Assembly (NCBI RefSeq): GCF_037969765.1
Contig: NZ_CP150207.1
Location: 3,465,001 to 3,529,000, forward strand
DNA from: Paenibacillus sp. FSL W8-0186
Lineage (GTDB): Bacteria > Bacillota > Bacilli > Paenibacillales > Paenibacillaceae
Direction of reading: 5' to 3'
DNA length: 64,000 bases
This document shows, in pieces, positions 1 through 64,000 of this stretch (its first letter is position 1; each line of letters starts with the position of its first letter). The notes below the pieces were generated by a model, which ran no database searches, was not told the origin of the DNA, and saw nothing but the letters and a program-made list of their open reading frames with translations. A program made the position numbers and the translations under genes.

Positions 1-1507
1 CGTATTTCGTAGGTCCGCCCATCCCTAAGCTCGTCTGAGTTAAGCGCGCGGTTTCCGTGCCGCGGTTTGTGGCTACGACGTACATCTTGACGTTTTTCCT
101 CGTTGAGTTTACATGATGCAGCATGAATCTTGTATTTCCGATCGCCGATTCCCGGTAGAGGATGCCTTCGGAATAGACCGTCTCCGGGCTGTTGCTGCGA
201 ATTAGTGTTACAGGCTCCGTATCATATTGGTAAGGAACCTTAGTCCAAGTGGGAATCTTGGTACCGTCAAACGAGTATTTGCTGCCGACTGGAGTATAAA
301 TCTTGTAGAATTCGTCCCTCGTATACAATATCTCTTCCGTAATCGTAATCGTCTTCTCGACCGTCGAGGACAGCCCGTACTTATTCCTTACAGTCAAGCG
401 GATCGTCTTCGGCCCTGGCGTGAAGAAAGCCATTTCATTGTTGAGCCATTCGCGCGATACGATCGCATTATCCTCGTCCGTACTATAATCCGTGTAAGAA
501 ATGAATTCCCCGATCTTATAGGTATCCTTATTCGTAGTAAAATCAGCGACCGGAGGCGTATGCGGCTTGTTCACCGTCACGGTTAGCCAGAACGTATCGC
601 TCCATTGTCCGCTGGAATCCTTGACACGGTAACTGACCACGTATCTGCCCGGATACATAAAGACTTCCTCGCGCCCCTCCCACTGCTCCTCCACAATCGG
701 CAGTCCTTTCGGGGAATATGCGCTAGGGATATACTGCACCAAAGTCTCGCCTGCGAAAATTTCCGGGTTGCCGATGCTGAATGCGGCGACCGGCTTCGTC
801 GACAGGTTGAGAACGACCTTCTTCTCCTGCTGGTTGACCGTATAGGGGATGCCAAGCGCTTGCGTAATAGAGGTTAACGGAACCAAGAATACGCCGTTAG
901 AAGAATATGAGGGCCCTTTCATTGACTTGACGGCACCGTTCACTTTATAGGTCTTGCTGTTCAGCTTGAAGCGCAGCTCGTCGCCGCCCCGCCGGATGAT
1001 CGTCTCTTTGGTTTTATTGTCGAAGGATAATTTCAAGCCCGTCCGCTCTACGATCGCCCGGATAGAGATGTACGAAACTCCGTCCTTGACCGTCATCGGA
1101 TGCGGTGCCAAGTATTGCTTGCCGTTCTGATACATTTTGTTGCTATTCATCATCAAAACCAGCTGGCTGACACCGGAATCTGCTGCCCCATTCGCCGTCC
1201 CCGCTGCGACAACGCTGGTCTGCTGGCTCTCCGGTGCAGATTTGGTTTCCGTCGGCTGCACCGTACCGTTTGCCGCAGGGAATTCTTCCTTGCTGCCTGA
1301 GCCGGTTCCTTCAGCCTCCGGGTTTTCCTGATCGGTTATGCTCGTCTGAGCATCCTGCCATTCGGTTGCGATGCTGGTTTGTTCTGCCTTGATATCCTCC
1401 GTGCTTAGAATACTTCCATGTACGGTCTCTGCCGCACTAGCAGGTAGAACCATGGTCACAAATGAAGCTATGGATACGGTGGTGAGGACCATTTTTTTCA
1501 AATTCAT
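1..1507 (-). CDS. Secreted copper-amine-oxidase-N-like / PKD-like surface protein, C-terminus cut off
   Basis: Open minus-strand frame from ATG at 1507 to the window edge with no stop, so the C-terminus is missing. RBS AAGGAGTC lies just upstream. The N-terminus has a signal peptide (NLKKMVLTTVSIASF... ASAAE), then a Ser/Thr/Glu-rich linker to about residue 115. Residues about 120-245 look like a copper amine oxidase N-terminal-like domain (short repeats such as KDGVSYISIRAIVERTGLKL and VFLVPLTSITQALGI), a stalk/cell-surface module common in Paenibacillus and unrelated to oxidase chemistry. A PKD-like segment follows (PVADFTTNKDTYKIGEFI ... PGPKTIRLTVRNKYG). Probably exported and displayed at the cell wall; substrate unknown. 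Confidence 0.8.
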   Translation of the reverse strand, partial: MNLKKMVLTTVSIASFVTMVLPASAAETVHGSILSTEDIKAEQTSIATEWQDAQTSITDQENPEAEGTGSGSKEEFPAANGTVQPTETKSAPESQQTSVVAAGTANGAADSGVSQLVLMMNSNKMYQNGKQYLAPHPMTVKDGVSYISIRAIVERTGLKLSFDNKTKETIIRRGGDELRFKLNSKTYKVNGAVKSMKGPSYSSNGVFLVPLTSITQALGIPYTVNQQEKKVVLNLSTKPVAAFSIGNPEIFAGETLVQYIPSAYSPKGLPIVEEQWEGREEVFMYPGRYVVSYRVKDSSGQWSDTFWLTVTVNKPHTPPVADFTTNKDTYKIGEFISYTDYSTDEDNAIVSREWLNNEMAFFTPGPKTIRLTVRNKYGLSSTVEKTITITEEILYTRDEFYKIYTPVGSKYSFDGTKIPTWTKVPYQYDTEPVTLIRSNSPETVYSEGILYRESAIGNTRFMLHHVNSTRKNVKMYVVATNRGTETARLTQTSLGMGGPTKY

Positions 1508-1610
1508 TGCTTGACTCCTTCTACTCCCATTTGAATAATACTGTCACTTGTACACTTATTATTTAACGCGGTTTTATAGGAAAAGTTGCTGCTCCTATCG
1601 CACGGACACG

Positions 1611-1657
1611 CAAAAACCGGTAAAATCCGTCATGTAATACGGACTTATACCGGTTTA
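1611..1657 (-). terminator. Rho-independent terminator after nagZ
   Basis: On the minus strand the arms AACCGGTA...TCCG and CGGA...TACCGGTT form a long hairpin followed by TTTTG. It lies about 40 nt past the nagZ stop and closes the three-gene group. Confidence 0.8.
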
Positions 1658-1695
1658 GTAGGTAATTAGTGCCATATTAAAATGATGCTCCAGGG

Positions 1696-3324
1696 TTACA
1701 GGCCGTGTCCTATCGGGAACTGAGGGTTGAGGCCTACCGGAAGCTTGCCCTGCGGGCGAAGCTGCCCGAACAGCACTTTGGCAAGCGCGTCAAGCGAATA
1801 TTGCCGGTTCTCGTATAGGCACAAATAGGTTCCGATTTCAGGAAAAAAATTGATATCATATGGATTCCGCGTAGATACAACTATAATACTAGAACCATGA
1901 ATTTCATTCAATCCCTGAATTAAGGAAATTTGCCCTTCGGAGACCTCTCCTTCCGCGGTGTAAGTAAGCACGATAATCTGCCTGAAATTCCTGCTCTGTT
2001 CTATCGCACCGCGAATTTCGCCGCTATCGGGAAAAGTGCCTACGGTAACCAGTGTCACTTCCTCCGCATAAGGAGCGATCGCATCGGCCAGCGTGTAACG
2101 ATGCACAGCTGGCTCATCCACCTCAGTCCGGCGGCGCAGCTCCGGCCAGATGACGAGTACAGGCTCCGCTCCGTCTAGAGGCAAATTGCGGCTTGCATCG
2201 CTTACGAGCGTCACACTGCGCTCTGCGATCTGCCGCAGCAGCGGTTCGCTCTCCTCCTTGGGCGTCAGCGGGCGGCTGCAGGGCTCCGGCGGCGAGCTCT
2301 CTTGTACAACGCCGATGCGCTTCTGCTTCAAGGACAGAATACGCCTCACGGATTCATCGATTTGTTCCTCGCTTAATCGTCCGCTTTGCACAGCAGCGAG
2401 CACTGATTGAATCGCTCGCACCTGCTCCTCCAGCGTATGGCTGACCAGGACGATGTCCGCTCCGGCCTCGATGGCCCGTACGGCGCCCTCGGCAATGCCG
2501 CAGCTTTTGGATATCGCATGCATCTCCAGGCAATCCGTGATGATGACGCCTTCGAATCCTAGCTCGGTGCGCAGTAAGCCGGTAAGTACGCGGCGGGACA
2601 GCGTTGCCGGAATTCCGTCCGGCTCAAAGGCTGGAAATATGACATGCGCCGTCATGATCATGTCGACGCCGCTCTCAATCGCTTTGCGAAACGGCGGCAG
2701 CTCAACGCGGTACAACCGCTCCTTGCTGTGCGGCACGCTAGCCAAACCATGATGCGAATCAACGGCTGTATCGCCGTGCCCCGGAAAATGCTTGGCCGTA
2801 GCGCTGACCCCCTGATTTTGGTAGCCCCGGATCGCTGCCGCTCCATGTTCGGCTACCTGCAGCGGGTCCTCGCCAAACGAGCGGACGCCGATCACCGGAT
2901 TAGCCGGATTGTTATTAACATCAACGCACGGCGCAAAGTTCAGGTTGATGCCCAGGTCGGTTAATTCCTTGGCTGCCAGCGCAGCGGCCTTTTCCGTCAG
3001 CGCCGGATCGTTTGCGGCTCCGAGCGCCATATTGCCCTGAATTCGGCTTACGCCGTCATGATCCAGCCTCGCCACCATCCCGCCTTCCTGATCCATGGAG
3101 ATAAACAGGGGAATTTCCGGTGTGCTGCGGGGCAGCTGCTGCAATTCCCGGGACAGCCTGGACAGCTGTTCCACGCTTTCGATGTTCCGGCGGAAATAAA
3201 TGACACCGCCCAGGTGATGCTCCGCGATCAGCCCCTTAATTCCTTCATCTGCCGCTGTTCCGGGTAAACCGCATATAAACATTTGCCCGATTTTTTGCTC
3301 TAACGTTAGATTTGACAGTTCCAA
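1696..3324 (-). CDS. nagZ: Glycoside hydrolase family 3 beta-N-acetylhexosaminidase (NagZ type)
   Basis: 542-residue GH3 enzyme expected to cleave terminal beta-linked N-acetylglucosamine, for example from muropeptides or chito-oligosaccharides. The N-terminal barrel carries the NagZ signature KHFPGHGDT followed by DSHH, and the presumed nucleophile aspartate in GVIITDCLEMHAI; a C-terminal domain to residue 542 follows, as in the long Gram-positive NagZ. The longer frame to 3471 is rejected because it runs into the kinase gene; TTG at 3324 has RBS AGCAGGTG and gives LELSNLTLEQKIGQMF, the normal family start. No signal peptide is visible with this start, so a cytoplasmic role is likely. Last gene of the group after the binding protein and kinase, 31 nt from the kinase stop. 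Confidence 0.85.
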   Translation of the reverse strand: MELSNLTLEQKIGQMFICGLPGTAADEGIKGLIAEHHLGGVIYFRRNIESVEQLSRLSRELQQLPRSTPEIPLFISMDQEGGMVARLDHDGVSRIQGNMALGAANDPALTEKAAALAAKELTDLGINLNFAPCVDVNNNPANPVIGVRSFGEDPLQVAEHGAAAIRGYQNQGVSATAKHFPGHGDTAVDSHHGLASVPHSKERLYRVELPPFRKAIESGVDMIMTAHVIFPAFEPDGIPATLSRRVLTGLLRTELGFEGVIITDCLEMHAISKSCGIAEGAVRAIEAGADIVLVSHTLEEQVRAIQSVLAAVQSGRLSEEQIDESVRRILSLKQKRIGVVQESSPPEPCSRPLTPKEESEPLLRQIAERSVTLVSDASRNLPLDGAEPVLVIWPELRRRTEVDEPAVHRYTLADAIAPYAEEVTLVTVGTFPDSGEIRGAIEQSRNFRQIIVLTYTAEGEVSEGQISLIQGLNEIHGSSIIVVSTRNPYDINFFPEIGTYLCLYENRQYSLDALAKVLFGQLRPQGKLPVGLNPQFPIGHGL

Positions 3325-3355
3325 TCTTCTACACCTGCTTTCATATAATCGACTA

Positions 3356-5167
3356 TTAAATAAAACCATGCTTGGGAATGACGCATTGAATGATCGTGCC
3401 TTGTCCGGGAGCCGAGCAAATGAACAATCCGAATCTGCGGCCATACTGCAAACGCAATCGGTCATGAACACTTCGCAGTCCCAGGCCCTGTCTCTCCGGA
3501 CTTGGATAAGGCTTCAACGCATCGTACTGGACTTGCCCTAGCTCCGCATACTGGATGGAGGATAGCTGCTCCCCGGTCATGCCGATCCCGTTGTCTTCAA
3601 TCCGCAGAATCATCCGGTCTTCCTCCAGGAATCCTGTAATCGTGATATGGCCCGGATATTCAATGCCGTCGAAGCCGTGCTGAATGCTGTTCTCCACGAG
3701 CGGCTGAAGCGTTAATTTGAGCAGCCGGTACGGCATCATTTCCTCCGGGATATCGATGGTATAATCGAACAAGTCGTCGAACCTGATCTTTTGGATTTCC
3801 AAATAGCTGTACAAATGCTCGATTTCGAGACTAAGCTTGATCTCTTCCTTCTCCTGAATGCTAATCCGCAAAATGCTGGCCAGGCGCAGCACCATTTCGC
3901 TCACCTTCCGCCCTTCGTTCTGAATGGCCAGAACGTTGATCGACTCCAGCGTGTTAAAGAGAAAATGAGGCTTGATTTGCGCCTGCAGCACCCGCAGCTC
4001 CGCGTTGGCCTTCTGCTCCTGCTCCGTCTTGACCTGTTCGAACAGCTCATTGATTTTGTTCATTTGATTGTTAAAGCCCTTTTGCAGCAAAAAGAGCTCG
4101 TCATCGCCTTTCTCCTCCACTCTGGCCTGTAAATCCCCCGCCTCGACCTTGCGCATAAACCGGACGATTTTGCCGATATGGCCGGTAATCCGGTTCATGA
4201 ACAGCACGTTGAACAGCGTCGCTGTGATCAAGCATGTCAGCAGGATGGCGATAAACCATTTGGCAAAGGTCGTCACCTCCTGCGACAAATAGCTCCAGGA
4301 GGTTACAGATATCAGGCTCCAGGGATAACCTTGCAAATTGTAAATAGAAATGATGCTTTCCTGCCCGTTGAACTTTCCCTTGAAGCTCTGATACGTATCA
4401 TTCGGAAGAAACGCCTTGTTAATATGCTCCTGAATGTGCTCGCCGTCAAACTCGGACTGATGATCGTATAGGACAAGACCGTCGTCATTAACGAGCATAA
4501 AACGGGTATCCTTCATTTCGCTGCCCAGCTTCAAATTCTGGAAAATCCGCTCAAACTCCCAGTTCTTGATCTGCACCGCCAGAATGCCGAGCGGCTTCAT
4601 CGTATTTTTATCCTTGATCAGCCGGATTTGTGTGAATACGTTTTCAGAACCCGTCAGCTCTGGATACTCATAAGGTGCAATCCACTTCGACTGGCCCTTG
4701 AGCGCCTTCACTTCTTCATACAGGGGATGCAGCTTAAACTTCTCGTACGGCAGAGTCTGGAAGCTCTCCTTGTTAAACAAGGTCACCACGTTCGAGGTTT
4801 CGCCGTATCCCCGCTCACTGTACAGAAAAGCGTAATCGATGGCAGGATGGTTATATAGCAGGGAGCGGAAGTTTTTCTGGTTCTCGTTCAATTGAATTTG
4901 GCTGACCAGGTTCTGGGATTCGGGATCCTCGGCCATGAGCGCCATTTTGAATATTTCGTTGGAGATCCCGTTATCCGTTACATTGTCCATCTCTTGAAAC
5001 ACTTTTTTAATGCTATAGCTGATGGCCTTGAGCGAATATTCAGCCTGCTGGCTGTATTTTGTCTCGATCGATTGAAAGGTGACGAAAAACGTGACGACGC
5101 CAAGAATGAATAGCGGTACGATTACGAGGCCGAGAAAAGCCGTCAACAATTTGATCCTCAAGTTCAT
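3356..5167 (-). CDS. YesM-type sensor histidine kinase
   Basis: 603 residues: membrane segment about 7-29, extracellular sensor (dCache-like) about 30-290, second membrane segment about 297-320, HAMP, His_kinase domain with phospho-acceptor H401 in IKPHFLFNTLE, and an HATPase domain with N box near LVENSIQHG, G1 box EDNGIGM and G2 region GLGLRSVHDRL. This is the LytS/YesM class that pairs with YesN AraC-type response regulators and senses extracellular sugars, often with a binding protein. No response regulator is adjacent; the only candidate in the window is the gene at 13935-15578. It lies 27 nt behind the solute-binding lipoprotein and is probably co-transcribed with it. Confidence 0.92.
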   Translation of the reverse strand: MNLRIKLLTAFLGLVIVPLFILGVVTFFVTFQSIETKYSQQAEYSLKAISYSIKKVFQEMDNVTDNGISNEIFKMALMAEDPESQNLVSQIQLNENQKNFRSLLYNHPAIDYAFLYSERGYGETSNVVTLFNKESFQTLPYEKFKLHPLYEEVKALKGQSKWIAPYEYPELTGSENVFTQIRLIKDKNTMKPLGILAVQIKNWEFERIFQNLKLGSEMKDTRFMLVNDDGLVLYDHQSEFDGEHIQEHINKAFLPNDTYQSFKGKFNGQESIISIYNLQGYPWSLISVTSWSYLSQEVTTFAKWFIAILLTCLITATLFNVLFMNRITGHIGKIVRFMRKVEAGDLQARVEEKGDDELFLLQKGFNNQMNKINELFEQVKTEQEQKANAELRVLQAQIKPHFLFNTLESINVLAIQNEGRKVSEMVLRLASILRISIQEKEEIKLSLEIEHLYSYLEIQKIRFDDLFDYTIDIPEEMMPYRLLKLTLQPLVENSIQHGFDGIEYPGHITITGFLEEDRMILRIEDNGIGMTGEQLSSIQYAELGQVQYDALKPYPSPERQGLGLRSVHDRLRLQYGRRFGLFICSAPGQGTIIQCVIPKHGFI

Positions 5168-5194
5168 AGGTTGTCTCCTAGTGGAAAATAGTCC

Positions 5195-6568
5195 TTATGG
5201 AAGCTCCGTATTCGCTGCCTGCTGCGTCCGCTGCAGCGCTTCGAGCATTGCTCCCGGCTCCGCCGCCCCGCTGAGCATTTGCTGGAATCCGAGCCCCAGT
5301 GCCTCATTGACCGGCGTCTGGACAAGCGCGTCATAGGCAGGATATGAAATATCAATTTGCTCTACGCCGTTAAAAATGTCCTGCAGCAAGGGATCGCTCA
5401 CCGTATCCGCAAGACGTTCGGCATCGATGACTAGAGCAGGAAGCACGCCGTCCTCCTTCAGCCCCCGCAGCTGCATTTCCTCCGTCCAAAAATTCACGAT
5501 GAACCGCTTCACCGTCTGCAATTTACGGGGATCGTCCGCCATCGAGCTTGAAAAACCATACCCGTTGTTAAAGTCGTTCATGACGATGTATGGGTCACCC
5601 TCCGCTTCCGGCGGCATGTTGAAGTAACCGATTTTGCCGATTAAATCACCCGCCTGATCAGGATCTCTGAAAACTGAGTTCGCCCAAGATCCGTCCATCA
5701 TCATGATCGCTTCGCCGCTAATGATTTGATTTCTCATATCGGTATATTCCGCGGCCAGCTCGCCAGGCATGTAATATCCTTTGTCAACCCATCCCTTATG
5801 CTTCTCGAAGGCCCGTACGACTTCCGGGTCGGTCCACTTGGCAGTGCCTGACCTGAAGCCGTATGTAATCTCGGGTCCAGCGAAATAAGACCATAAATTG
5901 TTCGTCGTCATTAGCGGAACCCAGGCTTCCTTGGAGGACTGGGCAAATGGAATTTTGCCGTCCGCCTTAATGAATTCCGCCAGCTGCTCCAACTGGTCAA
6001 GCGTCCTTGGCAGATGAAGCCCCTTCTCTTCGAAATAAGCCTTATTATAAAAAAAACCTTCGATTGACGCTCCGGCCGGCAAACCGTAAACTTTTCCGTC
6101 ATGCGTATACGGCTCAAGACCCCTGATTTTATGTTTGAGCCCCAGCTCATCCAAAATCGGGGTCAAATCAAGCATCAGCCCTTCCCGCGCATAGATTCCG
6201 GAGTCCGGGCTGCCAAATACGTCGAAGATGTCCGGCGGCTTGCCGGCAGCCATCTCGCCGCGCAGCTTCTCCTTGCGGTTCACCTCGGAATCGACCCCAT
6301 CCAGCCGGATTTTCAAACCGGGAATATCCGCTTCGGTCTGCCGAACGACGTCTTTCAGAATCGCCAGCCGAAATTTCTTGGACTCTCCCACCTGCGTATG
6401 TCGAATCGTCACTTCAAAAGGCTCGGCATGAACTTCTTCCTGCCCTCGTAGGGAGGATCCATTCGCCCCTGCCGGACCGGCGTCCTCGTTCCCCTTATCG
6501 CATCCGGATGCAAGCATGGCCGCTGCGATGAAGAGCAGAATAAGGCATAATATGGAACGATTTCTCAT
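5195..6568 (-). CDS. Extracellular solute-binding lipoprotein (CUT1 ABC family), no adjacent permease
   Basis: 457 residues. Signal peptide with lipobox LASGC (mature Cys near residue 22), then a family 1 sugar-binding fold. Closely related along its length to the binding protein at 17435-18802: shared blocks include KIRLDGVDSEVNRKEKLR-like and VPLMTTNNLW. ATG at 6568 is chosen because AGGGGG lies 11 nt upstream; a TTG at 6577 sits too close to that site. Unlike its paralogue it is followed not by permeases but by a YesM kinase and NagZ, so it may be the ligand-presenting partner of the kinase or may share the permeases at 15.6-17.3 kb. Ligand unknown, probably an amino-sugar oligosaccharide given NagZ (inference). 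Confidence 0.88.
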   Translation of the reverse strand: MRNRSILCLILLFIAAAMLASGCDKGNEDAGPAGANGSSLRGQEEVHAEPFEVTIRHTQVGESKKFRLAILKDVVRQTEADIPGLKIRLDGVDSEVNRKEKLRGEMAAGKPPDIFDVFGSPDSGIYAREGLMLDLTPILDELGLKHKIRGLEPYTHDGKVYGLPAGASIEGFFYNKAYFEEKGLHLPRTLDQLEQLAEFIKADGKIPFAQSSKEAWVPLMTTNNLWSYFAGPEITYGFRSGTAKWTDPEVVRAFEKHKGWVDKGYYMPGELAAEYTDMRNQIISGEAIMMMDGSWANSVFRDPDQAGDLIGKIGYFNMPPEAEGDPYIVMNDFNNGYGFSSSMADDPRKLQTVKRFIVNFWTEEMQLRGLKEDGVLPALVIDAERLADTVSDPLLQDIFNGVEQIDISYPAYDALVQTPVNEALGLGFQQMLSGAAEPGAMLEALQRTQQAANTELP

Positions 6569-6669
6569 TGAATGCAAATCCCCCTATTTTATATGAAGCT
6601 ATCTCTATTATAGTCCGGGCAGCTGCCTTTCGTAAGGGAATAATTCTCTGCAACAGGGGGAGGATTAAA

Positions 6670-6717
6670 CAAAAAAAGGGCCGTCCTGATCAGCGATCTG
6701 CTGATCGGGACAACCCG
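6670..6717 (-). terminator. Rho-independent terminator after pflA
   Basis: Minus-strand hairpin with arms CCCGATCAG / CTGATCAGGAC and outer GGG/CCC pairs, followed by seven T. It lies directly after the pflA stop and separates pflBA from the sugar group. Confidence 0.85.
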
Positions 6718-6734
6718 TTTCTAGCCATATGATG

Positions 6735-7478
6735 TTATGAAGTCGCGGATAGCGTCTGCTTTTTTCCTTCTTCAATCAGCTCGTATGCCCGCTGAACCTC
6801 TGCCTCCATCGGTGAAGGCACGCCTTCCAATGGATAACTCCAGCCTAGCTCCTGCCACTTGTATATGCCCATCTGATGATACGGAAGTATTTCAAATTTC
6901 TCTACGGCGTTCAGTTCACCGATAAAGCGTCCGAGATCAAGCAAATCCTGTTCATCATCGGTCAAGCCTGGAACAAGCACGTATCTGATCCACATGTTGC
7001 GGCCTTCCTTAGACAGCCATTTCGCCATGTTCAGCATGCGTTCGTTCGGCTTGCCGGTCAGCTTGATATGCTTCTCGTTGTCGATATGCTTCAAGTCAAG
7101 CATGACCAGGTCGGTGACATCCAATAGCTCGATGATTTTCGGGCCTTCATTATAACCGTTCGTATCGAGCGTTGTATGCAGATTCCAGCGCTTCTTCACT
7201 TCACGGAATAATTCCGTCACGAATGGCGCCTGCAGCGTAGCTTCTCCACCGGAGACCGTCAACCCGCCGCCTGACGGCCGATAGTAGTTGAGGTACGGCT
7301 CAATTTCAGCAAGCACCTCTTCCAGGGTCATTTCTTTACCGTCCGTCAGGCTCCATGTATCGGGATTGTGGCAATATTGACATTTCAGCAAGCAGCCCTG
7401 CATGAAGAGGACGAAGCGAATGCCCGGGCCATCGACCGTTCCGAATGTCTCCAATGAATGTATGCGACCTTTAAGCAT
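6735..7478 (-). CDS. pflA: Pyruvate formate-lyase activating enzyme (radical SAM)
   Basis: 247 residues, the normal length. Radical SAM enzyme that abstracts hydrogen from the PflB glycine to make the glycyl radical, using a [4Fe-4S] cluster held by C29-x3-C33-x2-C36 (GCLLKCQYCHNPDTW); the GGE-like motif GGLTVSGGE binds SAM. Start ATG at 7478 has RBS AAAGGGTG. It lies 57 nt downstream of pflB on the same strand and is presumably co-transcribed with it from the Fnr-controlled promoter. Confidence 0.97.
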   Translation of the reverse strand: MLKGRIHSLETFGTVDGPGIRFVLFMQGCLLKCQYCHNPDTWSLTDGKEMTLEEVLAEIEPYLNYYRPSGGGLTVSGGEATLQAPFVTELFREVKKRWNLHTTLDTNGYNEGPKIIELLDVTDLVMLDLKHIDNEKHIKLTGKPNERMLNMAKWLSKEGRNMWIRYVLVPGLTDDEQDLLDLGRFIGELNAVEKFEILPYHQMGIYKWQELGWSYPLEGVPSPMEAEVQRAYELIEEGKKQTLSATS

Positions 7479-7535
7479 GTTTCGTCACCCTTTCTGTAAT
7501 TGGCTGCATGTGTTACATTCCATACCCTATCTTTA

Positions 7536-9797
7536 TTACATCGAACCATGGAAGGTGCGGTTGATGACATCGAGCTGCTGTTCGCGAGTCAGCTTGATGA
7601 AGTTAACGGCATAACCGGATACGCGGATCGTCAGCTGCGGATAATTCTCAGGGTGCTCCATCGCATCCATCAATTGTTCACGGTCAAAGACGTTGACGTT
7701 CAGGTGATGGGCTTTGCTGCCAAAGTAGCCGTCCATCATGGCAACCAGGTTGTTCTTGCGGATTTCCGGTTCTTTGCCGAGCGCTTTTGGCACGATCGAG
7801 AATGTGTTGGAAATACCGTCAAGGCTGTGCTCGTAAGGCAGCTTGGCGACAGAGCTCAGGGATGCCAGCGCCCCCTTCTTATCGCGGCCGTGCATCGGGT
7901 TAGCCCCTGGCGCGAACGGTTCGCCTGCTTTACGACCATCTGGCGTTGTTCCCGTCTTCTTACCGTATACCACGTTGGAGGTAATCGTCAAAACGGATTG
8001 TGTCGGCATTGCGTTTCGATATGTTTTGTGTTTGCGAATCATCTCCATGAAGCTCTCAACGAGTTCAACGGCAATTTGGTCAACCCTGTCGTCGTTGTTG
8101 CCGTAGCAAGGGAAGTTTCCTTCAATTTCAAAATCTACGGCGATGCCGTTTTCGTTGCGGATCGGTTTGACTTTCGCGTATTTAATAGCACTAAGCGAAT
8201 CGGCCGCTACGGACAGGCCGGCGATGCCGCAAGCCATTGTGCGGAGAATGTCGCGGTCATGCAGGGCCATTTCAATCCGCTCGTAGCAGTATTTATCGTG
8301 CATATAGTGAATGACATTCAATGTATTTACATACAATTTAGCAAGCCATTCCATCATCGGCTTGAAGCGTTTCATCACTTCATCGTAATCGAGATACTCG
8401 GACGTGATGGCCGGGAATTCAGGAGCAACCTGAGCACCGGATTTCTCGTCCTTACCGCCGTTGATCGCATACAGCAGCGCTTTGGCCAGATTCGCGCGAG
8501 CGCCGAAGAATTGCATTTGTTTCCCGATTTCCATTGCGGATACACAGCAAGCGATACCGTAGTCGTCGCCATAGATCGGACGCATCAAATCGTCGTTTTC
8601 ATATTGAATCGAGCTCGTCTCGATAGATACTTTGGCGCAGTATTTCTTAAACGCCTCCGGCAATTGCTCAGACCAGAGCACTGTCAGATTAGGCTCAGGC
8701 GCAGGTCCCAGGTTATACAGCGTGTGCAGAAAACGGAAGCTGTTCTTGGTTACGCGGGTAGCACCTTGTACCGTCATCCCGCCGATCGATTCGGTTACCC
8801 AAGTAGGGTCTCCGCTGAACAGGTCGTTGTATTCCGGCGTACGGAGGAATTTCACAATACGCAGCTTCATGACGAAATGGTCTACCAGCTCTTGCGCTTC
8901 AACTTCTGTAATCGTGCCTTCGGCCAGGTCACGCTCGATGTAGGCATCGAGGAAGGATGATACGCGTCCAAGGGACATCGCCGCGCCGTCCTGCTCCTTA
9001 ACAGCAGCCAGATATGCGAAATAGAGCCATTGGAATGCTTCTTTTGCAGTCGTCGCAGGTCTGGAAATATCAAAGCCGTGCATTTCACCCAGCTGTTTCA
9101 ATTCGCCAAGTGCGCGGATTTGCTCAGACAGCTCTTCACGCAGCCGGATGACATCCTCGTCGATCACATCAACTTCAAGACTTTTCAGTTCATTTTGTTT
9201 TTGTTTGATCAGGAAGTCTACGCCATAAAGGGCCACCCGGCGATAGTCGCCAATGATCCGGCCGCGTCCGTAAGCATCAGGCAGACCTGTAATAATACCA
9301 GCTTTGCGGGCAGCTCTCATCTCCGTAGTATATGCATCGAAAACGCCTTGGTTATGCGTCTTGCGAATCGTCGTAAACATTTCAATAATGCTTTCCGGCA
9401 AATCAAATCCATAAGCTTTGCAGGAATTGAAAACCATGTTAATGCCGCCGAATGGATGGATCGTACGTTGAAACGGAGCGCTGCCCTGCACGCCGACGAT
9501 TTGTTCCTTCTCCTTATCCAAGTAGCCTGGAGCATGAGAAACAATCGTAGATGGCGTGTTCACGTCAACATCGAGTACCCCTCCAGCTTCCCGCTCTTTC
9601 TTGGTTAGATCGGATACGATGTCCCACAGGGCCACCGTGTTGTCCGTAGGTCCTGCCAAGAAAGCTTCGTCACCGTGATAAGGGGCAATGTTATGGTCGA
9701 TAAAATCGCGAACATTGACTTCCCTCATCCATTTCCCTTTTTTAAAACCTCTCCATGCGGACTGTACTTCTTGTACTTCTCTTTCAATCACCGACAT
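7536..9797 (-). CDS. pflB: Formate C-acetyltransferase (pyruvate formate-lyase)
   Basis: 753 residues, full length. Converts pyruvate and CoA to acetyl-CoA and formate in anaerobic mixed-acid fermentation. The active-site pair C417-C418 is in GIACCVSAM and the glycyl radical residue is G728 in RVSGYAVNF. Start ATG at 9797 with RBS GGAGGGAA. Three Fnr-type boxes lie in the 286-nt gap upstream. Gene order pflB-pflA, with adhE upstream, gives a complete route pyruvate to acetyl-CoA to ethanol. Confidence 0.98.
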
Positions 9798-9870
9798 CTT
9801 GTATTCCCTCCATTTGTATAGTGTATGCGGGGTTGAAGGCTACATCCCGCACCCTTGGATCCCTAAAATT

Positions 9871-9886
9871 TGTGATAATTTTCACA
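9871..9886. promoter_or_regulatory. Fnr box upstream of pflB
   Basis: TGTGATAATTTTCACA is a perfect TGTGA-N6-TCACA palindrome, the Crp/Fnr consensus used by Bacillus Fnr. Its proximal edge is 74 nt before the pflB start, a normal place for an activator site. Confidence 0.82.
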
Positions 9887-9994
9887 ACTCAGACACTGAT
9901 AAGCCCATTTTTACCATTTATACGAATCCATTCAACTCATCAACGTATGAGGGATCTTTATACTGCTATGATATACCAGATTGGACAAAAGGAT

Positions 9995-10010
9995 TGTGAC
10001 AAATATCACA
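9995..10010. promoter_or_regulatory. Fnr box, adhE-pflB gap
   Basis: TGTGACAAATATCACA, a perfect TGTGA-N6-TCACA palindrome about 200 nt upstream of pflB and just past the adhE stop. It is one arm of a larger palindrome with the next box. Confidence 0.75.
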
Positions 10011-10015
10011 TTTCG

Positions 10016-10031
10016 AGTGATATTTGTCACT
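10016..10031. promoter_or_regulatory. Second Fnr-like box forming a larger palindrome
   Basis: AGTGATATTTGTCACT fits the Fnr consensus with one mismatch per end. Together with 9995-10010 it makes an inverted repeat of two 14-nt identical arms (9997-10010-like and 10017-10030) around a 6-7 nt centre. Either a paired Fnr operator or, as RNA, a hairpin downstream of adhE. Confidence 0.6.
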
Positions 10032-10083
10032 ATTTATTGAACAGCTTATATTCTAATTATTTAAATTTTAGGCAGCCCGGATT

Positions 10084-12699
10084 TTACTCTTCAAAGCGTC
10101 CGTAGAATGCGTCGCGGTATACTTCCGCAAGCTCGCTGACCAAAGGCAGCTTCGGATTCGCCGTCGTACATTGGTCCTCGAAAGCACGGTCAGCCAAGTA
10201 ATCCACGCGCGCTTCGAAGTCCTTCGCATCGAAGCCTAGCTCCTGGAAGCTCGCCGGAATGCCAAGCTTCTTGTTCAGCTCGCGGATCGCGTTGATGAGG
10301 CTCTTGACGCCTTCTTCCGTCGTACGGGCAGGCAGTCCCAGGATGCGGGCGATTTCCGCATAGCGCTCGTCAGCCACAAAGTGTTTGTATTTAGGCCATG
10401 CTGCGAATTTCGTAGGCTTTTTCGCGTTGTAGCGAATCACGTGCGGCATCAGAATCGCGTTGGTACGGCCATGTGCAGTATGGTATTGACCGCCCCATTT
10501 ATGCGCCAGGCTGTGGTTGATGCCCAGGAACGCATTGGCAAAGGCCATACCTGCCAGCGTCGAAGCATTATGCATTTTCTCGCGGGCCAGCTTGTCGCCG
10601 GTCAACGCCGATTGCTCCAGGTACTGGAATACGAGCTGGATGGCTTTGATAGCAAGACCGTCCGTATAATCATTCGCCATGACCGATACGTAAGCTTCAA
10701 TCGCATGCGTCAGAACGTCCATGCCCGTGTCGGCTACAGCCACTTTCGGCAAGCTGTATACGAATTCAGGATCAATGATAGCCACGTCTGGGGTCAGCTC
10801 ATAATCAGCAAGCGGATATTTCGTATTGCCGTTGATTTTATCCGTAATAACTGCGAACGAAGTCACTTCCGAACCTGTACCCGAAGTTGTAGGAATCGCT
10901 ACGAATTTGGCTTTTTGGCCGAGACGCGGGTATTTGTAGATTCGTTTGCGGATATCCATAAATTTTTGCTTCAGGTTATGGAAGTCCGTATCCGGATATT
11001 CATAGAACAGCCACATTCCTTTTGCAGCGTCCATCGGCGAACCGCCGCCGAGTGCGATGATGCAGTCCGGCTGGAATTTAGCCATCAGCTCGGTTCCCCG
11101 TTCCACCGTCGTTGTCGATGGATCCGGCTCAACATCCGAGAACACTTCGATGGCAACTGGAGTTTGGCGCTGACGCAAATAATGCTCGACTCTTTCTACA
11201 TATCCGAGTTTGACCATCATCGGGTCGGTTACGATCAGCACACGGCTGATGTCCGGCATTTTGGCCAGATATTGCGTCGAATTTTTCTCGAAATAGATTT
11301 TGCTTGGAACCTTGAACCACTGCATATTCACGGTACGACGATTCACCCTTTTCACGTTGATCAAATTGACAGCCGTAACGTTCGACGAAGTCGAGTTGCG
11401 TCCGTAAGATCCGCAGCCCAGCGTAAGCGACGGCAGGTTCGTATTATAGATGTCCCCGATTCCGCCCTGCGAAGACGGCTGGTTAACCAGGATCCGGCAT
11501 GTTGGCATGCGGTCCGAAAATTTTTGTATGATGTCTTCATTGTTCGAATGGATAACCGACGAGTGCCCCATGCCTCCGAATTGCACAACTTCCAGCGCAC
11601 GATCGATGCCTTGTTCGGCTGTTTTCACTTTGTAGCAGGCGAGCACGGGGCTCAATTTCTCGGCAGACAGCGGGAATTTAGGACCTACGCCTTCGATCTC
11701 GGCTACCAGGATTTTTGTTCCTGCGGGCACTTCAATGCCGCACAGTTCGGCGATCTTCGTAGCAGGCTGACCCACAATCGTCGGGTTCACTGCGCATTTA
11801 TCCGCAATGATCGCGCCGGCCGTTAATTTGGCAGCTTCCTCTTTGTTAACGAAATAGCAGCCGTTCGCAATCATTTTTTTCTTCACTTGGTCGAAGATCG
11901 GTTCTTCGATAATGACCGCTTGCTCGGAAGCACAGATCATGCCGTTGTCAAAGGTCTTGGATAAAATAAGGTCGTTGACCGCTTGATCCAGATCAGCGCT
12001 TTTCTCAATGAAGCAAGGTACGTTGCCAGGACCAACGCCCAGCGCCGGTTTGCCGCAGCTGTACGCCGCTTTAACCATCGCGGAGCCGCCGGTAGCCAGA
12101 ATGCAGGCTACGTCAGGGTGATTCATCAATGCATTCGTACGGTCCATGGACGGATCCTCGATCCATTGGATACAGTCTGCTGGCGCGCCATGTTTGACCG
12201 CAGCTTCCAGCAAAATTTTCGCGGCTTCTGCGCTGCAGCGCTGTGCAGATGGATGGAAGCCGAAGATGATCGGGTTGCGGGTCTTGATCGCGATCATCGC
12301 TTTGAAAATCGTCGTGGATGTCGGGTTGGTCACTGGGGTAATCCCCATAATAATGCCAACGGGCTCGGCGATTTTCTGGAAGCTGTCGTAAGGGTTATCC
12401 TCGATGACGCCAACTGTCTTGTCGTACTTGATGCTGTTGTGGATGTACTCTGTCGCGAACATATTCTTGATGATCTTGTCTTCATATACCCCGCGGCCAG
12501 TTTCCTCTACAGCCATCTTCGCTAAATACATGTGCTTGTCGAGGCCGGCAAGCGCCATCGCCTGAACGATCTTATCAATTTGCTCTTGATCCAATTCCAT
12601 AAACGCTTCGGTCGCCTTTTTCGCTTTGTCGATCAGGGATTGGATGTAATCCTCTGCGGTAGGCTGCTGCTTCGTGGTCACATTGTTCTTTACGGCCAT
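10084..12699 (-). CDS. adhE: Bifunctional acetaldehyde-CoA/alcohol dehydrogenase
   Basis: 871 residues, normal AdhE length. Reduces acetyl-CoA to acetaldehyde and then ethanol with two NADH. The N-terminal aldehyde dehydrogenase domain (about 20-440) has catalytic C256 in GMICASEQ; the C-terminal iron-dependent alcohol dehydrogenase domain (about 460-870) shows [22 protein letters not shown] and the iron ligand histidines in [16 protein letters not shown] at 12699 is chosen because AGGAGG is 9 nt upstream; the ATG at 12708 abuts that site. Two Fnr boxes lie 65-170 nt upstream, so anaerobic induction is expected. Confidence 0.97.
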
Positions 12700-12763
12700 T
12701 TCTCTCATCCTCCTAATTTCATATGGACCAACCAGGGAAGTCTCTCTAGGGTGCGTTGCCTAT

Positions 12764-12779
12764 TGTGAATATTTTCACT
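12764..12779. promoter_or_regulatory. Fnr box proximal to adhE
   Basis: TGTGAATATTTTCACT matches TGTGA-N6-TCACA at 9 of 10 fixed positions, 65 nt before the adhE start. Confidence 0.72.
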
Positions 12780-12853
12780 TTCTGGCTTATCCATCGGAAG
12801 CTTTAGCTTCTCTTTTGTTACCTCGATCATATCACAGGATTTTGGGTTTGTAT

Positions 12854-12869
12854 AGTGAATATTTTCACA
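12854..12869. promoter_or_regulatory. Fnr box distal to adhE
   Basis: AGTGAATATTTTCACA matches the Fnr consensus at 9 of 10 fixed positions. It shares its spacer with the proximal box and lies 90 nt from it, so the two sites are near helical phase. Confidence 0.7.
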
Positions 12870-12993
12870 AACTTTAAAGAAATGAAAGTTTTCATCTCTA
12901 TAGTTTGTTTTTCATTCCGTACTTTCAACGATGGTTCATGAATTTAATTTCATAGACCGCCCTGTTCTGCAATGAGTTTTTAGACGCGTAGAT

Positions 12994-13009
12994 AGTGAAA
13001 ATAGTCACA
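12994..13009. promoter_or_regulatory. Fnr box upstream of fnr (autoregulation)
   Basis: AGTGAAAATAGTCACA, 9 of 10 fixed positions, 124 nt before the fnr ATG. Together with 12764 and 12854 it fills the 430-nt divergent adhE-fnr region, which otherwise holds only AT-rich promoter sequence. Confidence 0.68.
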
Positions 13010-13132
13010 ATGTTAGAATTTAGACACTTTTGCGGCCTTGCAAGCCGCCCCAAAGCTTGAAGTTCGGTATATAATTAATTTAAATTCATTTAAAATTTTC
13101 AGAAAAATTTGGAGCATGAGGGGGATTTAAAA

Positions 13133-13849
13133 ATGACTCAATTCGCAACGGCAACCCCGCCCCGTGGGAATACGAGCTGCTTTACGGAGCAGAACTTCAA
13201 CCGGCTTCTCGTAACCATGAAAGACAAGACGTATCCGGAAGGAACTCATCTGTTCTGGGAAGGAGACTTCTCCGACAAGCTGTTCTTCGTTAAGCGAGGG
13301 CGCATTAAATTGACCAAATCCACGGACGAAGGCAAGGAGCTTATTCTATATATGTACGGGCGCGGAGACATGGTTGGCCAGGCCGATCCCTTCTTCAGCT
13401 CGAAGCACAGCTTTACCGCCGAAGTCATCGAGGACAGTGAAATCGGCATTATTGAACAAAAAGATCTCGAAATCATGATCTGCCAGCATTGCGACTTTGC
13501 CATTGACTTCATGAAATGGATGGGCATCCATCACCGTCTGACGCAGACCAAGTTCCGCGACTTGATGATGTACGGCAAGCCGGGAGCGCTTTGCTCCACC
13601 CTGATCCGTCTCAGCAATACCTATGGCGAGAAGCAAGGCGACAATATTCTGATCAACAAGAAAATTACGCATACGGATCTATCCAACATGATCGGCGCGA
13701 CCCGCGAGAGCGTCAACCGGATGCTCAGCGACTTGCGCAAGAAGGATGCGCTGGAATATGTGAACGGCATGATCCTTATTAAAGACCTTGTCATGCTGCA
13801 GGACATTTGCCACTGTGAGCTATGCCCCAACGAAATATGCCGGATTTAA
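13133..13849 (+). CDS. fnr: Oxygen-sensing Crp/Fnr regulator with C-terminal Fe-S cysteines
   Basis: 238 residues: cyclic-nucleotide-like sensor domain about 20-140, dimerisation helix, winged helix near 175-215 with recognition helix IGATRESVNRMLSDL. The C-terminus ICHCELCPNEICRI has C226, C228, C231 and C236, the layout of Bacillus-type Fnr where the [4Fe-4S] cluster is at the C-terminus, not the N-terminus as in E. coli. ATG at 13133 follows GAGGGGGA; the upstream TTG at 13109 is not needed. Divergent from adhE and next to pflBA, it is the likely controller of the boxes listed here, including its own. Confidence 0.93.
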   Translation: MTQFATATPPRGNTSCFTEQNFNRLLVTMKDKTYPEGTHLFWEGDFSDKLFFVKRGRIKLTKSTDEGKELILYMYGRGDMVGQADPFFSSKHSFTAEVIEDSEIGIIEQKDLEIMICQHCDFAIDFMKWMGIHHRLTQTKFRDLMMYGKPGALCSTLIRLSNTYGEKQGDNILINKKITHTDLSNMIGATRESVNRMLSDLRKKDALEYVNGMILIKDLVMLQDICHCELCPNEICRI

Positions 13850-13869
13850 TGATGGCAAGACGCAAGGAA

Positions 13870-13911
13870 GCAACCTCATCTCGAGCCGGGAGGAGGTTGC
13901 TTTTCATTTTG
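13870..13911. terminator. Terminator between fnr and the response regulator
   Basis: GCAACCTC ... GAGGTTGC followed by TTTTCATTTT on the plus strand, 20 nt after the fnr stop. The same hairpin read on the minus strand lies after the response regulator stop and may serve both. Confidence 0.78.
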
Positions 13912-13934
13912 CCGCAAGGCTGTTCCTGCGAGAC

Positions 13935-15578
13935 TTATATTTGCTGCTTGTTGGAATCCGCACCCGCATTCTCCGGCACATTACCGCTCCCTCGCGCCTC
14001 TTCCTGTTCCCGGTACTCGGTCGGAGTTACGCCGGTATAGCGCTGGAATACCTTGGAGAAATAACGCCTGTCGCTATAGCCGACCAGGGCGCCGATTTCG
14101 GTTACGCTGCGGGAAGTCAACCTTAGCATCGTCTTGGCAAGCTCCATGCGCTGTTTTCGCAAATGTTCAACGAACGTCTCCCCGTAATGGTTCTTAAACA
14201 GATGACTGAAATAGCTAGAACTGATATTCAGGTGATTCGCAATGTCGTCGACCCCAATGTCCGTACTCAAATTGCGCTGAATATATTCTCCGGCCGAAAT
14301 CATCAGCAGCTCGCTGGATTTCTTATTGATCTCAAGCTCCCTGATGTGGCTCTCCAGCTCCGAAATCACGTTCAGCAAATCCTTCACGTTCTGGCTGTGC
14401 TGCAAATGCTGCCACATCTTCCCCTCTTCCCGGGAGTTCATGAAATCAAGCTCGCGCATTTCCCGGAGCAGATGAATAATGCTATATTGCAAAAATTTCT
14501 CGATTCCCAGCGCCGAACGCTCGGAAATATGCGGCAAATTGGCCTTCAACTGACCAAGCCCCTGCTCGACCTTCGATTTGTCGTACATTTTCAGACCTGA
14601 AGTGATTTCCTCAACAAGCTGCCATTCCGACACCGCAGCCGCATCGCGCGCCAGCGCGTCCTCCGTCATAGGGAGCAGCTGTTCATGGCCCGCTTGCAGC
14701 ATCAAGCCGCGCTGCAGCTTCATGTACGTCTGGGACAGTCCCCCGATCTCCAGGAGCCCCTGCTCCCAAGCCAGACTGACCGTTAGCTTGATATGGTCCT
14801 TGACCGCCCGCTGGATTTCCCGGGCCCACTCCTGCATCTGCGGTGAACTAGCAGCATTGCCCGAACGCTCGAATTGCAGCAGGACGCACCACTCCCCCTG
14901 GCGCATTTGGACCACTGTATAATGAGGCTTCTGGCCCGGGATCGCCTCCTGCAGCACATTGCGCACCGCAAAATTCCACAGCTTGCGCTCCTGTTCCGTC
15001 CAGGACACAGTACGCTGCGCATAATCGTCCAAGTCTACCAGGAACAGAGCGTATTGAAGCTCCCGTCCCTGCTCCTCCTCCAAACCCCATCGGGGCACGT
15101 CAGCCGCAAAGCCCATCAGCACGTCGAACATCATTTTCTCATTCGCGAGTCCGATCATCCTTTGCAGCTGCCGCTCCGCACAGCGCTTCTCCGACCGGCG
15201 GGAGCGGACTTCATCCGCAAGCTTGCCAATCGCCGCTTCCAGTTCTGTATAATTGATCGGCTTCAGAATATAGTCCTTCACTCCGTGCTGCAGCGCAAGC
15301 CGGGCATATTCGAACTCCTGATACCCGGTCAGCATAATAACCTCAGTCTCATAGCCCAGCCTGCGGATCTCCCGGAGAAATTCCAGGCCGTCCATCAGCG
15401 GCATCCGGATGTCGCACAGAATGATGTCCGGCTCGAATTCCATGACCAGCTCCAGCCCCTTGACGCCGTTGCGAGCCGTCCCGACAAGCTCGATCTGCAT
15501 TTCGTTCCAGGGAATTGCATTCTTCAAATGATTGAGTATAAGAGGCTCGTCATCAATGAGCAGCGCCTTGATATCCAC
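13935..15578 (-). CDS. YesN-type response regulator with AraC DNA-binding domain
   Basis: 547 residues. Receiver domain 1-120 with D9/D10 acidic pair and phospho-acceptor D56 (IILCDIRMP), a long middle region typical of YesN proteins, and two AraC helix-turn-helix motifs at about 435-535 (VDDIANHLNISSSYFSHLFK; TEIGALVGYSDRRYFSKVF). GTG start at 15578 with GGGGTAA upstream. Located just downstream of the two permease genes, but its kinase partner is not adjacent; the YesM kinase at 3356-5167 is the natural candidate. Likely activates the ABC transporter genes in response to sugar. Confidence 0.92.
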   Translation of the reverse strand: MDIKALLIDDEPLILNHLKNAIPWNEMQIELVGTARNGVKGLELVMEFEPDIILCDIRMPLMDGLEFLREIRRLGYETEVIMLTGYQEFEYARLALQHGVKDYILKPINYTELEAAIGKLADEVRSRRSEKRCAERQLQRMIGLANEKMMFDVLMGFAADVPRWGLEEEQGRELQYALFLVDLDDYAQRTVSWTEQERKLWNFAVRNVLQEAIPGQKPHYTVVQMRQGEWCVLLQFERSGNAASSPQMQEWAREIQRAVKDHIKLTVSLAWEQGLLEIGGLSQTYMKLQRGLMLQAGHEQLLPMTEDALARDAAAVSEWQLVEEITSGLKMYDKSKVEQGLGQLKANLPHISERSALGIEKFLQYSIIHLLREMRELDFMNSREEGKMWQHLQHSQNVKDLLNVISELESHIRELEINKKSSELLMISAGEYIQRNLSTDIGVDDIANHLNISSSYFSHLFKNHYGETFVEHLRKQRMELAKTMLRLTSRSVTEIGALVGYSDRRYFSKVFQRYTGVTPTEYREQEEARGSGNVPENAGADSNKQQI

Positions 15579-15619
15579 AGAGCATTACCCCATTTCGTCG
15601 TTACCGTTCTACTGTTAAT

Positions 15620-16450
15620 CTATCCTTTTACCCCTCCGGCCGTCAAACCTTCAATGATCTTCTCTTGCAGAATGGCATAGATTACCATGACGGGTACGAC
15701 ACTGTAGACGATTCCGGCCGACATTTGCGCATAGTTAATGCTGAATGCGTCACGGAAGCCTACCATCCCCACTGGGAGCGTCTTAAGCGAGTCCTCGGAC
15801 AGAAAGTAATTGGCAAGCAAAAATTCATTCCAGTTGCCGAGAAAATTAACGATAAAGACCGTCACAAGCGCCGGAACCGTTAGCGGCATCACCACTCGGG
15901 CAAAAATGCCGGGAGATCTAAGCCCGTCCACGACGGCAGCTTCCTCGATCTCACTGGGCAGCGATTTCATAAAAGCCGTTAAAATGACGACCGAAAACGG
16001 GATAGAATTCGCCGCATAGGGGATGAGCAGCGCCCAGTGCGTATCCAGCAGGTTCGTCGAGCGCATCAAATTATATATTGGCAGCAGCAAGGCATTTCCC
16101 GGTATGAGTATGCCTAGAATGATGATCTGATACAGCATCGGGCTAAGCTTCGTGAACCGCATCCGGGTAAGCGCGAAGGAGGCCATGGAAGCCATGATGA
16201 TCGTAGCTACCGCGGCAATGACAGCAATGTACAAGCTATTCAGAAAATAAGTGCTGATTTTCGCATTCACCCAGGCTTCCACGTAGTTCGACCACTGGAA
16301 TTCTTTCGGAAAGCCGAACGGATTTTGGGCAATCGCCAGATTGTCGGTCTTCACCGATGAGAACAGCACGAACAAGAATGGATACAATATGACCAGCAAA
16401 TAAATCATCAACAGGATATGAGCCAGGCTGCCCTTGAGTTTTTTTGTCAT
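15620..16450 (-). CDS. Carbohydrate ABC transporter permease, MalG type
   Basis: 276 residues with six predicted membrane segments and the EAA loop IEEAAVVDGLRSPGIFARVV that contacts the ATPase. ATG at 16450 overlaps the TGA of the upstream permease by one base, indicating translational coupling. No ATPase is encoded nearby, as is usual for CUT1 systems of Bacillales that share MsmX-type ATPases. Substrate presumed the same as the binding protein at 17435-18802. Confidence 0.93.
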   Translation of the reverse strand: MTKKLKGSLAHILLMIYLLVILYPFLFVLFSSVKTDNLAIAQNPFGFPKEFQWSNYVEAWVNAKISTYFLNSLYIAVIAAVATIIMASMASFALTRMRFTKLSPMLYQIIILGILIPGNALLLPIYNLMRSTNLLDTHWALLIPYAANSIPFSVVILTAFMKSLPSEIEEAAVVDGLRSPGIFARVVMPLTVPALVTVFIVNFLGNWNEFLLANYFLSEDSLKTLPVGMVGFRDAFSINYAQMSAGIVYSVVPVMVIYAILQEKIIEGLTAGGVKG

Positions 16451-17334
16451 CAATATTCGATCCTTTCCGTTCTTCTCACTACAAGGACTTGATAAAGCGC
16501 AGTAATGATAAGTGTAAAAATAAAAATCAAGACCGCGATGCTGTTCCCGTATCCGTATTTAAAGCTGGTGATGGAATGCTTCAGCATGTAGGTGGCCATC
16601 ACCTCGGTAGAGCCGGCCGGTCCGCCCTTGGTCATGACGATAATAATGTCCGCCGCTTTCATGGCTCCGGCGATCGACAGCATGATGACAACCGACACGA
16701 TCGGCATGATAAGCGGCATCGTGATCCTCATAGCCCGCTGGAAGCCTGTCGCTCCGTCAATCATCGCCGCTTCGTCCAGCTCCTTCGGAATGGATATGAT
16801 TGCAGCCAGCACCATGACGATATAGAACCCTGTCCACTGCCAGGCGTTCGTGATCAGAATGGAGATCATGGCCCAGTTCCGGTCCGACAGCCAATAAACT
16901 TTGTCGATGCCGAATAGTCCAAGCACATTGTTGAACAGCCCGATATCCGGTTCATAAATGAATCCCCACAAAATACCGATCACTGCCGTCGACATGACGG
17001 AAGGCATAAACACGGCCGTTTTATACAGCCCCTTCAGCTTCTTGACGTTTGCGATCAAAAGCGAGAATAGGATAATCAGCGGAACTTGAATAAAAACAGA
17101 AAACAAAATAAAGAAACCGTTATTTCTAACCGACACCCAAAAAGCGTTTTGGCTCATGGACTTCGTATAATTTGCTAACCCGGTGAAGTTATACGTCTTG
17201 GCAATCCCGTTCCAATCAGTGAAGCTGTAAAATGCGGCATTAATTACGGGATAAACAAAAAATAATACGATACCGACAAAGGTCGGGATCAGGAACAACG
17301 CATACATCAGCGGACTTCTCATCGCCTTATTCAT
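16450..17334 (-). CDS. Carbohydrate ABC transporter permease, MalF type
   Basis: 294 residues, six predicted membrane segments, EAA loop LDEAAMIDGATGFQRAMR. Start ATG at 17334 follows GGAGGG. Second gene of the operon, separated from the binding protein gene by 100 nt that hold a terminator-like hairpin, and coupled to the MalG-type gene by overlap. Confidence 0.93.
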   Translation of the reverse strand: MNKAMRSPLMYALFLIPTFVGIVLFFVYPVINAAFYSFTDWNGIAKTYNFTGLANYTKSMSQNAFWVSVRNNGFFILFSVFIQVPLIILFSLLIANVKKLKGLYKTAVFMPSVMSTAVIGILWGFIYEPDIGLFNNVLGLFGIDKVYWLSDRNWAMISILITNAWQWTGFYIVMVLAAIISIPKELDEAAMIDGATGFQRAMRITMPLIMPIVSVVIMLSIAGAMKAADIIIVMTKGGPAGSTEVMATYMLKHSITSFKYGYGNSIAVLIFIFTLIITALYQVLVVRRTERIEY

Positions 17335-17380
17335 AGAAAACCCTCCAGCTTCTTACTTGGTTGCAACATGGCTGTGCTGT

Positions 17381-17416
17381 GAAAAGGAGCACCACCTGGA
17401 TTAGCTGGGGTGCTCC
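17381..17416 (-). terminator. Intercistronic attenuator between binding protein and permeases
   Basis: Minus-strand GGAGCACC / GGTGCTCC hairpin followed by TTTT, in the gap between the binding protein and the MalF-type gene. Such partial terminators commonly let the binding protein be made in excess over the permeases. Confidence 0.7.
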
Positions 17417-17434
17417 ACATGTCAATATACGCTG

Positions 17435-18802
17435 TTATTGTCCGGCTGCATTCGCTTCGTCTTGTACTTTTTGCAGGGCGTCAAGCATAGCCTGCGGATC
17501 TTGAACGCCTTCGATGACGCGATGGATACCGCTGCTAAGCTCGGTGTTGACCTCAGCCTGCACCAAGGCATCGAACGCAGGCCATTTATACTCTAGTTCA
17601 TTCATGCGCAGAATGATTTCCTTAACCAGATCATTAGCCGCATTGGCCTCCAGATCTTCCTCATTCAAAATCATGGAAGGAAGCAAACCGTCCTCCTTCA
17701 GACTTTGCAATTGAACTTCATCGCTGTAAAAGACCTTAATGAATGTTTTGACCGCTTCCAGCTTCTGCGGATCTTCCGCTACCTTTGCGGAGAAGCCATA
17801 GCCGTTGTTCGAGTCAACCATCGAGCTGAAGCCGTCTCCTTCATTCAGCGGTGGCATGACGAAGAAGCCAAACTTGCTCTTGCCGTCAGCGCCCACCTCG
17901 TCGTTGAACACGGAAGAAGCCCAGGAACCGTCGTACATCATTACGGCTTCATCCGTCAGCAGCTGGTTGCGCTGGCTATTGTAGTCGATGCCAAGCTCAC
18001 CTTTCTTGAAATAACCCTTCTTCACCCATTCCTGATGCTTGCTCACGGCCTCGACCATTTTCGGATCATTCCACTTCGATTCACCGGTCTTGAATCCGGC
18101 CGTGAAATCGGCTCCGGCATAGTACGCCCACAGGTTATTCGTCGTCATGAGCGGTACCCAAGCATCCTTGGAACCTTGGGCGAAAGGAACCTTGCCGTCA
18201 GCCTTCACCTTCTCGGCAAGCGCTTCCAATTCAGCTAGCGTTTTCGGGACTTCCAGCCCTTTTGCAGCAAAGTACTCTTTATTATAGAAATAGCCTTCGA
18301 TCGATCCGCCTTTTGGCAGGCCGTATATTTTGCCATCGTATGTCCAAGGATCCAAGTTGATGAAACGGTCTCTCAAGTTCAACTCATCCAGAATTGGACC
18401 GATGTCGAGGACTAAGCCTTCTTTCGCGTATACGCCGATATCCGGGCTGCCGAAGGCATCGAAAATATCCGGAGGATTGCCTGCAGCCATTTCGCTTCTC
18501 AGCTTGTCTTTCCGGTTAACTTCGCTGTCCACACCGTCAAGCTTGATCGTCAAACCAGGAACCTGCTCTTCGATCCTCTTCTTCACGGCCTCCAAGCGAG
18601 CCAAGCGGTTTTTATTCGGTTCCCCGATTTCGATATGGCGCATTTTCAGCTCAAACGGCTCCGCTTTGCTGTTTTGCTGCGCATTTCCGCCATTGGCGCC
18701 CGTATTTACCGGCTCCACGGAATTGCTGCTTTTTCCGCAGCCCGCCACCAGAGCGCCGGCTACAAAAATCAGACTTAACATCATGATCAGACTTTTTCTC
18801 AC
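17435..18802 (-). CDS. Extracellular solute-binding lipoprotein (CUT1 ABC family)
   Basis: 455 residues, lipobox LVAGC with lipidated Cys near residue 22, then a family 1 sugar-binding fold. GTG start at 18802 preceded by GGGAGGTC. First gene of the operon binding protein, MalF, MalG, response regulator. Paralogue of 5195-6568, with conserved blocks across the whole mature protein (for example PPDIFDAFGSPDIGVYA and SIEGYFYNKEYF). Ligand unknown. Confidence 0.92.
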   Translation of the reverse strand: MRKSLIMMLSLIFVAGALVAGCGKSSNSVEPVNTGANGGNAQQNSKAEPFELKMRHIEIGEPNKNRLARLEAVKKRIEEQVPGLTIKLDGVDSEVNRKDKLRSEMAAGNPPDIFDAFGSPDIGVYAKEGLVLDIGPILDELNLRDRFINLDPWTYDGKIYGLPKGGSIEGYFYNKEYFAAKGLEVPKTLAELEALAEKVKADGKVPFAQGSKDAWVPLMTTNNLWAYYAGADFTAGFKTGESKWNDPKMVEAVSKHQEWVKKGYFKKGELGIDYNSQRNQLLTDEAVMMYDGSWASSVFNDEVGADGKSKFGFFVMPPLNEGDGFSSMVDSNNGYGFSAKVAEDPQKLEAVKTFIKVFYSDEVQLQSLKEDGLLPSMILNEEDLEANAANDLVKEIILRMNELEYKWPAFDALVQAEVNTELSSGIHRVIEGVQDPQAMLDALQKVQDEANAAGQ

Positions 18803-18951
18803 TGTTTGACCTCCCTAAATAATTGAGTAGTGTTGCTTTGCACCCTCATTATAAAATAAGGCTTCCGGCCTGTAAGGATGACAAATCCACTATTAGAGGA
18901 GATATTTCTATGGACTTCATGAACCAGCGGCTTCGCCCGTCTTCATGTAAG

Positions 18952-18996
18952 CAAAAAGACGCCCCCCAGCCGGGATCGGCTGACAGGACGTCTTAT
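18952..18996 (-). terminator. Terminator after nirC
   Basis: Minus-strand stem AAGACG..CAGCCG / CGGCTG..CGTCTT followed by TTTGC, 17 nt past the nirC stop. Confidence 0.82.
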
Positions 18997-19012
18997 TCTG
19001 CTAGCTGCTTGC

Positions 19013-19807
19013 TCATTTCGAAACATCGTTTTTCTTACGCACTGGGGAGATAAACCAATAGGCCATGCCTACAAACACAATGCCGCCTACCATATTTCCT
19101 AGCGTCACAGGAATCATATTATGCAGCCAGCCGGCGAGCGAAATCGTATCCGGATGGTTCGGGAGCAGCAGCGAGAGGCTAAGCAGGGTCATATTAGCAA
19201 CGCTGTGCTCATAGCCGCTGGCAATGAAGGCAAAGAGGCACCACCAGATGAGCACCAGCTTGGAGATGTCATCCTTGGCCCGGTTCGCCATCCACAGCGC
19301 CAGACAGACAAGCCAGTTGCACAATATCCCGCGAAAAAACAGCTCTGATATCGGGGCGGCCATCTTCTTCGCTGAAGCGGCGAAAATCAAATGTTCCGGT
19401 CCGGCGGTCTTGAATAAGCCCGAACCGACGACGAGCAGGCTTAGCGCCACTGCGCCCGCCAAATTGCCGAGAAACACAATCGCCCAGTTCTTCAGCGTGT
19501 CGCCTGGCGACGTCCGCTTAGCGAGTGTACTGATCGTAAAAAACATGTTGTTTCCCGTAAACAGCTCCGAGCCGGCAAAGACGACCAAGGTGAGGGCTAT
19601 CCCGAAGGATGCCCCCATGACGAGCGATTGAATGGGAGATTCCGCTTTGGCCAGCGGAGCGCCGAGACTAAAAATAAGGATGATCCCGAGCCCCACATAG
19701 GCACCGGCGAGCAAAGCGGATACGATATACCTCGGCAGGCTCTCCCGCATCGCATCCCTTTTCTTGACTGCCGCTTCAATAATGGCCTCAATATTTTGTG
19801 TATACAT
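19013..19807 (-). CDS. nirC: Formate/nitrite transporter family protein, probable nitrite transporter
   Basis: 264 residues, six predicted membrane segments, FNT family (conserved GAYVGLG and GNMVGG regions lining the pore). ATG at 19807 with RBS AAGGGAGAG is preferred; the longer frame from 19876 adds a charged, unconserved tail and would overlap nirD. Placement behind nirB-nirD argues for nitrite rather than formate, although pflB nearby makes formate export a second possibility. Confidence 0.85.
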   Translation of the reverse strand: MYTQNIEAIIEAAVKKRDAMRESLPRYIVSALLAGAYVGLGIILIFSLGAPLAKAESPIQSLVMGASFGIALTLVVFAGSELFTGNNMFFTISTLAKRTSPGDTLKNWAIVFLGNLAGAVALSLLVVGSGLFKTAGPEHLIFAASAKKMAAPISELFFRGILCNWLVCLALWMANRAKDDISKLVLIWWCLFAFIASGYEHSVANMTLLSLSLLLPNHPDTISLAGWLHNMIPVTLGNMVGGIVFVGMAYWFISPVRKKNDVSK

Positions 19808-19865
19808 ACCAGTTCTCTCCCTTTGCTCCCGTCTTTCATACAAGTTTGAAGACGCGACTAACTTC

Positions 19866-20189
19866 CTATGCGCCAATCCATACGCCGCCGTCCTCTACCT
19901 TCACCTCATATACCTTTACCTGTCCCGTATCTGGAGCTTGTACCAGTCCCGTCGTTAAATCGATCTTCCAATCGTACAGCGGATCATATAAATAGTGGCC
20001 CGACACGATGCCCTCGGCCAGCGGTCCGCCCTTTGGGTGGGGATTCTTATTCTCAACGGCATAGATCCGGTCGGAGGAATCGCGGAATACGGCAATTTGC
20101 TCGCCGTTTAATTCCACGATCCGCCCGATCTGCTTCATAAACATATCCAACGTGCCTACATGGTGCATGGTCTCCTGCGTTGCTCCCAT
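19866..20189 (-). CDS. nirD: Nitrite reductase (NADH) small subunit
   Basis: 107 residues, NirD family: a Rieske-like beta fold without the iron-sulphur ligands. Typical features are NKNPHPKGGPLAEGIVSGHY and YDPLYDWKIDLTTG. Partner of NirB in reduction of nitrite to ammonium. ATG at 20189 gives 7-nt spacing to AGAGGAG; ATG at 20195 is also possible. It follows nirB by 21 nt and precedes nirC by 58 nt. Confidence 0.9.
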   Translation of the reverse strand: MGATQETMHHVGTLDMFMKQIGRIVELNGEQIAVFRDSSDRIYAVENKNPHPKGGPLAEGIVSGHYLYDPLYDWKIDLTTGLVQAPDTGQVKVYEVKVEDGGVWIGA

Positions 20190-20210
20190 CTCCATTCTCC
20201 TCTCTGATCG

Positions 20211-22640
20211 TTATCCCTTCATTTCTACGCTATGGAACATTTTGCTGCGGCTGTCATGGTCATTCAGCATTTTGCTCCAAGGCTCCTCCGCCTGTTTCAA
20301 GGCGAACTCGACGCGCTCTACCAGATCCCGGCGATGGTTCAGATCGTCGACGGCAACAGCCTTGATTTGCTCCAAGCCAACTCGTTCGACCCATTCCGAG
20401 GTGCGTTCCAGATAATTGCCCGTCTCCCGGTAATATTGGATGACGGCGCCGCATACCTCGATGAGTTCCTCATCCGTCTTCACCTTGCATAGCGAATCCG
20501 CCAGGCGGGCTTTAATGCCGCCGTTGCCGCCGATGAAAATTTCCCAGCCCCCGTCATTGCCAACGATGCCGATGTCCTTCGTGCACGCTTCCGCACAATT
20601 TCGCGGGCAGCCGTTGACAGCCATTTTGAATTTGGCCGGATAGTCGATCCGCTCGAACTTGCGTTCCAGCAGCGCTCCCATACTCATCGAATCCTGAGTG
20701 CCGAAACGGCAGAACTGCGAGCCTACGCAGGTCTTGACGGTACGCAGCGATTTTGCGTAAGCATACCCCGACGGCATGCCGAGCTCTTCCCATACCTTCG
20801 GCAGGTCCTCTTTTTTCACGCCAATCAAATCGAGGCGCTGGCCGCCGGTCACTTTAACTACCTTAACGTCGTATTTCAGCGAGACGTCGGCGATCTTCTT
20901 CAAATCCTCCGGTGTCGTTACGCCCCCATACATCCGCGGAACGACCGTATACGTTCCATCCTTCTGAATGTTGGCGTTCATCCGTTCATTGACGAAGCGC
21001 GATTCTTTCTCGTCCTCATGGGTGTCCGGATAGATCATACCCAGGTAATAATTGAGCGCAGGGCGGCACTTCGAGCAGCCTTCCGGCTCATTCCAGCCGA
21101 GAACATGCATGACCTCTTTGGTCGTCTGCAGCCCCTTGGCTTTGATCTCGGCGACGATTTCGTCGCGGCTGAGCGTGGTGCAGCCGCAGATGCCCTGCTT
21201 CGCTGCGGTTGTGAACCCGTCTCCCAGCACATATTGCAGAATTTGCTCAACGACCGGCTTGCAGCCTCCGCACGAACGGGTTGCCCCAGTGCAGGCCTTG
21301 ATTTCATCCACCGTCGTCAGGCCCTGGTTCGTAACTGCGTCGATGATACTTCCTTTGGTCACTCCGTTGCAGCCGCAGACGATTTCATCGTCGGACATCG
21401 TCTCGACCGTGGCCGCTTTCTTCGCCCCGCTGCCGCAGCAGCCTGTGCCCATCAGCGTATTGTACAGCTCGTCGGTCATAGCCGTTTTTTGTTTGATCAG
21501 CTTTTGCAGCTCCGCCGAATCCGTGATGTCCCCATACAAGACAGCGCCAACCATAATGCCATCTTTCAGCAAGATCTTCTTATACGTGCGCTTCCAATCA
21601 TCCTTGCTTGCGATGACCGTATGCTCAGGTCCGTCAATAAATTCGCCGGTCGAGAATACGTCCACGCCGGAAATTTTCAATTTCGTTGATACGACCGATC
21701 CCTCATAGGGGGCGGTGTCTACTCCGCAAATATGCTTTGCCAGCACCATTCCCTGCTCGAAGAGCGGAGCCACGAGGCCGTAGCATACGCCGCGATGCTC
21801 ATTGCACTCGCCTACCGAATATACGTCCTTCATCGACGTCTGCATGTAATCGTTAACGACGATGCCTCGGTTCACTTCGATACCGCTGTTCTTGGCAACC
21901 TCAACGTTTGGTTTGATGCCTACGGCCATTACGACGAACTCCGCGTCCAGCACGGTATCGTCGGCAAAGCGAAGGCCGCTCACTCTCTCACCGCCAAGCA
22001 GCTCGACCGTCTGGGCCTGCATTTTGAACTTAATGCCCTGGCGCTCCAGCTCCGCGCGCAGCATAAGCGCGGCCTGATGGTCCAGCTGCCGCTCCATCAG
22101 ATCCTCCATCAAATGGACAACCGTAACGTCCATGCCCAATTGTACAAGCCCTTTGGCAGCCTCGAGCCCCAGCAGTCCCCCGCCGATGACAGCCGCTTTC
22201 TTGTATGTCTTGGCAGCCCCCAGCATCTGATTGCAGTCTGCAATATCGCGGAAGCCGATCACGCCTTGCTTGTCGCTGCCCGGAATAGGCAGAATAAATG
22301 AATTTGATCCTGTCGCGATAATCACTTTGTCGTAAGGAACCCGCATCCCCTCTTCGGTCACTACTTCCTTGTGCGTTTCGTCAATTTTTACGACTTTGGT
22401 TCCCGTGTGCAGCGTAATACCGTTGTCCGCATACCATTGCCAGTCATTAAGCACGATATCATCGATCGTCTTGCTTCCCTCAAGCACATAAGAGAGCATG
22501 ATGCGATTATAGTTCGGATGCGGCTCGCTGCCGAATACCGTAATTTCAAATTGTGTTGTCAGCTTCAGAATTTGTTCGACTGTACTGATTCCGGCCATCC
22601 CGTTTCCGATCACGACCAGTTTAGGTTTATGAGTGTTCAT
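20211..22640 (-). CDS. nirB: Nitrite reductase (NADH) large subunit
   Basis: 809 residues. N-terminal FAD/NADH oxidoreductase (VVIGNGMAGISTVEQIL, then a second nucleotide site AVIGGGLLGLEAAKGL), two BFD-like [2Fe-2S] regions (CGCNGVTKG ... CGGCKP, and GICGCTTLS ... CSKCRP), and the C-terminal sirohaem/[4Fe-4S] module with CVGSQFCRFGTQDS and NGCPRNCAEACTKD. Reduces nitrite to ammonium with NADH. ATG at 22640 behind AAGGAGG gives the length of B. subtilis NasD; the frame extends to 22682. Two perfect Fnr boxes upstream point to an anaerobic, dissimilatory role rather than nitrogen assimilation. Confidence 0.96.
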   Translation of the reverse strand: MNTHKPKLVVIGNGMAGISTVEQILKLTTQFEITVFGSEPHPNYNRIMLSYVLEGSKTIDDIVLNDWQWYADNGITLHTGTKVVKIDETHKEVVTEEGMRVPYDKVIIATGSNSFILPIPGSDKQGVIGFRDIADCNQMLGAAKTYKKAAVIGGGLLGLEAAKGLVQLGMDVTVVHLMEDLMERQLDHQAALMLRAELERQGIKFKMQAQTVELLGGERVSGLRFADDTVLDAEFVVMAVGIKPNVEVAKNSGIEVNRGIVVNDYMQTSMKDVYSVGECNEHRGVCYGLVAPLFEQGMVLAKHICGVDTAPYEGSVVSTKLKISGVDVFSTGEFIDGPEHTVIASKDDWKRTYKKILLKDGIMVGAVLYGDITDSAELQKLIKQKTAMTDELYNTLMGTGCCGSGAKKAATVETMSDDEIVCGCNGVTKGSIIDAVTNQGLTTVDEIKACTGATRSCGGCKPVVEQILQYVLGDGFTTAAKQGICGCTTLSRDEIVAEIKAKGLQTTKEVMHVLGWNEPEGCSKCRPALNYYLGMIYPDTHEDEKESRFVNERMNANIQKDGTYTVVPRMYGGVTTPEDLKKIADVSLKYDVKVVKVTGGQRLDLIGVKKEDLPKVWEELGMPSGYAYAKSLRTVKTCVGSQFCRFGTQDSMSMGALLERKFERIDYPAKFKMAVNGCPRNCAEACTKDIGIVGNDGGWEIFIGGNGGIKARLADSLCKVKTDEELIEVCGAVIQYYRETGNYLERTSEWVERVGLEQIKAVAVDDLNHRRDLVERVEFALKQAEEPWSKMLNDHDSRSKMFHSVEMKG

Positions 22641-22720
22641 ATCGAGGAATGCCTCCTTCTTAACTTGATCCTTCGTTTCCATTTCATGGTGTTATTATAT
22701 AATTAAAATTTAAATGAGAT

Positions 22721-22736
22721 TGTGATTACATTCACA
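22721..22736. promoter_or_regulatory. Fnr box proximal to nirB
   Basis: TGTGATTACATTCACA, perfect TGTGA-N6-TCACA, 81 nt upstream of the nirB ATG. Confidence 0.8.
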
Positions 22737-22741
22737 TTAAT

Positions 22742-22757
22742 TGTGAATATTATCACA
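22742..22757. promoter_or_regulatory. Second Fnr box upstream of nirB
   Basis: TGTGAATATTATCACA, perfect consensus, 21 nt centre to centre from the proximal box (two helical turns), so two dimers could bind on the same face. Confidence 0.8.
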
Positions 22758-22879
22758 ATAACTGTCACATTTTTCTTTTCTTCCCGCTTGCAGCCTGCAT
22801 TTCGCGAAGATCGGCCTTGCGCAATATTCTTAGTCCAATCCTCGCGAAATACAATCCCTCAGAGCACAGAATCACCAAG

Positions 22880-23590
22880 TTACATTCTGATCAGCTCCAG
22901 CTGCACGTTATCATGCGGTTTAAGGCGCATTTCCAGCCCGTTCTCCTTAAGCTCTTTATGATTTACCTTTAAAACCCACATTTCATGCATGCCCGGCTGC
23001 AGCCCATTTACCGCGATAATCTGCTTGTTGTTCAAATTGAATGTAACGATTCCGCTCATTCTCAGCAGATCCCTTACCGTAATGTTATCTTCATACCGTT
23101 TCACAAACTGCAGCCGTTCCCCGCCGCTAGCGACGCCATGATTTACGGTTAATATGATCGCTTGCTGCCCCGTCAAATCCCCTTCGCTGCTCACCGTCTT
23201 GACATAGACCAGGATAACGTCGCCTTTCTTCAGCTTTGTGTTCCAGTCCTCCGGCTTGAGGTCCTGCTTGTTTAATTTCACGCCCCATTCCAAAGTCGTA
23301 TCCAGCGCTACATCCCCAACGGACAAGATGCCTTTGCCATCACTCGTAAGCTGGATCAACTGGCTCTCCAGCGCCTGCCGTACGGTAAGTCCCTCCATAT
23401 AATCAAAATGAATACTGCTGGTTACATCAGGGATCAAGGTGCTTCCATCGATTTTCAAAGTAATGTCATGTTCCTCTTGCTTATGTTCCACCGGAGCCGG
23501 AGGCTCTTCTATAGTCTGCGGCGCACAGCCCGTCCCGAGCAGAGCGAGCATGGCGGTCAACATCGATATAAAAGCCGTCTTATAGTTCAT
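22880..23590 (-). CDS. Lipoprotein of unknown function with two ubiquitin-like (DUF4430/SLBB-like) repeats
   Basis: 236 residues from ATG at 23590 (RBS AGCAGGTG). Signal peptide ending in lipobox LLGTGC, so membrane anchored on the outside. Two similar halves can be seen: one around LTVRQALESQL ... LKKGDVILVYV, one around ITVRDLLRMSG ... GMHEMWVLKVNHKEL ... LKPHDNVQLELI. That spacing resembles DUF4430/SLBB-type ligand-binding folds, which I assign only tentatively. Divergent from nothing; it lies upstream of nirB on the same strand but 240 nt away, so likely its own unit. Confidence 0.7.
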   Translation of the reverse strand: MNYKTAFISMLTAMLALLGTGCAPQTIEEPPAPVEHKQEEHDITLKIDGSTLIPDVTSSIHFDYMEGLTVRQALESQLIQLTSDGKGILSVGDVALDTTLEWGVKLNKQDLKPEDWNTKLKKGDVILVYVKTVSSEGDLTGQQAIILTVNHGVASGGERLQFVKRYEDNITVRDLLRMSGIVTFNLNNKQIIAVNGLQPGMHEMWVLKVNHKELKENGLEMRLKPHDNVQLELIRM

Positions 23591-23732
23591 ATCTGCACCT
23601 GCTTTCCATTTAGGCCTCACCCGAGTTCTCTCTTTCTAGCATAACGGACTCGATTCCAGTTCTCAAACATGGATGCAGAGCAAAGTGTTTTAAAGTGCAT
23701 ATACTATAGTACACCACCGACCATTTCTACCA

Positions 23733-23763
23733 ACAAAAAAAGGCCCCCTCTTCAGGGCAGCCC
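23733..23763 (-). terminator. Terminator after the FAD protein gene
   Basis: Minus-strand GGCTGCCCT GAAGA GGGGGCC followed by seven T, about 35 nt after the stop at 23799. Confidence 0.75.
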
Positions 23764-23798
23764 GCATCTAGAACAATAACATGATAGCTTCAATTTCT

Positions 23799-24383
23799 TT
23801 ATTCGCTTTTAAGTATATCGTGGTCAACGTAGCGTTCGCCATTAAGCTCGCTGATTAATTCGATGGCTACCTTAGCTCCGTCGCCTGCGGTAATGATCGT
23901 ATGGACGCTGACGCCGGCAGCCGTGCCCGCTGCCCAGATCCGCGGCTTGCTCGTTCTTCCGGCTCCGTCCGTCTGGATCACCGTCTTGATCCGCGGCTCC
24001 GTGCCTTCCTTCAGTTCGAGCCCGATGGAGCTGGCCAAATCGGTCAGGACGCCCGTAGCCAGAATAATATGGGATGCTTCAAAGCTGCGGCCTGAATCCG
24101 TCTTCACGGTCACTTTCGAACCGCCATTCGTATCAATGGCCGTTACCTTCTCTTCGATGAATTTGGCCCCGAACTTCTCTGCCTGTTCACGTCCAATTTG
24201 CAGTAACTCCGGACCGGATATTCCTCTGGCTCCATAATGGTTCTCGATCCATGCCCGTTTCGTCATGCTCGTATTGCTATCAAGCACAAGGGTCTCCTTC
24301 CCTGCCTTTGCCAGGAACAAAGCTGCGCTAGCCCCCGCTGGCCCTGCTCCGATCACAATGACCTCAGCCACAAGTACACCCAC
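23799..24383 (-). CDS. Minimal thioredoxin-reductase-like FAD protein lacking the NADPH domain
   Basis: 194 residues. FAD-binding Rossmann motif VIVIGAGPAGASAALFL at the start and a second FAD contact PRIWAAGTAAG near 150, as in thioredoxin reductase. The NADPH-binding domain and its redox CxxC are absent: the chain goes from about residue 110 (HIILATGVL) straight to the C-terminal FAD segment. The size is about 60 percent of a normal thioredoxin reductase, yet there is no frameshift. Start uncertain: GTG at 24383 or GTG at 24371 (GGGTG 5 nt upstream). The HxlR gene is 47 nt upstream on the same strand, suggesting thiol or electrophile stress control. Confidence 0.82.
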   Translation of the reverse strand: MGVLVAEVIVIGAGPAGASAALFLAKAGKETLVLDSNTSMTKRAWIENHYGARGISGPELLQIGREQAEKFGAKFIEEKVTAIDTNGGSKVTVKTDSGRSFEASHIILATGVLTDLASSIGLELKEGTEPRIKTVIQTDGAGRTSKPRIWAAGTAAGVSVHTIITAGDGAKVAIELISELNGERYVDHDILKSE

Positions 24384-24429
24384 TTTCGTTATTATTCGTG
24401 CCGATCCGTCTCAGGTAACGGCACGAAGC

Positions 24430-24747
24430 TTAGTCGATCCATTTCTCGGCCCAGCATTGAACCTCGCCCATGACGGGTCCCAATGCCAGCCCTTTTTCCG
24501 TCAGCTCATATTCGATTCTCACCGGCGTCTCTGGATATACGTGACGGACGAGAATGCCTTCATTCTCCAGATCCTTCATCCGTTCGGACAGCATTTTATC
24601 GCTCATCGACGGAATCAAGTTGGAGATATCCTTAAATCGCTTAGGCCCGGTCATCAACGTATGAATGATCAGTCCGTTCCAGCGCTTGCCCAAGATCGAG
24701 AATGCCGACTCGAACCGCGGACACAGCGTATGATGCGCATCTTCCAT
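24430..24747 (-). CDS. HxlR-family winged-helix regulator
   Basis: 105 residues with the HxlR fold: CPRFESAFSILGKRWNGLII, FKDISNLIPSMSDKMLSERM (recognition region) and the wing PVRIEYELTEKG. C9 near the N-terminus sits where YodB/CatR-type HxlR proteins carry a redox-sensing cysteine. First gene of a two-gene unit with the FAD protein; probably represses it until quinones or aldehydes modify the cysteine (inference from family). Confidence 0.9.
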   Translation of the reverse strand: MEDAHHTLCPRFESAFSILGKRWNGLIIHTLMTGPKRFKDISNLIPSMSDKMLSERMKDLENEGILVRHVYPETPVRIEYELTEKGLALGPVMGEVQCWAEKWID

Positions 24748-24784
24748 TGCTCTTCACCTCTCTACCCGAGTGAACTCGGAAAAC

Positions 24785-24801
24785 CTAAAACTTACGTTTA
24801 G
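24785..24801. promoter_or_regulatory. Possible HxlR operator
   Basis: Inverted repeat CTAAA-N7-TTTAG in the AT-rich promoter region 38 nt upstream of the hxlR-type gene. Short and unproven. Confidence 0.3.
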
Positions 24802-24940
24802 TTAGTATATATCAACCTTAACATATTTTTTACACCGTGAACACTGGGATAATATTTGATTATACCGCAAAAAGAGCGCATAGTGAATCCGCTTTAAGTT
24901 CCATTTCTTCCTTGCCTTTCGTCTTGTTAGATACCATCTA

Positions 24941-24970
24941 ACAAAAAACGGCTACCGGGGCGGTAGCCGC
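24941..24970 (-). terminator. Terminator after the sugar dehydrogenase/isomerase operon
   Basis: Minus-strand GCGGCTACC GCCCC GGTAGCCG followed by TTTTTTG, 30 nt after the stop at 25000. Confidence 0.87.
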
Positions 24971-24999
24971 TATTTCTAGTATACTGCTTCCTAAACCAA

Positions 25000-25968
25000 T
25001 TATACCCACCACATATCAGCGGCGGAATCCTCGATCATGATTCCCTGTAGATTGCGTACCGCCTTCGTGAAGCCTTCCTCAATCGACATCAATCCGTCCT
25101 CATGCTCGATGCTGATCACATAGTCGTAGCCGACCAGGCGAAGAGCGCTGATGATATCGCTCCACGTCTTAAGATCATGGCCGTAGCCGACCGTACGGAA
25201 CTGCCAAGCCCGGTCCATCATCGCCGTGTACGGCTGCATGTCCGTGATGCCGTGCATATTGACGTTAATCGGATCAACGGAAGTATCCTTCGCATGGAAA
25301 TGGTGAATTGCTCCGGCTCGGCCCAAAATGGAAATAGCCTGTACCGGATCGATGCCCTGCCACCACATATGGCTCGGGTCCAGGTTAGCTCCGATGACTT
25401 CGCCCGCAGCCTCGCGCAGCCGCAGCAAAGTGCCCGGCGTATGAACGGAAAATCCGCCATGAAGCTCCAAACCGATTTTCACATTTCGCTCAGCAGCATA
25501 TTTTCCCCATTCCGTCCAATAAGGGATCACCTTGTTCTCCCACTGCCAGGCCAGTATTTCCTGATAGTCGTTCGGCCAAGGAGCTACCGGCCAGTTCGGA
25601 TACTTGGCATCCTCATGATCGCCCGGACAGCCCGAGAACGTATTAACGACCGGAACCTCCAGCCGCTCCGCCAGCTGTACCGTCTTGACGAACGCATCAT
25701 GGAATTCCTTAGCAATCGCCTTCTGTGGATGCAGCGGATTGCCGTGGCAGCTTAGTGCGCTGATGATCATGCCGCGCGATTCCACCGCTTTCTTGAAGCG
25801 TTCCAGCGCCGCCTTGTCCTCAAGCAGCACGTCCGGGTTGCAGTGAGCATTGCCGGGATGCCCTCCGGTGCCGATTTCCACGGCCTTTAGGCCCTGCGCT
25901 GCTGCCATATCCAGCGCCTCTTCCAATGAACGTCCGCCAAACAAAACGAGAAATACCCCTAGTTTCAT
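25000..25968 (-). CDS. Sugar phosphate isomerase/epimerase (xylose-isomerase-like TIM barrel)
   Basis: 322 residues of the AP-endonuclease-2/xylose isomerase-like barrel family. Metal-site segments are visible: GLELHGGFSVH, GANLDPSHMWWQG, HFHAKDT and ISIEHEDG. Members act as isomerases, epimerases or dehydratases of sugars and inositols (IolE/IolI relatives); the substrate cannot be told. RBS AAGGAGG before ATG at 25968. Last gene of a four-gene operon with two Gfo/Idh/MocA dehydrogenases and a second barrel protein. Confidence 0.88.
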   Translation of the reverse strand: MKLGVFLVLFGGRSLEEALDMAAAQGLKAVEIGTGGHPGNAHCNPDVLLEDKAALERFKKAVESRGMIISALSCHGNPLHPQKAIAKEFHDAFVKTVQLAERLEVPVVNTFSGCPGDHEDAKYPNWPVAPWPNDYQEILAWQWENKVIPYWTEWGKYAAERNVKIGLELHGGFSVHTPGTLLRLREAAGEVIGANLDPSHMWWQGIDPVQAISILGRAGAIHHFHAKDTSVDPINVNMHGITDMQPYTAMMDRAWQFRTVGYGHDLKTWSDIISALRLVGYDYVISIEHEDGLMSIEEGFTKAVRNLQGIMIEDSAADMWWV

Positions 25969-25993
25969 GGTTGAACCTCCTTAGCTCTATGGA

Positions 25994-27073
25994 TTAGTCA
26001 AAATATACGGTCTTGCCGGTTCTCGCGGAAGTGTAGATCGCCTCTAGAATTTCGGTGACAACAAGCGCTTGCTCCGGTTTGACGAGCGGCTCTTTATCCT
26101 CCAGAATCGCCTCAACCCAAGCTCTCGCCTCGCGAACGGCATCGGTCTCCTGCTCGCCGTCAAAAAAAGCTACGCCGCCGGCGCCAAAGTCGACCTTCGT
26201 CTCGTACAGCCGGCTCAGCTTCTCGCCGTTGATCCGCAGACCATCCTTCATGTCCGCTCCGCCTTCCGTACCGCAGAGCAGCGTCTTCGCTTCGCCCGTC
26301 TCCACCACGTTCAAGGCCCAGCTGGATTCCAGCATAATCGTGGCGCCGTTCTTCATTGTAATGAAGCCAAACGCTGAATCTTCGACCTTGAACTCCTCCG
26401 GATTCCAAGGGCCGAATGCGTTGGCGGCATTTTCGCGGCTGCCAAGTTTATGGAATACCGAGCCCGTAACGCTTTTCGGCTCATAGTTGTCCATCAGCCA
26501 CAATGTCAGGTCAAGCGCATGCGTGCCGATGTCGATCAGCGGTCCTCCGCCCTGCTTCTCCTCGTCCAGGAACACGCCCCATGTCGGTACGGCACGGCGG
26601 CGAATGGCGAGCGCTTTCCCAAAATAGATGTCGCCCAGTTCCCCATCCTCGCACAGCTGCTTCAAATACAAGCTGTCGCTGCGGAAGCGGTTCTGGTAAG
26701 CAATGCTGAGCTTCTTCCCGGTACGCTTGGCTGCATCGAGCATTTGACGCGCCTGCTCTGCGGTTTTGGCCATCGGCTTCTCGCACATCACATGCTTGCC
26801 GGATTCCAGCGATGAAATCGTGATCTCGGCATGCGAATCGTTCGGCGTGCAGACGTGAACGACATCCACATCTTCCTTCAGCAGCTCGCGGTAGTCCGTG
26901 AACACTTTAGCGCCTTCCACACCATATTCCTCCGCGGCCTTTTGAGCCCGCTCTTCTATAATATCGCAAAATGCGACCATTTGAACCTCTGGCAGCTTAG
27001 CCAAGCTCGGCAGATGTTTGCCGTTCGCGATTCCACCGCACCCAACGATGGCTACTTTTAACGTTTTAGACAT
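25994..27073 (-). CDS. Gfo/Idh/MocA family oxidoreductase
   Basis: 359 residues. NAD(P)-binding N-terminus KVAIVGCGGIANGKHLPSL, the family motif CEKPMAKTAEQA with the conserved lysine, and a C-terminal substrate domain with DIGTHALDL. Oxidises a sugar or cyclitol hydroxyl. ATG at 27073 follows GAGGGAGG; it overlaps the end of the preceding isomerase gene by 8 nt, which indicates coupled translation. Confidence 0.92.
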   Translation of the reverse strand: MSKTLKVAIVGCGGIANGKHLPSLAKLPEVQMVAFCDIIEERAQKAAEEYGVEGAKVFTDYRELLKEDVDVVHVCTPNDSHAEITISSLESGKHVMCEKPMAKTAEQARQMLDAAKRTGKKLSIAYQNRFRSDSLYLKQLCEDGELGDIYFGKALAIRRRAVPTWGVFLDEEKQGGGPLIDIGTHALDLTLWLMDNYEPKSVTGSVFHKLGSRENAANAFGPWNPEEFKVEDSAFGFITMKNGATIMLESSWALNVVETGEAKTLLCGTEGGADMKDGLRINGEKLSRLYETKVDFGAGGVAFFDGEQETDAVREARAWVEAILEDKEPLVKPEQALVVTEILEAIYTSARTGKTVYFD

Positions 27074-27836
27074 TGATTTTTCCTCCCTCTTGAACATAAC
27101 CTTTAATCCATTCCATGCTTACTGCAATGCTGTCCAGCGAATCTCCAGCGCAGTAATCCTGCTCTACGATGATCCACTGCACTCCGTCTGCGGCAGCGGC
27201 ATCCGCAATCGCCTTGATGTCGACGATTCCCCGGCCCAGCTCAACCGTTTCAGCAGATCCGTCCTCTTTCTTGACAATATCCTTCAAATGCAATAAAGGA
27301 ATTCTGCCGCTGTATTTCGCTATGTACGCCAGCGGATCGAAGCCTGCATAGGTTACCCAGCAGGAGTCCAGTTCAACCTGAAGCAATTCCGGAGCGACGC
27401 GCTCATAGATGGCGTCAAGCACCGGCTGGCCGTCCAGCGTCTCGGTGAGCTCAAACTCATGATTGTGATATAGAAGCCCCAGACCGGCGGCAGCGCAGCG
27501 TTTGCCAATCGCCTTCAAATCCTCAATGACTTCAGGCCAGCGGTCGCGCTCATCCTCCGCCAGAAAAGGGAAAATAAGATATCGGTTGCCGATCGCTTTG
27601 TTGAACGCAATCTCTTCCTCCAGCGCGTTGCGTAGGCGGTCATACGAAGTATGAGCCCCGATCACGGTTAAGCCCGTCTCCTTCAATATTTCGGAAACCT
27701 GTGCGGGAGTACGCCCGTAATAACCGGCAAATTCAACCCCCTTATAGCCGAGTTCGGCTACTTTACGCAGTGTGCCTTCAAAGTCCTTCTCCAAATGATC
27801 TCTAACCGTGTACAGCTGCAATCCTAAATTCGCCAT
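27066..27836 (-). CDS. Second sugar phosphate isomerase/epimerase
   Basis: 256 residues, compact TIM barrel of the same superfamily as 25000-25968 but shorter. Metal-binding segments LLYHNHEFEL, LDSCWVTYAG, LLHLKDIV and IIVEQDYC are in the expected order. RBS GAGGTGAG before ATG at 27836. Lies between the two dehydrogenase genes. Confidence 0.9.
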   Translation of the reverse strand: MANLGLQLYTVRDHLEKDFEGTLRKVAELGYKGVEFAGYYGRTPAQVSEILKETGLTVIGAHTSYDRLRNALEEEIAFNKAIGNRYLIFPFLAEDERDRWPEVIEDLKAIGKRCAAAGLGLLYHNHEFELTETLDGQPVLDAIYERVAPELLQVELDSCWVTYAGFDPLAYIAKYSGRIPLLHLKDIVKKEDGSAETVELGRGIVDIKAIADAAAADGVQWIIVEQDYCAGDSLDSIAVSMEWIKGYVQEGGKINV

Positions 27837-27905
27837 GTTCTCACCTCATATAAGTAATTGGATGGAATAATAACCATTGTCTAAGAAGCTCCAATCTAGC
27901 CAGGC

Positions 27906-29012
27906 CTATACAAGCACTGCCTTGTCAGCTGGACGATAAGCCCCGATCGACGGCAATGATGAGGCGCTTTCCAGATGAATATGTCTTTCTTCCCTAGATG
28001 AAGACAGGAATGCATGCATCGCTTCGAGCACATGGTAGGCAAGCTTGCCGCTGGCCCGGTGCTCCCGGTTCTCGAGAATCGCTCTGGCCATGTCTTCGAT
28101 CCCCTTGCCTCTCTCGTTGGCGCCTCCGGCAAAAGCAGGCTCAACGACGCTCCATTCCTCGGAGTCGTATTTGCGAATCTTCACCTCGCCGTCAAAGCAG
28201 TTCGGGTCGGGAACAAGCAGCGAGCCTTCCGTTCCATATATTTCAATGCGGGGAAGCGTGCTGCCACCAGGAATGTCGAAGCTCGTAATCAGGGTACCGA
28301 TTGCTCCGCCTGCAAAATCAAGCGTTCCGCTGTAATGCGTCGGCGTATACACGGGAATGCGCGTGCCTGCCCGCGGACCGGATTTCACTATACGCTCTGG
28401 GAGCAAGCTTTGCGCTGAACTGCTAACGCGAGTGATCGGCCCGAGCAAATTGACCAGTGCCGTCAAATAGTAGGGCCCCATGTCGAACATCGGTCCGCCG
28501 CCCTCCTGGTAAAAGAAATCCGGGTTCGGGTGCCATCCTTCCGGCCCTGCTCCCATCATAAACGCCGAAGCCGCAACCGGCCGGCCGATCCGTCCTTCCT
28601 GAATCGCCATGCGGCTAGTCTCGAGCCCCGCTCCCAGGAACGTGTCAGGCGCACAGCCTACACGCAGCTGCCTTGCCTCTGCAATCTCCAGCGTCCTTTT
28701 AGCGTCTTCAAGCGATATCGACAATGGCTTCTCCGCATACACATGCTTGCCATGCTCCAGAGCGGCAATGTTGATCGCCGCGTGAGAAGCTGGAATCGTG
28801 AGGTTGAGAATGATGTCGATGTCCGGGGACTGCAGCATCTCTTCCACAGAGTATACTTGCTCAATACCGTATTCCTTGGCCCGTTCCGCCGCCTTATCCG
28901 GCAGCAGATCGGCCAAGGCCGTTACTTTCGCAACGGTGCTGTCCTTCAAATAATTCAAATAGGCTGGGCTGATGTTTCCACATCCGATGATTCCAATTCT
29001 CATGGCTGTCAT
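27906..29012 (-). CDS. Gfo/Idh/MocA family oxidoreductase, first gene of the operon
   Basis: 368 residues. Rossmann start MRIGIIGCGNISPAYLNYL, motif YAEKPLSISLEDAKRTLE, substrate-domain motif FDMGPYYLTALVNLLGP. Only distantly like the second dehydrogenase at 25994-27073, so the two likely act on different steps. ATG 29012 with GGGGGT. Divergent from the AraC regulator at 29158, which probably controls it through the 145-nt shared promoter region. Confidence 0.92.
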   Translation of the reverse strand: MTAMRIGIIGCGNISPAYLNYLKDSTVAKVTALADLLPDKAAERAKEYGIEQVYSVEEMLQSPDIDIILNLTIPASHAAINIAALEHGKHVYAEKPLSISLEDAKRTLEIAEARQLRVGCAPDTFLGAGLETSRMAIQEGRIGRPVAASAFMMGAGPEGWHPNPDFFYQEGGGPMFDMGPYYLTALVNLLGPITRVSSSAQSLLPERIVKSGPRAGTRIPVYTPTHYSGTLDFAGGAIGTLITSFDIPGGSTLPRIEIYGTEGSLLVPDPNCFDGEVKIRKYDSEEWSVVEPAFAGGANERGKGIEDMARAILENREHRASGKLAYHVLEAMHAFLSSSREERHIHLESASSLPSIGAYRPADKAVLV

Positions 29013-29157
29013 TAGAGTTACCCCCAGAAGCGTTATTGTTGTTTTGCCGTCACTCTATTAACATAGTAATTAAATCGGTTGCAATTTAAAATGAATAATA
29101 TGATTGAGACATGAACAATCTGCTTATTATTTTTAACAAAGCAATGGAGGACAACGT

Positions 29158-29976
29158 ATGCGACTTCATGATGACTTGCAAATACTGACAGCAGGCTACT
29201 CCGTTCACCGGAAACCGTTCCATATGTCCAATGATGACGGACTGGGCCACTTTCTGATTCGTCTCCAGACGGCAGGCCGGTGCCGAAGCCGCATCAACGG
29301 CCAGCTTGAGCTGCTGGAGCCGGGCGATCTTCTGCTGTTTGCCCCCGAGGAGCCTTACGAGCTGAAAATCGAAGCCGAGCAAAATCATTCCGGCGAATTT
29401 ACGGTGGACAGTGCGGATTATCATATCTTCCTGTCCGGCGCCTGGGTCGAGCGATGGTGGCAGCAGACCAAGCGGCCGCAAAAGTTCAAGGTCACCTTGT
29501 CCGAGGGCCTCGTCGGCGCCTTCCGGCAGATTATGATGGAGCAGCGCCGAATTTCCAATCCATCGCCGGAGATCGCCGGGTATTACCTGAAAATTTTATG
29601 TCTGGATATCGACCGTAACCTGCAGGAGCATCAGGTTCTGTCGCCTCAGTCATATCTTGCCCACCGCATCAAGAACTATATCGAGGAGAACGCTTCCTCC
29701 CCGTTCAAGCTGGAAGATGTCGCTTCCCATGTCGGCATCAGCGTCTCCCGGGCGGTATTCCTGTTTAAACAGGCATTCGGCACGAGCATCATTCAGTATA
29801 CGCTGGAAATCCGGATTAATATGGCACGCGAGCGCATCATCTATAGTCCGTTATCCCTGGAGCATGTCGCGGAAAGCTCAGGTTTTCCCAATTACAACTA
29901 TTTTCACCGCCTCTTTCGCAAGCGATACGGCATGTCGCCCAAGGAGTTTCGTCAGAGCGCCCGCAGCAACGACTGA
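29158..29976 (+). CDS. AraC-family transcriptional regulator
   Basis: 272 residues: N-terminal cupin-like sugar-sensing domain about 1-110 and C-terminal double helix-turn-helix 170-268 (FKLEDVASHVGISVSRAVFL; LEHVAESSGFPNYNYFHRLF; RKRYGMSPKEFRQ). RBS ATGGAGGA 7 nt before ATG. Divergent from the four-gene sugar operon, hence its likely regulator. Confidence 0.9.
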   Translation: MRLHDDLQILTAGYSVHRKPFHMSNDDGLGHFLIRLQTAGRCRSRINGQLELLEPGDLLLFAPEEPYELKIEAEQNHSGEFTVDSADYHIFLSGAWVERWWQQTKRPQKFKVTLSEGLVGAFRQIMMEQRRISNPSPEIAGYYLKILCLDIDRNLQEHQVLSPQSYLAHRIKNYIEENASSPFKLEDVASHVGISVSRAVFLFKQAFGTSIIQYTLEIRINMARERIIYSPLSLEHVAESSGFPNYNYFHRLFRKRYGMSPKEFRQSARSND

Positions 29977-29992
29977 ACGAAGTCATTATAGC

Positions 29993-30035
29993 GAAACGCC
30001 GCCTTGTCCTATGACAAAGCGGCGTTTCCATGTTT
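29993..30035. terminator. Bidirectional terminator between araC-type gene and terC
   Basis: Hairpin GAAACGCCGC-TTGTC / GACAA-GCGGCGTTTC, followed by TTTTTAT on the plus strand; sits between two convergent genes. Confidence 0.8.
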
Positions 30036-30743
30036 TTATATCGTAGAATTTCCTTGATTCAAGGCTTGTTCGATTTGGCGCTTTTTCTCCTGGTTTTTCT
30101 TCACGTAAGATCCAAGCGCTACGATAAGGATAATACAGATGATTTCAAATCCGTATTTGACCCAGCCCGACGCGAACCAGTCGTCAATAAGCGGCTCTTG
30201 GACAAGCATTTTGGCAGCGGTCCATGCCAGCACGGCAGCGCCAATCGTAATCACGAACGGGAACCGATCCGTAAGCTTCAAAATCAGCGTGCTTCCCCAC
30301 ACCATAATTGGAATGGAAATTGCCAGCCCTATAATAACCAGGGCGAAGTCTCCATGAGCTGCACCGGCCACGGCCAACACATTGTCCAGACCCATCATCG
30401 TATCGGCTATGATGATCGTCCGGATCGCTGCCCACATTTGGCTGCCTGCATCGATTTCATGATCTTTCTCATCCACCAGCAATTTGTACGCAATATACAA
30501 CAGCATCAGGCCGCCTGCGAGCCGAAGCCCCGGAATAGTCAGCAGCTGCAGCACAAGCAGGGTCATGATGACGCGAACGAGAATCGCTCCGACCGTTCCC
30601 CAGAGGATTACTTTCTTCTGATCCTCTTTCTGCACGTTGCGTGCCGCAAGCCCGATCACGATGGCGTTGTCGCCTGCAAGAACAAGATCAATCAGCACGA
30701 TCGACATCAGCGCGGTCCAAAAGTCCAACGAAGTAAAGTCCAT
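30036..30743 (-). CDS. TerC-family membrane protein (YkoY/YceF-like manganese exporter)
   Basis: 235 residues, about seven membrane segments, with the TerC acidic motifs LIDLVLAGDNAIVIGLA and ADTMMGLDNVLAVAGAA. In Bacillus, TerC proteins YceF and YkoY move manganese out of the cytoplasm and help metallate secreted enzymes. ATG 30743 with GAAGGGAG; the frame extends to 30788 through the terminator and is not used. Control by the upstream yybP-ykoY riboswitch supports a manganese role. Confidence 0.92.
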   Translation of the reverse strand: MDFTSLDFWTALMSIVLIDLVLAGDNAIVIGLAARNVQKEDQKKVILWGTVGAILVRVIMTLLVLQLLTIPGLRLAGGLMLLYIAYKLLVDEKDHEIDAGSQMWAAIRTIIIADTMMGLDNVLAVAGAAHGDFALVIIGLAISIPIMVWGSTLILKLTDRFPFVITIGAAVLAWTAAKMLVQEPLIDDWFASGWVKYGFEIICIILIVALGSYVKKNQEKKRQIEQALNQGNSTI

Positions 30744-30783
30744 TTTCTCTCTCCCTTCTTTATTCCTGCGATGAACTTGTCCC

Positions 30784-30820
30784 AACAAAAAACGCCGTGC
30801 CGGTATTGGGCACGACGCTT
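30784..30820 (-). terminator. Riboswitch-associated intrinsic terminator
   Basis: Minus-strand GCGTCGTGCC CAATACC GGCACGGCG followed by TTTTTTG, placed between the riboswitch and the terC start: the expression platform. Confidence 0.85.
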
Positions 30821-30828
30821 AAGCATCA

Positions 30829-30952
30829 AAAGAGACCTTCACCCAATACACGTGCGGGCAAAGGTCTCGCCAACAACATCCAATGTTGTCAATAAAGCCG
30901 GGGACAATCCATCCCGTAATGACGACTTTACTGTTACAGCTACTCCCCTTTG
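30829..30952 (-). ncRNA. yybP-ykoY (manganese) riboswitch
   Basis: Read on the minus strand the region opens with AAAGGGGAGTAGC (30951-30939), the hallmark 5' element of the yybP-ykoY class, and closes with GGCGAGACCTTTGCCC (30871-30856) and GGGTGAAGGTCTCT (30844-30831), the conserved 3' stem. It is followed by a terminator hairpin and a TerC gene, the classic target. Manganese binding should favour read-through and raise exporter synthesis. This explains the 355-nt gap between terC and the next gene. Confidence 0.9.
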
Positions 30953-31099
30953 GGAACCATACATCCATATAATGTGATTATTATAGCATGGTCTTGGCCC
31001 AAGCGCCAGATATCTTGAAAAAAATATGAAACTCGCACAATCTTTCTAGCAAGCCCGCTTCTTTGGTATGATACAGAAAGAAAGAGAGGGCCTTGTCCG

Positions 31100-31705
31100 A
31101 TGAAAAAATGGTCTGTGGCAATACTGTATGCCGCGTTATTCCTGCTAACCTACATCTATCGTCATGAACTTGCGGGATGGATTCAAGGATCGCCTCCAGT
31201 CTGGCTGCTGCTGGCGCTCTCCACCCTGCTGGCTCTGTTCCCCGTCATGCCCTATAAGGTCGTGGTCGCCGCTGCGGGTTATGTGATGGGCACATGGAGC
31301 GGCGGAACCATTATCTTGATCGGCTCTACGCTGGCCGGTGCCATCGTCTATGGGGCGGCAGCGCTGTTCCGGGAGTCCGCAGCTACCTGGCTGGCCCGTT
31401 ACGACAAATTGGAGCGGCTGACGCAGTTCTCGTCCAGCAGGCCTTTTCGCACCATCGCGATTTGCCGCTTGATCCCGATCCTGCCCCAGACGGCCGTTAA
31501 CATTTATGCAGGCGCCACAGGGATGTCCTTCATCCACTTTATCCTTGGTTCACTTGTCGGTAAATTGCCTGCCGTCTACGTCTATGCTTACGTGGGCTCA
31601 ACCCTGGCAGAACGTCCGCTTGCCGCGGGAGTTATAGCCGTGTCCTATTTCGTGGTCCTGCTACTTCTGCTCTGGGTTTGGGGATTTCGTCAAAAAAAGA
31701 TATAA
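31100..31705 (+). CDS. TVP38/TMEM64 family (VTT domain) membrane protein
   Basis: 201 residues with five or so membrane segments and the VTT/SNARE-associated core: GYVMGTWSGGTIILIGSTL, then FRTIAICRLIPILPQTAVN. Relatives of DedA, implicated in lipid flipping and membrane homeostasis; exact substrate unknown. RBS AGAGAGGG. MsrAB follows 28 nt downstream, so the two may be co-transcribed. Confidence 0.88.
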   Translation: MKKWSVAILYAALFLLTYIYRHELAGWIQGSPPVWLLLALSTLLALFPVMPYKVVVAAAGYVMGTWSGGTIILIGSTLAGAIVYGAAALFRESAATWLARYDKLERLTQFSSSRPFRTIAICRLIPILPQTAVNIYAGATGMSFIHFILGSLVGKLPAVYVYAYVGSTLAERPLAAGVIAVSYFVVLLLLLWVWGFRQKKI

Positions 31706-31733
31706 TAAAATTTAAAATGAAACGGAGGAGTGC

Positions 31734-32732
31734 ATGATGAGTACAACGCCAACGTCGAATAGGGAGCTGGCTACGTTTGCCGGCGGCTGCTTCTGGTGCA
31801 TGGTTTCGCCCTTTGAGGAGCTGCCCGGCATTTACGGCATCGTCTCCGGCTATACAGGCGGCCATACGGCAAACCCTACCTATGAAGAGGTCTGCTCTAA
31901 TCGCACCGGACATTATGAAGCGGTGCAAATTGCTTTTGACCCCTCTGTGTTCCCGTACCGGAAGCTGCTGGAACTGTTCTGGCAGCAAATTGACCCGACC
32001 GATGAGGGCGGTCAGTTCCATGACCGTGGAGATTCGTACCGAACGGCGATTTTCTATCATACGGAGGAACAGCGCCAGGAAGCCGAGGCGTCCAAACTGG
32101 CGCTGGAGCAAAGCGGAAGGTTTGCAAAACCGATCGTGACAGCCATTCTGCCGGCTGCGCCATTCTACCCTGCAGAGGATTACCATCAGCAATACCATAA
32201 GAAAAATCCTGCCCATTACCGAAGATACCGCAAGGGTTCGGGACGGGAGGACTTTATCGAGCGGCACTGGTCGGGCCCGGCCAACAAAGAGGAACTGCAG
32301 AAGCGCCTGACCCCGATTCAATATGAAGTGACCCAGAACAACGGCACGGAAAGACCGTTCACCGGCGAATATTGGGATAACGAGGCTGATGGCATCTATG
32401 TCGACATCGTGTCCGGCGAGCCGCTGTTCAGCTCCAGGGATAAATATGACGCCGGCTGCGGCTGGCCGAGCTTCACGCGACCTTTGCGATCATACAGTAT
32501 CAAGGAAAAACTGGATACAAGCCATTTCATGATCCGTACCGAAGTCCGCAGCCGCGAGGGCGATTCCCATTTAGGCCATGTATTCGACGACGGTCCGGAA
32601 CCAACCGGTCTGCGCTACTGCATCAATTCGGCGGCACTCCGCTTCATCCCTAAGGAGGAGCTTGTACAGGAAGGATACGGAGAGTACCTCTACCTGTTCG
32701 AAGAGTCCGGGCAGTCCGGCAGCGATGAATAA
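31734..32732 (+). CDS. msrAB: Fused peptide methionine sulfoxide reductase MsrA-MsrB
   Basis: 332 residues. MsrA domain about 10-165 with catalytic C19 in AGGCFWCM; MsrB domain about 185-325 with [10 protein letters not shown] and the catalytic cysteine in [11 protein letters not shown]. Repairs both S and R methionine sulfoxides. The MsrB half lacks the paired CxxC zinc motifs of many MsrB proteins, which is seen in one subclass. RBS GGAGGAG precedes ATGATG (31734 or 31737). No signal peptide, so cytoplasmic. Confidence 0.95.
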
Positions 32733-32806
32733 TAAACCGTGTTAGCGTGTGTCTGAATCAGGGTAATGAATATAGAAATACTACCCTCACAAGGAGGAGA
32801 TAGTCT

Positions 32807-32998
32807 ATGCCTTGGAACAAACAGGATTACCCGGTATCCATGAAAAACCTGGACGCGCGCGTCCGCAACAAAGCGATCGAAATTGCAAATGCCCTGCTTG
32901 AGGAAGGCTATGAGGAAGGCAGAGCCATCGCGATCGGCACGGCAAGGGCACATGAATGGGACGACAACCACCCCAAGCATCATGACGACAAAAAATAA
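32807..32998 (+). CDS. Small conserved hydrophilic protein (YdaT-like N-terminal segment)
   Basis: 63 residues, RBS AAGGAGGAG. The sequence MPWNKQDYPVSMKNLD ... ALLEEGYEEGRAIAIG resembles the N-terminal part of B. subtilis YdaT and many short Firmicute proteins; from memory these have no assigned function. Highly charged with a His/Asp tail, no membrane segment. Preceded by a 74-nt gap and followed by a strong terminator. Confidence 0.75.
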   Translation: MPWNKQDYPVSMKNLDARVRNKAIEIANALLEEGYEEGRAIAIGTARAHEWDDNHPKHHDDKK

Positions 32999-33012
32999 TG
33001 CCGCGCAACGGC

Positions 33013-33052
33013 AAAAAACAGCTCAGGCCATCAGGCCCGGGCTGTTTTTTCT
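33013..33052. terminator. Bidirectional terminator overlapping the yitT stop
   Basis: AAAAAACAGCTC ... GGGCTGTTTTTT, symmetric A and T runs, between two convergent genes. The stop codon and last codons of the YitT-type gene lie inside the stem. Confidence 0.9.
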
Positions 33053-33693
33053 TTGATTGCATATGGCACACGGAGAACCGCGGTATCTTGCTTCCCGCAG
33101 TTTACGGTCCAGGTGATCGTCTTGCCGGCAATCAGCACGGCCAGGATTGTGAATACCGTTTCCGTAAATGGTAAATATATTAAAGATATGCCTAGAACCA
33201 AGGCATCCATCAGAATGAAAACCGTACCGATCTTCAGGCCGGATCGTTCACTGATGAAGAGAGACAGCATATCGTCCCCGCCGGTAGCCCCGCCTACCCG
33301 CAGTACAACGCCCGCGCCGATTCCCGTGAACACACCCGACAGCAGCGCAGCAATCGGCAAATTATCCTGCAGATTTAAAATAAACGGCGAGAACCGCTCG
33401 CACAGCTCATAGAATGCCGAGAATGCCAGTGATGCAAATAACGTATTTGCAATAAACTTGCGTCCTTTTAAGAACACGGCGGCGATCAGTACCGGAATAT
33501 CCAGCATGATCATGCTCAAAGCCGGCGGCAAATCGAACAAATACTTGCCCAGCAGCGCCAAGCCCACGAATCCGCCCTCGGCTAAACCGTTCTGAAAATT
33601 AATATGATAATACGTGAAAGCCAACAAAAACGTACCCAGCAACAGCATTGTTACCTGCAAGCTCAAGGCTTGCCAGTCTACTTTTTTCCCCAT
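33031..33693 (-). CDS. YitT family (DUF161) membrane protein, short form
   Basis: 220 residues, five or six membrane segments, with the YitT/DUF161 pattern (GLAEGGFVGLALL; GIGAGVVLRVGGATGGDDML). The cytoplasmic C-terminal DUF2179 domain of full YitT proteins is missing. ATG 33693 with AGAGGG; TTG at 33699 abuts the site. Function unknown. The gene is preceded by a long structured leader. Confidence 0.85.
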   Translation of the reverse strand: MGKKVDWQALSLQVTMLLLGTFLLAFTYYHINFQNGLAEGGFVGLALLGKYLFDLPPALSMIMLDIPVLIAAVFLKGRKFIANTLFASLAFSAFYELCERFSPFILNLQDNLPIAALLSGVFTGIGAGVVLRVGGATGGDDMLSLFISERSGLKIGTVFILMDALVLGISLIYLPFTETVFTILAVLIAGKTITWTVNCGKQDTAVLRVPYAIKEKTARA

Positions 33694-33699
33694 TTCCAA

Positions 33700-33945
33700 T
33701 CCCTCTTATCGTAGTTTGGTCAACCTTGCGGCTGCACCCTACAAAGAAGGTTGGTGAGGAGTTCATCCTTCGCATCATTCCACGCTTCCTTCGTAGGGTG
33801 GTTAGCCTAAATTACCGACGACACTACGAAAAGAAGCTAAGTGTAAGAGAGATCACAACGTTTCCAAATCGTCCTTAGGGATTTCGTCCTTCGGGAACCC
33901 ATGGTATCCTGATCCTTTCTTTTTTGGTTTGTATCTATCTTTATT
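33700..33945 (-). ncRNA. Structured leader or small repeat element upstream of the yitT-type gene
   Basis: On the minus strand a TTATAAT -10-like element near 33945 is followed by about 240 nt of non-coding sequence with nested pairing: GGCTAACC..CCCTACGAAGG pairs with CCTTCTTTGTAGGG..GGTTGACC. On the plus strand TCGTCCTTAGGG and TCGTCCTTCGGG form a direct repeat near 33871-33892. No known riboswitch consensus (T-box, SAM, lysine, glycine, ydaO, M-box, TPP) was recognised. It fills most of the 460-nt gap before hmp. Confidence 0.45.
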
Positions 33946-34062
33946 ATAACACAGCGGCCATGATGACTAAACAGCTTGCCTCAGAAATAATTATTTCGCT
34001 CCTCCTTGATGTGATTAAATTCATTGCAATCTCCGAGTTGTTCACATTTTAGGAATTTTTCC

Positions 34063-34078
34063 TGTGACGAAAATCACC
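34063..34078. promoter_or_regulatory. Fnr-like box upstream of hmp
   Basis: TGTGACGAAAATCACC matches TGTGA-N6-TCACA at 9 of 10 fixed positions, 75 nt before the hmp ATG. NsrR or ResD sites could overlap this region; none was recognised. Confidence 0.6.
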
Positions 34079-34153
34079 TTTTCGGCCTGAAGGCGGTTCT
34101 ATACTGGTGAAGAAATGCGAAACCACAATTTATATTGGAAAGAGGGTACTGTT

Positions 34154-35395
34154 ATGCTTGATTCACGAACAATCGAAATCATTAAATCCACAGTTCCTGT
34201 GCTGGAAGTGCACGGAGAAACAATAACCCGCACATTTTATGAAACGATGTTCAGAAACCACCCCGAGCTGCTGAATGTATTCAACCACGCCAACCAGCGC
34301 CAGGGCAAACAGCCGACAGCGCTGGCCAATGCGGTCTACGCCGCCGCCGCGAACATCGACGCCCTGGAGCGTATTCTTCCTGTCGTCCACGGCATCGCCC
34401 AGAAGCATCGTGCGCTGGGCATTCTTCCCGAGCATTATCCGATCGTAGGTGAGAACCTGCTAGCTGCGATCAAAACCGTGCTGGGCGAAGCGGCTACCGA
34501 TGAAATTATCGAGGCATGGAGCAAAGCTTACGGGGTCATTGCGGATGTCTTTATCAGCGTGGAGGCGGGCATGTACGAGCAAACCGAACAGCAGCCCGGA
34601 GGATGGAGAGGCTTCCGCCGCTTCGTCGTCGACCGTAAGGTACAGGAAACGGCCGAGGTAACCTCCTTCTATCTCTTGCCAGAGGATGGCAATGCGATTA
34701 CTTCATATGAGCCGGGCCAGTACATTACGATAAGAGTTAAGCCGGAAGGCCAGGAGTTCACGCACCTTCGCCATTACAGCTTGTCCACTGCCCCGGGAGC
34801 CGGCTACTACCGGATTACCGTCAAGCGGGAAGACGCTGGCGGCGATCGGCCGGCTGGCATCGTGTCTACCTATCTTCATCAGCATGTTCAGGAAGGCGAC
34901 ATCATCGAGCTCAGCGCGCCTGCAGGCGATTTCACGCTGAATCAGAACTTAAGTACGCCCGTCACACTAATCGGCGGGGGCGTAGGTCTGACGCCGCTGG
35001 TCAGTATGCTGGAGACGCTGCTGCAGCATTCCGATCTCGAGATCGTCTATATTCACGCCGCCCGGAGCAAGGAGCACCATATCCTGAAGGAACATGTGGC
35101 CAAGCTTGCCGCCAATAATTCTTCCCGCTTGAAATGCTACACGGTCTATGAATCAGCTGCGGACAGTGAAAGATGCGACAAAAGCGGCTATATCGATGCT
35201 TCGTGGCTCTCGCAGGTTGCGCCGCTGGAATCCGACTTCTATTTCTGCGGACCGGTGCCGTTCATGCGGGCGATCAATCAAGCCTTGCACAGCCTGAACG
35301 TGCCTGAAGCGAATATTCATTACGAATTTTTCGGACCGGCCGGCAGCCTGGGCAGCCCGAGCGGCTCCAGCCCAAGCTCTAGTTCTGAGGAATAG
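34154..35395 (+). CDS. hmp: Flavohaemoglobin (nitric oxide dioxygenase)
   Basis: 413 residues. Globin domain 1-140 (proximal His in VVHGIAQKHRALGI region), FAD domain 150-260 (LRHYSLSTAPG), NAD domain 265-395 (LIGGGVGLTPLVSML; FYFCGPVPFM). Converts NO to nitrate using NADPH and oxygen. ATG 34154 with RBS AGAGGG; the upstream ATG at 34115 adds 13 unconserved residues. The C-terminus ends in a Ser/Gly-rich tail (GSPSGSSPSSSSEE) not seen in well-known Hmp proteins. Nitrite reduction by NirBD nearby can generate NO, which fits the shared regulation. Confidence 0.95.
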   Translation: MLDSRTIEIIKSTVPVLEVHGETITRTFYETMFRNHPELLNVFNHANQRQGKQPTALANAVYAAAANIDALERILPVVHGIAQKHRALGILPEHYPIVGENLLAAIKTVLGEAATDEIIEAWSKAYGVIADVFISVEAGMYEQTEQQPGGWRGFRRFVVDRKVQETAEVTSFYLLPEDGNAITSYEPGQYITIRVKPEGQEFTHLRHYSLSTAPGAGYYRITVKREDAGGDRPAGIVSTYLHQHVQEGDIIELSAPAGDFTLNQNLSTPVTLIGGGVGLTPLVSMLETLLQHSDLEIVYIHAARSKEHHILKEHVAKLAANNSSRLKCYTVYESAADSERCDKSGYIDASWLSQVAPLESDFYFCGPVPFMRAINQALHSLNVPEANIHYEFFGPAGSLGSPSGSSPSSSSEE

Positions 35396-35415
35396 GCTAC
35401 AGCCGTCCGGCCCGC

Positions 35416-35919
35416 CTATGCGTGCTGGCCGCGCAGCAGACGGTTGACCGTTTCCCTCCGGATCCCGATCAATTGGCCGATCTCTTCCTGAGTCAAATAG
35501 TCTGTAAGGGGAATGCCATTGGCGTGGTGGCTGAGCCACTTTTGCAGCAGCTCCAGCCGTTCGCCGGGGGTGCCTACCGTAAGATGGTCGAGGCGCTGCT
35601 GCATAAAACGGACCTTCTCCTGAAGCAGTCGGGCGACTTCCAGCGGCTTCTGCGGGTCCTCTTCAAGCTCACGGTACCATTCCTGGGCCGAAATAACCTC
35701 TACTTCGCTGCGAATGAGAGCTATTGCCGTGCCATGCGTCTCCTTGGGGGAGATTAGGGAGTGGTGCGGCACCGTCTCGCCGGGATACAAGATGTTGAAC
35801 AGAACCATATTGCCATTCTCATGCAGCCGCGTTACCTTGAACAGGCCGCTTTTAATATGGTAAAGATATTTTCCTTCATCGCCCTGGCGGAATAAAATCT
35901 CTCCTTTATGCAGAATCAT
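35416..35919 (-). CDS. Short Crp/Fnr-family regulator
   Basis: 167 residues, about 55 shorter than normal family members. The cyclic-nucleotide-like barrel starts at once (ILHKGEILFRQGDEGKYLY), followed by the long helix (LLQEKVRFMQQRLDHL) and a winged helix with IGIRRETVNRLLRG. No Fe-S cysteines, so not an Fnr-type oxygen sensor. Convergent with hmp, stops 20 nt apart. It could bind the same TGTGA-type boxes as Fnr, since the recognition helix RRETVNRLL resembles that of Fnr (RESVNRMLS). Confidence 0.85.
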   Translation of the reverse strand: MILHKGEILFRQGDEGKYLYHIKSGLFKVTRLHENGNMVLFNILYPGETVPHHSLISPKETHGTAIALIRSEVEVISAQEWYRELEEDPQKPLEVARLLQEKVRFMQQRLDHLTVGTPGERLELLQKWLSHHANGIPLTDYLTQEEIGQLIGIRRETVNRLLRGQHA

Positions 35920-36007
35920 CGATATCGCTCCATTCGTTGGTTTAGACTCTCGTAGCCATTATTATAGCAAAAAAACACGTCCAAGCGTTTATTCCTGAGC
36001 CATGCAG

Positions 36008-36039
36008 CAAGCCCAGCGCCTATACAGGCGCTGGGCTTG
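36008..36039. terminator. Strong hairpin after the barrel protein gene
   Basis: Perfect 13-bp arms CAAGCCCAGCGCC / GGCGCTGGGCTTG around TATACA. Poor T-tract on either strand, so perhaps also an mRNA 3' stabiliser for the polysaccharide cluster. Confidence 0.6.
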
Positions 36040-36056
36040 TTGTACTTTCTTGATGA

Positions 36057-37010
36057 TTATGGGGAGGCATCGTCTGCGGACGCGCCGTCCGTTTTTTGCG
36101 CCACCTTTGTCTCCTGCTTGTCCCGCCAGGATTCATAGCTATGCACGGCAACGCCTTTAAACGAGGAATGCTTGCCGACCAGGGACACCAATTTATCCAG
36201 CTCCTGCGTCACAGATTCCAATGGCTGTTCGTAGAAGGACACGCCTGGTCCCTCCTGGCTTTTGGTAAGCTCGACGCCTACCCAGACCTGCTTGTTCCGC
36301 TCGTCGGCTTCCTCCAGCGTTGCCCGCGACACCTCATAGATGGCTTCCGCTGCATCCCGGTAGGCCATAATTGCCACATAATCGAACTTATCGACCATCC
36401 ACTGCCGCAGATCGCGGCCTTTTCCAAGCTCCTCATGCTCGATGCCATTGAGCCAGAAGGGAACCGCTGCTCCAATTTTGAGCTGATCGCGCTGCGCACG
36501 CTCCACCCATATCCGGGCGCTCTCCATCCATTGCTCGACCATGGCATCCTGCTTCGTCCCCCAACTTTTCAGCAGGTAAGGCTCTACGTCGAATTGCACG
36601 CCTGCAAAGCGCTCTTCAGGCCTGGATTGGTCATTGTATTGTTTGACCCAATCGAGAAAGCGGACCGCTTCCTTGCGCTGCTCCCGCAAAGCCCACTCCG
36701 GATGCCCGTTCAGGGCATGAACCTCCAGCCTGGCTTTGGTTGCAGCAGCCACAAACCGCCGGTACGAGGCATCGCTTACCTCATTTCCGATTTGCAAAAA
36801 CACGGTCGTTACGCCGTTCTCTTTAGCGAATTCAATAATATCCTGCGTATGGCTCTCCACGAGCCGGGCGTCCCAAAGCCAGGTCGCCTTCGCTTCCGGG
36901 ACGGAAGGACGGAGTAGAACAACAAACAATCCAGCAAGTAGGACGATTGATCCTGATGCCAATACCATGATGAGCCCTCTATACCGTTTAAATAACGATT
37001 TGATATTCAT
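36057..37010 (-). CDS. Membrane-anchored TIM-barrel protein of unknown function (glycosidase-like)
   Basis: 317 residues. Short cytoplasmic N-terminus, one membrane segment about 13-35, then an extracellular domain of about 270 residues. FAGVQFDVEPYL resembles the catalytic strand of GH18-like barrels (Asp and Glu at the end of a strand), and the alternating strands (VTTVFLQIGNEV, IGAAVPFWLN, YVAIMAYRDA, QVWVGVELT) suggest a (beta/alpha)8 fold. I do not recognise a named family. ATG 37010 has GGAGG 5 nt upstream. Last gene of the surface polysaccharide cluster. Confidence 0.65.
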   Translation of the reverse strand: MNIKSLFKRYRGLIMVLASGSIVLLAGLFVVLLRPSVPEAKATWLWDARLVESHTQDIIEFAKENGVTTVFLQIGNEVSDASYRRFVAAATKARLEVHALNGHPEWALREQRKEAVRFLDWVKQYNDQSRPEERFAGVQFDVEPYLLKSWGTKQDAMVEQWMESARIWVERAQRDQLKIGAAVPFWLNGIEHEELGKGRDLRQWMVDKFDYVAIMAYRDAAEAIYEVSRATLEEADERNKQVWVGVELTKSQEGPGVSFYEQPLESVTQELDKLVSLVGKHSSFKGVAVHSYESWRDKQETKVAQKTDGASADDASP

Positions 37011-37089
37011 CTCCGCCTCCACTCCTGTTTTATTCGGGCCAAGCCCGTTTTTCTGTGTTTTTTGTTTCTGTTTAAGCCTAGCTCTTCTT

Positions 37090-38454
37090 TTATCCTACGA
37101 TCAGCGCTTCGGCCTGCTCGTCCACATGCTGAACGGAATGGCCGAGCTTGTACACGTGAGGCAGCTTGAACTCCTTGAATGCATTGCGCGTATCCAGAAT
37201 CGGAACGCCTAGCGAGGCGATGGCGCTGTAATCGAGATCCGAGTGATTCGTTACCAGAACCATGCAGTCATAGGTTTTGAACTTTTCAAGATCATACTCC
37301 ACGCTATGAACCGTAACTCCCGCTTTGTCCTTGAAGCTCGTGGCGAACGGATCATAATACTCCACAGCTGCACCGCTGTCTTTATACAACTCATATACTT
37401 CAAGACCCGGCGACTCCCGGAGATCGCTGATATCCGGTTTATAAGCCATGCCGAGAATAAGAATGTTCGACTTTTTAATAGATTTTGCATACTCATTCAA
37501 AATTTTCGAGGTTTTGTTCACTACATAATAAGGCATATTGTCATTTGTCGATTGAGCAAGCTCAATGAACTGGCTGTAGAAACGGAATCCTTTTGCTTTC
37601 CACGACAGGTACATCGGATCCAGCGGAATGCAATGTCCGCCGATTCCCGGCCCCGGGTAGAATGGCATGAAGCCGAATGGCTTCGTCTTCGCAGCATCGA
37701 TGACCTCCCAGACATCGATGCCCATCCGGTCGCACATCATTGCCATTTCGTTAACGAAGGCAATGTTCACACTGCGGAATGTATTTTCAAGGAGCTTAGA
37801 CATTTCTGCCACCTTTGGCGACGATACGGGAACGACCGTCTCGACATACCGGCTGTATACGGCTACGCCAAGCGCCAGGCATGCCTCCGTCGTTCCGCCA
37901 ATGACTTTCGGCGTATTAAATGTATTGAATTTCGTATTGGACGGATCTACCCGCTCCGGTGAGAAGCAGAGGAAGAAATCCTCTCCGACTACATATCCGA
38001 GGCTTTCCAGCTCGCGCTGGATCAGCTCCTCTGTCGTACCCGGGTACGTCGTGCTTTCCAGCGTAATCAGGACGCCTTTTTTCATATAACGTTTAATGTT
38101 CTCCACTACGGTCACGATGTAGGATGTGTCTGGATCTTGATTTTCGCTAAGCGGAGTCGGCACGCAAATGCTGATAGCATCGACGTCCCGCAGGGCTGCA
38201 TAATCGGAAGTTGGCTGGAACCGTCCCGTTTGCACGACTTCGCTGAGTGTCGTGGAGGAGATATCGTGAATATAAGATTCCCCGCGGTAAATCTGGTCGA
38301 TCTTTCTGGAATCCAGATCAATACCTACGACCTTGAATCCTTGCTTGACCATTTCTACGGCCAGCGGAAGGCCGACATATCCAAGGCCCACGACGCACAG
38401 CACGGCATCTTTTGACTCAATAGCTTCCAATAAATCACGGTATTGTTTATTCAC
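37090..38454 (-). CDS. Nucleotide sugar dehydrogenase (UDP-glucose / UDP-ManNAc dehydrogenase family)
   Basis: 454 residues. NAD-binding CVVGLGYVGLPLAVEMVKQG, middle domain with SSPKVAEMSKLLENTFRSVN, catalytic cysteine in GPGIGGHCIPLDP, and a C-terminal UDP-binding domain. Oxidises a UDP-hexose C6 to the uronic acid in two steps. Closer in pattern to WbpA/TviB (UDP-GlcNAc or UDP-ManNAc) than to Ugd by the GIGGHCIPLDP motif, but substrate is not certain. GTG 38454 has GGAGG 9 nt upstream; a TTG at 38463 is the alternative. Supplies an acidic sugar to the cluster. Confidence 0.9.
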   Translation of the reverse strand: MNKQYRDLLEAIESKDAVLCVVGLGYVGLPLAVEMVKQGFKVVGIDLDSRKIDQIYRGESYIHDISSTTLSEVVQTGRFQPTSDYAALRDVDAISICVPTPLSENQDPDTSYIVTVVENIKRYMKKGVLITLESTTYPGTTEELIQRELESLGYVVGEDFFLCFSPERVDPSNTKFNTFNTPKVIGGTTEACLALGVAVYSRYVETVVPVSSPKVAEMSKLLENTFRSVNIAFVNEMAMMCDRMGIDVWEVIDAAKTKPFGFMPFYPGPGIGGHCIPLDPMYLSWKAKGFRFYSQFIELAQSTNDNMPYYVVNKTSKILNEYAKSIKKSNILILGMAYKPDISDLRESPGLEVYELYKDSGAAVEYYDPFATSFKDKAGVTVHSVEYDLEKFKTYDCMVLVTNHSDLDYSAIASLGVPILDTRNAFKEFKLPHVYKLGHSVQHVDEQAEALIVG

Positions 38455-38508
38455 AGGTTTCAACCTCCATATTGTCTAAGTAGTTGTTTTTTTCTATTTA
38501 TTTAATAT

Positions 38509-39318
38509 TTAGTGAATGCAGCGCCGAATCCGCGCATCCAGTTCAACTGGCGAGAAGGGCTTGGTGATGTAATCATCTACACCGCTTTGGAAGCATAGAC
38601 TGATCGTTTGCTCTACGCGCTGCTCGGTCAGAACGACGATTTTCGGCGTGTTTTTAACGTTGAGCTGCTGGATATGGTGAATATAAGGCAGGCCGTCGAT
38701 GCCATACAGATTCAACTCCGTCAGCACCAGATCCGGATTCCAGCTCTCAATAAGCTCCAGCGCGGAAATTCCATTATCCGTCACGGCTGTGTCATAGCCC
38801 TGCATCTGCAGCCTAATTTGCAGAAACTCGCGAACCGCAGGATCGCCTTCGACGATCAGGATACGGCTTTGCGATGAGTGAAACTCTTGTCTCGTAAAAA
38901 TATGGATATCCCCGGAAGGGCTCAGCTTCGCGGACTCCTCCATTTGCTTCAAAACCTGCTCGCTCAGCTCGCCTTGCTCGGGAAAGCTCGACAAGGTCAT
39001 GTGCAGATCCAAGTCTCCGACGATTTCCTGAATCCGCTGCTTCAACAGCAAGCCTTGAAAATGAACGGAATCAAGCGGCTGCCCGGGCAGCAGAACGGCA
39101 TAGCTGCCAGGTTCGTTACCGCTCCAGAGCTCAAAGGTTACGCCGGGCTGAGTTTCTAAAATTCCGCGAATTTGCGTCTCCAAATAGGTTGGAGCACTTG
39201 CGGAATAAATGAACAGAACCCCGTTGGCCTCCTGGACAGATTCCCTCACATGCCGCTCGATCGTTGAATATAAACTGGATTGCTTGATTTCGGTTTGCAA
39301 TGCTGCCGTATTCGGCAT
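38509..39318 (-). CDS. Degenerate GGDEF-like domain fused to a pseudo-receiver domain
   Basis: 269 residues. Residues about 25-140 have the order of a GGDEF domain, with SGNEPGSYAVLLPG in place of GGDEFAVLLP, then a helix and DLDLHMTLSSFPEQGELSE and a Q/M-rich helix; the GGDEF signature and the RxxD inhibitory site are missing, so no cyclase activity is expected. Residues 150-269 are a CheY-like receiver with E157/D159, T231 and K253, but the phospho-acceptor aspartate is replaced by E201 (DLVLTELNLYG). RBS GGCGGGAG. Lies between the GT2 and the dehydrogenase genes and is probably a regulatory subunit of the polysaccharide machine. Confidence 0.75.
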   Translation of the reverse strand: MPNTAALQTEIKQSSLYSTIERHVRESVQEANGVLFIYSASAPTYLETQIRGILETQPGVTFELWSGNEPGSYAVLLPGQPLDSVHFQGLLLKQRIQEIVGDLDLHMTLSSFPEQGELSEQVLKQMEESAKLSPSGDIHIFTRQEFHSSQSRILIVEGDPAVREFLQIRLQMQGYDTAVTDNGISALELIESWNPDLVLTELNLYGIDGLPYIHHIQQLNVKNTPKIVVLTEQRVEQTISLCFQSGVDDYITKPFSPVELDARIRRCIH

Positions 39319-39423
39319 CTGAACTCCCGCCTTTCTGTAAGATTGAAGTAGTGCAGCCCCTTACGGGCTTGTGCAGTTGACTATCAACTCCCTTCCCGAA
39401 CTCCCCTCGTAAGCCTTGAAGTC

Positions 39424-40902
39424 TTAAGCGGTCTTGGCCGCTTCGCTCTCTTCTTTCCAGCTCGTCCGGGTCATCGTTCCCCAGGAATTGTTATTGCGCA
39501 AAAATTGAATATGACCTTGGATCCGCCATAGTCCGCCGAGCTGAGCATAACCGAAGAATTTCAAAGCGGAGAACATCAGCAGACGAGCCAGATCGGATAC
39601 CTTCGTAAACCGCTTGAAGGCGAGTTCCTCCAAGAATAAGGCGCCAATACTGAGCAAATAACCGCTCAAAATGTTGATCAGCCCGAATACGACAAGAATT
39701 TTCCAGTTCGTCATATCCATGATCGTATAGCCGACCAGCGCAAGCAGGCCGGTAATTTTGAAATATGGATTGAGCGCTTCGAAAATAATGTTGTAAGGCA
39801 TCGTCAACAGCCCCATGACTTTGTATTTCGGGTTAAAGGCCATATCGTAATTTTCGATCATATTCTTCAGGTTACCGCGTCCCCAGCGCTTCCGCTGATT
39901 GGACAAAATGCGGTAAGAATCCGGCGCCTGCGTCCAGCATACGGCTTCCGGACAAAAGGCAACGCGGTATTTCAGCTTGTTCTCCAGCATATAGCGATGC
40001 AGTTTGATGATAATGTTCATGTCCTCGCCAGGATATCCTCCGCGGTATCCCCCTACGGCGATGACATAGTCCTTGCGGAACATCCCGAACGCCCCAGACA
40101 CGATGATCAGTCCGTTGATGGCGCTCCAGCCGATGCGTCCGCCCAAGAATGCCTTCAAGTATTCAACTGCCTGGAACATCGGCCACATTTTCCGCGGCAG
40201 CGACACATGCTTCACTGCTCCGTTCTCGATCACACAGCCGTTGGCGATCCGAACGTCCCCACCGATGGCTACCGTCTCTTCCGGGTTCTCCATGTACATC
40301 CGGGCCATACGGATCAAGGCATCCTTCTCGAGCAGCGAGTCGGCATCGATGGACGAAATAAGCGGATAGTGGGACAGATTGATACCCGCATTCAGGGAAT
40401 CCGCCTTCCCGCCATTCGGTTTATCTATTACATACAGATGCGGATACTGAGGATTGTGATAGACAGCATTAATCGGCTGGCAATCAATCGAGTTCCGCAT
40501 TTCCGGATTCGGAAGCGGCTCAAGGCCAAATTCCTCCCTCAATACCCCCAGCGTGTTATCGCTGGAGCCGTCGTTGATGACGATCACTTCATAGGTCGGA
40601 TAATTCAAGGTCAGCAGACACTTCACATTCTCGATGACCGTAAGCTCCTCATTGAAGGCCGGCACGAGCAAGGATACGGAAGGCACCAGCTCCGAGCCGG
40701 AGAGCGTGTTGTATTTCGAATAGGCCGACCTGCGAAAAATCGTCATGATATTCCGAAATGAAAAGGCCATAATCGTAAAATAAATCGTATTAACTGTCAT
40801 TACATAGTAAATGGCAAATAGTCCGTAAATCAGCAAAATGTCTCTAAGCAGAGTAATCGCCTCCGACCGCCGCAACCTGACGAATCGGTCTTCGCTCGGC
40901 AA
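39424..40902 (-). CDS. Membrane glycosyltransferase family 2 (PgaC/IcaA-like polysaccharide polymerase)
   Basis: 492 residues, membrane segments near 17-45 and three or four after about residue 360. GT-A motifs are complete: VIVINDGSSDNT, ISSIDADSLLEKDALI, YPGEDMNIII, and QRKRWGRG (Q-x-x-RW), the signature of processive beta-glycosyltransferases such as PgaC, cellulose and hyaluronan synthases. The start is uncertain: TTG at 40902 or TTG at 40875 overlap the HEAT gene, whose own stop lies at 40844; translation is coupled. Likely makes the cluster's extracellular polymer. Confidence 0.88.
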   Translation of the reverse strand: MPSEDRFVRLRRSEAITLLRDILLIYGLFAIYYVMTVNTIYFTIMAFSFRNIMTIFRRSAYSKYNTLSGSELVPSVSLLVPAFNEELTVIENVKCLLTLNYPTYEVIVINDGSSDNTLGVLREEFGLEPLPNPEMRNSIDCQPINAVYHNPQYPHLYVIDKPNGGKADSLNAGINLSHYPLISSIDADSLLEKDALIRMARMYMENPEETVAIGGDVRIANGCVIENGAVKHVSLPRKMWPMFQAVEYLKAFLGGRIGWSAINGLIIVSGAFGMFRKDYVIAVGGYRGGYPGEDMNIIIKLHRYMLENKLKYRVAFCPEAVCWTQAPDSYRILSNQRKRWGRGNLKNMIENYDMAFNPKYKVMGLLTMPYNIIFEALNPYFKITGLLALVGYTIMDMTNWKILVVFGLINILSGYLLSIGALFLEELAFKRFTKVSDLARLLMFSALKFFGYAQLGGLWRIQGHIQFLRNNNSWGTMTRTSWKEESEAAKTA

Positions 40903-42037
40903 CGCCGAAGTACCGCTCGTACAGCAGCTTTTTTTTGTTATAGGCGACCATTTGGTCGAGTTTTTGATGCTCGTTATCCTGCAGCATCGCTCTTTCGATA
41001 TGATACATCGCCGTCTCCCGCTCCACGCCGGAGCCGTTCATCGCAATCTGGCAAAGAACCTCGAAGCCCGTTTCTCCCAGCTTGGCCAGGCTTTCAGCGC
41101 TGTTGTTCCGCACCCACCAGTTCGCATCCTTCAGCGCATGGCGCAGAAGCGGAATGCTGCCGGCCGCGTGCAGGGAACCGAGGGATTTGGCCACGGCGGC
41201 ACGCACTTCCCAGTCCCTGTCAGCCATCAGCTTTTTGATGGTGTCATCTTTAAGCACCGGGTTGGAGCTTAGATAAAGCTTCACAGCCTCGGCGCGGACA
41301 TCTGTCTGCTCGGCGCCGACCAGGCGATCCAGGGAAGGAACGACCTCTGGAACCGCCTGCCCCCACATCGCCACGAGAGCTACCTTCACGAGATCCGGAT
41401 TCTCATCATCCAGCAGCTTGAGCAGCAGGCCGCTGGCATCAAGCCGTGTCTCCATTACGATATCGGCAGCCATATTGTGGATCGGTTTGCCGTGGCGAAG
41501 CAGGTGCTGCAGCATTTCCTTCAGCTGCTCCTCGTTCTCTGCGCTTTTGGCGACGGCCCGGGCTACGACGATGGTAAGCGGAGTATAACGCTCGCTCTTC
41601 ATCATCGTCAGCAGCCGGGGTACGGCCTCGGCTGCTCGCATTCCGCCAAGCCTGTAAGCCGCGGCAATTCTCCGCCCGTAGAACAAGCTGTCCAGCAGCT
41701 TAATGTCTTGGCGCACAAAGCCGGCGTCGTGGCAGAGCTTGACGAGCTTCTCCCGATACTCGCCCTTGAACTGGCCAATCCAGCCGATGAATTTCTCCTG
41801 GATGACCCGAGCTTCGAGCGCCTTAAGCTTGCCCGGCGGAAGCTGGAGCTCCGACGGCCCGTTCAGATGGGATTGAATGAATTTGAAATAATCCTGATGC
41901 TTCTTCGAATACTGCTGACTCATTTTGACTTTATGCAGATGATTGAACTTCAAGGCGAATAAACCCGCGATTCCTATCCCGATCAGTCCCAGGCAGAAAT
42001 AAATAAAATAGATTGCCAAGGTAAGATGCGTATACAT
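40844..42037 (-). CDS. Membrane-anchored HEAT-repeat protein
   Basis: 397 residues. One N-terminal membrane segment (LTLAIYFIYFCLGLIGIGIA), then a soluble part in which residues about 100-375 form HEAT repeats: TDVRAEAVKLYLSSN, DWEVRAAVAKSLGSLHAAGS, NWWVRNNSAESLAKLGE and others. HEAT arrays are protein-protein scaffolds. ATG 42037 has AAGGAGG 10 nt upstream; the ATG at 42046 abuts it. Directly upstream of, and overlapping, the GT2 gene; a scaffold for the synthase is the simplest guess. Confidence 0.87.
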   Translation of the reverse strand: MYTHLTLAIYFIYFCLGLIGIGIAGLFALKFNHLHKVKMSQQYSKKHQDYFKFIQSHLNGPSELQLPPGKLKALEARVIQEKFIGWIGQFKGEYREKLVKLCHDAGFVRQDIKLLDSLFYGRRIAAAYRLGGMRAAEAVPRLLTMMKSERYTPLTIVVARAVAKSAENEEQLKEMLQHLLRHGKPIHNMAADIVMETRLDASGLLLKLLDDENPDLVKVALVAMWGQAVPEVVPSLDRLVGAEQTDVRAEAVKLYLSSNPVLKDDTIKKLMADRDWEVRAAVAKSLGSLHAAGSIPLLRHALKDANWWVRNNSAESLAKLGETGFEVLCQIAMNGSGVERETAMYHIERAMLQDNEHQKLDQMVAYNKKKLLYERYFGVAERRPIRQVAAVGGDYSA

Positions 42038-42073
42038 AAAGAACATTCCTCCTTCTATATACCAAGCACCGGA

Positions 42074-44317
42074 CTATTCAGGTTGATGTTCCGGCAAGCT
42101 TTCATAAAACTTCTTCAGCGCATAGTAGCCGGACTTTAAATTCTCGGTGTATTTCACGGTTTCCCAAGGCGACCAAGTATATTTCGGCTGCTCCGCAAGA
42201 TTGACGGCCCCGTCTTTGCCCGGCCCGAATACTTCCTGGCTCTGGCGGTCTTTGATCCAGGGCACAAAAGTAATTCCGTCCGTCTGCGCTGTCGTAAACG
42301 AGCGATCTTTTTTGAGCGGGCCATAATCAATGACCTGAAGGGAGCTGGGGTCTGCGAAGCCAAGCAGCATCCATGGGATGCGGAGCTCTACTTCGCGGCC
42401 GCTGTATTGCCATGAGGTTAGCGAGTTAAAATGCTCATCCTTTCGATCAGACGTTCCCCGCACCAGACTGCCGACCGTCATATCCTGAAACGGCTGGCTA
42501 AGCCTCGTATCCGGCGGAGACATCGTCAGGCTGACGGCCAGCTTCCAGGGCTGGAACTGCACCTTCTCCTCCTCCGTCGGATCCTCGAGCATCCAGTGGC
42601 CGTACCGTCCATAGAGACGGCGGTGGAAATCATAGCTCGGCGCCGTTCTTACTTCCGTTTCGTCATCCTGTCCGATGACGACCAAATTTTCCAGCCCGTC
42701 GCTCAGCTTAATGCCAGGCAGCTCGGTAACCGGTTCGTTTCCTCCAGGCTGCGTACTCGTCCCCAGATAAATTTGCCGGGCTTTGGGATCAAAATCCTCG
42801 CTCAACGTAAGCCCTACGTACACGTATGCCTCGTCATGCGTTACACGGAAACGTTCAATGCCGGGGGCTGGTTTGTCCCACGACTTCACTTCTCCTTCCA
42901 GCAATGCGTCCCAATCGCTCAGCTTGCCGTCGATAATGATGTCTTCCTCTTTGCCCGGGCCCATGGCGACGATACCGAACAATTTCTCGTTCGTCAGGAC
43001 GTTCAGCCAATAAGAGCGCCGATCCTCGGGGATTTCGAAGCGCATCGTATTCCACGTCTTCTTGAACCACTCATCCTGCCACATGAACAATATGGCGCCG
43101 GAGTAGCCTTCGTCATAAATGTCTTTGGTCAGGGATACGTCGATTTCGGCCTTTTCGTCATCGCTGTGCCCGCCCTGATTCCGTCCGCCGGGACCGATAT
43201 GCGATACGCCCAAAGACGCAGGTACCCCGTATTCCGTAACCATGATCGGAATATCCTTGTAATATGCCTTTAACTGCCGCAAGTAAGCCTTATACGTATT
43301 GAAGCCGCCCTTACCGTCGGGAATGGTCTCCAGCGTCTTGTCAAGATGGAAGAAATCTGGATAGTACGGATATACGTGATAGGCGGCGAAATACCCGGCT
43401 TCCCAGTCGACCGGCTCTATGTGCGTGGCATCCACGCTGGCCAAATCCTCTTCGAACAGAGGCTCTCCAGGATGCTCGAGCACATCCGTCGTGACCCAGT
43501 TTGTGAAGGTCATGGGATGCTGCCAGCCGTAACCAGCCTCCAGCTCAGCCGTCTGATCGATTAGCTCAGCAAGCCAGCTCTCAAACGGGCTGGCCTCGTC
43601 CAGCGCAGAGAACCGCTTGCCCCGGTAAGGCTCTATGGAGGCATACTGCGTGTTTGTGTTGTCGACCATTTCGGGATCCCACTCTGTACCGATATGCCAG
43701 GCCATCAAATAGCGCCCCGCATTCGCTCTGTACTTTCCTCCCGAAGCTCCCGGCTGCACCGGTATTTTTAAATCTCCGTATACCGCTTTTACCGCTTTTT
43801 CGATTTCTTTATGGAATGCTTCCTTGATTCCAGGGTTATATGCATCCTTAAGCTCAATCAATTGTTCCTCAGGCGACCAAATGCCTTGAATGAAGTACAG
43901 CGGATCGTCTCCTTTTTCTTTGTTGTATTTGACTAAGGACGTATAGAACACCGGATTATGCACGGTATAGATACGAATCACGTTGGCGCCCATATCATCG
44001 ATTTGCTTGAACCAACGCAGATAATCCTCTTCAGTGATCGGGAATTCCCCGGGAAAATGACCAGGAACCGTAGCTCCCAAGTTGACGCCTTTCACGAAAA
44101 TCTCCTGCCACTTTCCCTCACCCTTGTACTCCATGAACCGGTCTCCCGAAGTTTGGAATTTGATTTTTGCACCGTCCGCGGTTTGGAACGTCGCAAGAGA
44201 TGGAGGCAGATTTTGAATGATAAGGTAGATCCCACCGGCGATCAGAATACCGCCGAGTACGAGTAAAATAATTAACCTTTTTCGCGCTAACGTTGTCATC
44301 GGGTTTGCTCTTGTCAC
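42074..44317 (-). CDS. Membrane-anchored glycoside-hydrolase-like protein with C-terminal CBM9/DOMON-like domain
   Basis: 747 residues. N-terminal membrane anchor about 13-35; a TIM-barrel about 60-450 with FVKGVNLGATVPGHFPG, the probable acid/base glutamate in AWHIGTEWDPE and the probable nucleophile in PIMVTEYGVPAS (clan GH-A geometry); then a C-terminal beta-sandwich from about 475 (IIIDGKLSDWDALLEG), the entry signature of CBM9-like sugar-binding modules. GTG 44317 or ATG 44299; GCGAGGTGA is nearby. First gene of the polysaccharide cluster; may trim or transfer the polymer outside the membrane. Confidence 0.8.
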   Translation of the reverse strand: MTRANPMTTLARKRLIILLVLGGILIAGGIYLIIQNLPPSLATFQTADGAKIKFQTSGDRFMEYKGEGKWQEIFVKGVNLGATVPGHFPGEFPITEEDYLRWFKQIDDMGANVIRIYTVHNPVFYTSLVKYNKEKGDDPLYFIQGIWSPEEQLIELKDAYNPGIKEAFHKEIEKAVKAVYGDLKIPVQPGASGGKYRANAGRYLMAWHIGTEWDPEMVDNTNTQYASIEPYRGKRFSALDEASPFESWLAELIDQTAELEAGYGWQHPMTFTNWVTTDVLEHPGEPLFEEDLASVDATHIEPVDWEAGYFAAYHVYPYYPDFFHLDKTLETIPDGKGGFNTYKAYLRQLKAYYKDIPIMVTEYGVPASLGVSHIGPGGRNQGGHSDDEKAEIDVSLTKDIYDEGYSGAILFMWQDEWFKKTWNTMRFEIPEDRRSYWLNVLTNEKLFGIVAMGPGKEEDIIIDGKLSDWDALLEGEVKSWDKPAPGIERFRVTHDEAYVYVGLTLSEDFDPKARQIYLGTSTQPGGNEPVTELPGIKLSDGLENLVVIGQDDETEVRTAPSYDFHRRLYGRYGHWMLEDPTEEEKVQFQPWKLAVSLTMSPPDTRLSQPFQDMTVGSLVRGTSDRKDEHFNSLTSWQYSGREVELRIPWMLLGFADPSSLQVIDYGPLKKDRSFTTAQTDGITFVPWIKDRQSQEVFGPGKDGAVNLAEQPKYTWSPWETVKYTENLKSGYYALKKFYESLPEHQPE

Positions 44318-44960
44318 CTCGCTATTTTTTTGTATGCAGGCGATTTTACCAGTACGGTCCCCTCACACCTCCACTCCTCTCGTATTACCTCTATCATTAA
44401 CCAAGTACTCTAATAAAGTAACTAGGCTAATAGAAGTGTTTTCCATTTGGGCCCTATCCTGCATAATAGAAGCCTTTTAGCTCTTGCTTCCCGGTTTTCT
44501 TGCATGATCGCCTTCTAACAACTGCACCTCTCGTCCTTATGAAAAAGACTTGAAAAACGAAGCATTCCTATGCTGCATTTCCAAGTCGCTGTTTTCAGAG
44601 AAGTACAGTGCTCCTGCTGTTCGCTCATATTAGACGCGCAACTTTTTTCGAAGTTTCGATCTATTTTTACACCCGTTTCCATAAAGGTTACAAAATTGAT
44701 ACCAAAGTCTCGTGCAAAAATCGCTTAATAACGCGGCTTTATAGCATTTTGTTAAATTCTGTTATCCCCTAAAAAAACGTGCGCTGGTCCTATACTAGTT
44801 TCTATCCCTTTTCGATAATTTCGTTCCGGATTTTTCCATAGGACTACGTGATCCCGCCGATGACTTCTTGCCCATTTTCCTCCCCGTAATAAGAACCATA
44901 AAATTACATTTATTATAATATAAAGGGACTATATCGAAGTATCCATTTTCCATAAAATTC
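44318..44960. other. Long non-coding region upstream of the polysaccharide and SOS operons
   Basis: About 700 nt between divergent operons. AT-rich, no convincing ORF on either strand, no riboswitch consensus found; the c-di-GMP-I (GEMM) motifs were looked for specifically and not seen. A weak direct repeat (CTAATAGAAG and ATAATAGAAG near 44431 and 44465) and several short hairpins are present. Room for a long leader or distant operators of the polysaccharide operon. Confidence 0.5.
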
Positions 44961-44962
44961 AC

Positions 44963-44993
44963 TTGCATAACGAACTTACGTTCGGTGTATAAT
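44963..44993 (+). promoter_or_regulatory. SOS operon promoter
   Basis: -35-like TTGCAT at 44963 and -10 TATAAT at 44988 with a 19-nt spacer. The spacer contains the first LexA box, so LexA binding would directly block RNA polymerase. Confidence 0.7.
44971..44984. promoter_or_regulatory. LexA box 1
   Basis: CGAACTTACGTTCG is a perfect CGAAC-N4-GTTCG palindrome, the Bacillus LexA (DinR) consensus, lying between -35 and -10. Confidence 0.88.
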
Positions 44994-45001
44994 ATATAAA
45001 A

Positions 45002-45015
45002 CGAATATACGTTCG
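45002..45015. promoter_or_regulatory. LexA box 2
   Basis: CGAATATACGTTCG differs from the consensus at one position. It lies 31 nt (three helical turns) downstream of box 1, over the transcription start. Confidence 0.78.
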
Positions 45016-45035
45016 CATTATGGTGGTGAAATATC

Positions 45036-45404
45036 ATGATTAACTCAACAATCGAGACAGAAGAGGATATTCAAATCATCAAAGAGTACACCTTGCTGCC
45101 TATTTTGCTGGATATGCTGGCAAGGGATATTGAGGAGCTTAGCCTGCAGCAGAATAAATTGATTTACAATCTCGTGATCTTTTATCTTAAGGGAATTGAA
45201 AGCAGCATCCATCTCGAGCTGAAAACCCTCAGAAGCAAAATGCGGCAGCAGCGCATTCAAGTGCTGGACACGACGATGAACGCGCTGGGCGTCGAAGTAG
45301 AGTACAAGGTTCGGGGATATATTCACCGTTTCAAAATGCTCAGAAGCCTGGTGAAGGCGGAGCTGATGATTCTTCTTATGAGACTGTGGGAGGCGCCCAA
45401 ATGA
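45036..45404 (+). CDS. SOS-regulated small helical protein of unknown family (paralogue of 46669-47187)
   Basis: 122 residues, all-helical by pattern, rich in Leu, Glu, Lys and Arg. First gene after the LexA-controlled promoter; GGTGGTGA precedes ATG 45036. Its stop overlaps the polymerase start by 4 nt. Similar to the third gene: DIQIIKEYTLLPILLDML against DMEVIKSYIILPVALEIV, and near the end GVEVEYKVRGYIHRFKMLRS against DIRYRFVCRGMEDEFTMTRD. It is not like YolD, the usual neighbour of UvrX-type polymerases. No function known; a polymerase accessory or clamp-like partner is an inference from position. Confidence 0.82.
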   Translation: MINSTIETEEDIQIIKEYTLLPILLDMLARDIEELSLQQNKLIYNLVIFYLKGIESSIHLELKTLRSKMRQQRIQVLDTTMNALGVEVEYKVRGYIHRFKMLRSLVKAELMILLMRLWEAPK

Positions 45405-46672
45405 TAAGCGCGCGCGAAAGGACGATTTTTTTGGCAGATTGCCAAAGCTTCTATGCCAGCATCGAAAAAGCGGATCATCCGGGATGCCAGAACAAACCGG
45501 TAGCCGTAGCGGGAGACCCCGCCCGCCGTTCAGGAATTATTCTGGCGGCCTGCCCCATCGCCAAAAGCTTTGGGGTAACGACGGCGGAGCGTCTGGGAGA
45601 AGCGATCCGCAAATGCCCGGGTCTCGTCGTCATGCGCCCGCGGATGCAGCATTACATCGATATATCTCTGATGATTACGGACATTTACCGGGAATACACC
45701 GATTTGGTCGAAGTTTTTTCGATCGACGAGCAATTTCTCGACGTATCGGGAAGCCTGCACCTGTTCCAGGGCGATCCGCTCGCCATGGCGAGGTCGATTC
45801 AGCAGAAGGTGCTTAAACAGACCGGCGTATGGGTACGCATCGGCATCAGCTCCAACAAAATGCTTGCCAAGCTGGCTACTGACATCTGGGCGAAGAAAAA
45901 TGAGAGCGGACTATATGTCCTGCCCAAAGCTAATGTGCCTGAGGCGCTTTGGCCGCAGCCGATTCCCAAAATGTTCGGGGTCGGCTCCCGTATGGCTGCT
46001 CACTTCACCCGGCTCGGAATGTACCAGATCGGCGATATTGCCCAAACACCGCTGCCGGTGCTGAAGGACAAATTCCGCGCCCGCTTCGGCAAGCAAAGCG
46101 ATATTCAGGCGGAGGTCATGTGGAGGACGGCGAACGGGCTTGACGATTCCCCGGTGACGCCGCGCACCTTCGACGCCGCGCCGAAATCGGTCAGCCATAT
46201 GATGACGCTGCCGCGGGATTATGCCGAGCAGGATGAGATCGACACCGTATTGCTTGAGCTTGTAGAGGAGGTCTGCCGGGATTGCCGGCGCAAAGGTTAT
46301 ATGGGGCAGGTCGTTACCGTCAGCTGCCTGTGCAGTCCCTATGATGCGCGCCTCGGCTTCTCCCGGCAGATGAAGATGGCCGATCCGAGCCATCATACAA
46401 ATACCGTCTACGAAGCGGCCAAGAGACTGTTCTATCGCCACTGGAACACTCTGCCGGTACGCCGCTTAGGCGTTGCGCTTAGCGGTCTTGCCTCCGACCA
46501 GGGCTACCAGCTGACCCTTTTTGAGGATCAAGTAAAGCTTCGGGCCTTGGACAAAGCAACCGATCTGATTAAAGACCGCTACGGCAGCGCGGCGATTATG
46601 AGAGCCTCCTCATTGACGACATCAGGGCAGGCCAGAGAACGGGCAAGAAAGATTGGAGGGCACTATAAATGA
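45401..46672 (+). CDS. Y-family translesion DNA polymerase (UvrX/DinB-UmuC type)
   Basis: 423 residues. Catalytic palm motifs FLADCQSFYASIEK (D13) and EVFSIDEQFLDVSGS (D109, E110), helix-hairpin-helix region around KMFGVGSRMAAHFTRLGM, and a little-finger domain to residue about 400 (DSPVTPRTFDAAPKS...). The DCQSFYAS form places it with the UvrX/YqjW group rather than DinB proper. A beta-clamp motif of the QLTLFE type is present near 370 (YQLTLFED). ATG 45401 with GGGAGG overlaps the previous stop (ATGA). Copies damaged DNA at the cost of mutations; SOS induced. Confidence 0.93.
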   Translation: MISARERTIFLADCQSFYASIEKADHPGCQNKPVAVAGDPARRSGIILAACPIAKSFGVTTAERLGEAIRKCPGLVVMRPRMQHYIDISLMITDIYREYTDLVEVFSIDEQFLDVSGSLHLFQGDPLAMARSIQQKVLKQTGVWVRIGISSNKMLAKLATDIWAKKNESGLYVLPKANVPEALWPQPIPKMFGVGSRMAAHFTRLGMYQIGDIAQTPLPVLKDKFRARFGKQSDIQAEVMWRTANGLDDSPVTPRTFDAAPKSVSHMMTLPRDYAEQDEIDTVLLELVEEVCRDCRRKGYMGQVVTVSCLCSPYDARLGFSRQMKMADPSHHTNTVYEAAKRLFYRHWNTLPVRRLGVALSGLASDQGYQLTLFEDQVKLRALDKATDLIKDRYGSAAIMRASSLTTSGQARERARKIGGHYK

Positions 46673-47187
46673 GCAAAAAGCTATCAGGCAACGGCCTTTG
46701 GGAATCAAGCCGGATGATGCTCCCCCAGCATAAGGAGCAGTCCGTATCAGCCAGCCGGCAGGCGGCGGGTGAAGCAGCAGCAGGCGGGGCCGCGCACCGG
46801 ACCGTTTCTCCTCCAACGGCCAAGGATATGGAAGTCATCAAGAGTTACATCATTTTGCCTGTAGCTCTCGAAATCGTCGAGAAGAAGAACAGGGAAGTCG
46901 AAATGTCGTCCCAGACCTTCAAAGCCCTCTATGCCGCAGCGACGAAAGTGTTGGCTCAGCATATCCGCGGAGATATCCAGCGATACCGCAAATCCCTTCT
47001 GGAGCAGGGCATTCGCATTTTCGAGCCGTCGATGGACGGTCTGGACATCCGCTATCGCTTCGTATGCCGCGGCATGGAAGACGAGTTTACAATGACCAGG
47101 GATTATTTGAAATCCCAAGTCAGCCTGGCCATCGGCCATTACACGAACCATTTGACTGCGATTTTGCGCGGAACGGGCAAGCGCTAA
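46669..47187 (+). CDS. SOS operon third gene, paralogue of 45036-45404
   Basis: 172 residues; starts with a 4-nt overlap (ATGA) with the polymerase gene. Residues 1-50 are a low-complexity Ser/Gln/Ala-rich extension missing from the first gene (QAAGEAAAGGAAHRT); residues about 52-170 align with the 122-residue paralogue. Charged, helical, no membrane segment, no known family. Two paralogues in one operon suggest a heterodimer or two alternative partners of the polymerase (inference). Confidence 0.82.
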   Translation: MSKKLSGNGLWESSRMMLPQHKEQSVSASRQAAGEAAAGGAAHRTVSPPTAKDMEVIKSYIILPVALEIVEKKNREVEMSSQTFKALYAAATKVLAQHIRGDIQRYRKSLLEQGIRIFEPSMDGLDIRYRFVCRGMEDEFTMTRDYLKSQVSLAIGHYTNHLTAILRGTGKR

Positions 47188-47304
47188 ATCCGGGCGTTGT
47201 ACGGGCAGCCGACAAAGTTACCTGTCCAATTAATCCCTCTCTTCCCTGCATATTTATAGTGTATACCCGCCATTAGCAGGCAAGCAGAAGTGGAGGTGAG
47301 CATA

Positions 47305-47988
47305 ATGCTGGTACAGAAGTATACGCTGTTGCCGGGCACATCCTACGCTACTCCTTACTATGTGGCGCAAAGCGCGCGGCCCGGACCAACCGCTATGATC
47401 GTTGCAGGGATACACGGCAATGAGACCGGCAGCATCCAAGCGGCTCGCAGGCTCGTCCGCATGCTGGGCACAGACGAGCTTAGGCTTCATACAGGACGTC
47501 TTGTCATCGTCCCCACGGTCCATAGGCGTGCATATCGCCAGCGTATTCGCGGCGTGCCGGATTTGAACCGCACCTTTCCCCGCAAAGCAGGCCAAACAGC
47601 GAAACATCCGCTATCCGCGGCGCTGTTTGATACAGCAAGACGCTATCGCCCCTCCTGGTATCTGGATCTTCATGAAGCGAACGGTTTATCGCAGCAAAAC
47701 TCCAAGGTACTGGGCCAAACGCTGATCACTGATCCGGGCAGCCGGTCCGTATCTGCCGCACGCAAAATCATCAAAGGAGTCAACCGCACCATCCGGGCCA
47801 AATCCCAATCCTTCAATCTGCGGCTGCATGAGCTGCCTGGCTCCTCCCGCACCGCCGCAGCCCGTATTCTTGGAGCACGGACAGTCACCGTAGAGACAGG
47901 CTGGAGCCTGCCCTTTTCCACCAGGGTACAATACCAAATCGATGTCGTACGCCGCTTTCTTGGCGAAGCGGGATTAACGAAGAGCTAA
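47305..47988 (+). CDS. Succinylglutamate desuccinylase/aspartoacylase-type zinc hydrolase
   Basis: 227 residues of the M14-like AstE/ASPA fold. Zinc ligands H and E in AGIHGNETGS, a third in the DLHEANG segment, substrate arginine in GVPDLNRTFP, and a possible general-base glutamate in VTVETGWSL. The normal C-terminal barrel domain is reduced. ATG 47305 behind GGAGGTGAG. Could be a deacylase or a small carboxypeptidase; substrate unknown. It follows the SOS operon by 118 nt and may not belong to it. Confidence 0.82.
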   Translation: MLVQKYTLLPGTSYATPYYVAQSARPGPTAMIVAGIHGNETGSIQAARRLVRMLGTDELRLHTGRLVIVPTVHRRAYRQRIRGVPDLNRTFPRKAGQTAKHPLSAALFDTARRYRPSWYLDLHEANGLSQQNSKVLGQTLITDPGSRSVSAARKIIKGVNRTIRAKSQSFNLRLHELPGSSRTAAARILGARTVTVETGWSLPFSTRVQYQIDVVRRFLGEAGLTKS

Positions 47989-48063
47989 TAAAGACTCTGC
48001 ATGCGGACTATCATATAGAAAGAAAAACATTTATCGACGTACCTGACGAACCTCGAATATATT

Positions 48064-48103
48064 AAAGAAACCGTTCGCCCCTGCAGGGACGAACGGTTTC
48101 TAC
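48064..48103. terminator. Bidirectional terminator between hydrolase and SpoVIF-like genes
   Basis: Arms AGAAACCGTTCG / CGAACGGTTTCT around CCCCTGCAGGGA; T-rich on the minus strand (TTTCTTTAAT). Sits between convergent genes. Confidence 0.8.
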
Positions 48104-48128
48104 GCTCACCAACCTATACAGCTTTACA

Positions 48129-48416
48129 TTACCTAAACATGCTCCATAACTTAAGGAGATGGAACGTATTCCGAGGGTCGACTTTTTGAGCGATGACAAA
48201 CTGGACGATCTGTTCCTCCTGCACGCTTGTCAAGCGTTCATTCAAAATCGAGGTTGCCGACTTCACCAGCCGTCTGACCTTGGCTCTATCCTGCAGGTCC
48301 GATTTAGTCAGACCATCGGCGAGGGACTTGATGCGCTCTTTTACGGCTGGGTTTTTCATTTTCAGCTTAATGCGCTCCACCAGCTGCGGACTGATGCCAT
48401 ATTGCTGATAACTCAA
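48129..48416 (-). CDS. Stage VI sporulation protein F-like protein
   Basis: 95 residues, helical, charged, length and pattern as in SpoVIF/YjcC proteins (LADGLTKSDLQDRAKVRRLVK, then VQEEQIVQFVIAQKV). SpoVIF is a spore coat-localising protein active late in the mother cell. Assignment is by pattern, not by strong motif. Single gene, flanked by terminators on both sides. Confidence 0.6.
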   Translation of the reverse strand: MSYQQYGISPQLVERIKLKMKNPAVKERIKSLADGLTKSDLQDRAKVRRLVKSATSILNERLTSVQEEQIVQFVIAQKVDPRNTFHLLKLWSMFR

Positions 48417-48485
48417 AACTGGGTTACACCTCCCGTCACACGCTAATCCTCATTAATATATGACGGATAGGATGTACATGTTGCC

Positions 48486-48541
48486 ACAGAAAAAATGCCC
48501 TTGGCAAGCTAGGATTAAGATAAGCTTGCCAAGGGCATTTC
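48486..48541 (-). terminator. Strong terminator, probably of the recG operon, displaced 290 nt
   Basis: Minus-strand AATGCCCTTGGCAAGCT / AGCTTGCCAAGGGCATT (17-bp arms) followed by TTTTTTC. The nearest minus-strand gene end is recG at 48828, with a repeat element in between. Confidence 0.8.
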
Positions 48542-48565
48542 TCTCTGGCTCGTAACAGACATGAG

Positions 48566-48682
48566 ATCCGCTATTTGTCCTAAAATCGCCAAAATGGATA
48601 GGGAACGGACACAGGAGCCTTTATTTGCTGCAAATCACAACAGAAACTCATTCATTTGCTCAAATAGCGGAACCTGTGTCCA
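48566..48682. repeat. Intergenic element with nested inverted repeats
   Basis: CCGCTATTTG (48568-48577) is repeated inverted as CAAATAGCGG (48661-48670); inside and across it GGACACAGG (48607-48615) pairs with CCTGTGTCC (48673-48681), and ATTTGCTGCAAAT forms a small palindrome. No ORF. Looks like a MITE-like or REP-like repeat; only one copy was noticed in this window. With the tandem repeat and terminators it accounts for the 410-nt gap 48417-48827. Confidence 0.6.
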
Positions 48683-48780
48683 ACAAACCAATGAAATAGG
48701 ACGATTTTCATAATATAACGGAACCACGGTCCGTCAGAACCCCACCGGTGTTTACTCGTGCATCGATCATGCCCCTCTAA

Positions 48781-48804
48781 TGCGATTGCGATTGCGATTG
48801 CGAT
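48781..48804. repeat. TGCGAT hexanucleotide microsatellite (four copies)
   Basis: Four perfect tandem TGCGAT units 24 nt past the recG stop, between it and the repeat element. Confidence 0.85.
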
Positions 48805-48827
48805 TTCAAAGCCGATCGCGGTTCACA

Positions 48828-50879
48828 TCAATCGATCAGTTCGCCTTGGAACACCTGCTCCCGCTGCAGATACCCGCGCAGCGGCTCATACTGCGGCGAC
48901 GTCCAAAAAGACTCGTCGCCGACCAAACGGGCGGCATCGTCCCGTGCCGCCTCCAGCACCGCGAAATCGCTGACCATGTCTGCGATTCGGAATTCCGGCA
49001 CCCCGCTCTGCTTGGTGCCGAAGAAATCCCCGGGACCGCGCAGCTCCAGGTCCCGGCGAGCCACTTCGAAGCCGTCGTCCGTCTCGGTCATGACCTTCAT
49101 CCGTTCCTGACCGACCTCCGACTTCGGCTCGGCGATGAGCACGCAATACGAAGCGTGCTCCCCCCGGCCAACCCGGCCGCGCAGCTGATGCAGCTGCGAC
49201 AGGCCAAAGCGGTCCGCGTCCATCACGATCATCAGCGTCGCGTTCGGCACATCCACGCCGACCTCCACGACGGTCGTCGAAACGAGCAGCTGCACTTCAT
49301 TGTCATAGAACGAACGCATGACCTCGTCCTTCTCGGCCGCGGTCATCCGCCCGTGCAGCAGCCCGACCTTGAAGTGCGGGAACGCCTGCTGCATCGAGAC
49401 GTGCAGATCAATGGCATTCTGCACATCCAGCTTATCAGACTCCTCGATCAGCGGGCAGATCAGATAGGCCTGCCTTCCCGCGGACACCTCGCGCTGGATA
49501 AACCCAAGCACGCGATCCATCATGTGATGCTTCACCCAATAGGTCGAAATCGGCTTGCGTCCCTTCGGCCGCTCGGACAGTGTGGACACGTCCATGTCGC
49601 CAAAGGCCGTAATCGCCAGCGTGCGGGGAATCGGCGTCGCCGTCATCGTCAGCACGTCCGGATTGAAGCCTTTGCGCCGCAGGATGCTGCGCTGATTGAC
49701 GCCAAACCGGTGCTGCTCGTCAGTCACGACCAAGCTGAGCGAACGGAAGAACACGTCCTCTTGAATAAGCGCATGGGTCCCGACGACGATATCCGTTAGC
49801 CCCATTTGCAGCGAGGCAGTCAAATCCTTGCGCTTGCGCCCGGTCACACTGCCCGTAAGCAGGCCTACGGTAATGCCGAACGGCTCGAACAACCGGGACA
49901 ATGAGCGCATATGCTGCTCCGCCAATATTTCCGTTGGCACCATAAATGCGCCCTGATGTCCCGATTTGACCGCCGCATACAGCGCAATGGCCGCCACAAC
50001 CGTCTTGCCCGAGCCTACATCCCCCTGCAGCAGACGATTCATGCAGTACGGAGAACGCATATCCTGCAGGATCTCCAGCTCCACCTTCTTCTGGGCATCT
50101 GTCAGCTCAAAGGGAAGACTGCGAACGAACTCACGGATCGTCGCATTATCCACCTCATGCTTCACTCCGTCCATCCGCTCGTGATTCATCGCCCGGTAGG
50201 CCTGCAGCTTCAACTGAAACAGGAACAGCTCCTCATAGACCATCCGGCGGCGCGCCTGCTGCCCTTCCTCGCTGTCCTGCGGCTGATGAATGCGCCAAAT
50301 CGCCTGCCGTCTCGGCATCAGCTCATACTTACGCAGGAGCTCCGGCGGCAAAATTTCCGGAATCATCTCCCCATATTGCTGCAGTGCCTGTCCGATCGTT
50401 TTGCGCATCCAGGTCTGCGTAATTTTCCCGCCTACCGAATATACCGGCTGCAGGCTCCCGCTGCGCAGCGTGCCGCGGTCGGGAAACTCCGACTCCGAGA
50501 CCGTCAATTGGCTGCGCCGCTGGTCCCATTTGCCCGTGAGCACGATCTCCCGTCCCGCCGTCAGCTGATCCTTCAAGAAGTGGCGGTTAAACCAGGTCGC
50601 CGTGAACATCCAGTCCTCGGCCACCATTTTGCACGTCAGCCTCGATTTCCGGCCGTAGCGCTGCAGTACAGGCACTCCCATGATCTTGGCTTGGACAGTA
50701 ATCCGGTCGCCGTCCTTCACCTCCGTCAAAGAGCGCAGCCGGTAATCTTCATACCGAAACGGATAATATTCCATTAAATCATTTACCGTAAAGATGCCAA
50801 AGGCGTGAAGCTCTCCTTCTTTGAGAGCACTCACGCCGTTAACCTGCTTTACCGGAATTTCGTTTAAATCCAAACTCAT
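48828..50879 (-). CDS. recG: ATP-dependent DNA helicase RecG
   Basis: 683 residues, matching B. subtilis RecG. N-terminal wedge (OB-fold) domain to about 220, DEAD-like helicase domain with LLQGDVGSGKTVVA (Walker A) and TDEQHRFGV (motif II in DExx form), TATPIPRTLA (motif III), then helicase C with LRGRVGRGEHASYC. Remodels stalled replication forks and Holliday junctions. ATG 50879 behind GCGAGGG; longer frame to 50906 overlaps degV and is not used. Last gene of the minus-strand unit with degV, yloV and yloU. Confidence 0.97.
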   Translation of the reverse strand: MSLDLNEIPVKQVNGVSALKEGELHAFGIFTVNDLMEYYPFRYEDYRLRSLTEVKDGDRITVQAKIMGVPVLQRYGRKSRLTCKMVAEDWMFTATWFNRHFLKDQLTAGREIVLTGKWDQRRSQLTVSESEFPDRGTLRSGSLQPVYSVGGKITQTWMRKTIGQALQQYGEMIPEILPPELLRKYELMPRRQAIWRIHQPQDSEEGQQARRRMVYEELFLFQLKLQAYRAMNHERMDGVKHEVDNATIREFVRSLPFELTDAQKKVELEILQDMRSPYCMNRLLQGDVGSGKTVVAAIALYAAVKSGHQGAFMVPTEILAEQHMRSLSRLFEPFGITVGLLTGSVTGRKRKDLTASLQMGLTDIVVGTHALIQEDVFFRSLSLVVTDEQHRFGVNQRSILRRKGFNPDVLTMTATPIPRTLAITAFGDMDVSTLSERPKGRKPISTYWVKHHMMDRVLGFIQREVSAGRQAYLICPLIEESDKLDVQNAIDLHVSMQQAFPHFKVGLLHGRMTAAEKDEVMRSFYDNEVQLLVSTTVVEVGVDVPNATLMIVMDADRFGLSQLHQLRGRVGRGEHASYCVLIAEPKSEVGQERMKVMTETDDGFEVARRDLELRGPGDFFGTKQSGVPEFRIADMVSDFAVLEAARDDAARLVGDESFWTSPQYEPLRGYLQREQVFQGELID

Positions 50880-50893
50880 TCCAATCCCTCGCT

Positions 50894-51763
50894 TCAAGCC
50901 GGCCACACGAATATAGCTACCACTCCCGGGCCGGTATGTGAACCTACGACTGCGCCGATGTCCGTGCGAACCACCTCATGCAGCGTGAAGTGCTGGGACA
51001 GCAAATCCACAAACTCCTGGGCGAGCTCTGGATTCACACCGTCGCAAACCGCAACATTCAAATCTTTATGATTGCCAAAATCATTCACGAACAGCTCGAT
51101 AACCCGCGATACCGCCTTCTTGCGGCCTCTCGCTTTATCCACTGCGTAGATAATGCCCTCCTGATCCACCGACAGAATCGGCTTGATGTTCAGCAGCGTG
51201 CCAAGAATAGCCGCCGCTTTGCCGATCCGTCCGCCCTTCTGCAAATACTCCAGCGTATCAACCAGGAAGTACAGCCTGCGGCTGCGCCCAAGGCGTTCGA
51301 CCTCGGCTTTGATCTGGTCCACGGTGGCTCCCTTAGAGGCCATTCTTGCCGCTTCAACCACTTGAAGACCAAAGCCGTAGGAAGCACTTAAGGAATCAAT
51401 GACTGTAATATCGAGCTCCTTGCCCGTCTCTTCCTCCAGCATCGTCTTCGCCAAGAGGGCCGATTGATAGGTTCCGCTCATGCCGGAAGAGATATGGATG
51501 GATACGATCGGCGAGCCCGGATTCGCTTCCAGCAAATTGCGGTAGACCTCGGCATACTGGGACGGGGACGTCTGGGAGCTCTTCGGCAGCTCACGCGACT
51601 TTGTCAGTTTGTCGTAGAACTCTGCCGCTGTAATGTCGACGCCCTCCAGAAAAGATTCCTCGCCGAACGCAAGACGCATCGGCACGATATGAATGCCATA
51701 TTCCTCCGCCGTAGTCTTCGGTACGTCAGCCGTACTGTCTGCAACGATGACAACCTTGGTCAT
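50894..51763 (-). CDS. DegV family fatty-acid-binding protein (FakB type)
   Basis: 289 residues. DegV fold with IVADSTADVP at the start and the ligand-contacting SQTSPSQYAEVY and SIHISSGMSGTYQSA. DegV/FakB proteins present exogenous fatty acids to the kinase FakA for phosphorylation. The FakA-type gene lies 44 nt upstream, which supports that pairing. RBS AAAGGATGAGGA before ATG. Confidence 0.93.
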   Translation of the reverse strand: MTKVVIVADSTADVPKTTAEEYGIHIVPMRLAFGEESFLEGVDITAAEFYDKLTKSRELPKSSQTSPSQYAEVYRNLLEANPGSPIVSIHISSGMSGTYQSALLAKTMLEEETGKELDITVIDSLSASYGFGLQVVEAARMASKGATVDQIKAEVERLGRSRRLYFLVDTLEYLQKGGRIGKAAAILGTLLNIKPILSVDQEGIIYAVDKARGRKKAVSRVIELFVNDFGNHKDLNVAVCDGVNPELAQEFVDLLSQHFTLHEVVRTDIGAVVGSHTGPGVVAIFVWPA

Positions 51764-51807
51764 GAGATCCTCATCCTTTCAACTCTCCCGTCACCTCTAG
51801 GCGCAGC

Positions 51808-53574
51808 CTAGGATTCCACAGAGAATAAATAATAATATATCGGCTGGCCGCCGTTGTGGGCCTCCACTTCGACATCCGGATAAGTCTCATTCATCCAAGC
51901 TATCAGTTCGCCAGTCATCTCGGGCGAGGCTTCCTCGCCGACGAGAATCGTTACGATCTCATCCCCGCCCTCCAGCATTTTGGAGAGCAGATCCCGGCAC
52001 GTCTCCAGGAGACCTGCTTCCGTTGCCACGATTTTGGAGTCTGCAATGCCGATATAGTGACCGGCTGTAATTTCCAGTTCATCGAATACCGTATCGCGAA
52101 CCGCATAGGTCACCTGTCCCGTCTTGACATGGTTTACGGCGTTCATCATGCTGTCGGCGTTCGACTCTACGCTCTCTTCCTCCTGGAACGCGAATGCAGC
52201 GGCGATTCCCTGCGGAATGCTCTTGCTTGGAATAACGGTAACCTCGCGCTCGCCTTCCAGAAGATCGCGCGCTTGCTGTGCGGCTAGTACAATATTCGAG
52301 TTGTTCGGCAGAATGAACACATGCTGGGCGGAAATCGAATGAATCGCCTTCACGAAATCCTCGGTACTCGGATTCATCGTCTGTCCTCCGGCGAGCACGA
52401 CATCAACGCCAAGGCTGGTGAAAATATCAGAGATACCTTGCCCTGAAGCAACCGCGATGAAGCCATAAGGCGCCAGTTCGTCGGCCGGCATCTCCGCACG
52501 CTCTGTCTGGCGCAGGCCCTCTGCCGGGATATCGGCGAACAATTCCGGCATGGGAGCCGCGTCCATTCCCGCCGACAGCAGGTCGCGATGCTGCTCGCGC
52601 ATGTTCAAAATATGAATTTGCGTAATCTCGCCATAACGCAGGGCCAAATTCAGCACCTCGCCCGGCGCTTTAGAATGCACGTGTACTTTGATTACTTCAT
52701 CATCAGCGATGACAATGATGGAATCTCCATTCTTTGACAGCGCTTCCCGGAACTGATCTTCGTTAAATGGCGTATTTCTAGCTTCACCGAGCGTACGATT
52801 GATGAAAAATTCCATGTCGTACAAAAACTCGATATCCTCCGTCTCCAATTTGGCTTGGGCGGAAATCGGGGCGTCCGGTGTAATTCGCGGAGCCGCAGAG
52901 ACCGGTTTTACGGCGGATACAGCTTGTCCCGTTACGGGCTCTTCCATCGGTATCGTTCCGTTCGTTAAAACTTGCAAGAATCCTTCATAAATATATACGA
53001 GTCCTTGTCCACCGGAATCTACGACACCGACCTGCTTCAAGACGGGCAACAGCTCAGGCGTATGGGCAAGCGCCTCCTTGGCCTTGGCCAGCACCTCCGT
53101 CATCAGCTCCGTCACATCCGTCGTCCGTCTGGCATAGAATACGGCATGCTTGGCCGCTTCTTTGGCCACGGTAAGAATCGTGCCTTCCACCGGCTTAACA
53201 ACGGCCTTGTAGGCGGTATCCACACCGCTCTGCAGCGCAGCGGCGAAATGAATCGTGTTGAGTTCTTCGTAAGCCGCCGCATAGCGGGCAAAGCCACGGA
53301 ATAACTGGGACAAAATAACGCCAGAGTTGCCTCGCGCGCCCATCAGGAGACCTTTGGACAATACGCCCGCCCGGCTGCCTAAGCCTCCGGTACCGTTGTT
53401 CTTCAGCTCAGACACGCCTGCCGTCATCGTCAAATTCATGTTCGTCCCCGTGTCTCCATCCGGAACCGGAAACACGTTTAAGGAGTTGACATGCTCGGCA
53501 TGCTGATGAAGCCTCTCCGCCCCGGCTAACACCATAGCGGTAAAATCTGTTCCATTCAGAGAACGCTTACTCAA
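51808..53574 (-). CDS. yloV: DAK2-domain fatty acid kinase (YloV/FakA)
   Basis: 588 residues. N-terminal DAK2/DhaL-like ATP-binding domain with NVFPVPDGDTGTNMNLTM, a middle Cys-poor domain, and a C-terminal EDD-like domain. Phosphorylates fatty acids bound to FakB (DegV) proteins for phospholipid synthesis. TTG start at 53574 with GGAAGGGG 8 nt upstream. Follows yloU by 15 nt, as in B. subtilis. Confidence 0.94.
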   Translation of the reverse strand: MSKRSLNGTDFTAMVLAGAERLHQHAEHVNSLNVFPVPDGDTGTNMNLTMTAGVSELKNNGTGGLGSRAGVLSKGLLMGARGNSGVILSQLFRGFARYAAAYEELNTIHFAAALQSGVDTAYKAVVKPVEGTILTVAKEAAKHAVFYARRTTDVTELMTEVLAKAKEALAHTPELLPVLKQVGVVDSGGQGLVYIYEGFLQVLTNGTIPMEEPVTGQAVSAVKPVSAAPRITPDAPISAQAKLETEDIEFLYDMEFFINRTLGEARNTPFNEDQFREALSKNGDSIIVIADDEVIKVHVHSKAPGEVLNLALRYGEITQIHILNMREQHRDLLSAGMDAAPMPELFADIPAEGLRQTERAEMPADELAPYGFIAVASGQGISDIFTSLGVDVVLAGGQTMNPSTEDFVKAIHSISAQHVFILPNNSNIVLAAQQARDLLEGEREVTVIPSKSIPQGIAAAFAFQEEESVESNADSMMNAVNHVKTGQVTYAVRDTVFDELEITAGHYIGIADSKIVATEAGLLETCRDLLSKMLEGGDEIVTILVGEEASPEMTGELIAWMNETYPDVEVEAHNGGQPIYYYLFSVES

Positions 53575-53589
53575 TGAAAATTCCCCTTC

Positions 53590-53949
53590 CTAGCTTGATA
53601 CACGTACGCCTTGAACCGAGATGTTGACATACGCTACTTCGAGTCCAACGACTTCGGTGAGTACATATTTTACTTTTTGTTGTATGTTGTGTGCGACCTC
53701 GGAAATTTTCGTGCCATAACTAACTATAATATAAAGATGAATCGACAATTGATTATTCTCCAGGTTCACTTCCACACCACGGGCCAGATTCTCTCTCCCA
53801 ATCAATTCGGCAAAACCGTCCTTGAACTGCTTGCGGCTTGCCATTCCTACCAATCCATAACATTCCATGGCGGCCGATCCGGCGATCACCGCTATGGCTT
53901 CATCGGAAATATGGACTGTCCCATGCTCCGTATGTAGTTCAATAGCCAC
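53590..53949 (-). CDS. yloU: Asp23/Gls24 family envelope stress protein (YloU)
   Basis: 119 residues with the Asp23 pattern (VHISDEAIAVIAGSAAMECYGLVGM; LHLYIIVSYGTKI-like strand; VAYVNISVQGVRV). GTG start at 53949 behind GGGGAGGAG. Small soluble protein at the membrane; exact role unclear. First gene of yloU-yloV-degV-recG, divergent from rpmB. Confidence 0.93.
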   Translation of the reverse strand: MAIELHTEHGTVHISDEAIAVIAGSAAMECYGLVGMASRKQFKDGFAELIGRENLARGVEVNLENNQLSIHLYIIVSYGTKISEVAHNIQQKVKYVLTEVVGLEVAYVNISVQGVRVSS

Positions 53950-54064
53950 GCCCGCATCAACTCCTCCCCAAAATTATTATGGACTAATCAACATTGTACT
54001 ATAAGAAGAAAGAGAAATAAATAAAAGAAGAGCAATGGAGCCAGAAATAAAGTTGCGCCACTGG

Positions 54065-54094
54065 TTGACGGCTCTTTTTTTACTGTGATATTAT
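54065..54094 (+). promoter_or_regulatory. rpmB promoter
   Basis: TTGACG at 54065 and TATTAT at 54089 with 18-nt spacing. The -35 lies within a GAGCC...GGCTC hairpin followed by T7, which could instead act as a terminator for upstream plus-strand read-through. Confidence 0.6.
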
Positions 54095-54138
54095 AGATAA
54101 GTGTTGTTTTAAGAGGTTGGAATTAGGAGGTGTAATGA

Positions 54139-54327
54139 ATGTCTCGCAAATGTTATGTGACAGGCAAGAGCCCAAGCACAGGGAACAATGTATCCCACGC
54201 AAACAATCACACGAAGCGTACTTGGGGCGTGAACGTACAAAAAGTCCGTATTCTTGTAGACGGTAAACCGAAACGCGTATACGTTAGCACTCGGGCTTTG
54301 AAATCCGGTAAAGTAACCCGCGCGTAG
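54139..54327 (+). CDS. rpmB: 50S ribosomal protein L28
   Basis: 62 residues, normal length. [15 protein letters not shown] and [15 protein letters not shown] match L28. Only one cysteine, so the zinc-independent (C-minus) form. RBS TTAGGAGGTG. Alone on the plus strand, divergent from yloU and convergent with spoVM. Confidence 0.98.
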
Positions 54328-54347
54328 GGTTGTAATAAGCATATAGA

Positions 54348-54380
54348 CAAAAAGCACCTTGTCATTCGAGGTGCTTTTTT
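54348..54380 (+). terminator. Terminator after rpmB
   Basis: AAAAAGCACCT TGTCATTCG AGGTGCTTTTTT, 20 nt after the rpmB stop; symmetric and may also act on the minus strand. Confidence 0.9.
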
Positions 54381-54477
54381 AATGCCCGCCGCCTGCTCCG
54401 CCCGGCCTGGAACGCTGCGTGATCGGCGGGAGCGGGCTCGCGTCTTCCTGCTGATGCTTAGACGCAAGGTCCCCTCC

Positions 54478-54558
54478 CTAATTTTTCTGAAATGTGTTCA
54501 ATACCGCTTTGACGAATCCGCCCAAAAACTTAGGCAGCTTGAATGTGTAAAATTTCAT
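54478..54558 (-). CDS. spoVM: Stage V sporulation protein SpoVM (26 residues)
   Basis: ATG at 54558 to TAG at 54478, with RBS GGAGGGTGAAGG. The peptide begins MKFYTFKLPKFLGGFVKAVL and ends NTFQKN, matching SpoVM in length and in the amphipathic helix with the conserved Pro9 that senses membrane curvature of the forespore. SpoVM anchors SpoIVA and so the spore coat. Position between rpmB and rpe is as in B. subtilis except that thiN is missing. Confidence 0.95.
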   Translation of the reverse strand: MKFYTFKLPKFLGGFVKAVLNTFQKN

Positions 54559-54634
54559 CCTTCACCCTCCCCATCATTCTCATGCCTTCACCTATAGTCT
54601 ATGTTCCAAGTCTGCTTCCCGTGTATTGAGGACA

Positions 54635-54673
54635 CAAAAAAAAGGCTACATGAGAACCCTGCTCATGTAACCC
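54635..54673 (-). terminator. Terminator of the rlmN-prpC-prkC-rsgA-rpe operon
   Basis: Minus-strand GGTTACATGAGCAGGGTTCTCATGTAGCC followed by eight T (written as arms GGTTACATGAG / CTCATGTAGCC), 50 nt past rpe. Confidence 0.88.
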
Positions 54674-54722
54674 ATTGTATGCGGCACTGCCCATCCCTAT
54701 ACCAACGGACAATACGGTTTCG

Positions 54723-55391
54723 CTAGAAACGCTCCACGCTGCCGCGGATTTCAGAAATCGCTGCCGCCCGGTCCTCGCGCCCGAACACCGCACTGCCCGC
54801 AACTAGCACATCTGCCCCGGCCTCTACTACGGTTGGCGCCGTAGCAGCGGTAATCCCGCCGTCAACTTCGATATGCAGGCCCGTTAATCCCAGCTGCTCT
54901 CTCCACTCGGCAATTTGCGAAATCTTGCGGACTGTTCCCGGGATGAAGGCTTGCCCGCCGAAGCCCGGATTCACCGTCATGACAAGTATGAGATCAAGAT
55001 CTTCGATCACTTCGCGAACCGCCAGCGCCGGCGTAGCCGGATTGATGGCGACCCCTGCCTTTACGCCCAGGCTCTTGATTTGCTGGATGACGCTGTGCAG
55101 GTGCACACAAGCCTCGGCATGAACCGTAATCAGGCTTGCTCCTGCCTTAGCGAACGCTTCGATATAACGCTCCGGATGCTCGATCATGAGGTGCACGTCC
55201 AGGAACAGCTTCGTATGAGGCGCCACGGCTTCCAGCACCAGCGGTCCGAACGTCATGTTGGGCACGAAATGGCCGTCCATGACATCGACATGAAGCCAGT
55301 CGGCGCCGCTGCGCTCAACCTCGGCGACTTCTTGAGCCAATTTCCCAAAATCCGCGGACAAAATAGACGGTGCTATGTTGATTTTTCGCAT
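54723..55391 (-). CDS. rpe: Ribulose-phosphate 3-epimerase
   Basis: 222 residues, full length. PSILSADFGKLAQEV, HVDVMDGHFVPNMTFGP with metal ligands, MTVNPGFGGQAFI, and EVDGGI. Interconverts ribulose 5-phosphate and xylulose 5-phosphate in the pentose phosphate pathway. RBS ACGGAGG. Directly behind rsgA (4-nt gap). Confidence 0.97.
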   Translation of the reverse strand: MRKINIAPSILSADFGKLAQEVAEVERSGADWLHVDVMDGHFVPNMTFGPLVLEAVAPHTKLFLDVHLMIEHPERYIEAFAKAGASLITVHAEACVHLHSVIQQIKSLGVKAGVAINPATPALAVREVIEDLDLILVMTVNPGFGGQAFIPGTVRKISQIAEWREQLGLTGLHIEVDGGITAATAPTVVEAGADVLVAGSAVFGREDRAAAISEIRGSVERF

Positions 55392-55395
55392 GAAG

Positions 55396-56304
55396 TTAGT
55401 ACCTCCGTTTTTTATCTTTCATTTCCTCATAGAACTGTACATAGTGCTTGTAGCGGCTGGAGACAATTTCGCCTTCCTCTACCGCCGCTCTGACCCGGCA
55501 CCCCGGCTCATGCAGATGGCTGCAGCCCCGGAATTTGCATTGCTCCGCATATTCGCTGAATTCGATAAAACAGGATGACAGCTCCTCTACGCCCAGCTCC
55601 AGGAAGTCCAGCTGGCTGAACCCGGGAGTATCCGCAACATAACCGCCATTATCCAGCTCGATCAGCTCCACATGGCGCGTCGTATGTCGGCCGCGGCCCA
55701 GCTTCAGGCTGATTTCACTTGTTTCTAGCGATAAACCCGGCAGCATGGCGTTCAGCAGAGATGATTTTCCCACGCCCGATTGCCCGGCAAACACGCTGAT
55801 GTGGCCAGCCAGCCGCGCCTTTACTTCATCCGTCCCGCTTCCCGTCAAGGAGCTAGTAATGATAACCTCATAGCCTACCTTTTCATATAACTCGCCAACC
55901 TGCTTCGTTAAATTACGATCCTGTTCGTCGCCCTGCTCATCCAGCAGATCTTCCTTCGTCAGGCAAATCAGGGGGAGGAGTCCCGCATGCTCGATATGTA
56001 CGAGGAACTTGTCCAGCAGCTGCAGGTTCAAATCCGGCTCCTTCACGGAGAACAGCAGAACCGCATGGCTGGCATTAGCGATGGGCGGACGGATCAGCTC
56101 CGTATCGCGCGGCAGTATTTCGTCTACCGTGCCTTCCCCGTTCTCGGTAGGGGTATATAGAACTTGGTCCCCTACGAGCGGAGTAATCCCCTTTTTCTTG
56201 AAAATGCCGCGGCCCCGGCATTGGAGAACAATCTCCTCTGCCGAGGCTAACGGCTTCACATAGTAATATCCGCTTAATGCCTTAACAATTAAACCTTCAG
56301 GCAT
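55396..56304 (-). CDS. rsgA: Ribosome small subunit GTPase RsgA (YloQ)
   Basis: 302 residues. OB-fold to about 70, circularly permuted GTPase with CLTKEDLL (G4) before AGQSGVGKSSLLNAML (G1) and DTPGFSQ (G3), then a zinc finger with CKFRGCSHLHEPGC. Late maturation check of the 30S subunit. Follows prkC by 31 nt. Confidence 0.97.
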   Translation of the reverse strand: MPEGLIVKALSGYYYVKPLASAEEIVLQCRGRGIFKKKGITPLVGDQVLYTPTENGEGTVDEILPRDTELIRPPIANASHAVLLFSVKEPDLNLQLLDKFLVHIEHAGLLPLICLTKEDLLDEQGDEQDRNLTKQVGELYEKVGYEVIITSSLTGSGTDEVKARLAGHISVFAGQSGVGKSSLLNAMLPGLSLETSEISLKLGRGRHTTRHVELIELDNGGYVADTPGFSQLDFLELGVEELSSCFIEFSEYAEQCKFRGCSHLHEPGCRVRAAVEEGEIVSSRYKHYVQFYEEMKDKKRRY

Positions 56305-56335
56305 GCTGCCGGCCTCACTTTCATTTTCTTCCTGT

Positions 56336-58507
56336 CTAGTTGTTGCCGTGTTCTTTTTTACCCTTGCCTTTTCCTTTGCCGTTATTGCCCTTATTGTTCT
56401 TATCCGCTTTAACGGCTTGGGCTACAGCTCCCTGGTCGATGCGTCCCGTTTCCGGGTTTTCAATCTCGCCTTCGTCCCATTCATTGTACGAATTCTCGTC
56501 ATATTGACTGCCCGGCAGTTGAGGCACAGGTACCGTTCCCTGCTTGGCATCAATGTACGAGACCAGATAAGTGTCAAACAGCTCCCCATCCCGGATGACC
56601 GAGACCGCACCGTTCTTGTTCGGGGCTAATACAAGTTCAACGGAGAACGTTTGGGTCGCATTGATCGTTTTGGTTCCCCATTCTCTATTATCCCCCCGTG
56701 CGTCCCCGTAGACGATCCGGATTTTGCTGTTCTTGCCTTCCTCCACAGGAGCTGCCGGCACTTCAAAGGTGTATTTGATGGCTTCCGGCGGATAACCTGA
56801 GCTTACGGTCAGCACCATTTCGGTTCCCGGCGTAGCCAGGCTGTTCGGGGCAAACGGCCATTGGTCAATGACCTCGCCCGCTTCTCTCTCAAAGCTAGGC
56901 TCCGTCTTAATGCCATCCTTGGCCAGCTTCAGCCCCAATTCCTTAATGAGGGCTTCAGCTTCTTCCTGTTTCATTCCTATCAGGTTCTTCATACTAAATT
57001 CCTTAGCGCCCTTGCTCACTTTAAGTGTAATGCTTACTGACGCCGGATCATACTCCGTGCCTTCATCGGGGCTTTGACCAATAATTTTGCCAGCCTCTTC
57101 CTCGTCGCTGAACTCTTCCACCTGACTGATCCGGTCCTTATCCACTCCGGCCTGGACGAGCTGGGCTTCCGCTTCCTGATAAGTCATGCCGCTGAATGAC
57201 GGCATTTTCTTCAGCGGTTTGGCTGTGCTCACGGTTAAATCTATAATTGCGCCTTCTTTGACTATCGTACCTTCCGGCCTGCTTTGGTCATAGACGATCC
57301 CTTCATCGAAGCCTTCCTTGTACTCCCGCTTCACGTCGCCGACCGCCAGTCCCTTGTCCTGCAGCGCCTTCGCTGCGTCCGCTTCGTTCATATTAAGAAC
57401 GCTTGGAACCGTGACGTCAGGTACGGTGAAGGTTTTGTTCACGTACCATACGACGCCGGCCATCGCCACAAGCAGCAATACCGTTAGGCTTACCCAGAGC
57501 ACTGGCTTCGACCAGAAGCTCGTGCCCTTTTTCGCCTCGTCGCGGTCCTCGTCGGCCTGCGCCTCCCTGGACAGCTTGGAACCGCCCCGGGCAGCCGAGC
57601 CGCCCATTTGCGGCCTGATCGCCGGAACGATCCGGGTGCTATCCTCATCGTCGCCATCATCAAATAAAAGCTTCGACTCCATCCGCCGCTCCGGCAGCAG
57701 GCAGGTCTCCAAGTCAACCAGCATTTCTTTGGCCGACTGATAGCGTTCGCCCGGATTTTTGCGCATCGACTTCAGAATGATGTTCTCAACGCTTTGCGGA
57801 ATCATCGGGTTAACCGAACGCGGCTCCTCGAAATGCTCCTGCAAATGCTTCAAGGCAACGCTAATCGGGCTCTCTCCCAGGAACGGAAGGCGCCCCGTCA
57901 GCATTTGATACAGCACAATGCCCAGTGAATATAAATCCGATTTCTCCCCGGTAGCGACTCCCTTCGCATGCTCCGGCGAGAAATAATGCACCGACCCTAC
58001 GACCGAGCCGGTTTGCGTAATCGTCGTAGACGTGACCGCGCGGGCGATCCCAAAATCGGTCACTTTCACCCGGCCATTGCGGCCGATTAATATGTTATGA
58101 GGTTTAATATCGCGATGAATGATTTGGTTATGATGAGCATGATCCAGGGCATCGGCGATTTGCGATGCGATGCGGATGGCCTCGTCCACCTGCAGCGGCG
58201 CGCGCTCCTTAATGATTTCGTTCAGGTTCTGACCTTCCACGTACTCCATGACAATATAATGAATATCGTCCTCCTGTCCTACATCATAGACGCTGACCAC
58301 ATTGGGATGCGACAAAGATGCAGCAGACTGCGCTTCCCGCCGAAAACGGCGTATAAATTCCTCGTCGTTCACAAATTGCTGGCGCAGCACTTTGATCGCT
58401 ACGTTGCGATTGAGGAGAACGTCGTGCGCTTTGTAGACGAGCGCCATTCCCCCGCCGCCAATTCGTTCGATAATTTGATAACGACCGCCCAATTCGTGTC
58501 CGATCAT
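56336..58507 (-). CDS. prkC: Membrane Ser/Thr protein kinase PrkC with PASTA repeats
   Basis: 723 residues. Kinase domain 5-270 (GGGGMALVYKA, VAIKVL, IIHRDIKPHNILI, TDFGIAR, SPEHAKG), juxtamembrane linker, membrane segment about 340-362, three PASTA repeats about 368-575, then an extra C-terminal beta domain and a Lys/Gly/Asn-rich tail (KNNKGNNGKGKGKGKKEH). PASTA repeats bind muropeptides; in Bacillus this triggers spore germination. ATG 58507 overlaps the prpC stop by 4 nt; AAAGGAG is 8 nt upstream. Confidence 0.97.
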   Translation of the reverse strand: MIGHELGGRYQIIERIGGGGMALVYKAHDVLLNRNVAIKVLRQQFVNDEEFIRRFRREAQSAASLSHPNVVSVYDVGQEDDIHYIVMEYVEGQNLNEIIKERAPLQVDEAIRIASQIADALDHAHHNQIIHRDIKPHNILIGRNGRVKVTDFGIARAVTSTTITQTGSVVGSVHYFSPEHAKGVATGEKSDLYSLGIVLYQMLTGRLPFLGESPISVALKHLQEHFEEPRSVNPMIPQSVENIILKSMRKNPGERYQSAKEMLVDLETCLLPERRMESKLLFDDGDDEDSTRIVPAIRPQMGGSAARGGSKLSREAQADEDRDEAKKGTSFWSKPVLWVSLTVLLLVAMAGVVWYVNKTFTVPDVTVPSVLNMNEADAAKALQDKGLAVGDVKREYKEGFDEGIVYDQSRPEGTIVKEGAIIDLTVSTAKPLKKMPSFSGMTYQEAEAQLVQAGVDKDRISQVEEFSDEEEAGKIIGQSPDEGTEYDPASVSITLKVSKGAKEFSMKNLIGMKQEEAEALIKELGLKLAKDGIKTEPSFEREAGEVIDQWPFAPNSLATPGTEMVLTVSSGYPPEAIKYTFEVPAAPVEEGKNSKIRIVYGDARGDNREWGTKTINATQTFSVELVLAPNKNGAVSVIRDGELFDTYLVSYIDAKQGTVPVPQLPGSQYDENSYNEWDEGEIENPETGRIDQGAVAQAVKADKNNKGNNGKGKGKGKKEHGNN

Positions 58508-59274
58508 GAGTTCCACTCCTTTATGCTTGACCCGGCTTCTTCCTGATGCTCAAGCAGGGCAACGGTAATATTATCGTCGCCACCTGCATTCAAGGCAAGC
58601 TGAAGCAGGCGATCAGCCCGATCCTGCAAGGAGAGATCGTCCAATCCCAGCGTAAGGGTCATTTGTTCCTTTGATACATAGTTGCTGAGCCCGTCGCTGC
58701 AAAGCAGCAGGATATCCCCGGTTTCCAATATGATATGGTCCAGATCGACCTCCACATCGGAATCGGTGCCCAGCGCCCTCGTCAGCACGTTGCGCCGCGG
58801 ATGCACGCTGGCTTCCTCTTCACTGATTTGCTTGCTCTTGACAAGCTCATTCACGAGCGAATGATCCTCCGTCAGCAGAATCAGATCGTCCTGCCGAAAC
58901 TGGTAGGCCCGGCTGTCGCCAATATGGCCGACAACCCCTTCCCGTCCGCTGAGAAGCACGGCGACGACGGTCGTTCCCATGTTGTGGTACTCATCATGTT
59001 CTGAGGCTTTGCGGAAAACAACTTCATTGGCATGCAGAATCGCTGCTTTAAGCGCCTCAGCGCATGCCTGCACCGACAGTCCCGGAGCCAGCGAGACGAT
59101 ATCCTGAGTGATCGTCTCTACCGCCAGTTTGCTGGCGGTATCTCCGGCCTGATGGCCGCCCATGCCATCGGCGACAATGCCTAAGGTGTAGCCCTGCTCC
59201 AAGCGGGATACCCAGGCGCTGTCCTCATTTACGGGGCGGACGCGTCCCACATCACTTAAATACACCATTTTCAT
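58504..59274 (-). CDS. prpC: PP2C-type protein phosphatase PrpC
   Basis: 256 residues. PPM family metal motifs DVGRVRPVNEDSAW, GIVADGMGGHQAGDTAS, GHIGDSRAYQF, LLCSDGLSNYV and GGDDNITVAL are complete. Reverses PrkC phosphorylation. RBS AGGTGATC; gap to rlmN 9 nt, and overlap with prkC, so the three are coupled. Confidence 0.97.
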   Translation of the reverse strand: MKMVYLSDVGRVRPVNEDSAWVSRLEQGYTLGIVADGMGGHQAGDTASKLAVETITQDIVSLAPGLSVQACAEALKAAILHANEVVFRKASEHDEYHNMGTTVVAVLLSGREGVVGHIGDSRAYQFRQDDLILLTEDHSLVNELVKSKQISEEEASVHPRRNVLTRALGTDSDVEVDLDHIILETGDILLLCSDGLSNYVSKEQMTLTLGLDDLSLQDRADRLLQLALNAGGDDNITVALLEHQEEAGSSIKEWNS

Positions 59275-59283
59275 TGAATCAGA

Positions 59284-60330
59284 TCACCTCGCACCAGACT
59301 CCATATGCTTCGCCCGCAGCTGACCGCAGGCCGCCGCGATATCGTGTCCTTGCTCACGGCGGATCGTCACATTGATGCCCTTATCCGCCAAAATGCGCTG
59401 AAACTGAAAAATATCATTTCTTGAAGTTCTCACATATTTGCGCTCCGGCACATGGTTAACCGGGATCAAATTCACATGACAAAGCATGTCCTTGATGACG
59501 CTGGCCAGTTCCTCAGCATGCTCAGGCTGATCATTGACACTGCCGATCAGCGCGTATTCGAATGTAATTCTGCGTCCCGTCTTTGCGATGTAATAACGCA
59601 GCGCCTCCATAACGTCGTCGAAAGGAAAGCGGCGGTTCACCGGCATTAACTTGGAACGAAGCGCATCGTTAGGCGCGTGAATGGATATCGCCAAATTAAT
59701 TTGCGTATCCTCGTCGGCGAATCGGTAAATGTTAGGAACAATACCGCTCGTCGAGACCGTAATATGCCTTTGCCCGATATTCAAGCCTTTGTCATGGATC
59801 ATGATTCTAAGGAAGTTCATCGTGGCGTCGTAATTCTCGAATGGCTCCCCGGTGCCCATAATGACGATACTGCTTACACGCTCGCCGCGGTCATCGAGGA
59901 TTTTCTGAGCCTGTACAACCTGGGCAACGATCTCCCCAGCCGATAAGTTCCGCTTCAGTCCGCCCAGCGTCGAGGCACAGAACGTACAGCCGACCTTACA
60001 GCCGACCTGGGTCGTTACGCAAATGCTGTTCCCGTAGTTATGCTTCATGATGACCGTCTCGATCGCATGATCATCATGGAGCCCGAACAAGAACTTGACC
60101 GTTCCATCCTTCGATTCAAACTTGGTGATTTCATTCAAAGTGACGAAGGCGAATTGCTCATCCAGCTTTTGGCGGAGCGGCTTGGACAGGTTCGTCATTT
60201 CCTCAAAAGAGTTTACACGTTTTACATAGAGCCAATCAAAGATTTGCCCTCCGCGAAACGCAGGCTCTCCTTGGGCGACAGCCCATTCCCGTAATTCATC
60301 ATAAGTATAATCGTATATAAAAGGTTTCAT
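59284..60330 (-). CDS. rlmN: 23S rRNA/tRNA adenine-C2 methyltransferase RlmN
   Basis: 348 residues. Radical SAM motif [10 protein letters not shown] (C-x3-C-x2-C), [13 protein letters not shown], and the catalytic cysteines including one near the C-terminus (AAACGQL). Methylates A2503 of 23S rRNA. ATG 60330 behind AGGTG; GTG 60336 is the alternative. First gene of the operon. Confidence 0.97.
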
Positions 60331-60455
60331 CTTCACACACCTGTCCTATAGTATATCGTATGCAGTTGCCCACTCATTCTTCCTATTTTAGCACAAATCA
60401 TTTTTACACTAAAGTCCGGCAAGTTTCAAGCCTTGCCGTCTTTTTCCATATGGAG

Positions 60456-60505
60456 GAAAAAAGAAAGCCGAGCTTTCCCCGGCGAGCCGGGTCAGGGATC
60501 GGCTA
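60456..60505 (-). terminator. Terminator after the large secreted protein gene
   Basis: Minus-strand AGCCGA .. CCCGGC / GCCGGG .. TCGGCT followed by TTCTTTTTT, 20 nt past the stop at 60524. Confidence 0.82.
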
Positions 60506-60523
60506 AGACTATTGAACTATGAA

Positions 60524-63500
60524 TTAATGCGTGACCATCGAGCGGAAATCATCGCGGCTGGAAAGGCCGGCATGGTACAGCACAACGTCCCCGTCCTGCA
60601 GACGGTAGGTCACGCCAAACGGATCCTGCACGCTCCGGGCAAAGCCCTCCATCTGATGCCACTGGTTAACCAATGGACCGTGAATATACTGCAGATGCGG
60701 GTCGGTGGCTTGCCCTTCGCGCACCGTCTCCATATTGAAATTAACCACGATATAACCATTTTTCAAAAAGATCGGCGACTTGTCCGTAAGCCCTCTGTGC
60801 GTTCGCCCGTATTCTGCGACGTTCGTCCCAGCCTTCACGGCATACAGGTCGGCTGGCAGGCTGTACTCGCCGTACCATCTCTGCACGGCAGCATTTGCCC
60901 GGCTGGGATCGACCCCTGCGGGGATATTCGTTTTCGGCCCGATAAAAGTACGCACGCCTTCGGGGAGACGCAGCAGGGTCAGGCTCCCTATCGCCGTCCT
61001 GCGTTTCGTGGCAAAGTTGATATAGTGACTTACAAACTGCGGGCGCCCGATGTTCGCAATTTGGCCAAAAGAGTATTGATAGTCATATTTATAAAGCGCC
61101 GTATCCGTCAGTTCCTCTTCGGGAACATTGCGCAGGCGCTCGTTCAGGACAACGTACCGGTTCACCTCGTCGCCGGGCGAACCTACTTTGATATAGCTTT
61201 TTCCGCTTTTGTGATAATACAGCTCCACGGGCGTGCGCGCCCCGTCTTCCGCACTGATAAAGTAGAAACTAGGCGTAATTTTGATTTCATCCTTAATTCC
61301 GAACATATTTCCTTTAGTCTTCAGATCGAATTTGAAATGATATCCGGTTTTGATAGCGACGTTCTTATATACGGGATGACTTCCGGGACGAATCGGCAGA
61401 GTATACATGGACGAGATTCCTCTTGGCGCCCCGTCTATGCCCCCTAACCCGGCCCAGTAGGCGGTTCCCGTTGGCAGGCTGCTTCCCTTCGCCGTCCGGA
61501 ACACCGTCTCCCAGTGGTAGTCGGCAATATCGGTAACCCGGAAATCATACACGCGTCCAATGACATCTACCGCCACAGTGTCATAGGCAATATGATGAGT
61601 TAAATCCAGGTTGGCATTTCTTTGATGGGTTGCTCCGGCAGGCGCGTTATGCGCTATCGTCCGGAACTCGACGTCATAGAATCCTTCATCTACCCATACC
61701 GGGAGAAAAAAGGAAAAGCTCTCCTGCGGCTTCTCCACCTCGATCCATGTATTTTTCGGGTGAAATTGCGTCTTGGAGCCGTCGTAGACATCAAACGGAA
61801 ACCTGACCTGCTTGCTGCCGATGTATTTTAAATAATTGCGGCTGCCGTATCCGAGATAACTCGCATGCTGCCCCGAATTTGGCAGTTCAATTACAAAAGG
61901 CCGGTCCAGAATAACTGCAGAACGCCCTGCTGCCGGCTTGGTTTTCTGATTATGCTCCCGGTCATCCGATACGGCAGGATAAATGACGACCGGAGTATGT
62001 ACGGTGACCGGGTTGATGCCATAGATAGGATAACTTCTTTCAGCAGCACCATTGACCTGGACATAATATACCGTTCCTGTGCTCGGCCGCTTTTCCTGGT
62101 TTGTCTTGAACATCGGGATGACGTTTCCCGGACTGTACAAAATATTGTCGCCCGTCATAGCTGCTGTAGGAATTGGAGATGGAGCCTGCCCGCTGCCCGT
62201 CGTTTCCGCTCCGCTCATGAGGGTCTGTCCATTGAACGTGAACGTATCATTCCTCACCCGCACGCTCACCGCCGACCTGGCGGCTGCTTCAGGATCGCTG
62301 TCAGCACCCACAGTAATGTCGAGAACAGCGGATGGTTCATAACGATGCGTCTGTGCTATCGCAAAATACGGGGTGTTATATCCGCTAGGTGAAATTCTGA
62401 TGCCGTTTGCCTCGAACGCATAATTCTGCAGGGCAGCCTCTTTCAGGCCATAGACCTCAACTTGCGATACCGTCCAGAAGGAATAGTTCTTATCCACCTG
62501 GACTTGTACGGTTGAAGGCTCACCCGGTTGTCCATCTGGGGGCGGGGGCGGCGGCATAACAGTCACATTGACGGTAAACGTACACTTCCCCGTCATTTCC
62601 TGGTAACCGTATTGATGCAAATAGTTCTTTGCCCATACATTACCGTACAAACTTTCCGTTGTTGGTATGCCATCCAGCACATTAAACCGTTCGCTGCCCC
62701 GGGCGTCCGCCCGGATAACCGCGCTGACATTCGGGCTGAAGTCTTCTCCCGACATTGTCCTGCCGGGCGAAGGGGTCGTGCAGGTCACCCCAGGCTCAAG
62801 CGGATCGGGATCCGGGCCCGGAGGCGGCCCATTGCCTACTCTGATCGTCGCTATCCCTCTCAGCCAATAGGGTCCTTTTTTCCAGTCAGCGGAAATTGTT
62901 GTTGTTCCCTCCGAAATCGCGGTAACTTTGCCGTTGCTGTCAACAGTGGCCACTGCTTCGTTACTGGAGGACCACGCCGTCTCCGGCGCTGTGGAGACAT
63001 CAAACCACTTCTCGTTCCAATCCGCCATCGTGTAATCCAGGGTTCGAACCTCAGCCTTCATATTTTTGGTTTCATTGGCTTGTAAAACGGCATTTTCCAC
63101 TACGCGAATTTGCTTTTTTTCTACTACGTATCCGGTGTAGTTAACGTCCATTGGGATATAGTACTCAGCCATAAATTTAGGCGCTCCGTCTGCCCTAGTT
63201 GAATACCTATGTTTATCTGTTACATCTAAAGGATGGCCTGTATAAACCTTAATAGTAGCCGTTATACTCCCTCGGTCATACTCTGGTTTAGTCCCTATTG
63301 GCTCATAATAGGGAACTGAGTTCCATTCCATATTCTCAATAAATAAATCTCTAACATATGATCTTATAAAAGCATTTCCTATTGAGTCCTTCATTGACTG
63401 CGGGGCATAAGTAGTCATATCTAGTTTCTCTTCTGTTCTTTTTCTTAAAGGAAGTGCACTTTCTCCGCTTCCGAATGTCCCTGTCTCTACACTGGTATTT

Positions 63501-63730
63501 CCAAAGGTAGCTCTCCATATTTCAGTGTCGGATTGAACCCACACAACCTTCGGGGTAGCTGGAGCCTCCCCCTTTACCACCACTTTAATCGTTTGAAGAT
63601 TTACTGGTCCATTGGGAGTTACCTCTACTGAAGCTGGATAACCATTCTCAAACCCAGCACTAAATAAGAATTTAGGAAATACAGCAAAGTATAGAAATAA
63701 AGTAAATAAAGCAGCCAAAAATTTTTTCAT
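60524..63730 (-). CDS. Large secreted protein with an Ig-like (BIG2) domain, function unknown
   Basis: 1068 residues. Signal peptide (KKFLAALFTLFLYFAVF), a Pro/Thr-rich region, a bacterial Ig-like BIG2 domain about 225-300 (AWSSSNEAVATVDSNGKVTA, ISEGTTTISADWK), Pro-rich linkers (GPPPGPDPDPLEP; MPPPPPPDGQPG), then a long C-terminal part I cannot assign, which resembles a family of large clostridial/Paenibacillus proteins of unknown function. No LPxTG, SLH or lipobox seen. The first 200 codons are much more AT-rich than the rest. RBS GGTGGT. Follows the gene at 63749 by 18 nt. Confidence 0.78.
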   Translation of the reverse strand: MKKFLAALFTLFLYFAVFPKFLFSAGFENGYPASVEVTPNGPVNLQTIKVVVKGEAPATPKVVWVQSDTEIWRATFGNTSVETGTFGSGESALPLRKRTEEKLDMTTYAPQSMKDSIGNAFIRSYVRDLFIENMEWNSVPYYEPIGTKPEYDRGSITATIKVYTGHPLDVTDKHRYSTRADGAPKFMAEYYIPMDVNYTGYVVEKKQIRVVENAVLQANETKNMKAEVRTLDYTMADWNEKWFDVSTAPETAWSSSNEAVATVDSNGKVTAISEGTTTISADWKKGPYWLRGIATIRVGNGPPPGPDPDPLEPGVTCTTPSPGRTMSGEDFSPNVSAVIRADARGSERFNVLDGIPTTESLYGNVWAKNYLHQYGYQEMTGKCTFTVNVTVMPPPPPPDGQPGEPSTVQVQVDKNYSFWTVSQVEVYGLKEAALQNYAFEANGIRISPSGYNTPYFAIAQTHRYEPSAVLDITVGADSDPEAAARSAVSVRVRNDTFTFNGQTLMSGAETTGSGQAPSPIPTAAMTGDNILYSPGNVIPMFKTNQEKRPSTGTVYYVQVNGAAERSYPIYGINPVTVHTPVVIYPAVSDDREHNQKTKPAAGRSAVILDRPFVIELPNSGQHASYLGYGSRNYLKYIGSKQVRFPFDVYDGSKTQFHPKNTWIEVEKPQESFSFFLPVWVDEGFYDVEFRTIAHNAPAGATHQRNANLDLTHHIAYDTVAVDVIGRVYDFRVTDIADYHWETVFRTAKGSSLPTGTAYWAGLGGIDGAPRGISSMYTLPIRPGSHPVYKNVAIKTGYHFKFDLKTKGNMFGIKDEIKITPSFYFISAEDGARTPVELYYHKSGKSYIKVGSPGDEVNRYVVLNERLRNVPEEELTDTALYKYDYQYSFGQIANIGRPQFVSHYINFATKRRTAIGSLTLLRLPEGVRTFIGPKTNIPAGVDPSRANAAVQRWYGEYSLPADLYAVKAGTNVAEYGRTHRGLTDKSPIFLKNGYIVVNFNMETVREGQATDPHLQYIHGPLVNQWHQMEGFARSVQDPFGVTYRLQDGDVVLYHAGLSSRDDFRSMVTH

Positions 63731-63748
63731 TGATTTACCACCATGAAA

Positions 63749-64000
63749 TTATTTTCCCTCAGTTATTACAAATGAACTGTCATCAGTGGTGTAACTGCTT
63801 CGTTCCTTAACATAACTTTCAATCCATAACGATATCCCTTGACCGTTTTTATAATTCTGAAAAAACTTTTTAGTTTCTAAAGCAGGAAAAGACAGATAAC
63901 CATATTGCTGAATTAGTTTTGTATTATTCACTCTACCGATTCCTAATAGAGTTGAGTTGATTCCATTTATATAGTGACCAATACTAAACTCACTCGCCTT
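63749..64000 (-). CDS. 3' end of a gene cut by the right edge
   Basis: Open minus-strand frame from the window edge to the stop at 63749, 83 codons; there is no need for an internal start (a GTG at 63931 is the first). Composition is AT-rich like the start of the next gene. The end reads WIESYVKERSSYTTDDSSFV. No family recognised; likely co-transcribed with the large secreted protein. Confidence 0.65.
   Translation of the reverse strand, partial: KASEFSIGHYINGINSTLLGIGRVNNTKLIQQYGYLSFPALETKKFFQNYKNGQGISLWIESYVKERSSYTTDDSSFVITEGK

Follow-up and report, generated by a model that had tools for sequence, protein, structure and literature searches.

A Paenibacillus operon with LexA-type boxes in which a YqjW/UvrX-type polymerase lies between a free and an arm-bearing YhjD-type protein

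It is openly disputed whether the Gram-positive Y-family polymerase PolY2 acts by itself or as part of a mutasome: models of a YqjW-YqjX-RecA assembly stand against B. subtilis genetics that show little need for YqjX. In its main text, PMC12926913 (Feb 2026) presents "Cohnella abietis YhjD" as a third small-subunit variant of the YqjW-YqjX-RecA mutasome, and the AlphaFold models described there have the arm inserted in the polymerase in three cases, namely YqjX, the arm by itself and C. abietis YhjD. According to the part of PMC13335488 considered here, loss of YqjX hardly alters mutagenesis in B. subtilis and PolY2 fills gaps alone; the same part reports that the authors detected neither a PolY2-YqjX nor a PolY2-RecA contact.

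The operon described here lies in a 64,000-nucleotide stretch of the genome of Paenibacillus sp. FSL W8-0186 (the window), and all of its features are on the forward strand. Gene A (45036..45404) encodes an armless YhjD-type protein of 122 aa, Pol (45401..46672) a YqjW/UvrX-type Y-family DNA polymerase of 423 aa, and C (46669..47187) a protein of 172 aa with a YolD arm and a YhjD body. Reading of the open frames bears out the arrangement given in a preliminary description of this DNA, with all three frames present in the order A-Pol-C and an ATGA stop/start overlap at both the A/Pol and the Pol/C junctions.

Pol belongs to NCBIfam PRK03103 (580.8 bits, cut-off 381), which we take to be the group holding YqjW and UvrX, and Pfam IMS and IMS_C both match it. 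The catalytic residues are intact, comprising the SIDE motif and the N-terminal aspartate, the D in FLADCQSFYAS. A beta-clamp motif, QLTLF, occupies Pol residues 370-374 (46508..46522), followed by a RecA-NT-like motif at residues 382-406 (46544..46618). The tail of Pol aligns with the N-terminus of the RecA of its own genome with a score of 40, which none of 1000 shuffles reached. The genome has one Y-family gene besides Pol, and a genome-wide search for the YolD family PF08863 found no member anywhere.

Two LexA-type boxes precede A, in agreement with the double LexA promoter of the preliminary description. Box 1, CGAACTTACGTTCG (44971..44984), was found by pattern scan, and box 2, CGAATATACGTTCG (45002..45015), lies 31 bp from it. 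The box pattern matched four times upstream of A when both strands are counted, against 0.61 expected, and 0 of 100 shuffles reached four. The form CGAACNNNNGTTCG occurs at four sites in the 5.66 Mb genome, box 1 among them, and the genome's own recA frame is preceded at 96 bp by a like box, CGAATATATGTTCG. Between the boxes, a possible -10 element TATAAT (44988..44993) was read by eye, with TTGCAT at 44963-44968 and a spacer of 19 nt; it is absent from the promoter-scan list, which covered spacers of 16-18 nt. Of 41 loci with a YhjD gene before Pol-C, 30 carry one or more strict boxes ahead of the operon, and 21 of the 41 carry two boxes 28-37 bp apart. The boxes and the gene overlaps together support the earlier claim of SOS control and coupling.

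By sequence comparison, C is a two-part protein, a YolD/YqjX arm on a YhjD body unrelated to YolD. Residues 1-24 (46669..46740) form the arm, as judged from invariant columns and the arm consensus; residues 51-168 (46819..47172) form the body, for which AlphaFold gives two long helices, a small beta sheet and a helix. Aligned with 29 YolD N-termini, the C arm scores 99.8 on average and 73 at minimum, compared with a mean of 19.8 and a maximum of 44 for shuffles. The C body scores 25.2 against YolD bodies and 25.0 when shuffled. Sixteen of the 18 invariant columns in 25 C relatives fall within residues 1-21. The consensus start of the C1-type proteins behind Pol, MSKKLxGNGLWESSRMMLPQHKE (112 sequences), is nearly identical to that of the YolD proteins behind Pol, MSKKLxGNGL(F/W)ESSRMMLPEHKE (29 sequences), and a plasmid "YolD-like family protein" of Paenibacillus matches C over its first 20-31 residues only, at 64-90% identity. 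On the arm scores and these plasmid matches, C carries the N-terminal arm of the YolD/YqjX family. A second form, C2, with the divergent arm MSKLDGNERWKSKMLLTEHQEQY, is present in Cohnella and other Paenibacillaceae.

The body of C is a different matter. A Pfam search with C gave no hit at E 1, PF08863, the YolD body, included. C was therefore ruled out as a YolD protein, its body having no Pfam match and scoring like shuffles. In single-chain AlphaFold models, the body of C is confident and the arm disordered, with a mean pLDDT near 50. Foldseek found no match to C in the PDB at E 0.001, so the body suggests no function. The C protein of Paenibacillus woosongensis is 98% identical to the one in the window, and mean column identity among C relatives is 52%.

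A and C are related, as had been claimed: BLASTP aligns them at 24% identity over 109 columns (E 6e-11), both match phrog_34234, and both contain the I-K-x-Y-x-x-L-P and RG blocks. Relatives of A and of C alike carry the precomputed Pfam label PF26325.1, and thus the label of a YhjD-type family, presumably the same family as the one named YhjD. The AlphaFold model of A, also a single-chain fold, has a mean pLDDT of 89.3 and the same order of elements as the C body. Mean column identity among relatives of A is 75%, far above that of C. These comparisons indicate that A is a YhjD body without an arm, a relative from another clade than C. The preliminary description had placed both proteins outside known families; neither has a Pfam hit of its own or a meaningful NCBIfam hit, and yet the PF26325/phrog_34234 kinship rules out that they are wholly unknown. 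That they are not YolD proteins holds for the whole of A but, in C, for the body only; residues 1-24 of C contradict it. Likewise, the proposed paralogy survives as a shared domain and not as a pair of sister duplicates made in the operon; a local duplication is ruled out by their separate clades in the YhjD tree. A phage origin of A was also considered and rejected, tblastn finding no relative among 247 pattern matches in viral contigs. Phage records that match A are limited to five from Paenibacillus larvae phages, at about 30%, and none matched C. In Paenibacillus larvae phage Heath (L003 3989-4375), an armless YhjD gene adjoins an XRE-type regulator, and its start is preceded at 34 bp by a LexA-like palindrome.

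The closest described counterpart of C is C. abietis YhjD, after which we name the domain; as given in the main text of PMC12926913, it too joins a YolD-type N-terminal arm to a domain unrelated to YqjX and is encoded beside a YqjW/UvrX-type polymerase. C has this same build, and its body is homologous to proteins of Cohnella species other than C. abietis; Cohnella proteins built this way have bodies that share a clade with that of C. An arm plus YhjD as small subunit is thus already known, and the claim that C stands outside known systems had to be given up on account of its arm and of the published "YolD arm plus unrelated domain". The difference is that the text of PMC12926913 has one small subunit per polymerase, whereas the window has an additional armless YhjD before Pol. 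In the main-text passages considered here and in section 22, that paper mentions neither an armless YhjD ahead of Pol nor any LexA boxes associated with YhjD. In the texts searched, we found no prior mention of armless YhjD as a recurrent neighbor of YqjW-type polymerases or of the A clade, and no description of a single body exchange on the polymerase tree. Boxes before stand-alone YhjD genes were not found described either, and lists of the B. subtilis LexA regulon may include yhjD.

Other systems share parts of this design. B. subtilis YqjW-YqjX and SPbeta UvrX-YolD have in common with the operon the PRK03103 group, the arm, SOS control and gene overlap. The YolD body is of the SH3 type. 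B. subtilis YqjX and SPbeta YolD have this body, while C has the helix-sheet YhjD body in its place; the SPbeta order is YolD-UvrX, and here it is Pol-C, with gene A in addition. E. coli Pol V (UmuD'2C) is alike in outline, with a Y-family polymerase, a RecA contact motif and, in published models, a small subunit with an arm. However, Pfam and NCBIfam gave no LexA/UmuD-type peptidase hit for A or C, which rules out UmuD kinship, and no cleavage step is seen. Like the ImuA-ImuB-DnaE2 system, the operon groups several proteins with a Y-family member under SOS control, but Pol has an intact active site and the operon lacks a DnaE2 or ImuA frame. Kinship with ImuA/ImuB is ruled out on the same grounds, the active site of Pol and the want of such a partner among the frames.

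We examined gene order in 80 named loci, which are the best 80 of 356 relatives from a search with the C alignment and are for this reason biased towards operons like that of the window. Within these best 80 of 356, the A-Pol-C order is conserved, with A within 2 bp of Pol in 38 loci. A different armless YhjD lies 12 and 210 bp upstream in two loci and about 1 kb away in one. In another 29 of the 80, an intact Pol-C has no YhjD before Pol, so C does not need A, and A is not obligatory. The remainder comprises Pol-C-YolD (2 of 80), a cut polymerase (6 of 80) and C with a YolD-like frame and no Pol (2 of 80). The Pol/C junction has a 4-base overlap (ATGA or equal) in 76 of 78 measured cases, and the junction of an upstream YhjD with Pol has one in 35 of 40.

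A survey chosen by rule covered 34 genomes, the first two of each of 19 genera (fewer in some) and three for the genus of the window. Counting as YqjW-type the loci of at least 500 bits and the split gene of one genome (G023), a tally by hand gave 33 loci in 32 genomes, with arm plus YhjD behind Pol in 13, arm plus YolD in 19 and neither in one. An armless YhjD lies directly upstream of Pol in eight loci (two A-Pol-C, six YhjD-Pol-YolD) and about 230 bp from Pol in one further locus. These combinations show that the first and third slots vary independently, armless YhjD genes also accompanying Pol-YolD pairs without C. Elsewhere, an armless YhjD follows YolD in loci of genus g7 (L270, L271, L284-L288) and on a plasmid (L184), and in one locus (L247) it lies between Pol and YolD. 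At least four gene orders thus have an armless YhjD beside a YqjW-type Pol, with overlapping frames. A YhjD match was found in 123 of 299 Bacilli genomes. Within the family, with at most 12 candidates scored per genome, at least 292 of 295 genomes have one; the three without one among the matches listed all belong to genus g8.

Several relatives have interrupted polymerases or odd neighbors. In P. ihumii A-Pol-C loci (L077 4376-9779, L078 2578-5943, L105, L016), an insert of about 20 kb interrupts Pol near codon 283-292; it contains two frames resembling integrases and one HTH frame resembling an excisionase, and it carries its own YhjD-Pol-YolD set at the junction. We take this insert to resemble Tn554-like elements. 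Pol genes are broken at the same residues, 283-292, in L180 and L109 (P. periandrae), in L185 (P. lautus plasmid pAZOPL1) and in L263 (G014), and recombinase relatives adjoin the break in L180 and L185. Because of this shared break point and these recombinase relatives, the Pol gene looks like a recurrent integration site. In L269 (2106-5888, G023), Pol is interrupted by a long open stretch, with a frame of 1260 aa in which Pfam and NCBIfam matched nothing but the polymerase parts; this is perhaps an intein or another insert. In L061 (4226-5490, G260), Pol is split into two overlapping frames covering residues 6-246 and 227-423. A P. sonchi plasmid (L187 3995-4465) encodes an arm-plus-YhjD protein, and neither annotation nor search gave a polymerase within 4 kb of it. 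In L122 (3998-5053), L125 (3974-5058), L170, L172 and L173, C is followed by a YolD-like frame without most of the arm; in L122 and L125 this frame starts near RRFLPQHKES, and no polymerase was found in the stretch fetched.

The history of the two slots differs. A polymerase tree was built from 81 sequences by quick search, with SH-aLRT support alone and near-identical rows dropped. On it, the exchange between YolD and arm plus YhjD amounts to one change among 74 labelled rows, and adjacency of an armless YhjD to 15 changes. The simple reading is that fusion of the YolD arm to a YhjD body happened once and that armless YhjD genes became neighbors of the polymerase on many occasions. C without A also occurs inside the same Pol subclade (L017, L019, L160). 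A tree of 115 YhjD domains, which has few columns and unsettled bootstrap support and from which near-identical rows were dropped, places the C bodies in one group (100/99) of 47 rows, namely the window, 24 C1, 17 C2 and five stand-alone proteins. The A proteins form another group (100/100) of 18 rows on a long stem, not sister to the C group, and YhjD genes preceding Pol-YolD are scattered over several other places. Apart from the window, the A clade has 17 rows, 16 of them before Pol-C and the remaining one belonging to the split P. ihumii gene.

LexA-type boxes extend to YhjD genes that stand alone, defined as those that lack a same-strand Pol or YolD neighbor within 300 bp, in fetched DNA of sometimes only 1.5 kb. 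After removal of near-identical sequences, 33 of 41 stand-alone YhjD genes have an upstream LexA-type palindrome by a looser pattern, in most cases no more than 90 bp from the first start codon; the background is 31 in 1852 windows of the same loci. Other genes of these loci, some of which may share a promoter region with YhjD, have a box in 14 of 120 cases (Fisher p 6e-16, a nominal value since the sequences are related). For the operon classes, made non-redundant in the same way, this looser pattern was found in 21 of 26 A-Pol-C, 24 of 51 Pol-C, 18 of 23 Pol-YolD and 6 of 10 YhjD-Pol-YolD loci, and in 2 of 8 Pol loci without a recognised body. Operon-internal genes (C, and YhjD behind YolD) have boxes at chance values and are a fair negative control. 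With 33 of 41 against 14 of 120, YhjD looks, from sequence, like an SOS family of many related bacteria, with or without a polymerase beside it.

We favor the reading, at a probability of about 0.6, that this is an SOS-induced translesion polymerase operon in which C is anchored on Pol by its arm and A is an extra, free YhjD body. LexA would occupy both boxes. DNA damage would lead to RecA filaments and LexA cleavage, and A, Pol and C would then be made from one coupled transcript. Pol would dock on the beta clamp through QLTLF and on RecA through its RecA-NT tail. C would serve as the small subunit, its disordered arm, inherited from YolD/YqjX, gripping Pol by insertion and placing the YhjD body, the replacement of the SH3 body, beside the active site. 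There this body may take over the job of the SH3 body or do something new, with a presumed effect on mutagenesis. Most likely, A would have the same polymerase as its target, through pairing with the C body or through direct binding to Pol or RecA. The arm probably matters at least in this clade, as a deep clade froze the arm and exchanged the body. The B. subtilis data in the part of PMC13335488 considered here speak against a required small subunit, and so against this model.

Those same B. subtilis results would suit a polymerase that works alone, with the small proteins dispensable or merely restraining, as argued there for PolY2/YqjX. We consider this improbable for the present operon: the C arm is nearly frozen (16 of the first 21 residues invariant in 25 relatives) and was kept despite exchange of the whole body, unlike what one would expect of an idle protein. 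The preliminary description predicted a complex of fixed ratio, in which A and C would be an obligate hetero-pair bound to Pol. The overlapping genes, the occurrence of the A clade with C in 16 of 17 non-window rows and the far higher conservation of A (75%) than of C (52%) would all fit such a pair. It is nevertheless rather unlikely, as C occurs without A in 29 of the 80 named loci (best 80 of 356), even within one Pol subclade, and A and C are not sisters in the YhjD tree.

A could instead be an independent SOS protein that is merely co-transcribed, for example one that modulates RecA filaments or the SOS signal; the mutasome would then consist of Pol and C only, with or without RecA. Armless YhjD genes lie repeatedly beside YqjW-type polymerases, in at least four orders and with overlapping frames, and fusion of the same body to a polymerase-binding arm ties the YhjD domain to the polymerase; both observations make an independent A doubtful. 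This alternative draws on the boxes of stand-alone YhjD genes with no adjacent polymerase (33 of 41, against 14 of 120 other genes), the absence of A from many Pol-C loci, the 15 changes that armless YhjD adjacency needs on the Pol tree, and the XRE regulator that adjoins the YhjD gene of Paenibacillus larvae phages.

C is a natural domain swap, in which the arm was kept almost letter for letter and the whole body exchanged, once on the Pol tree. From this swap one would expect the arm to be what the polymerase depends on, and the domain-swapped C provides ready-made constructs for testing this. Boxes before most of the sampled YhjD genes would place an uncharacterised family in the SOS response. 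Tentatively, and as a possibility that we hold at well under even odds, YhjD may be an SOS family that LexA controls in the Bacilli and may, in addition, supply translesion polymerases with a second class of accessory body, occurring free, beside Pol-YolD or on a YolD arm. In the A-Pol-C clade, anchored and free YhjD bodies would then meet on one polymerase with RecA, forming a four-part mutasome.
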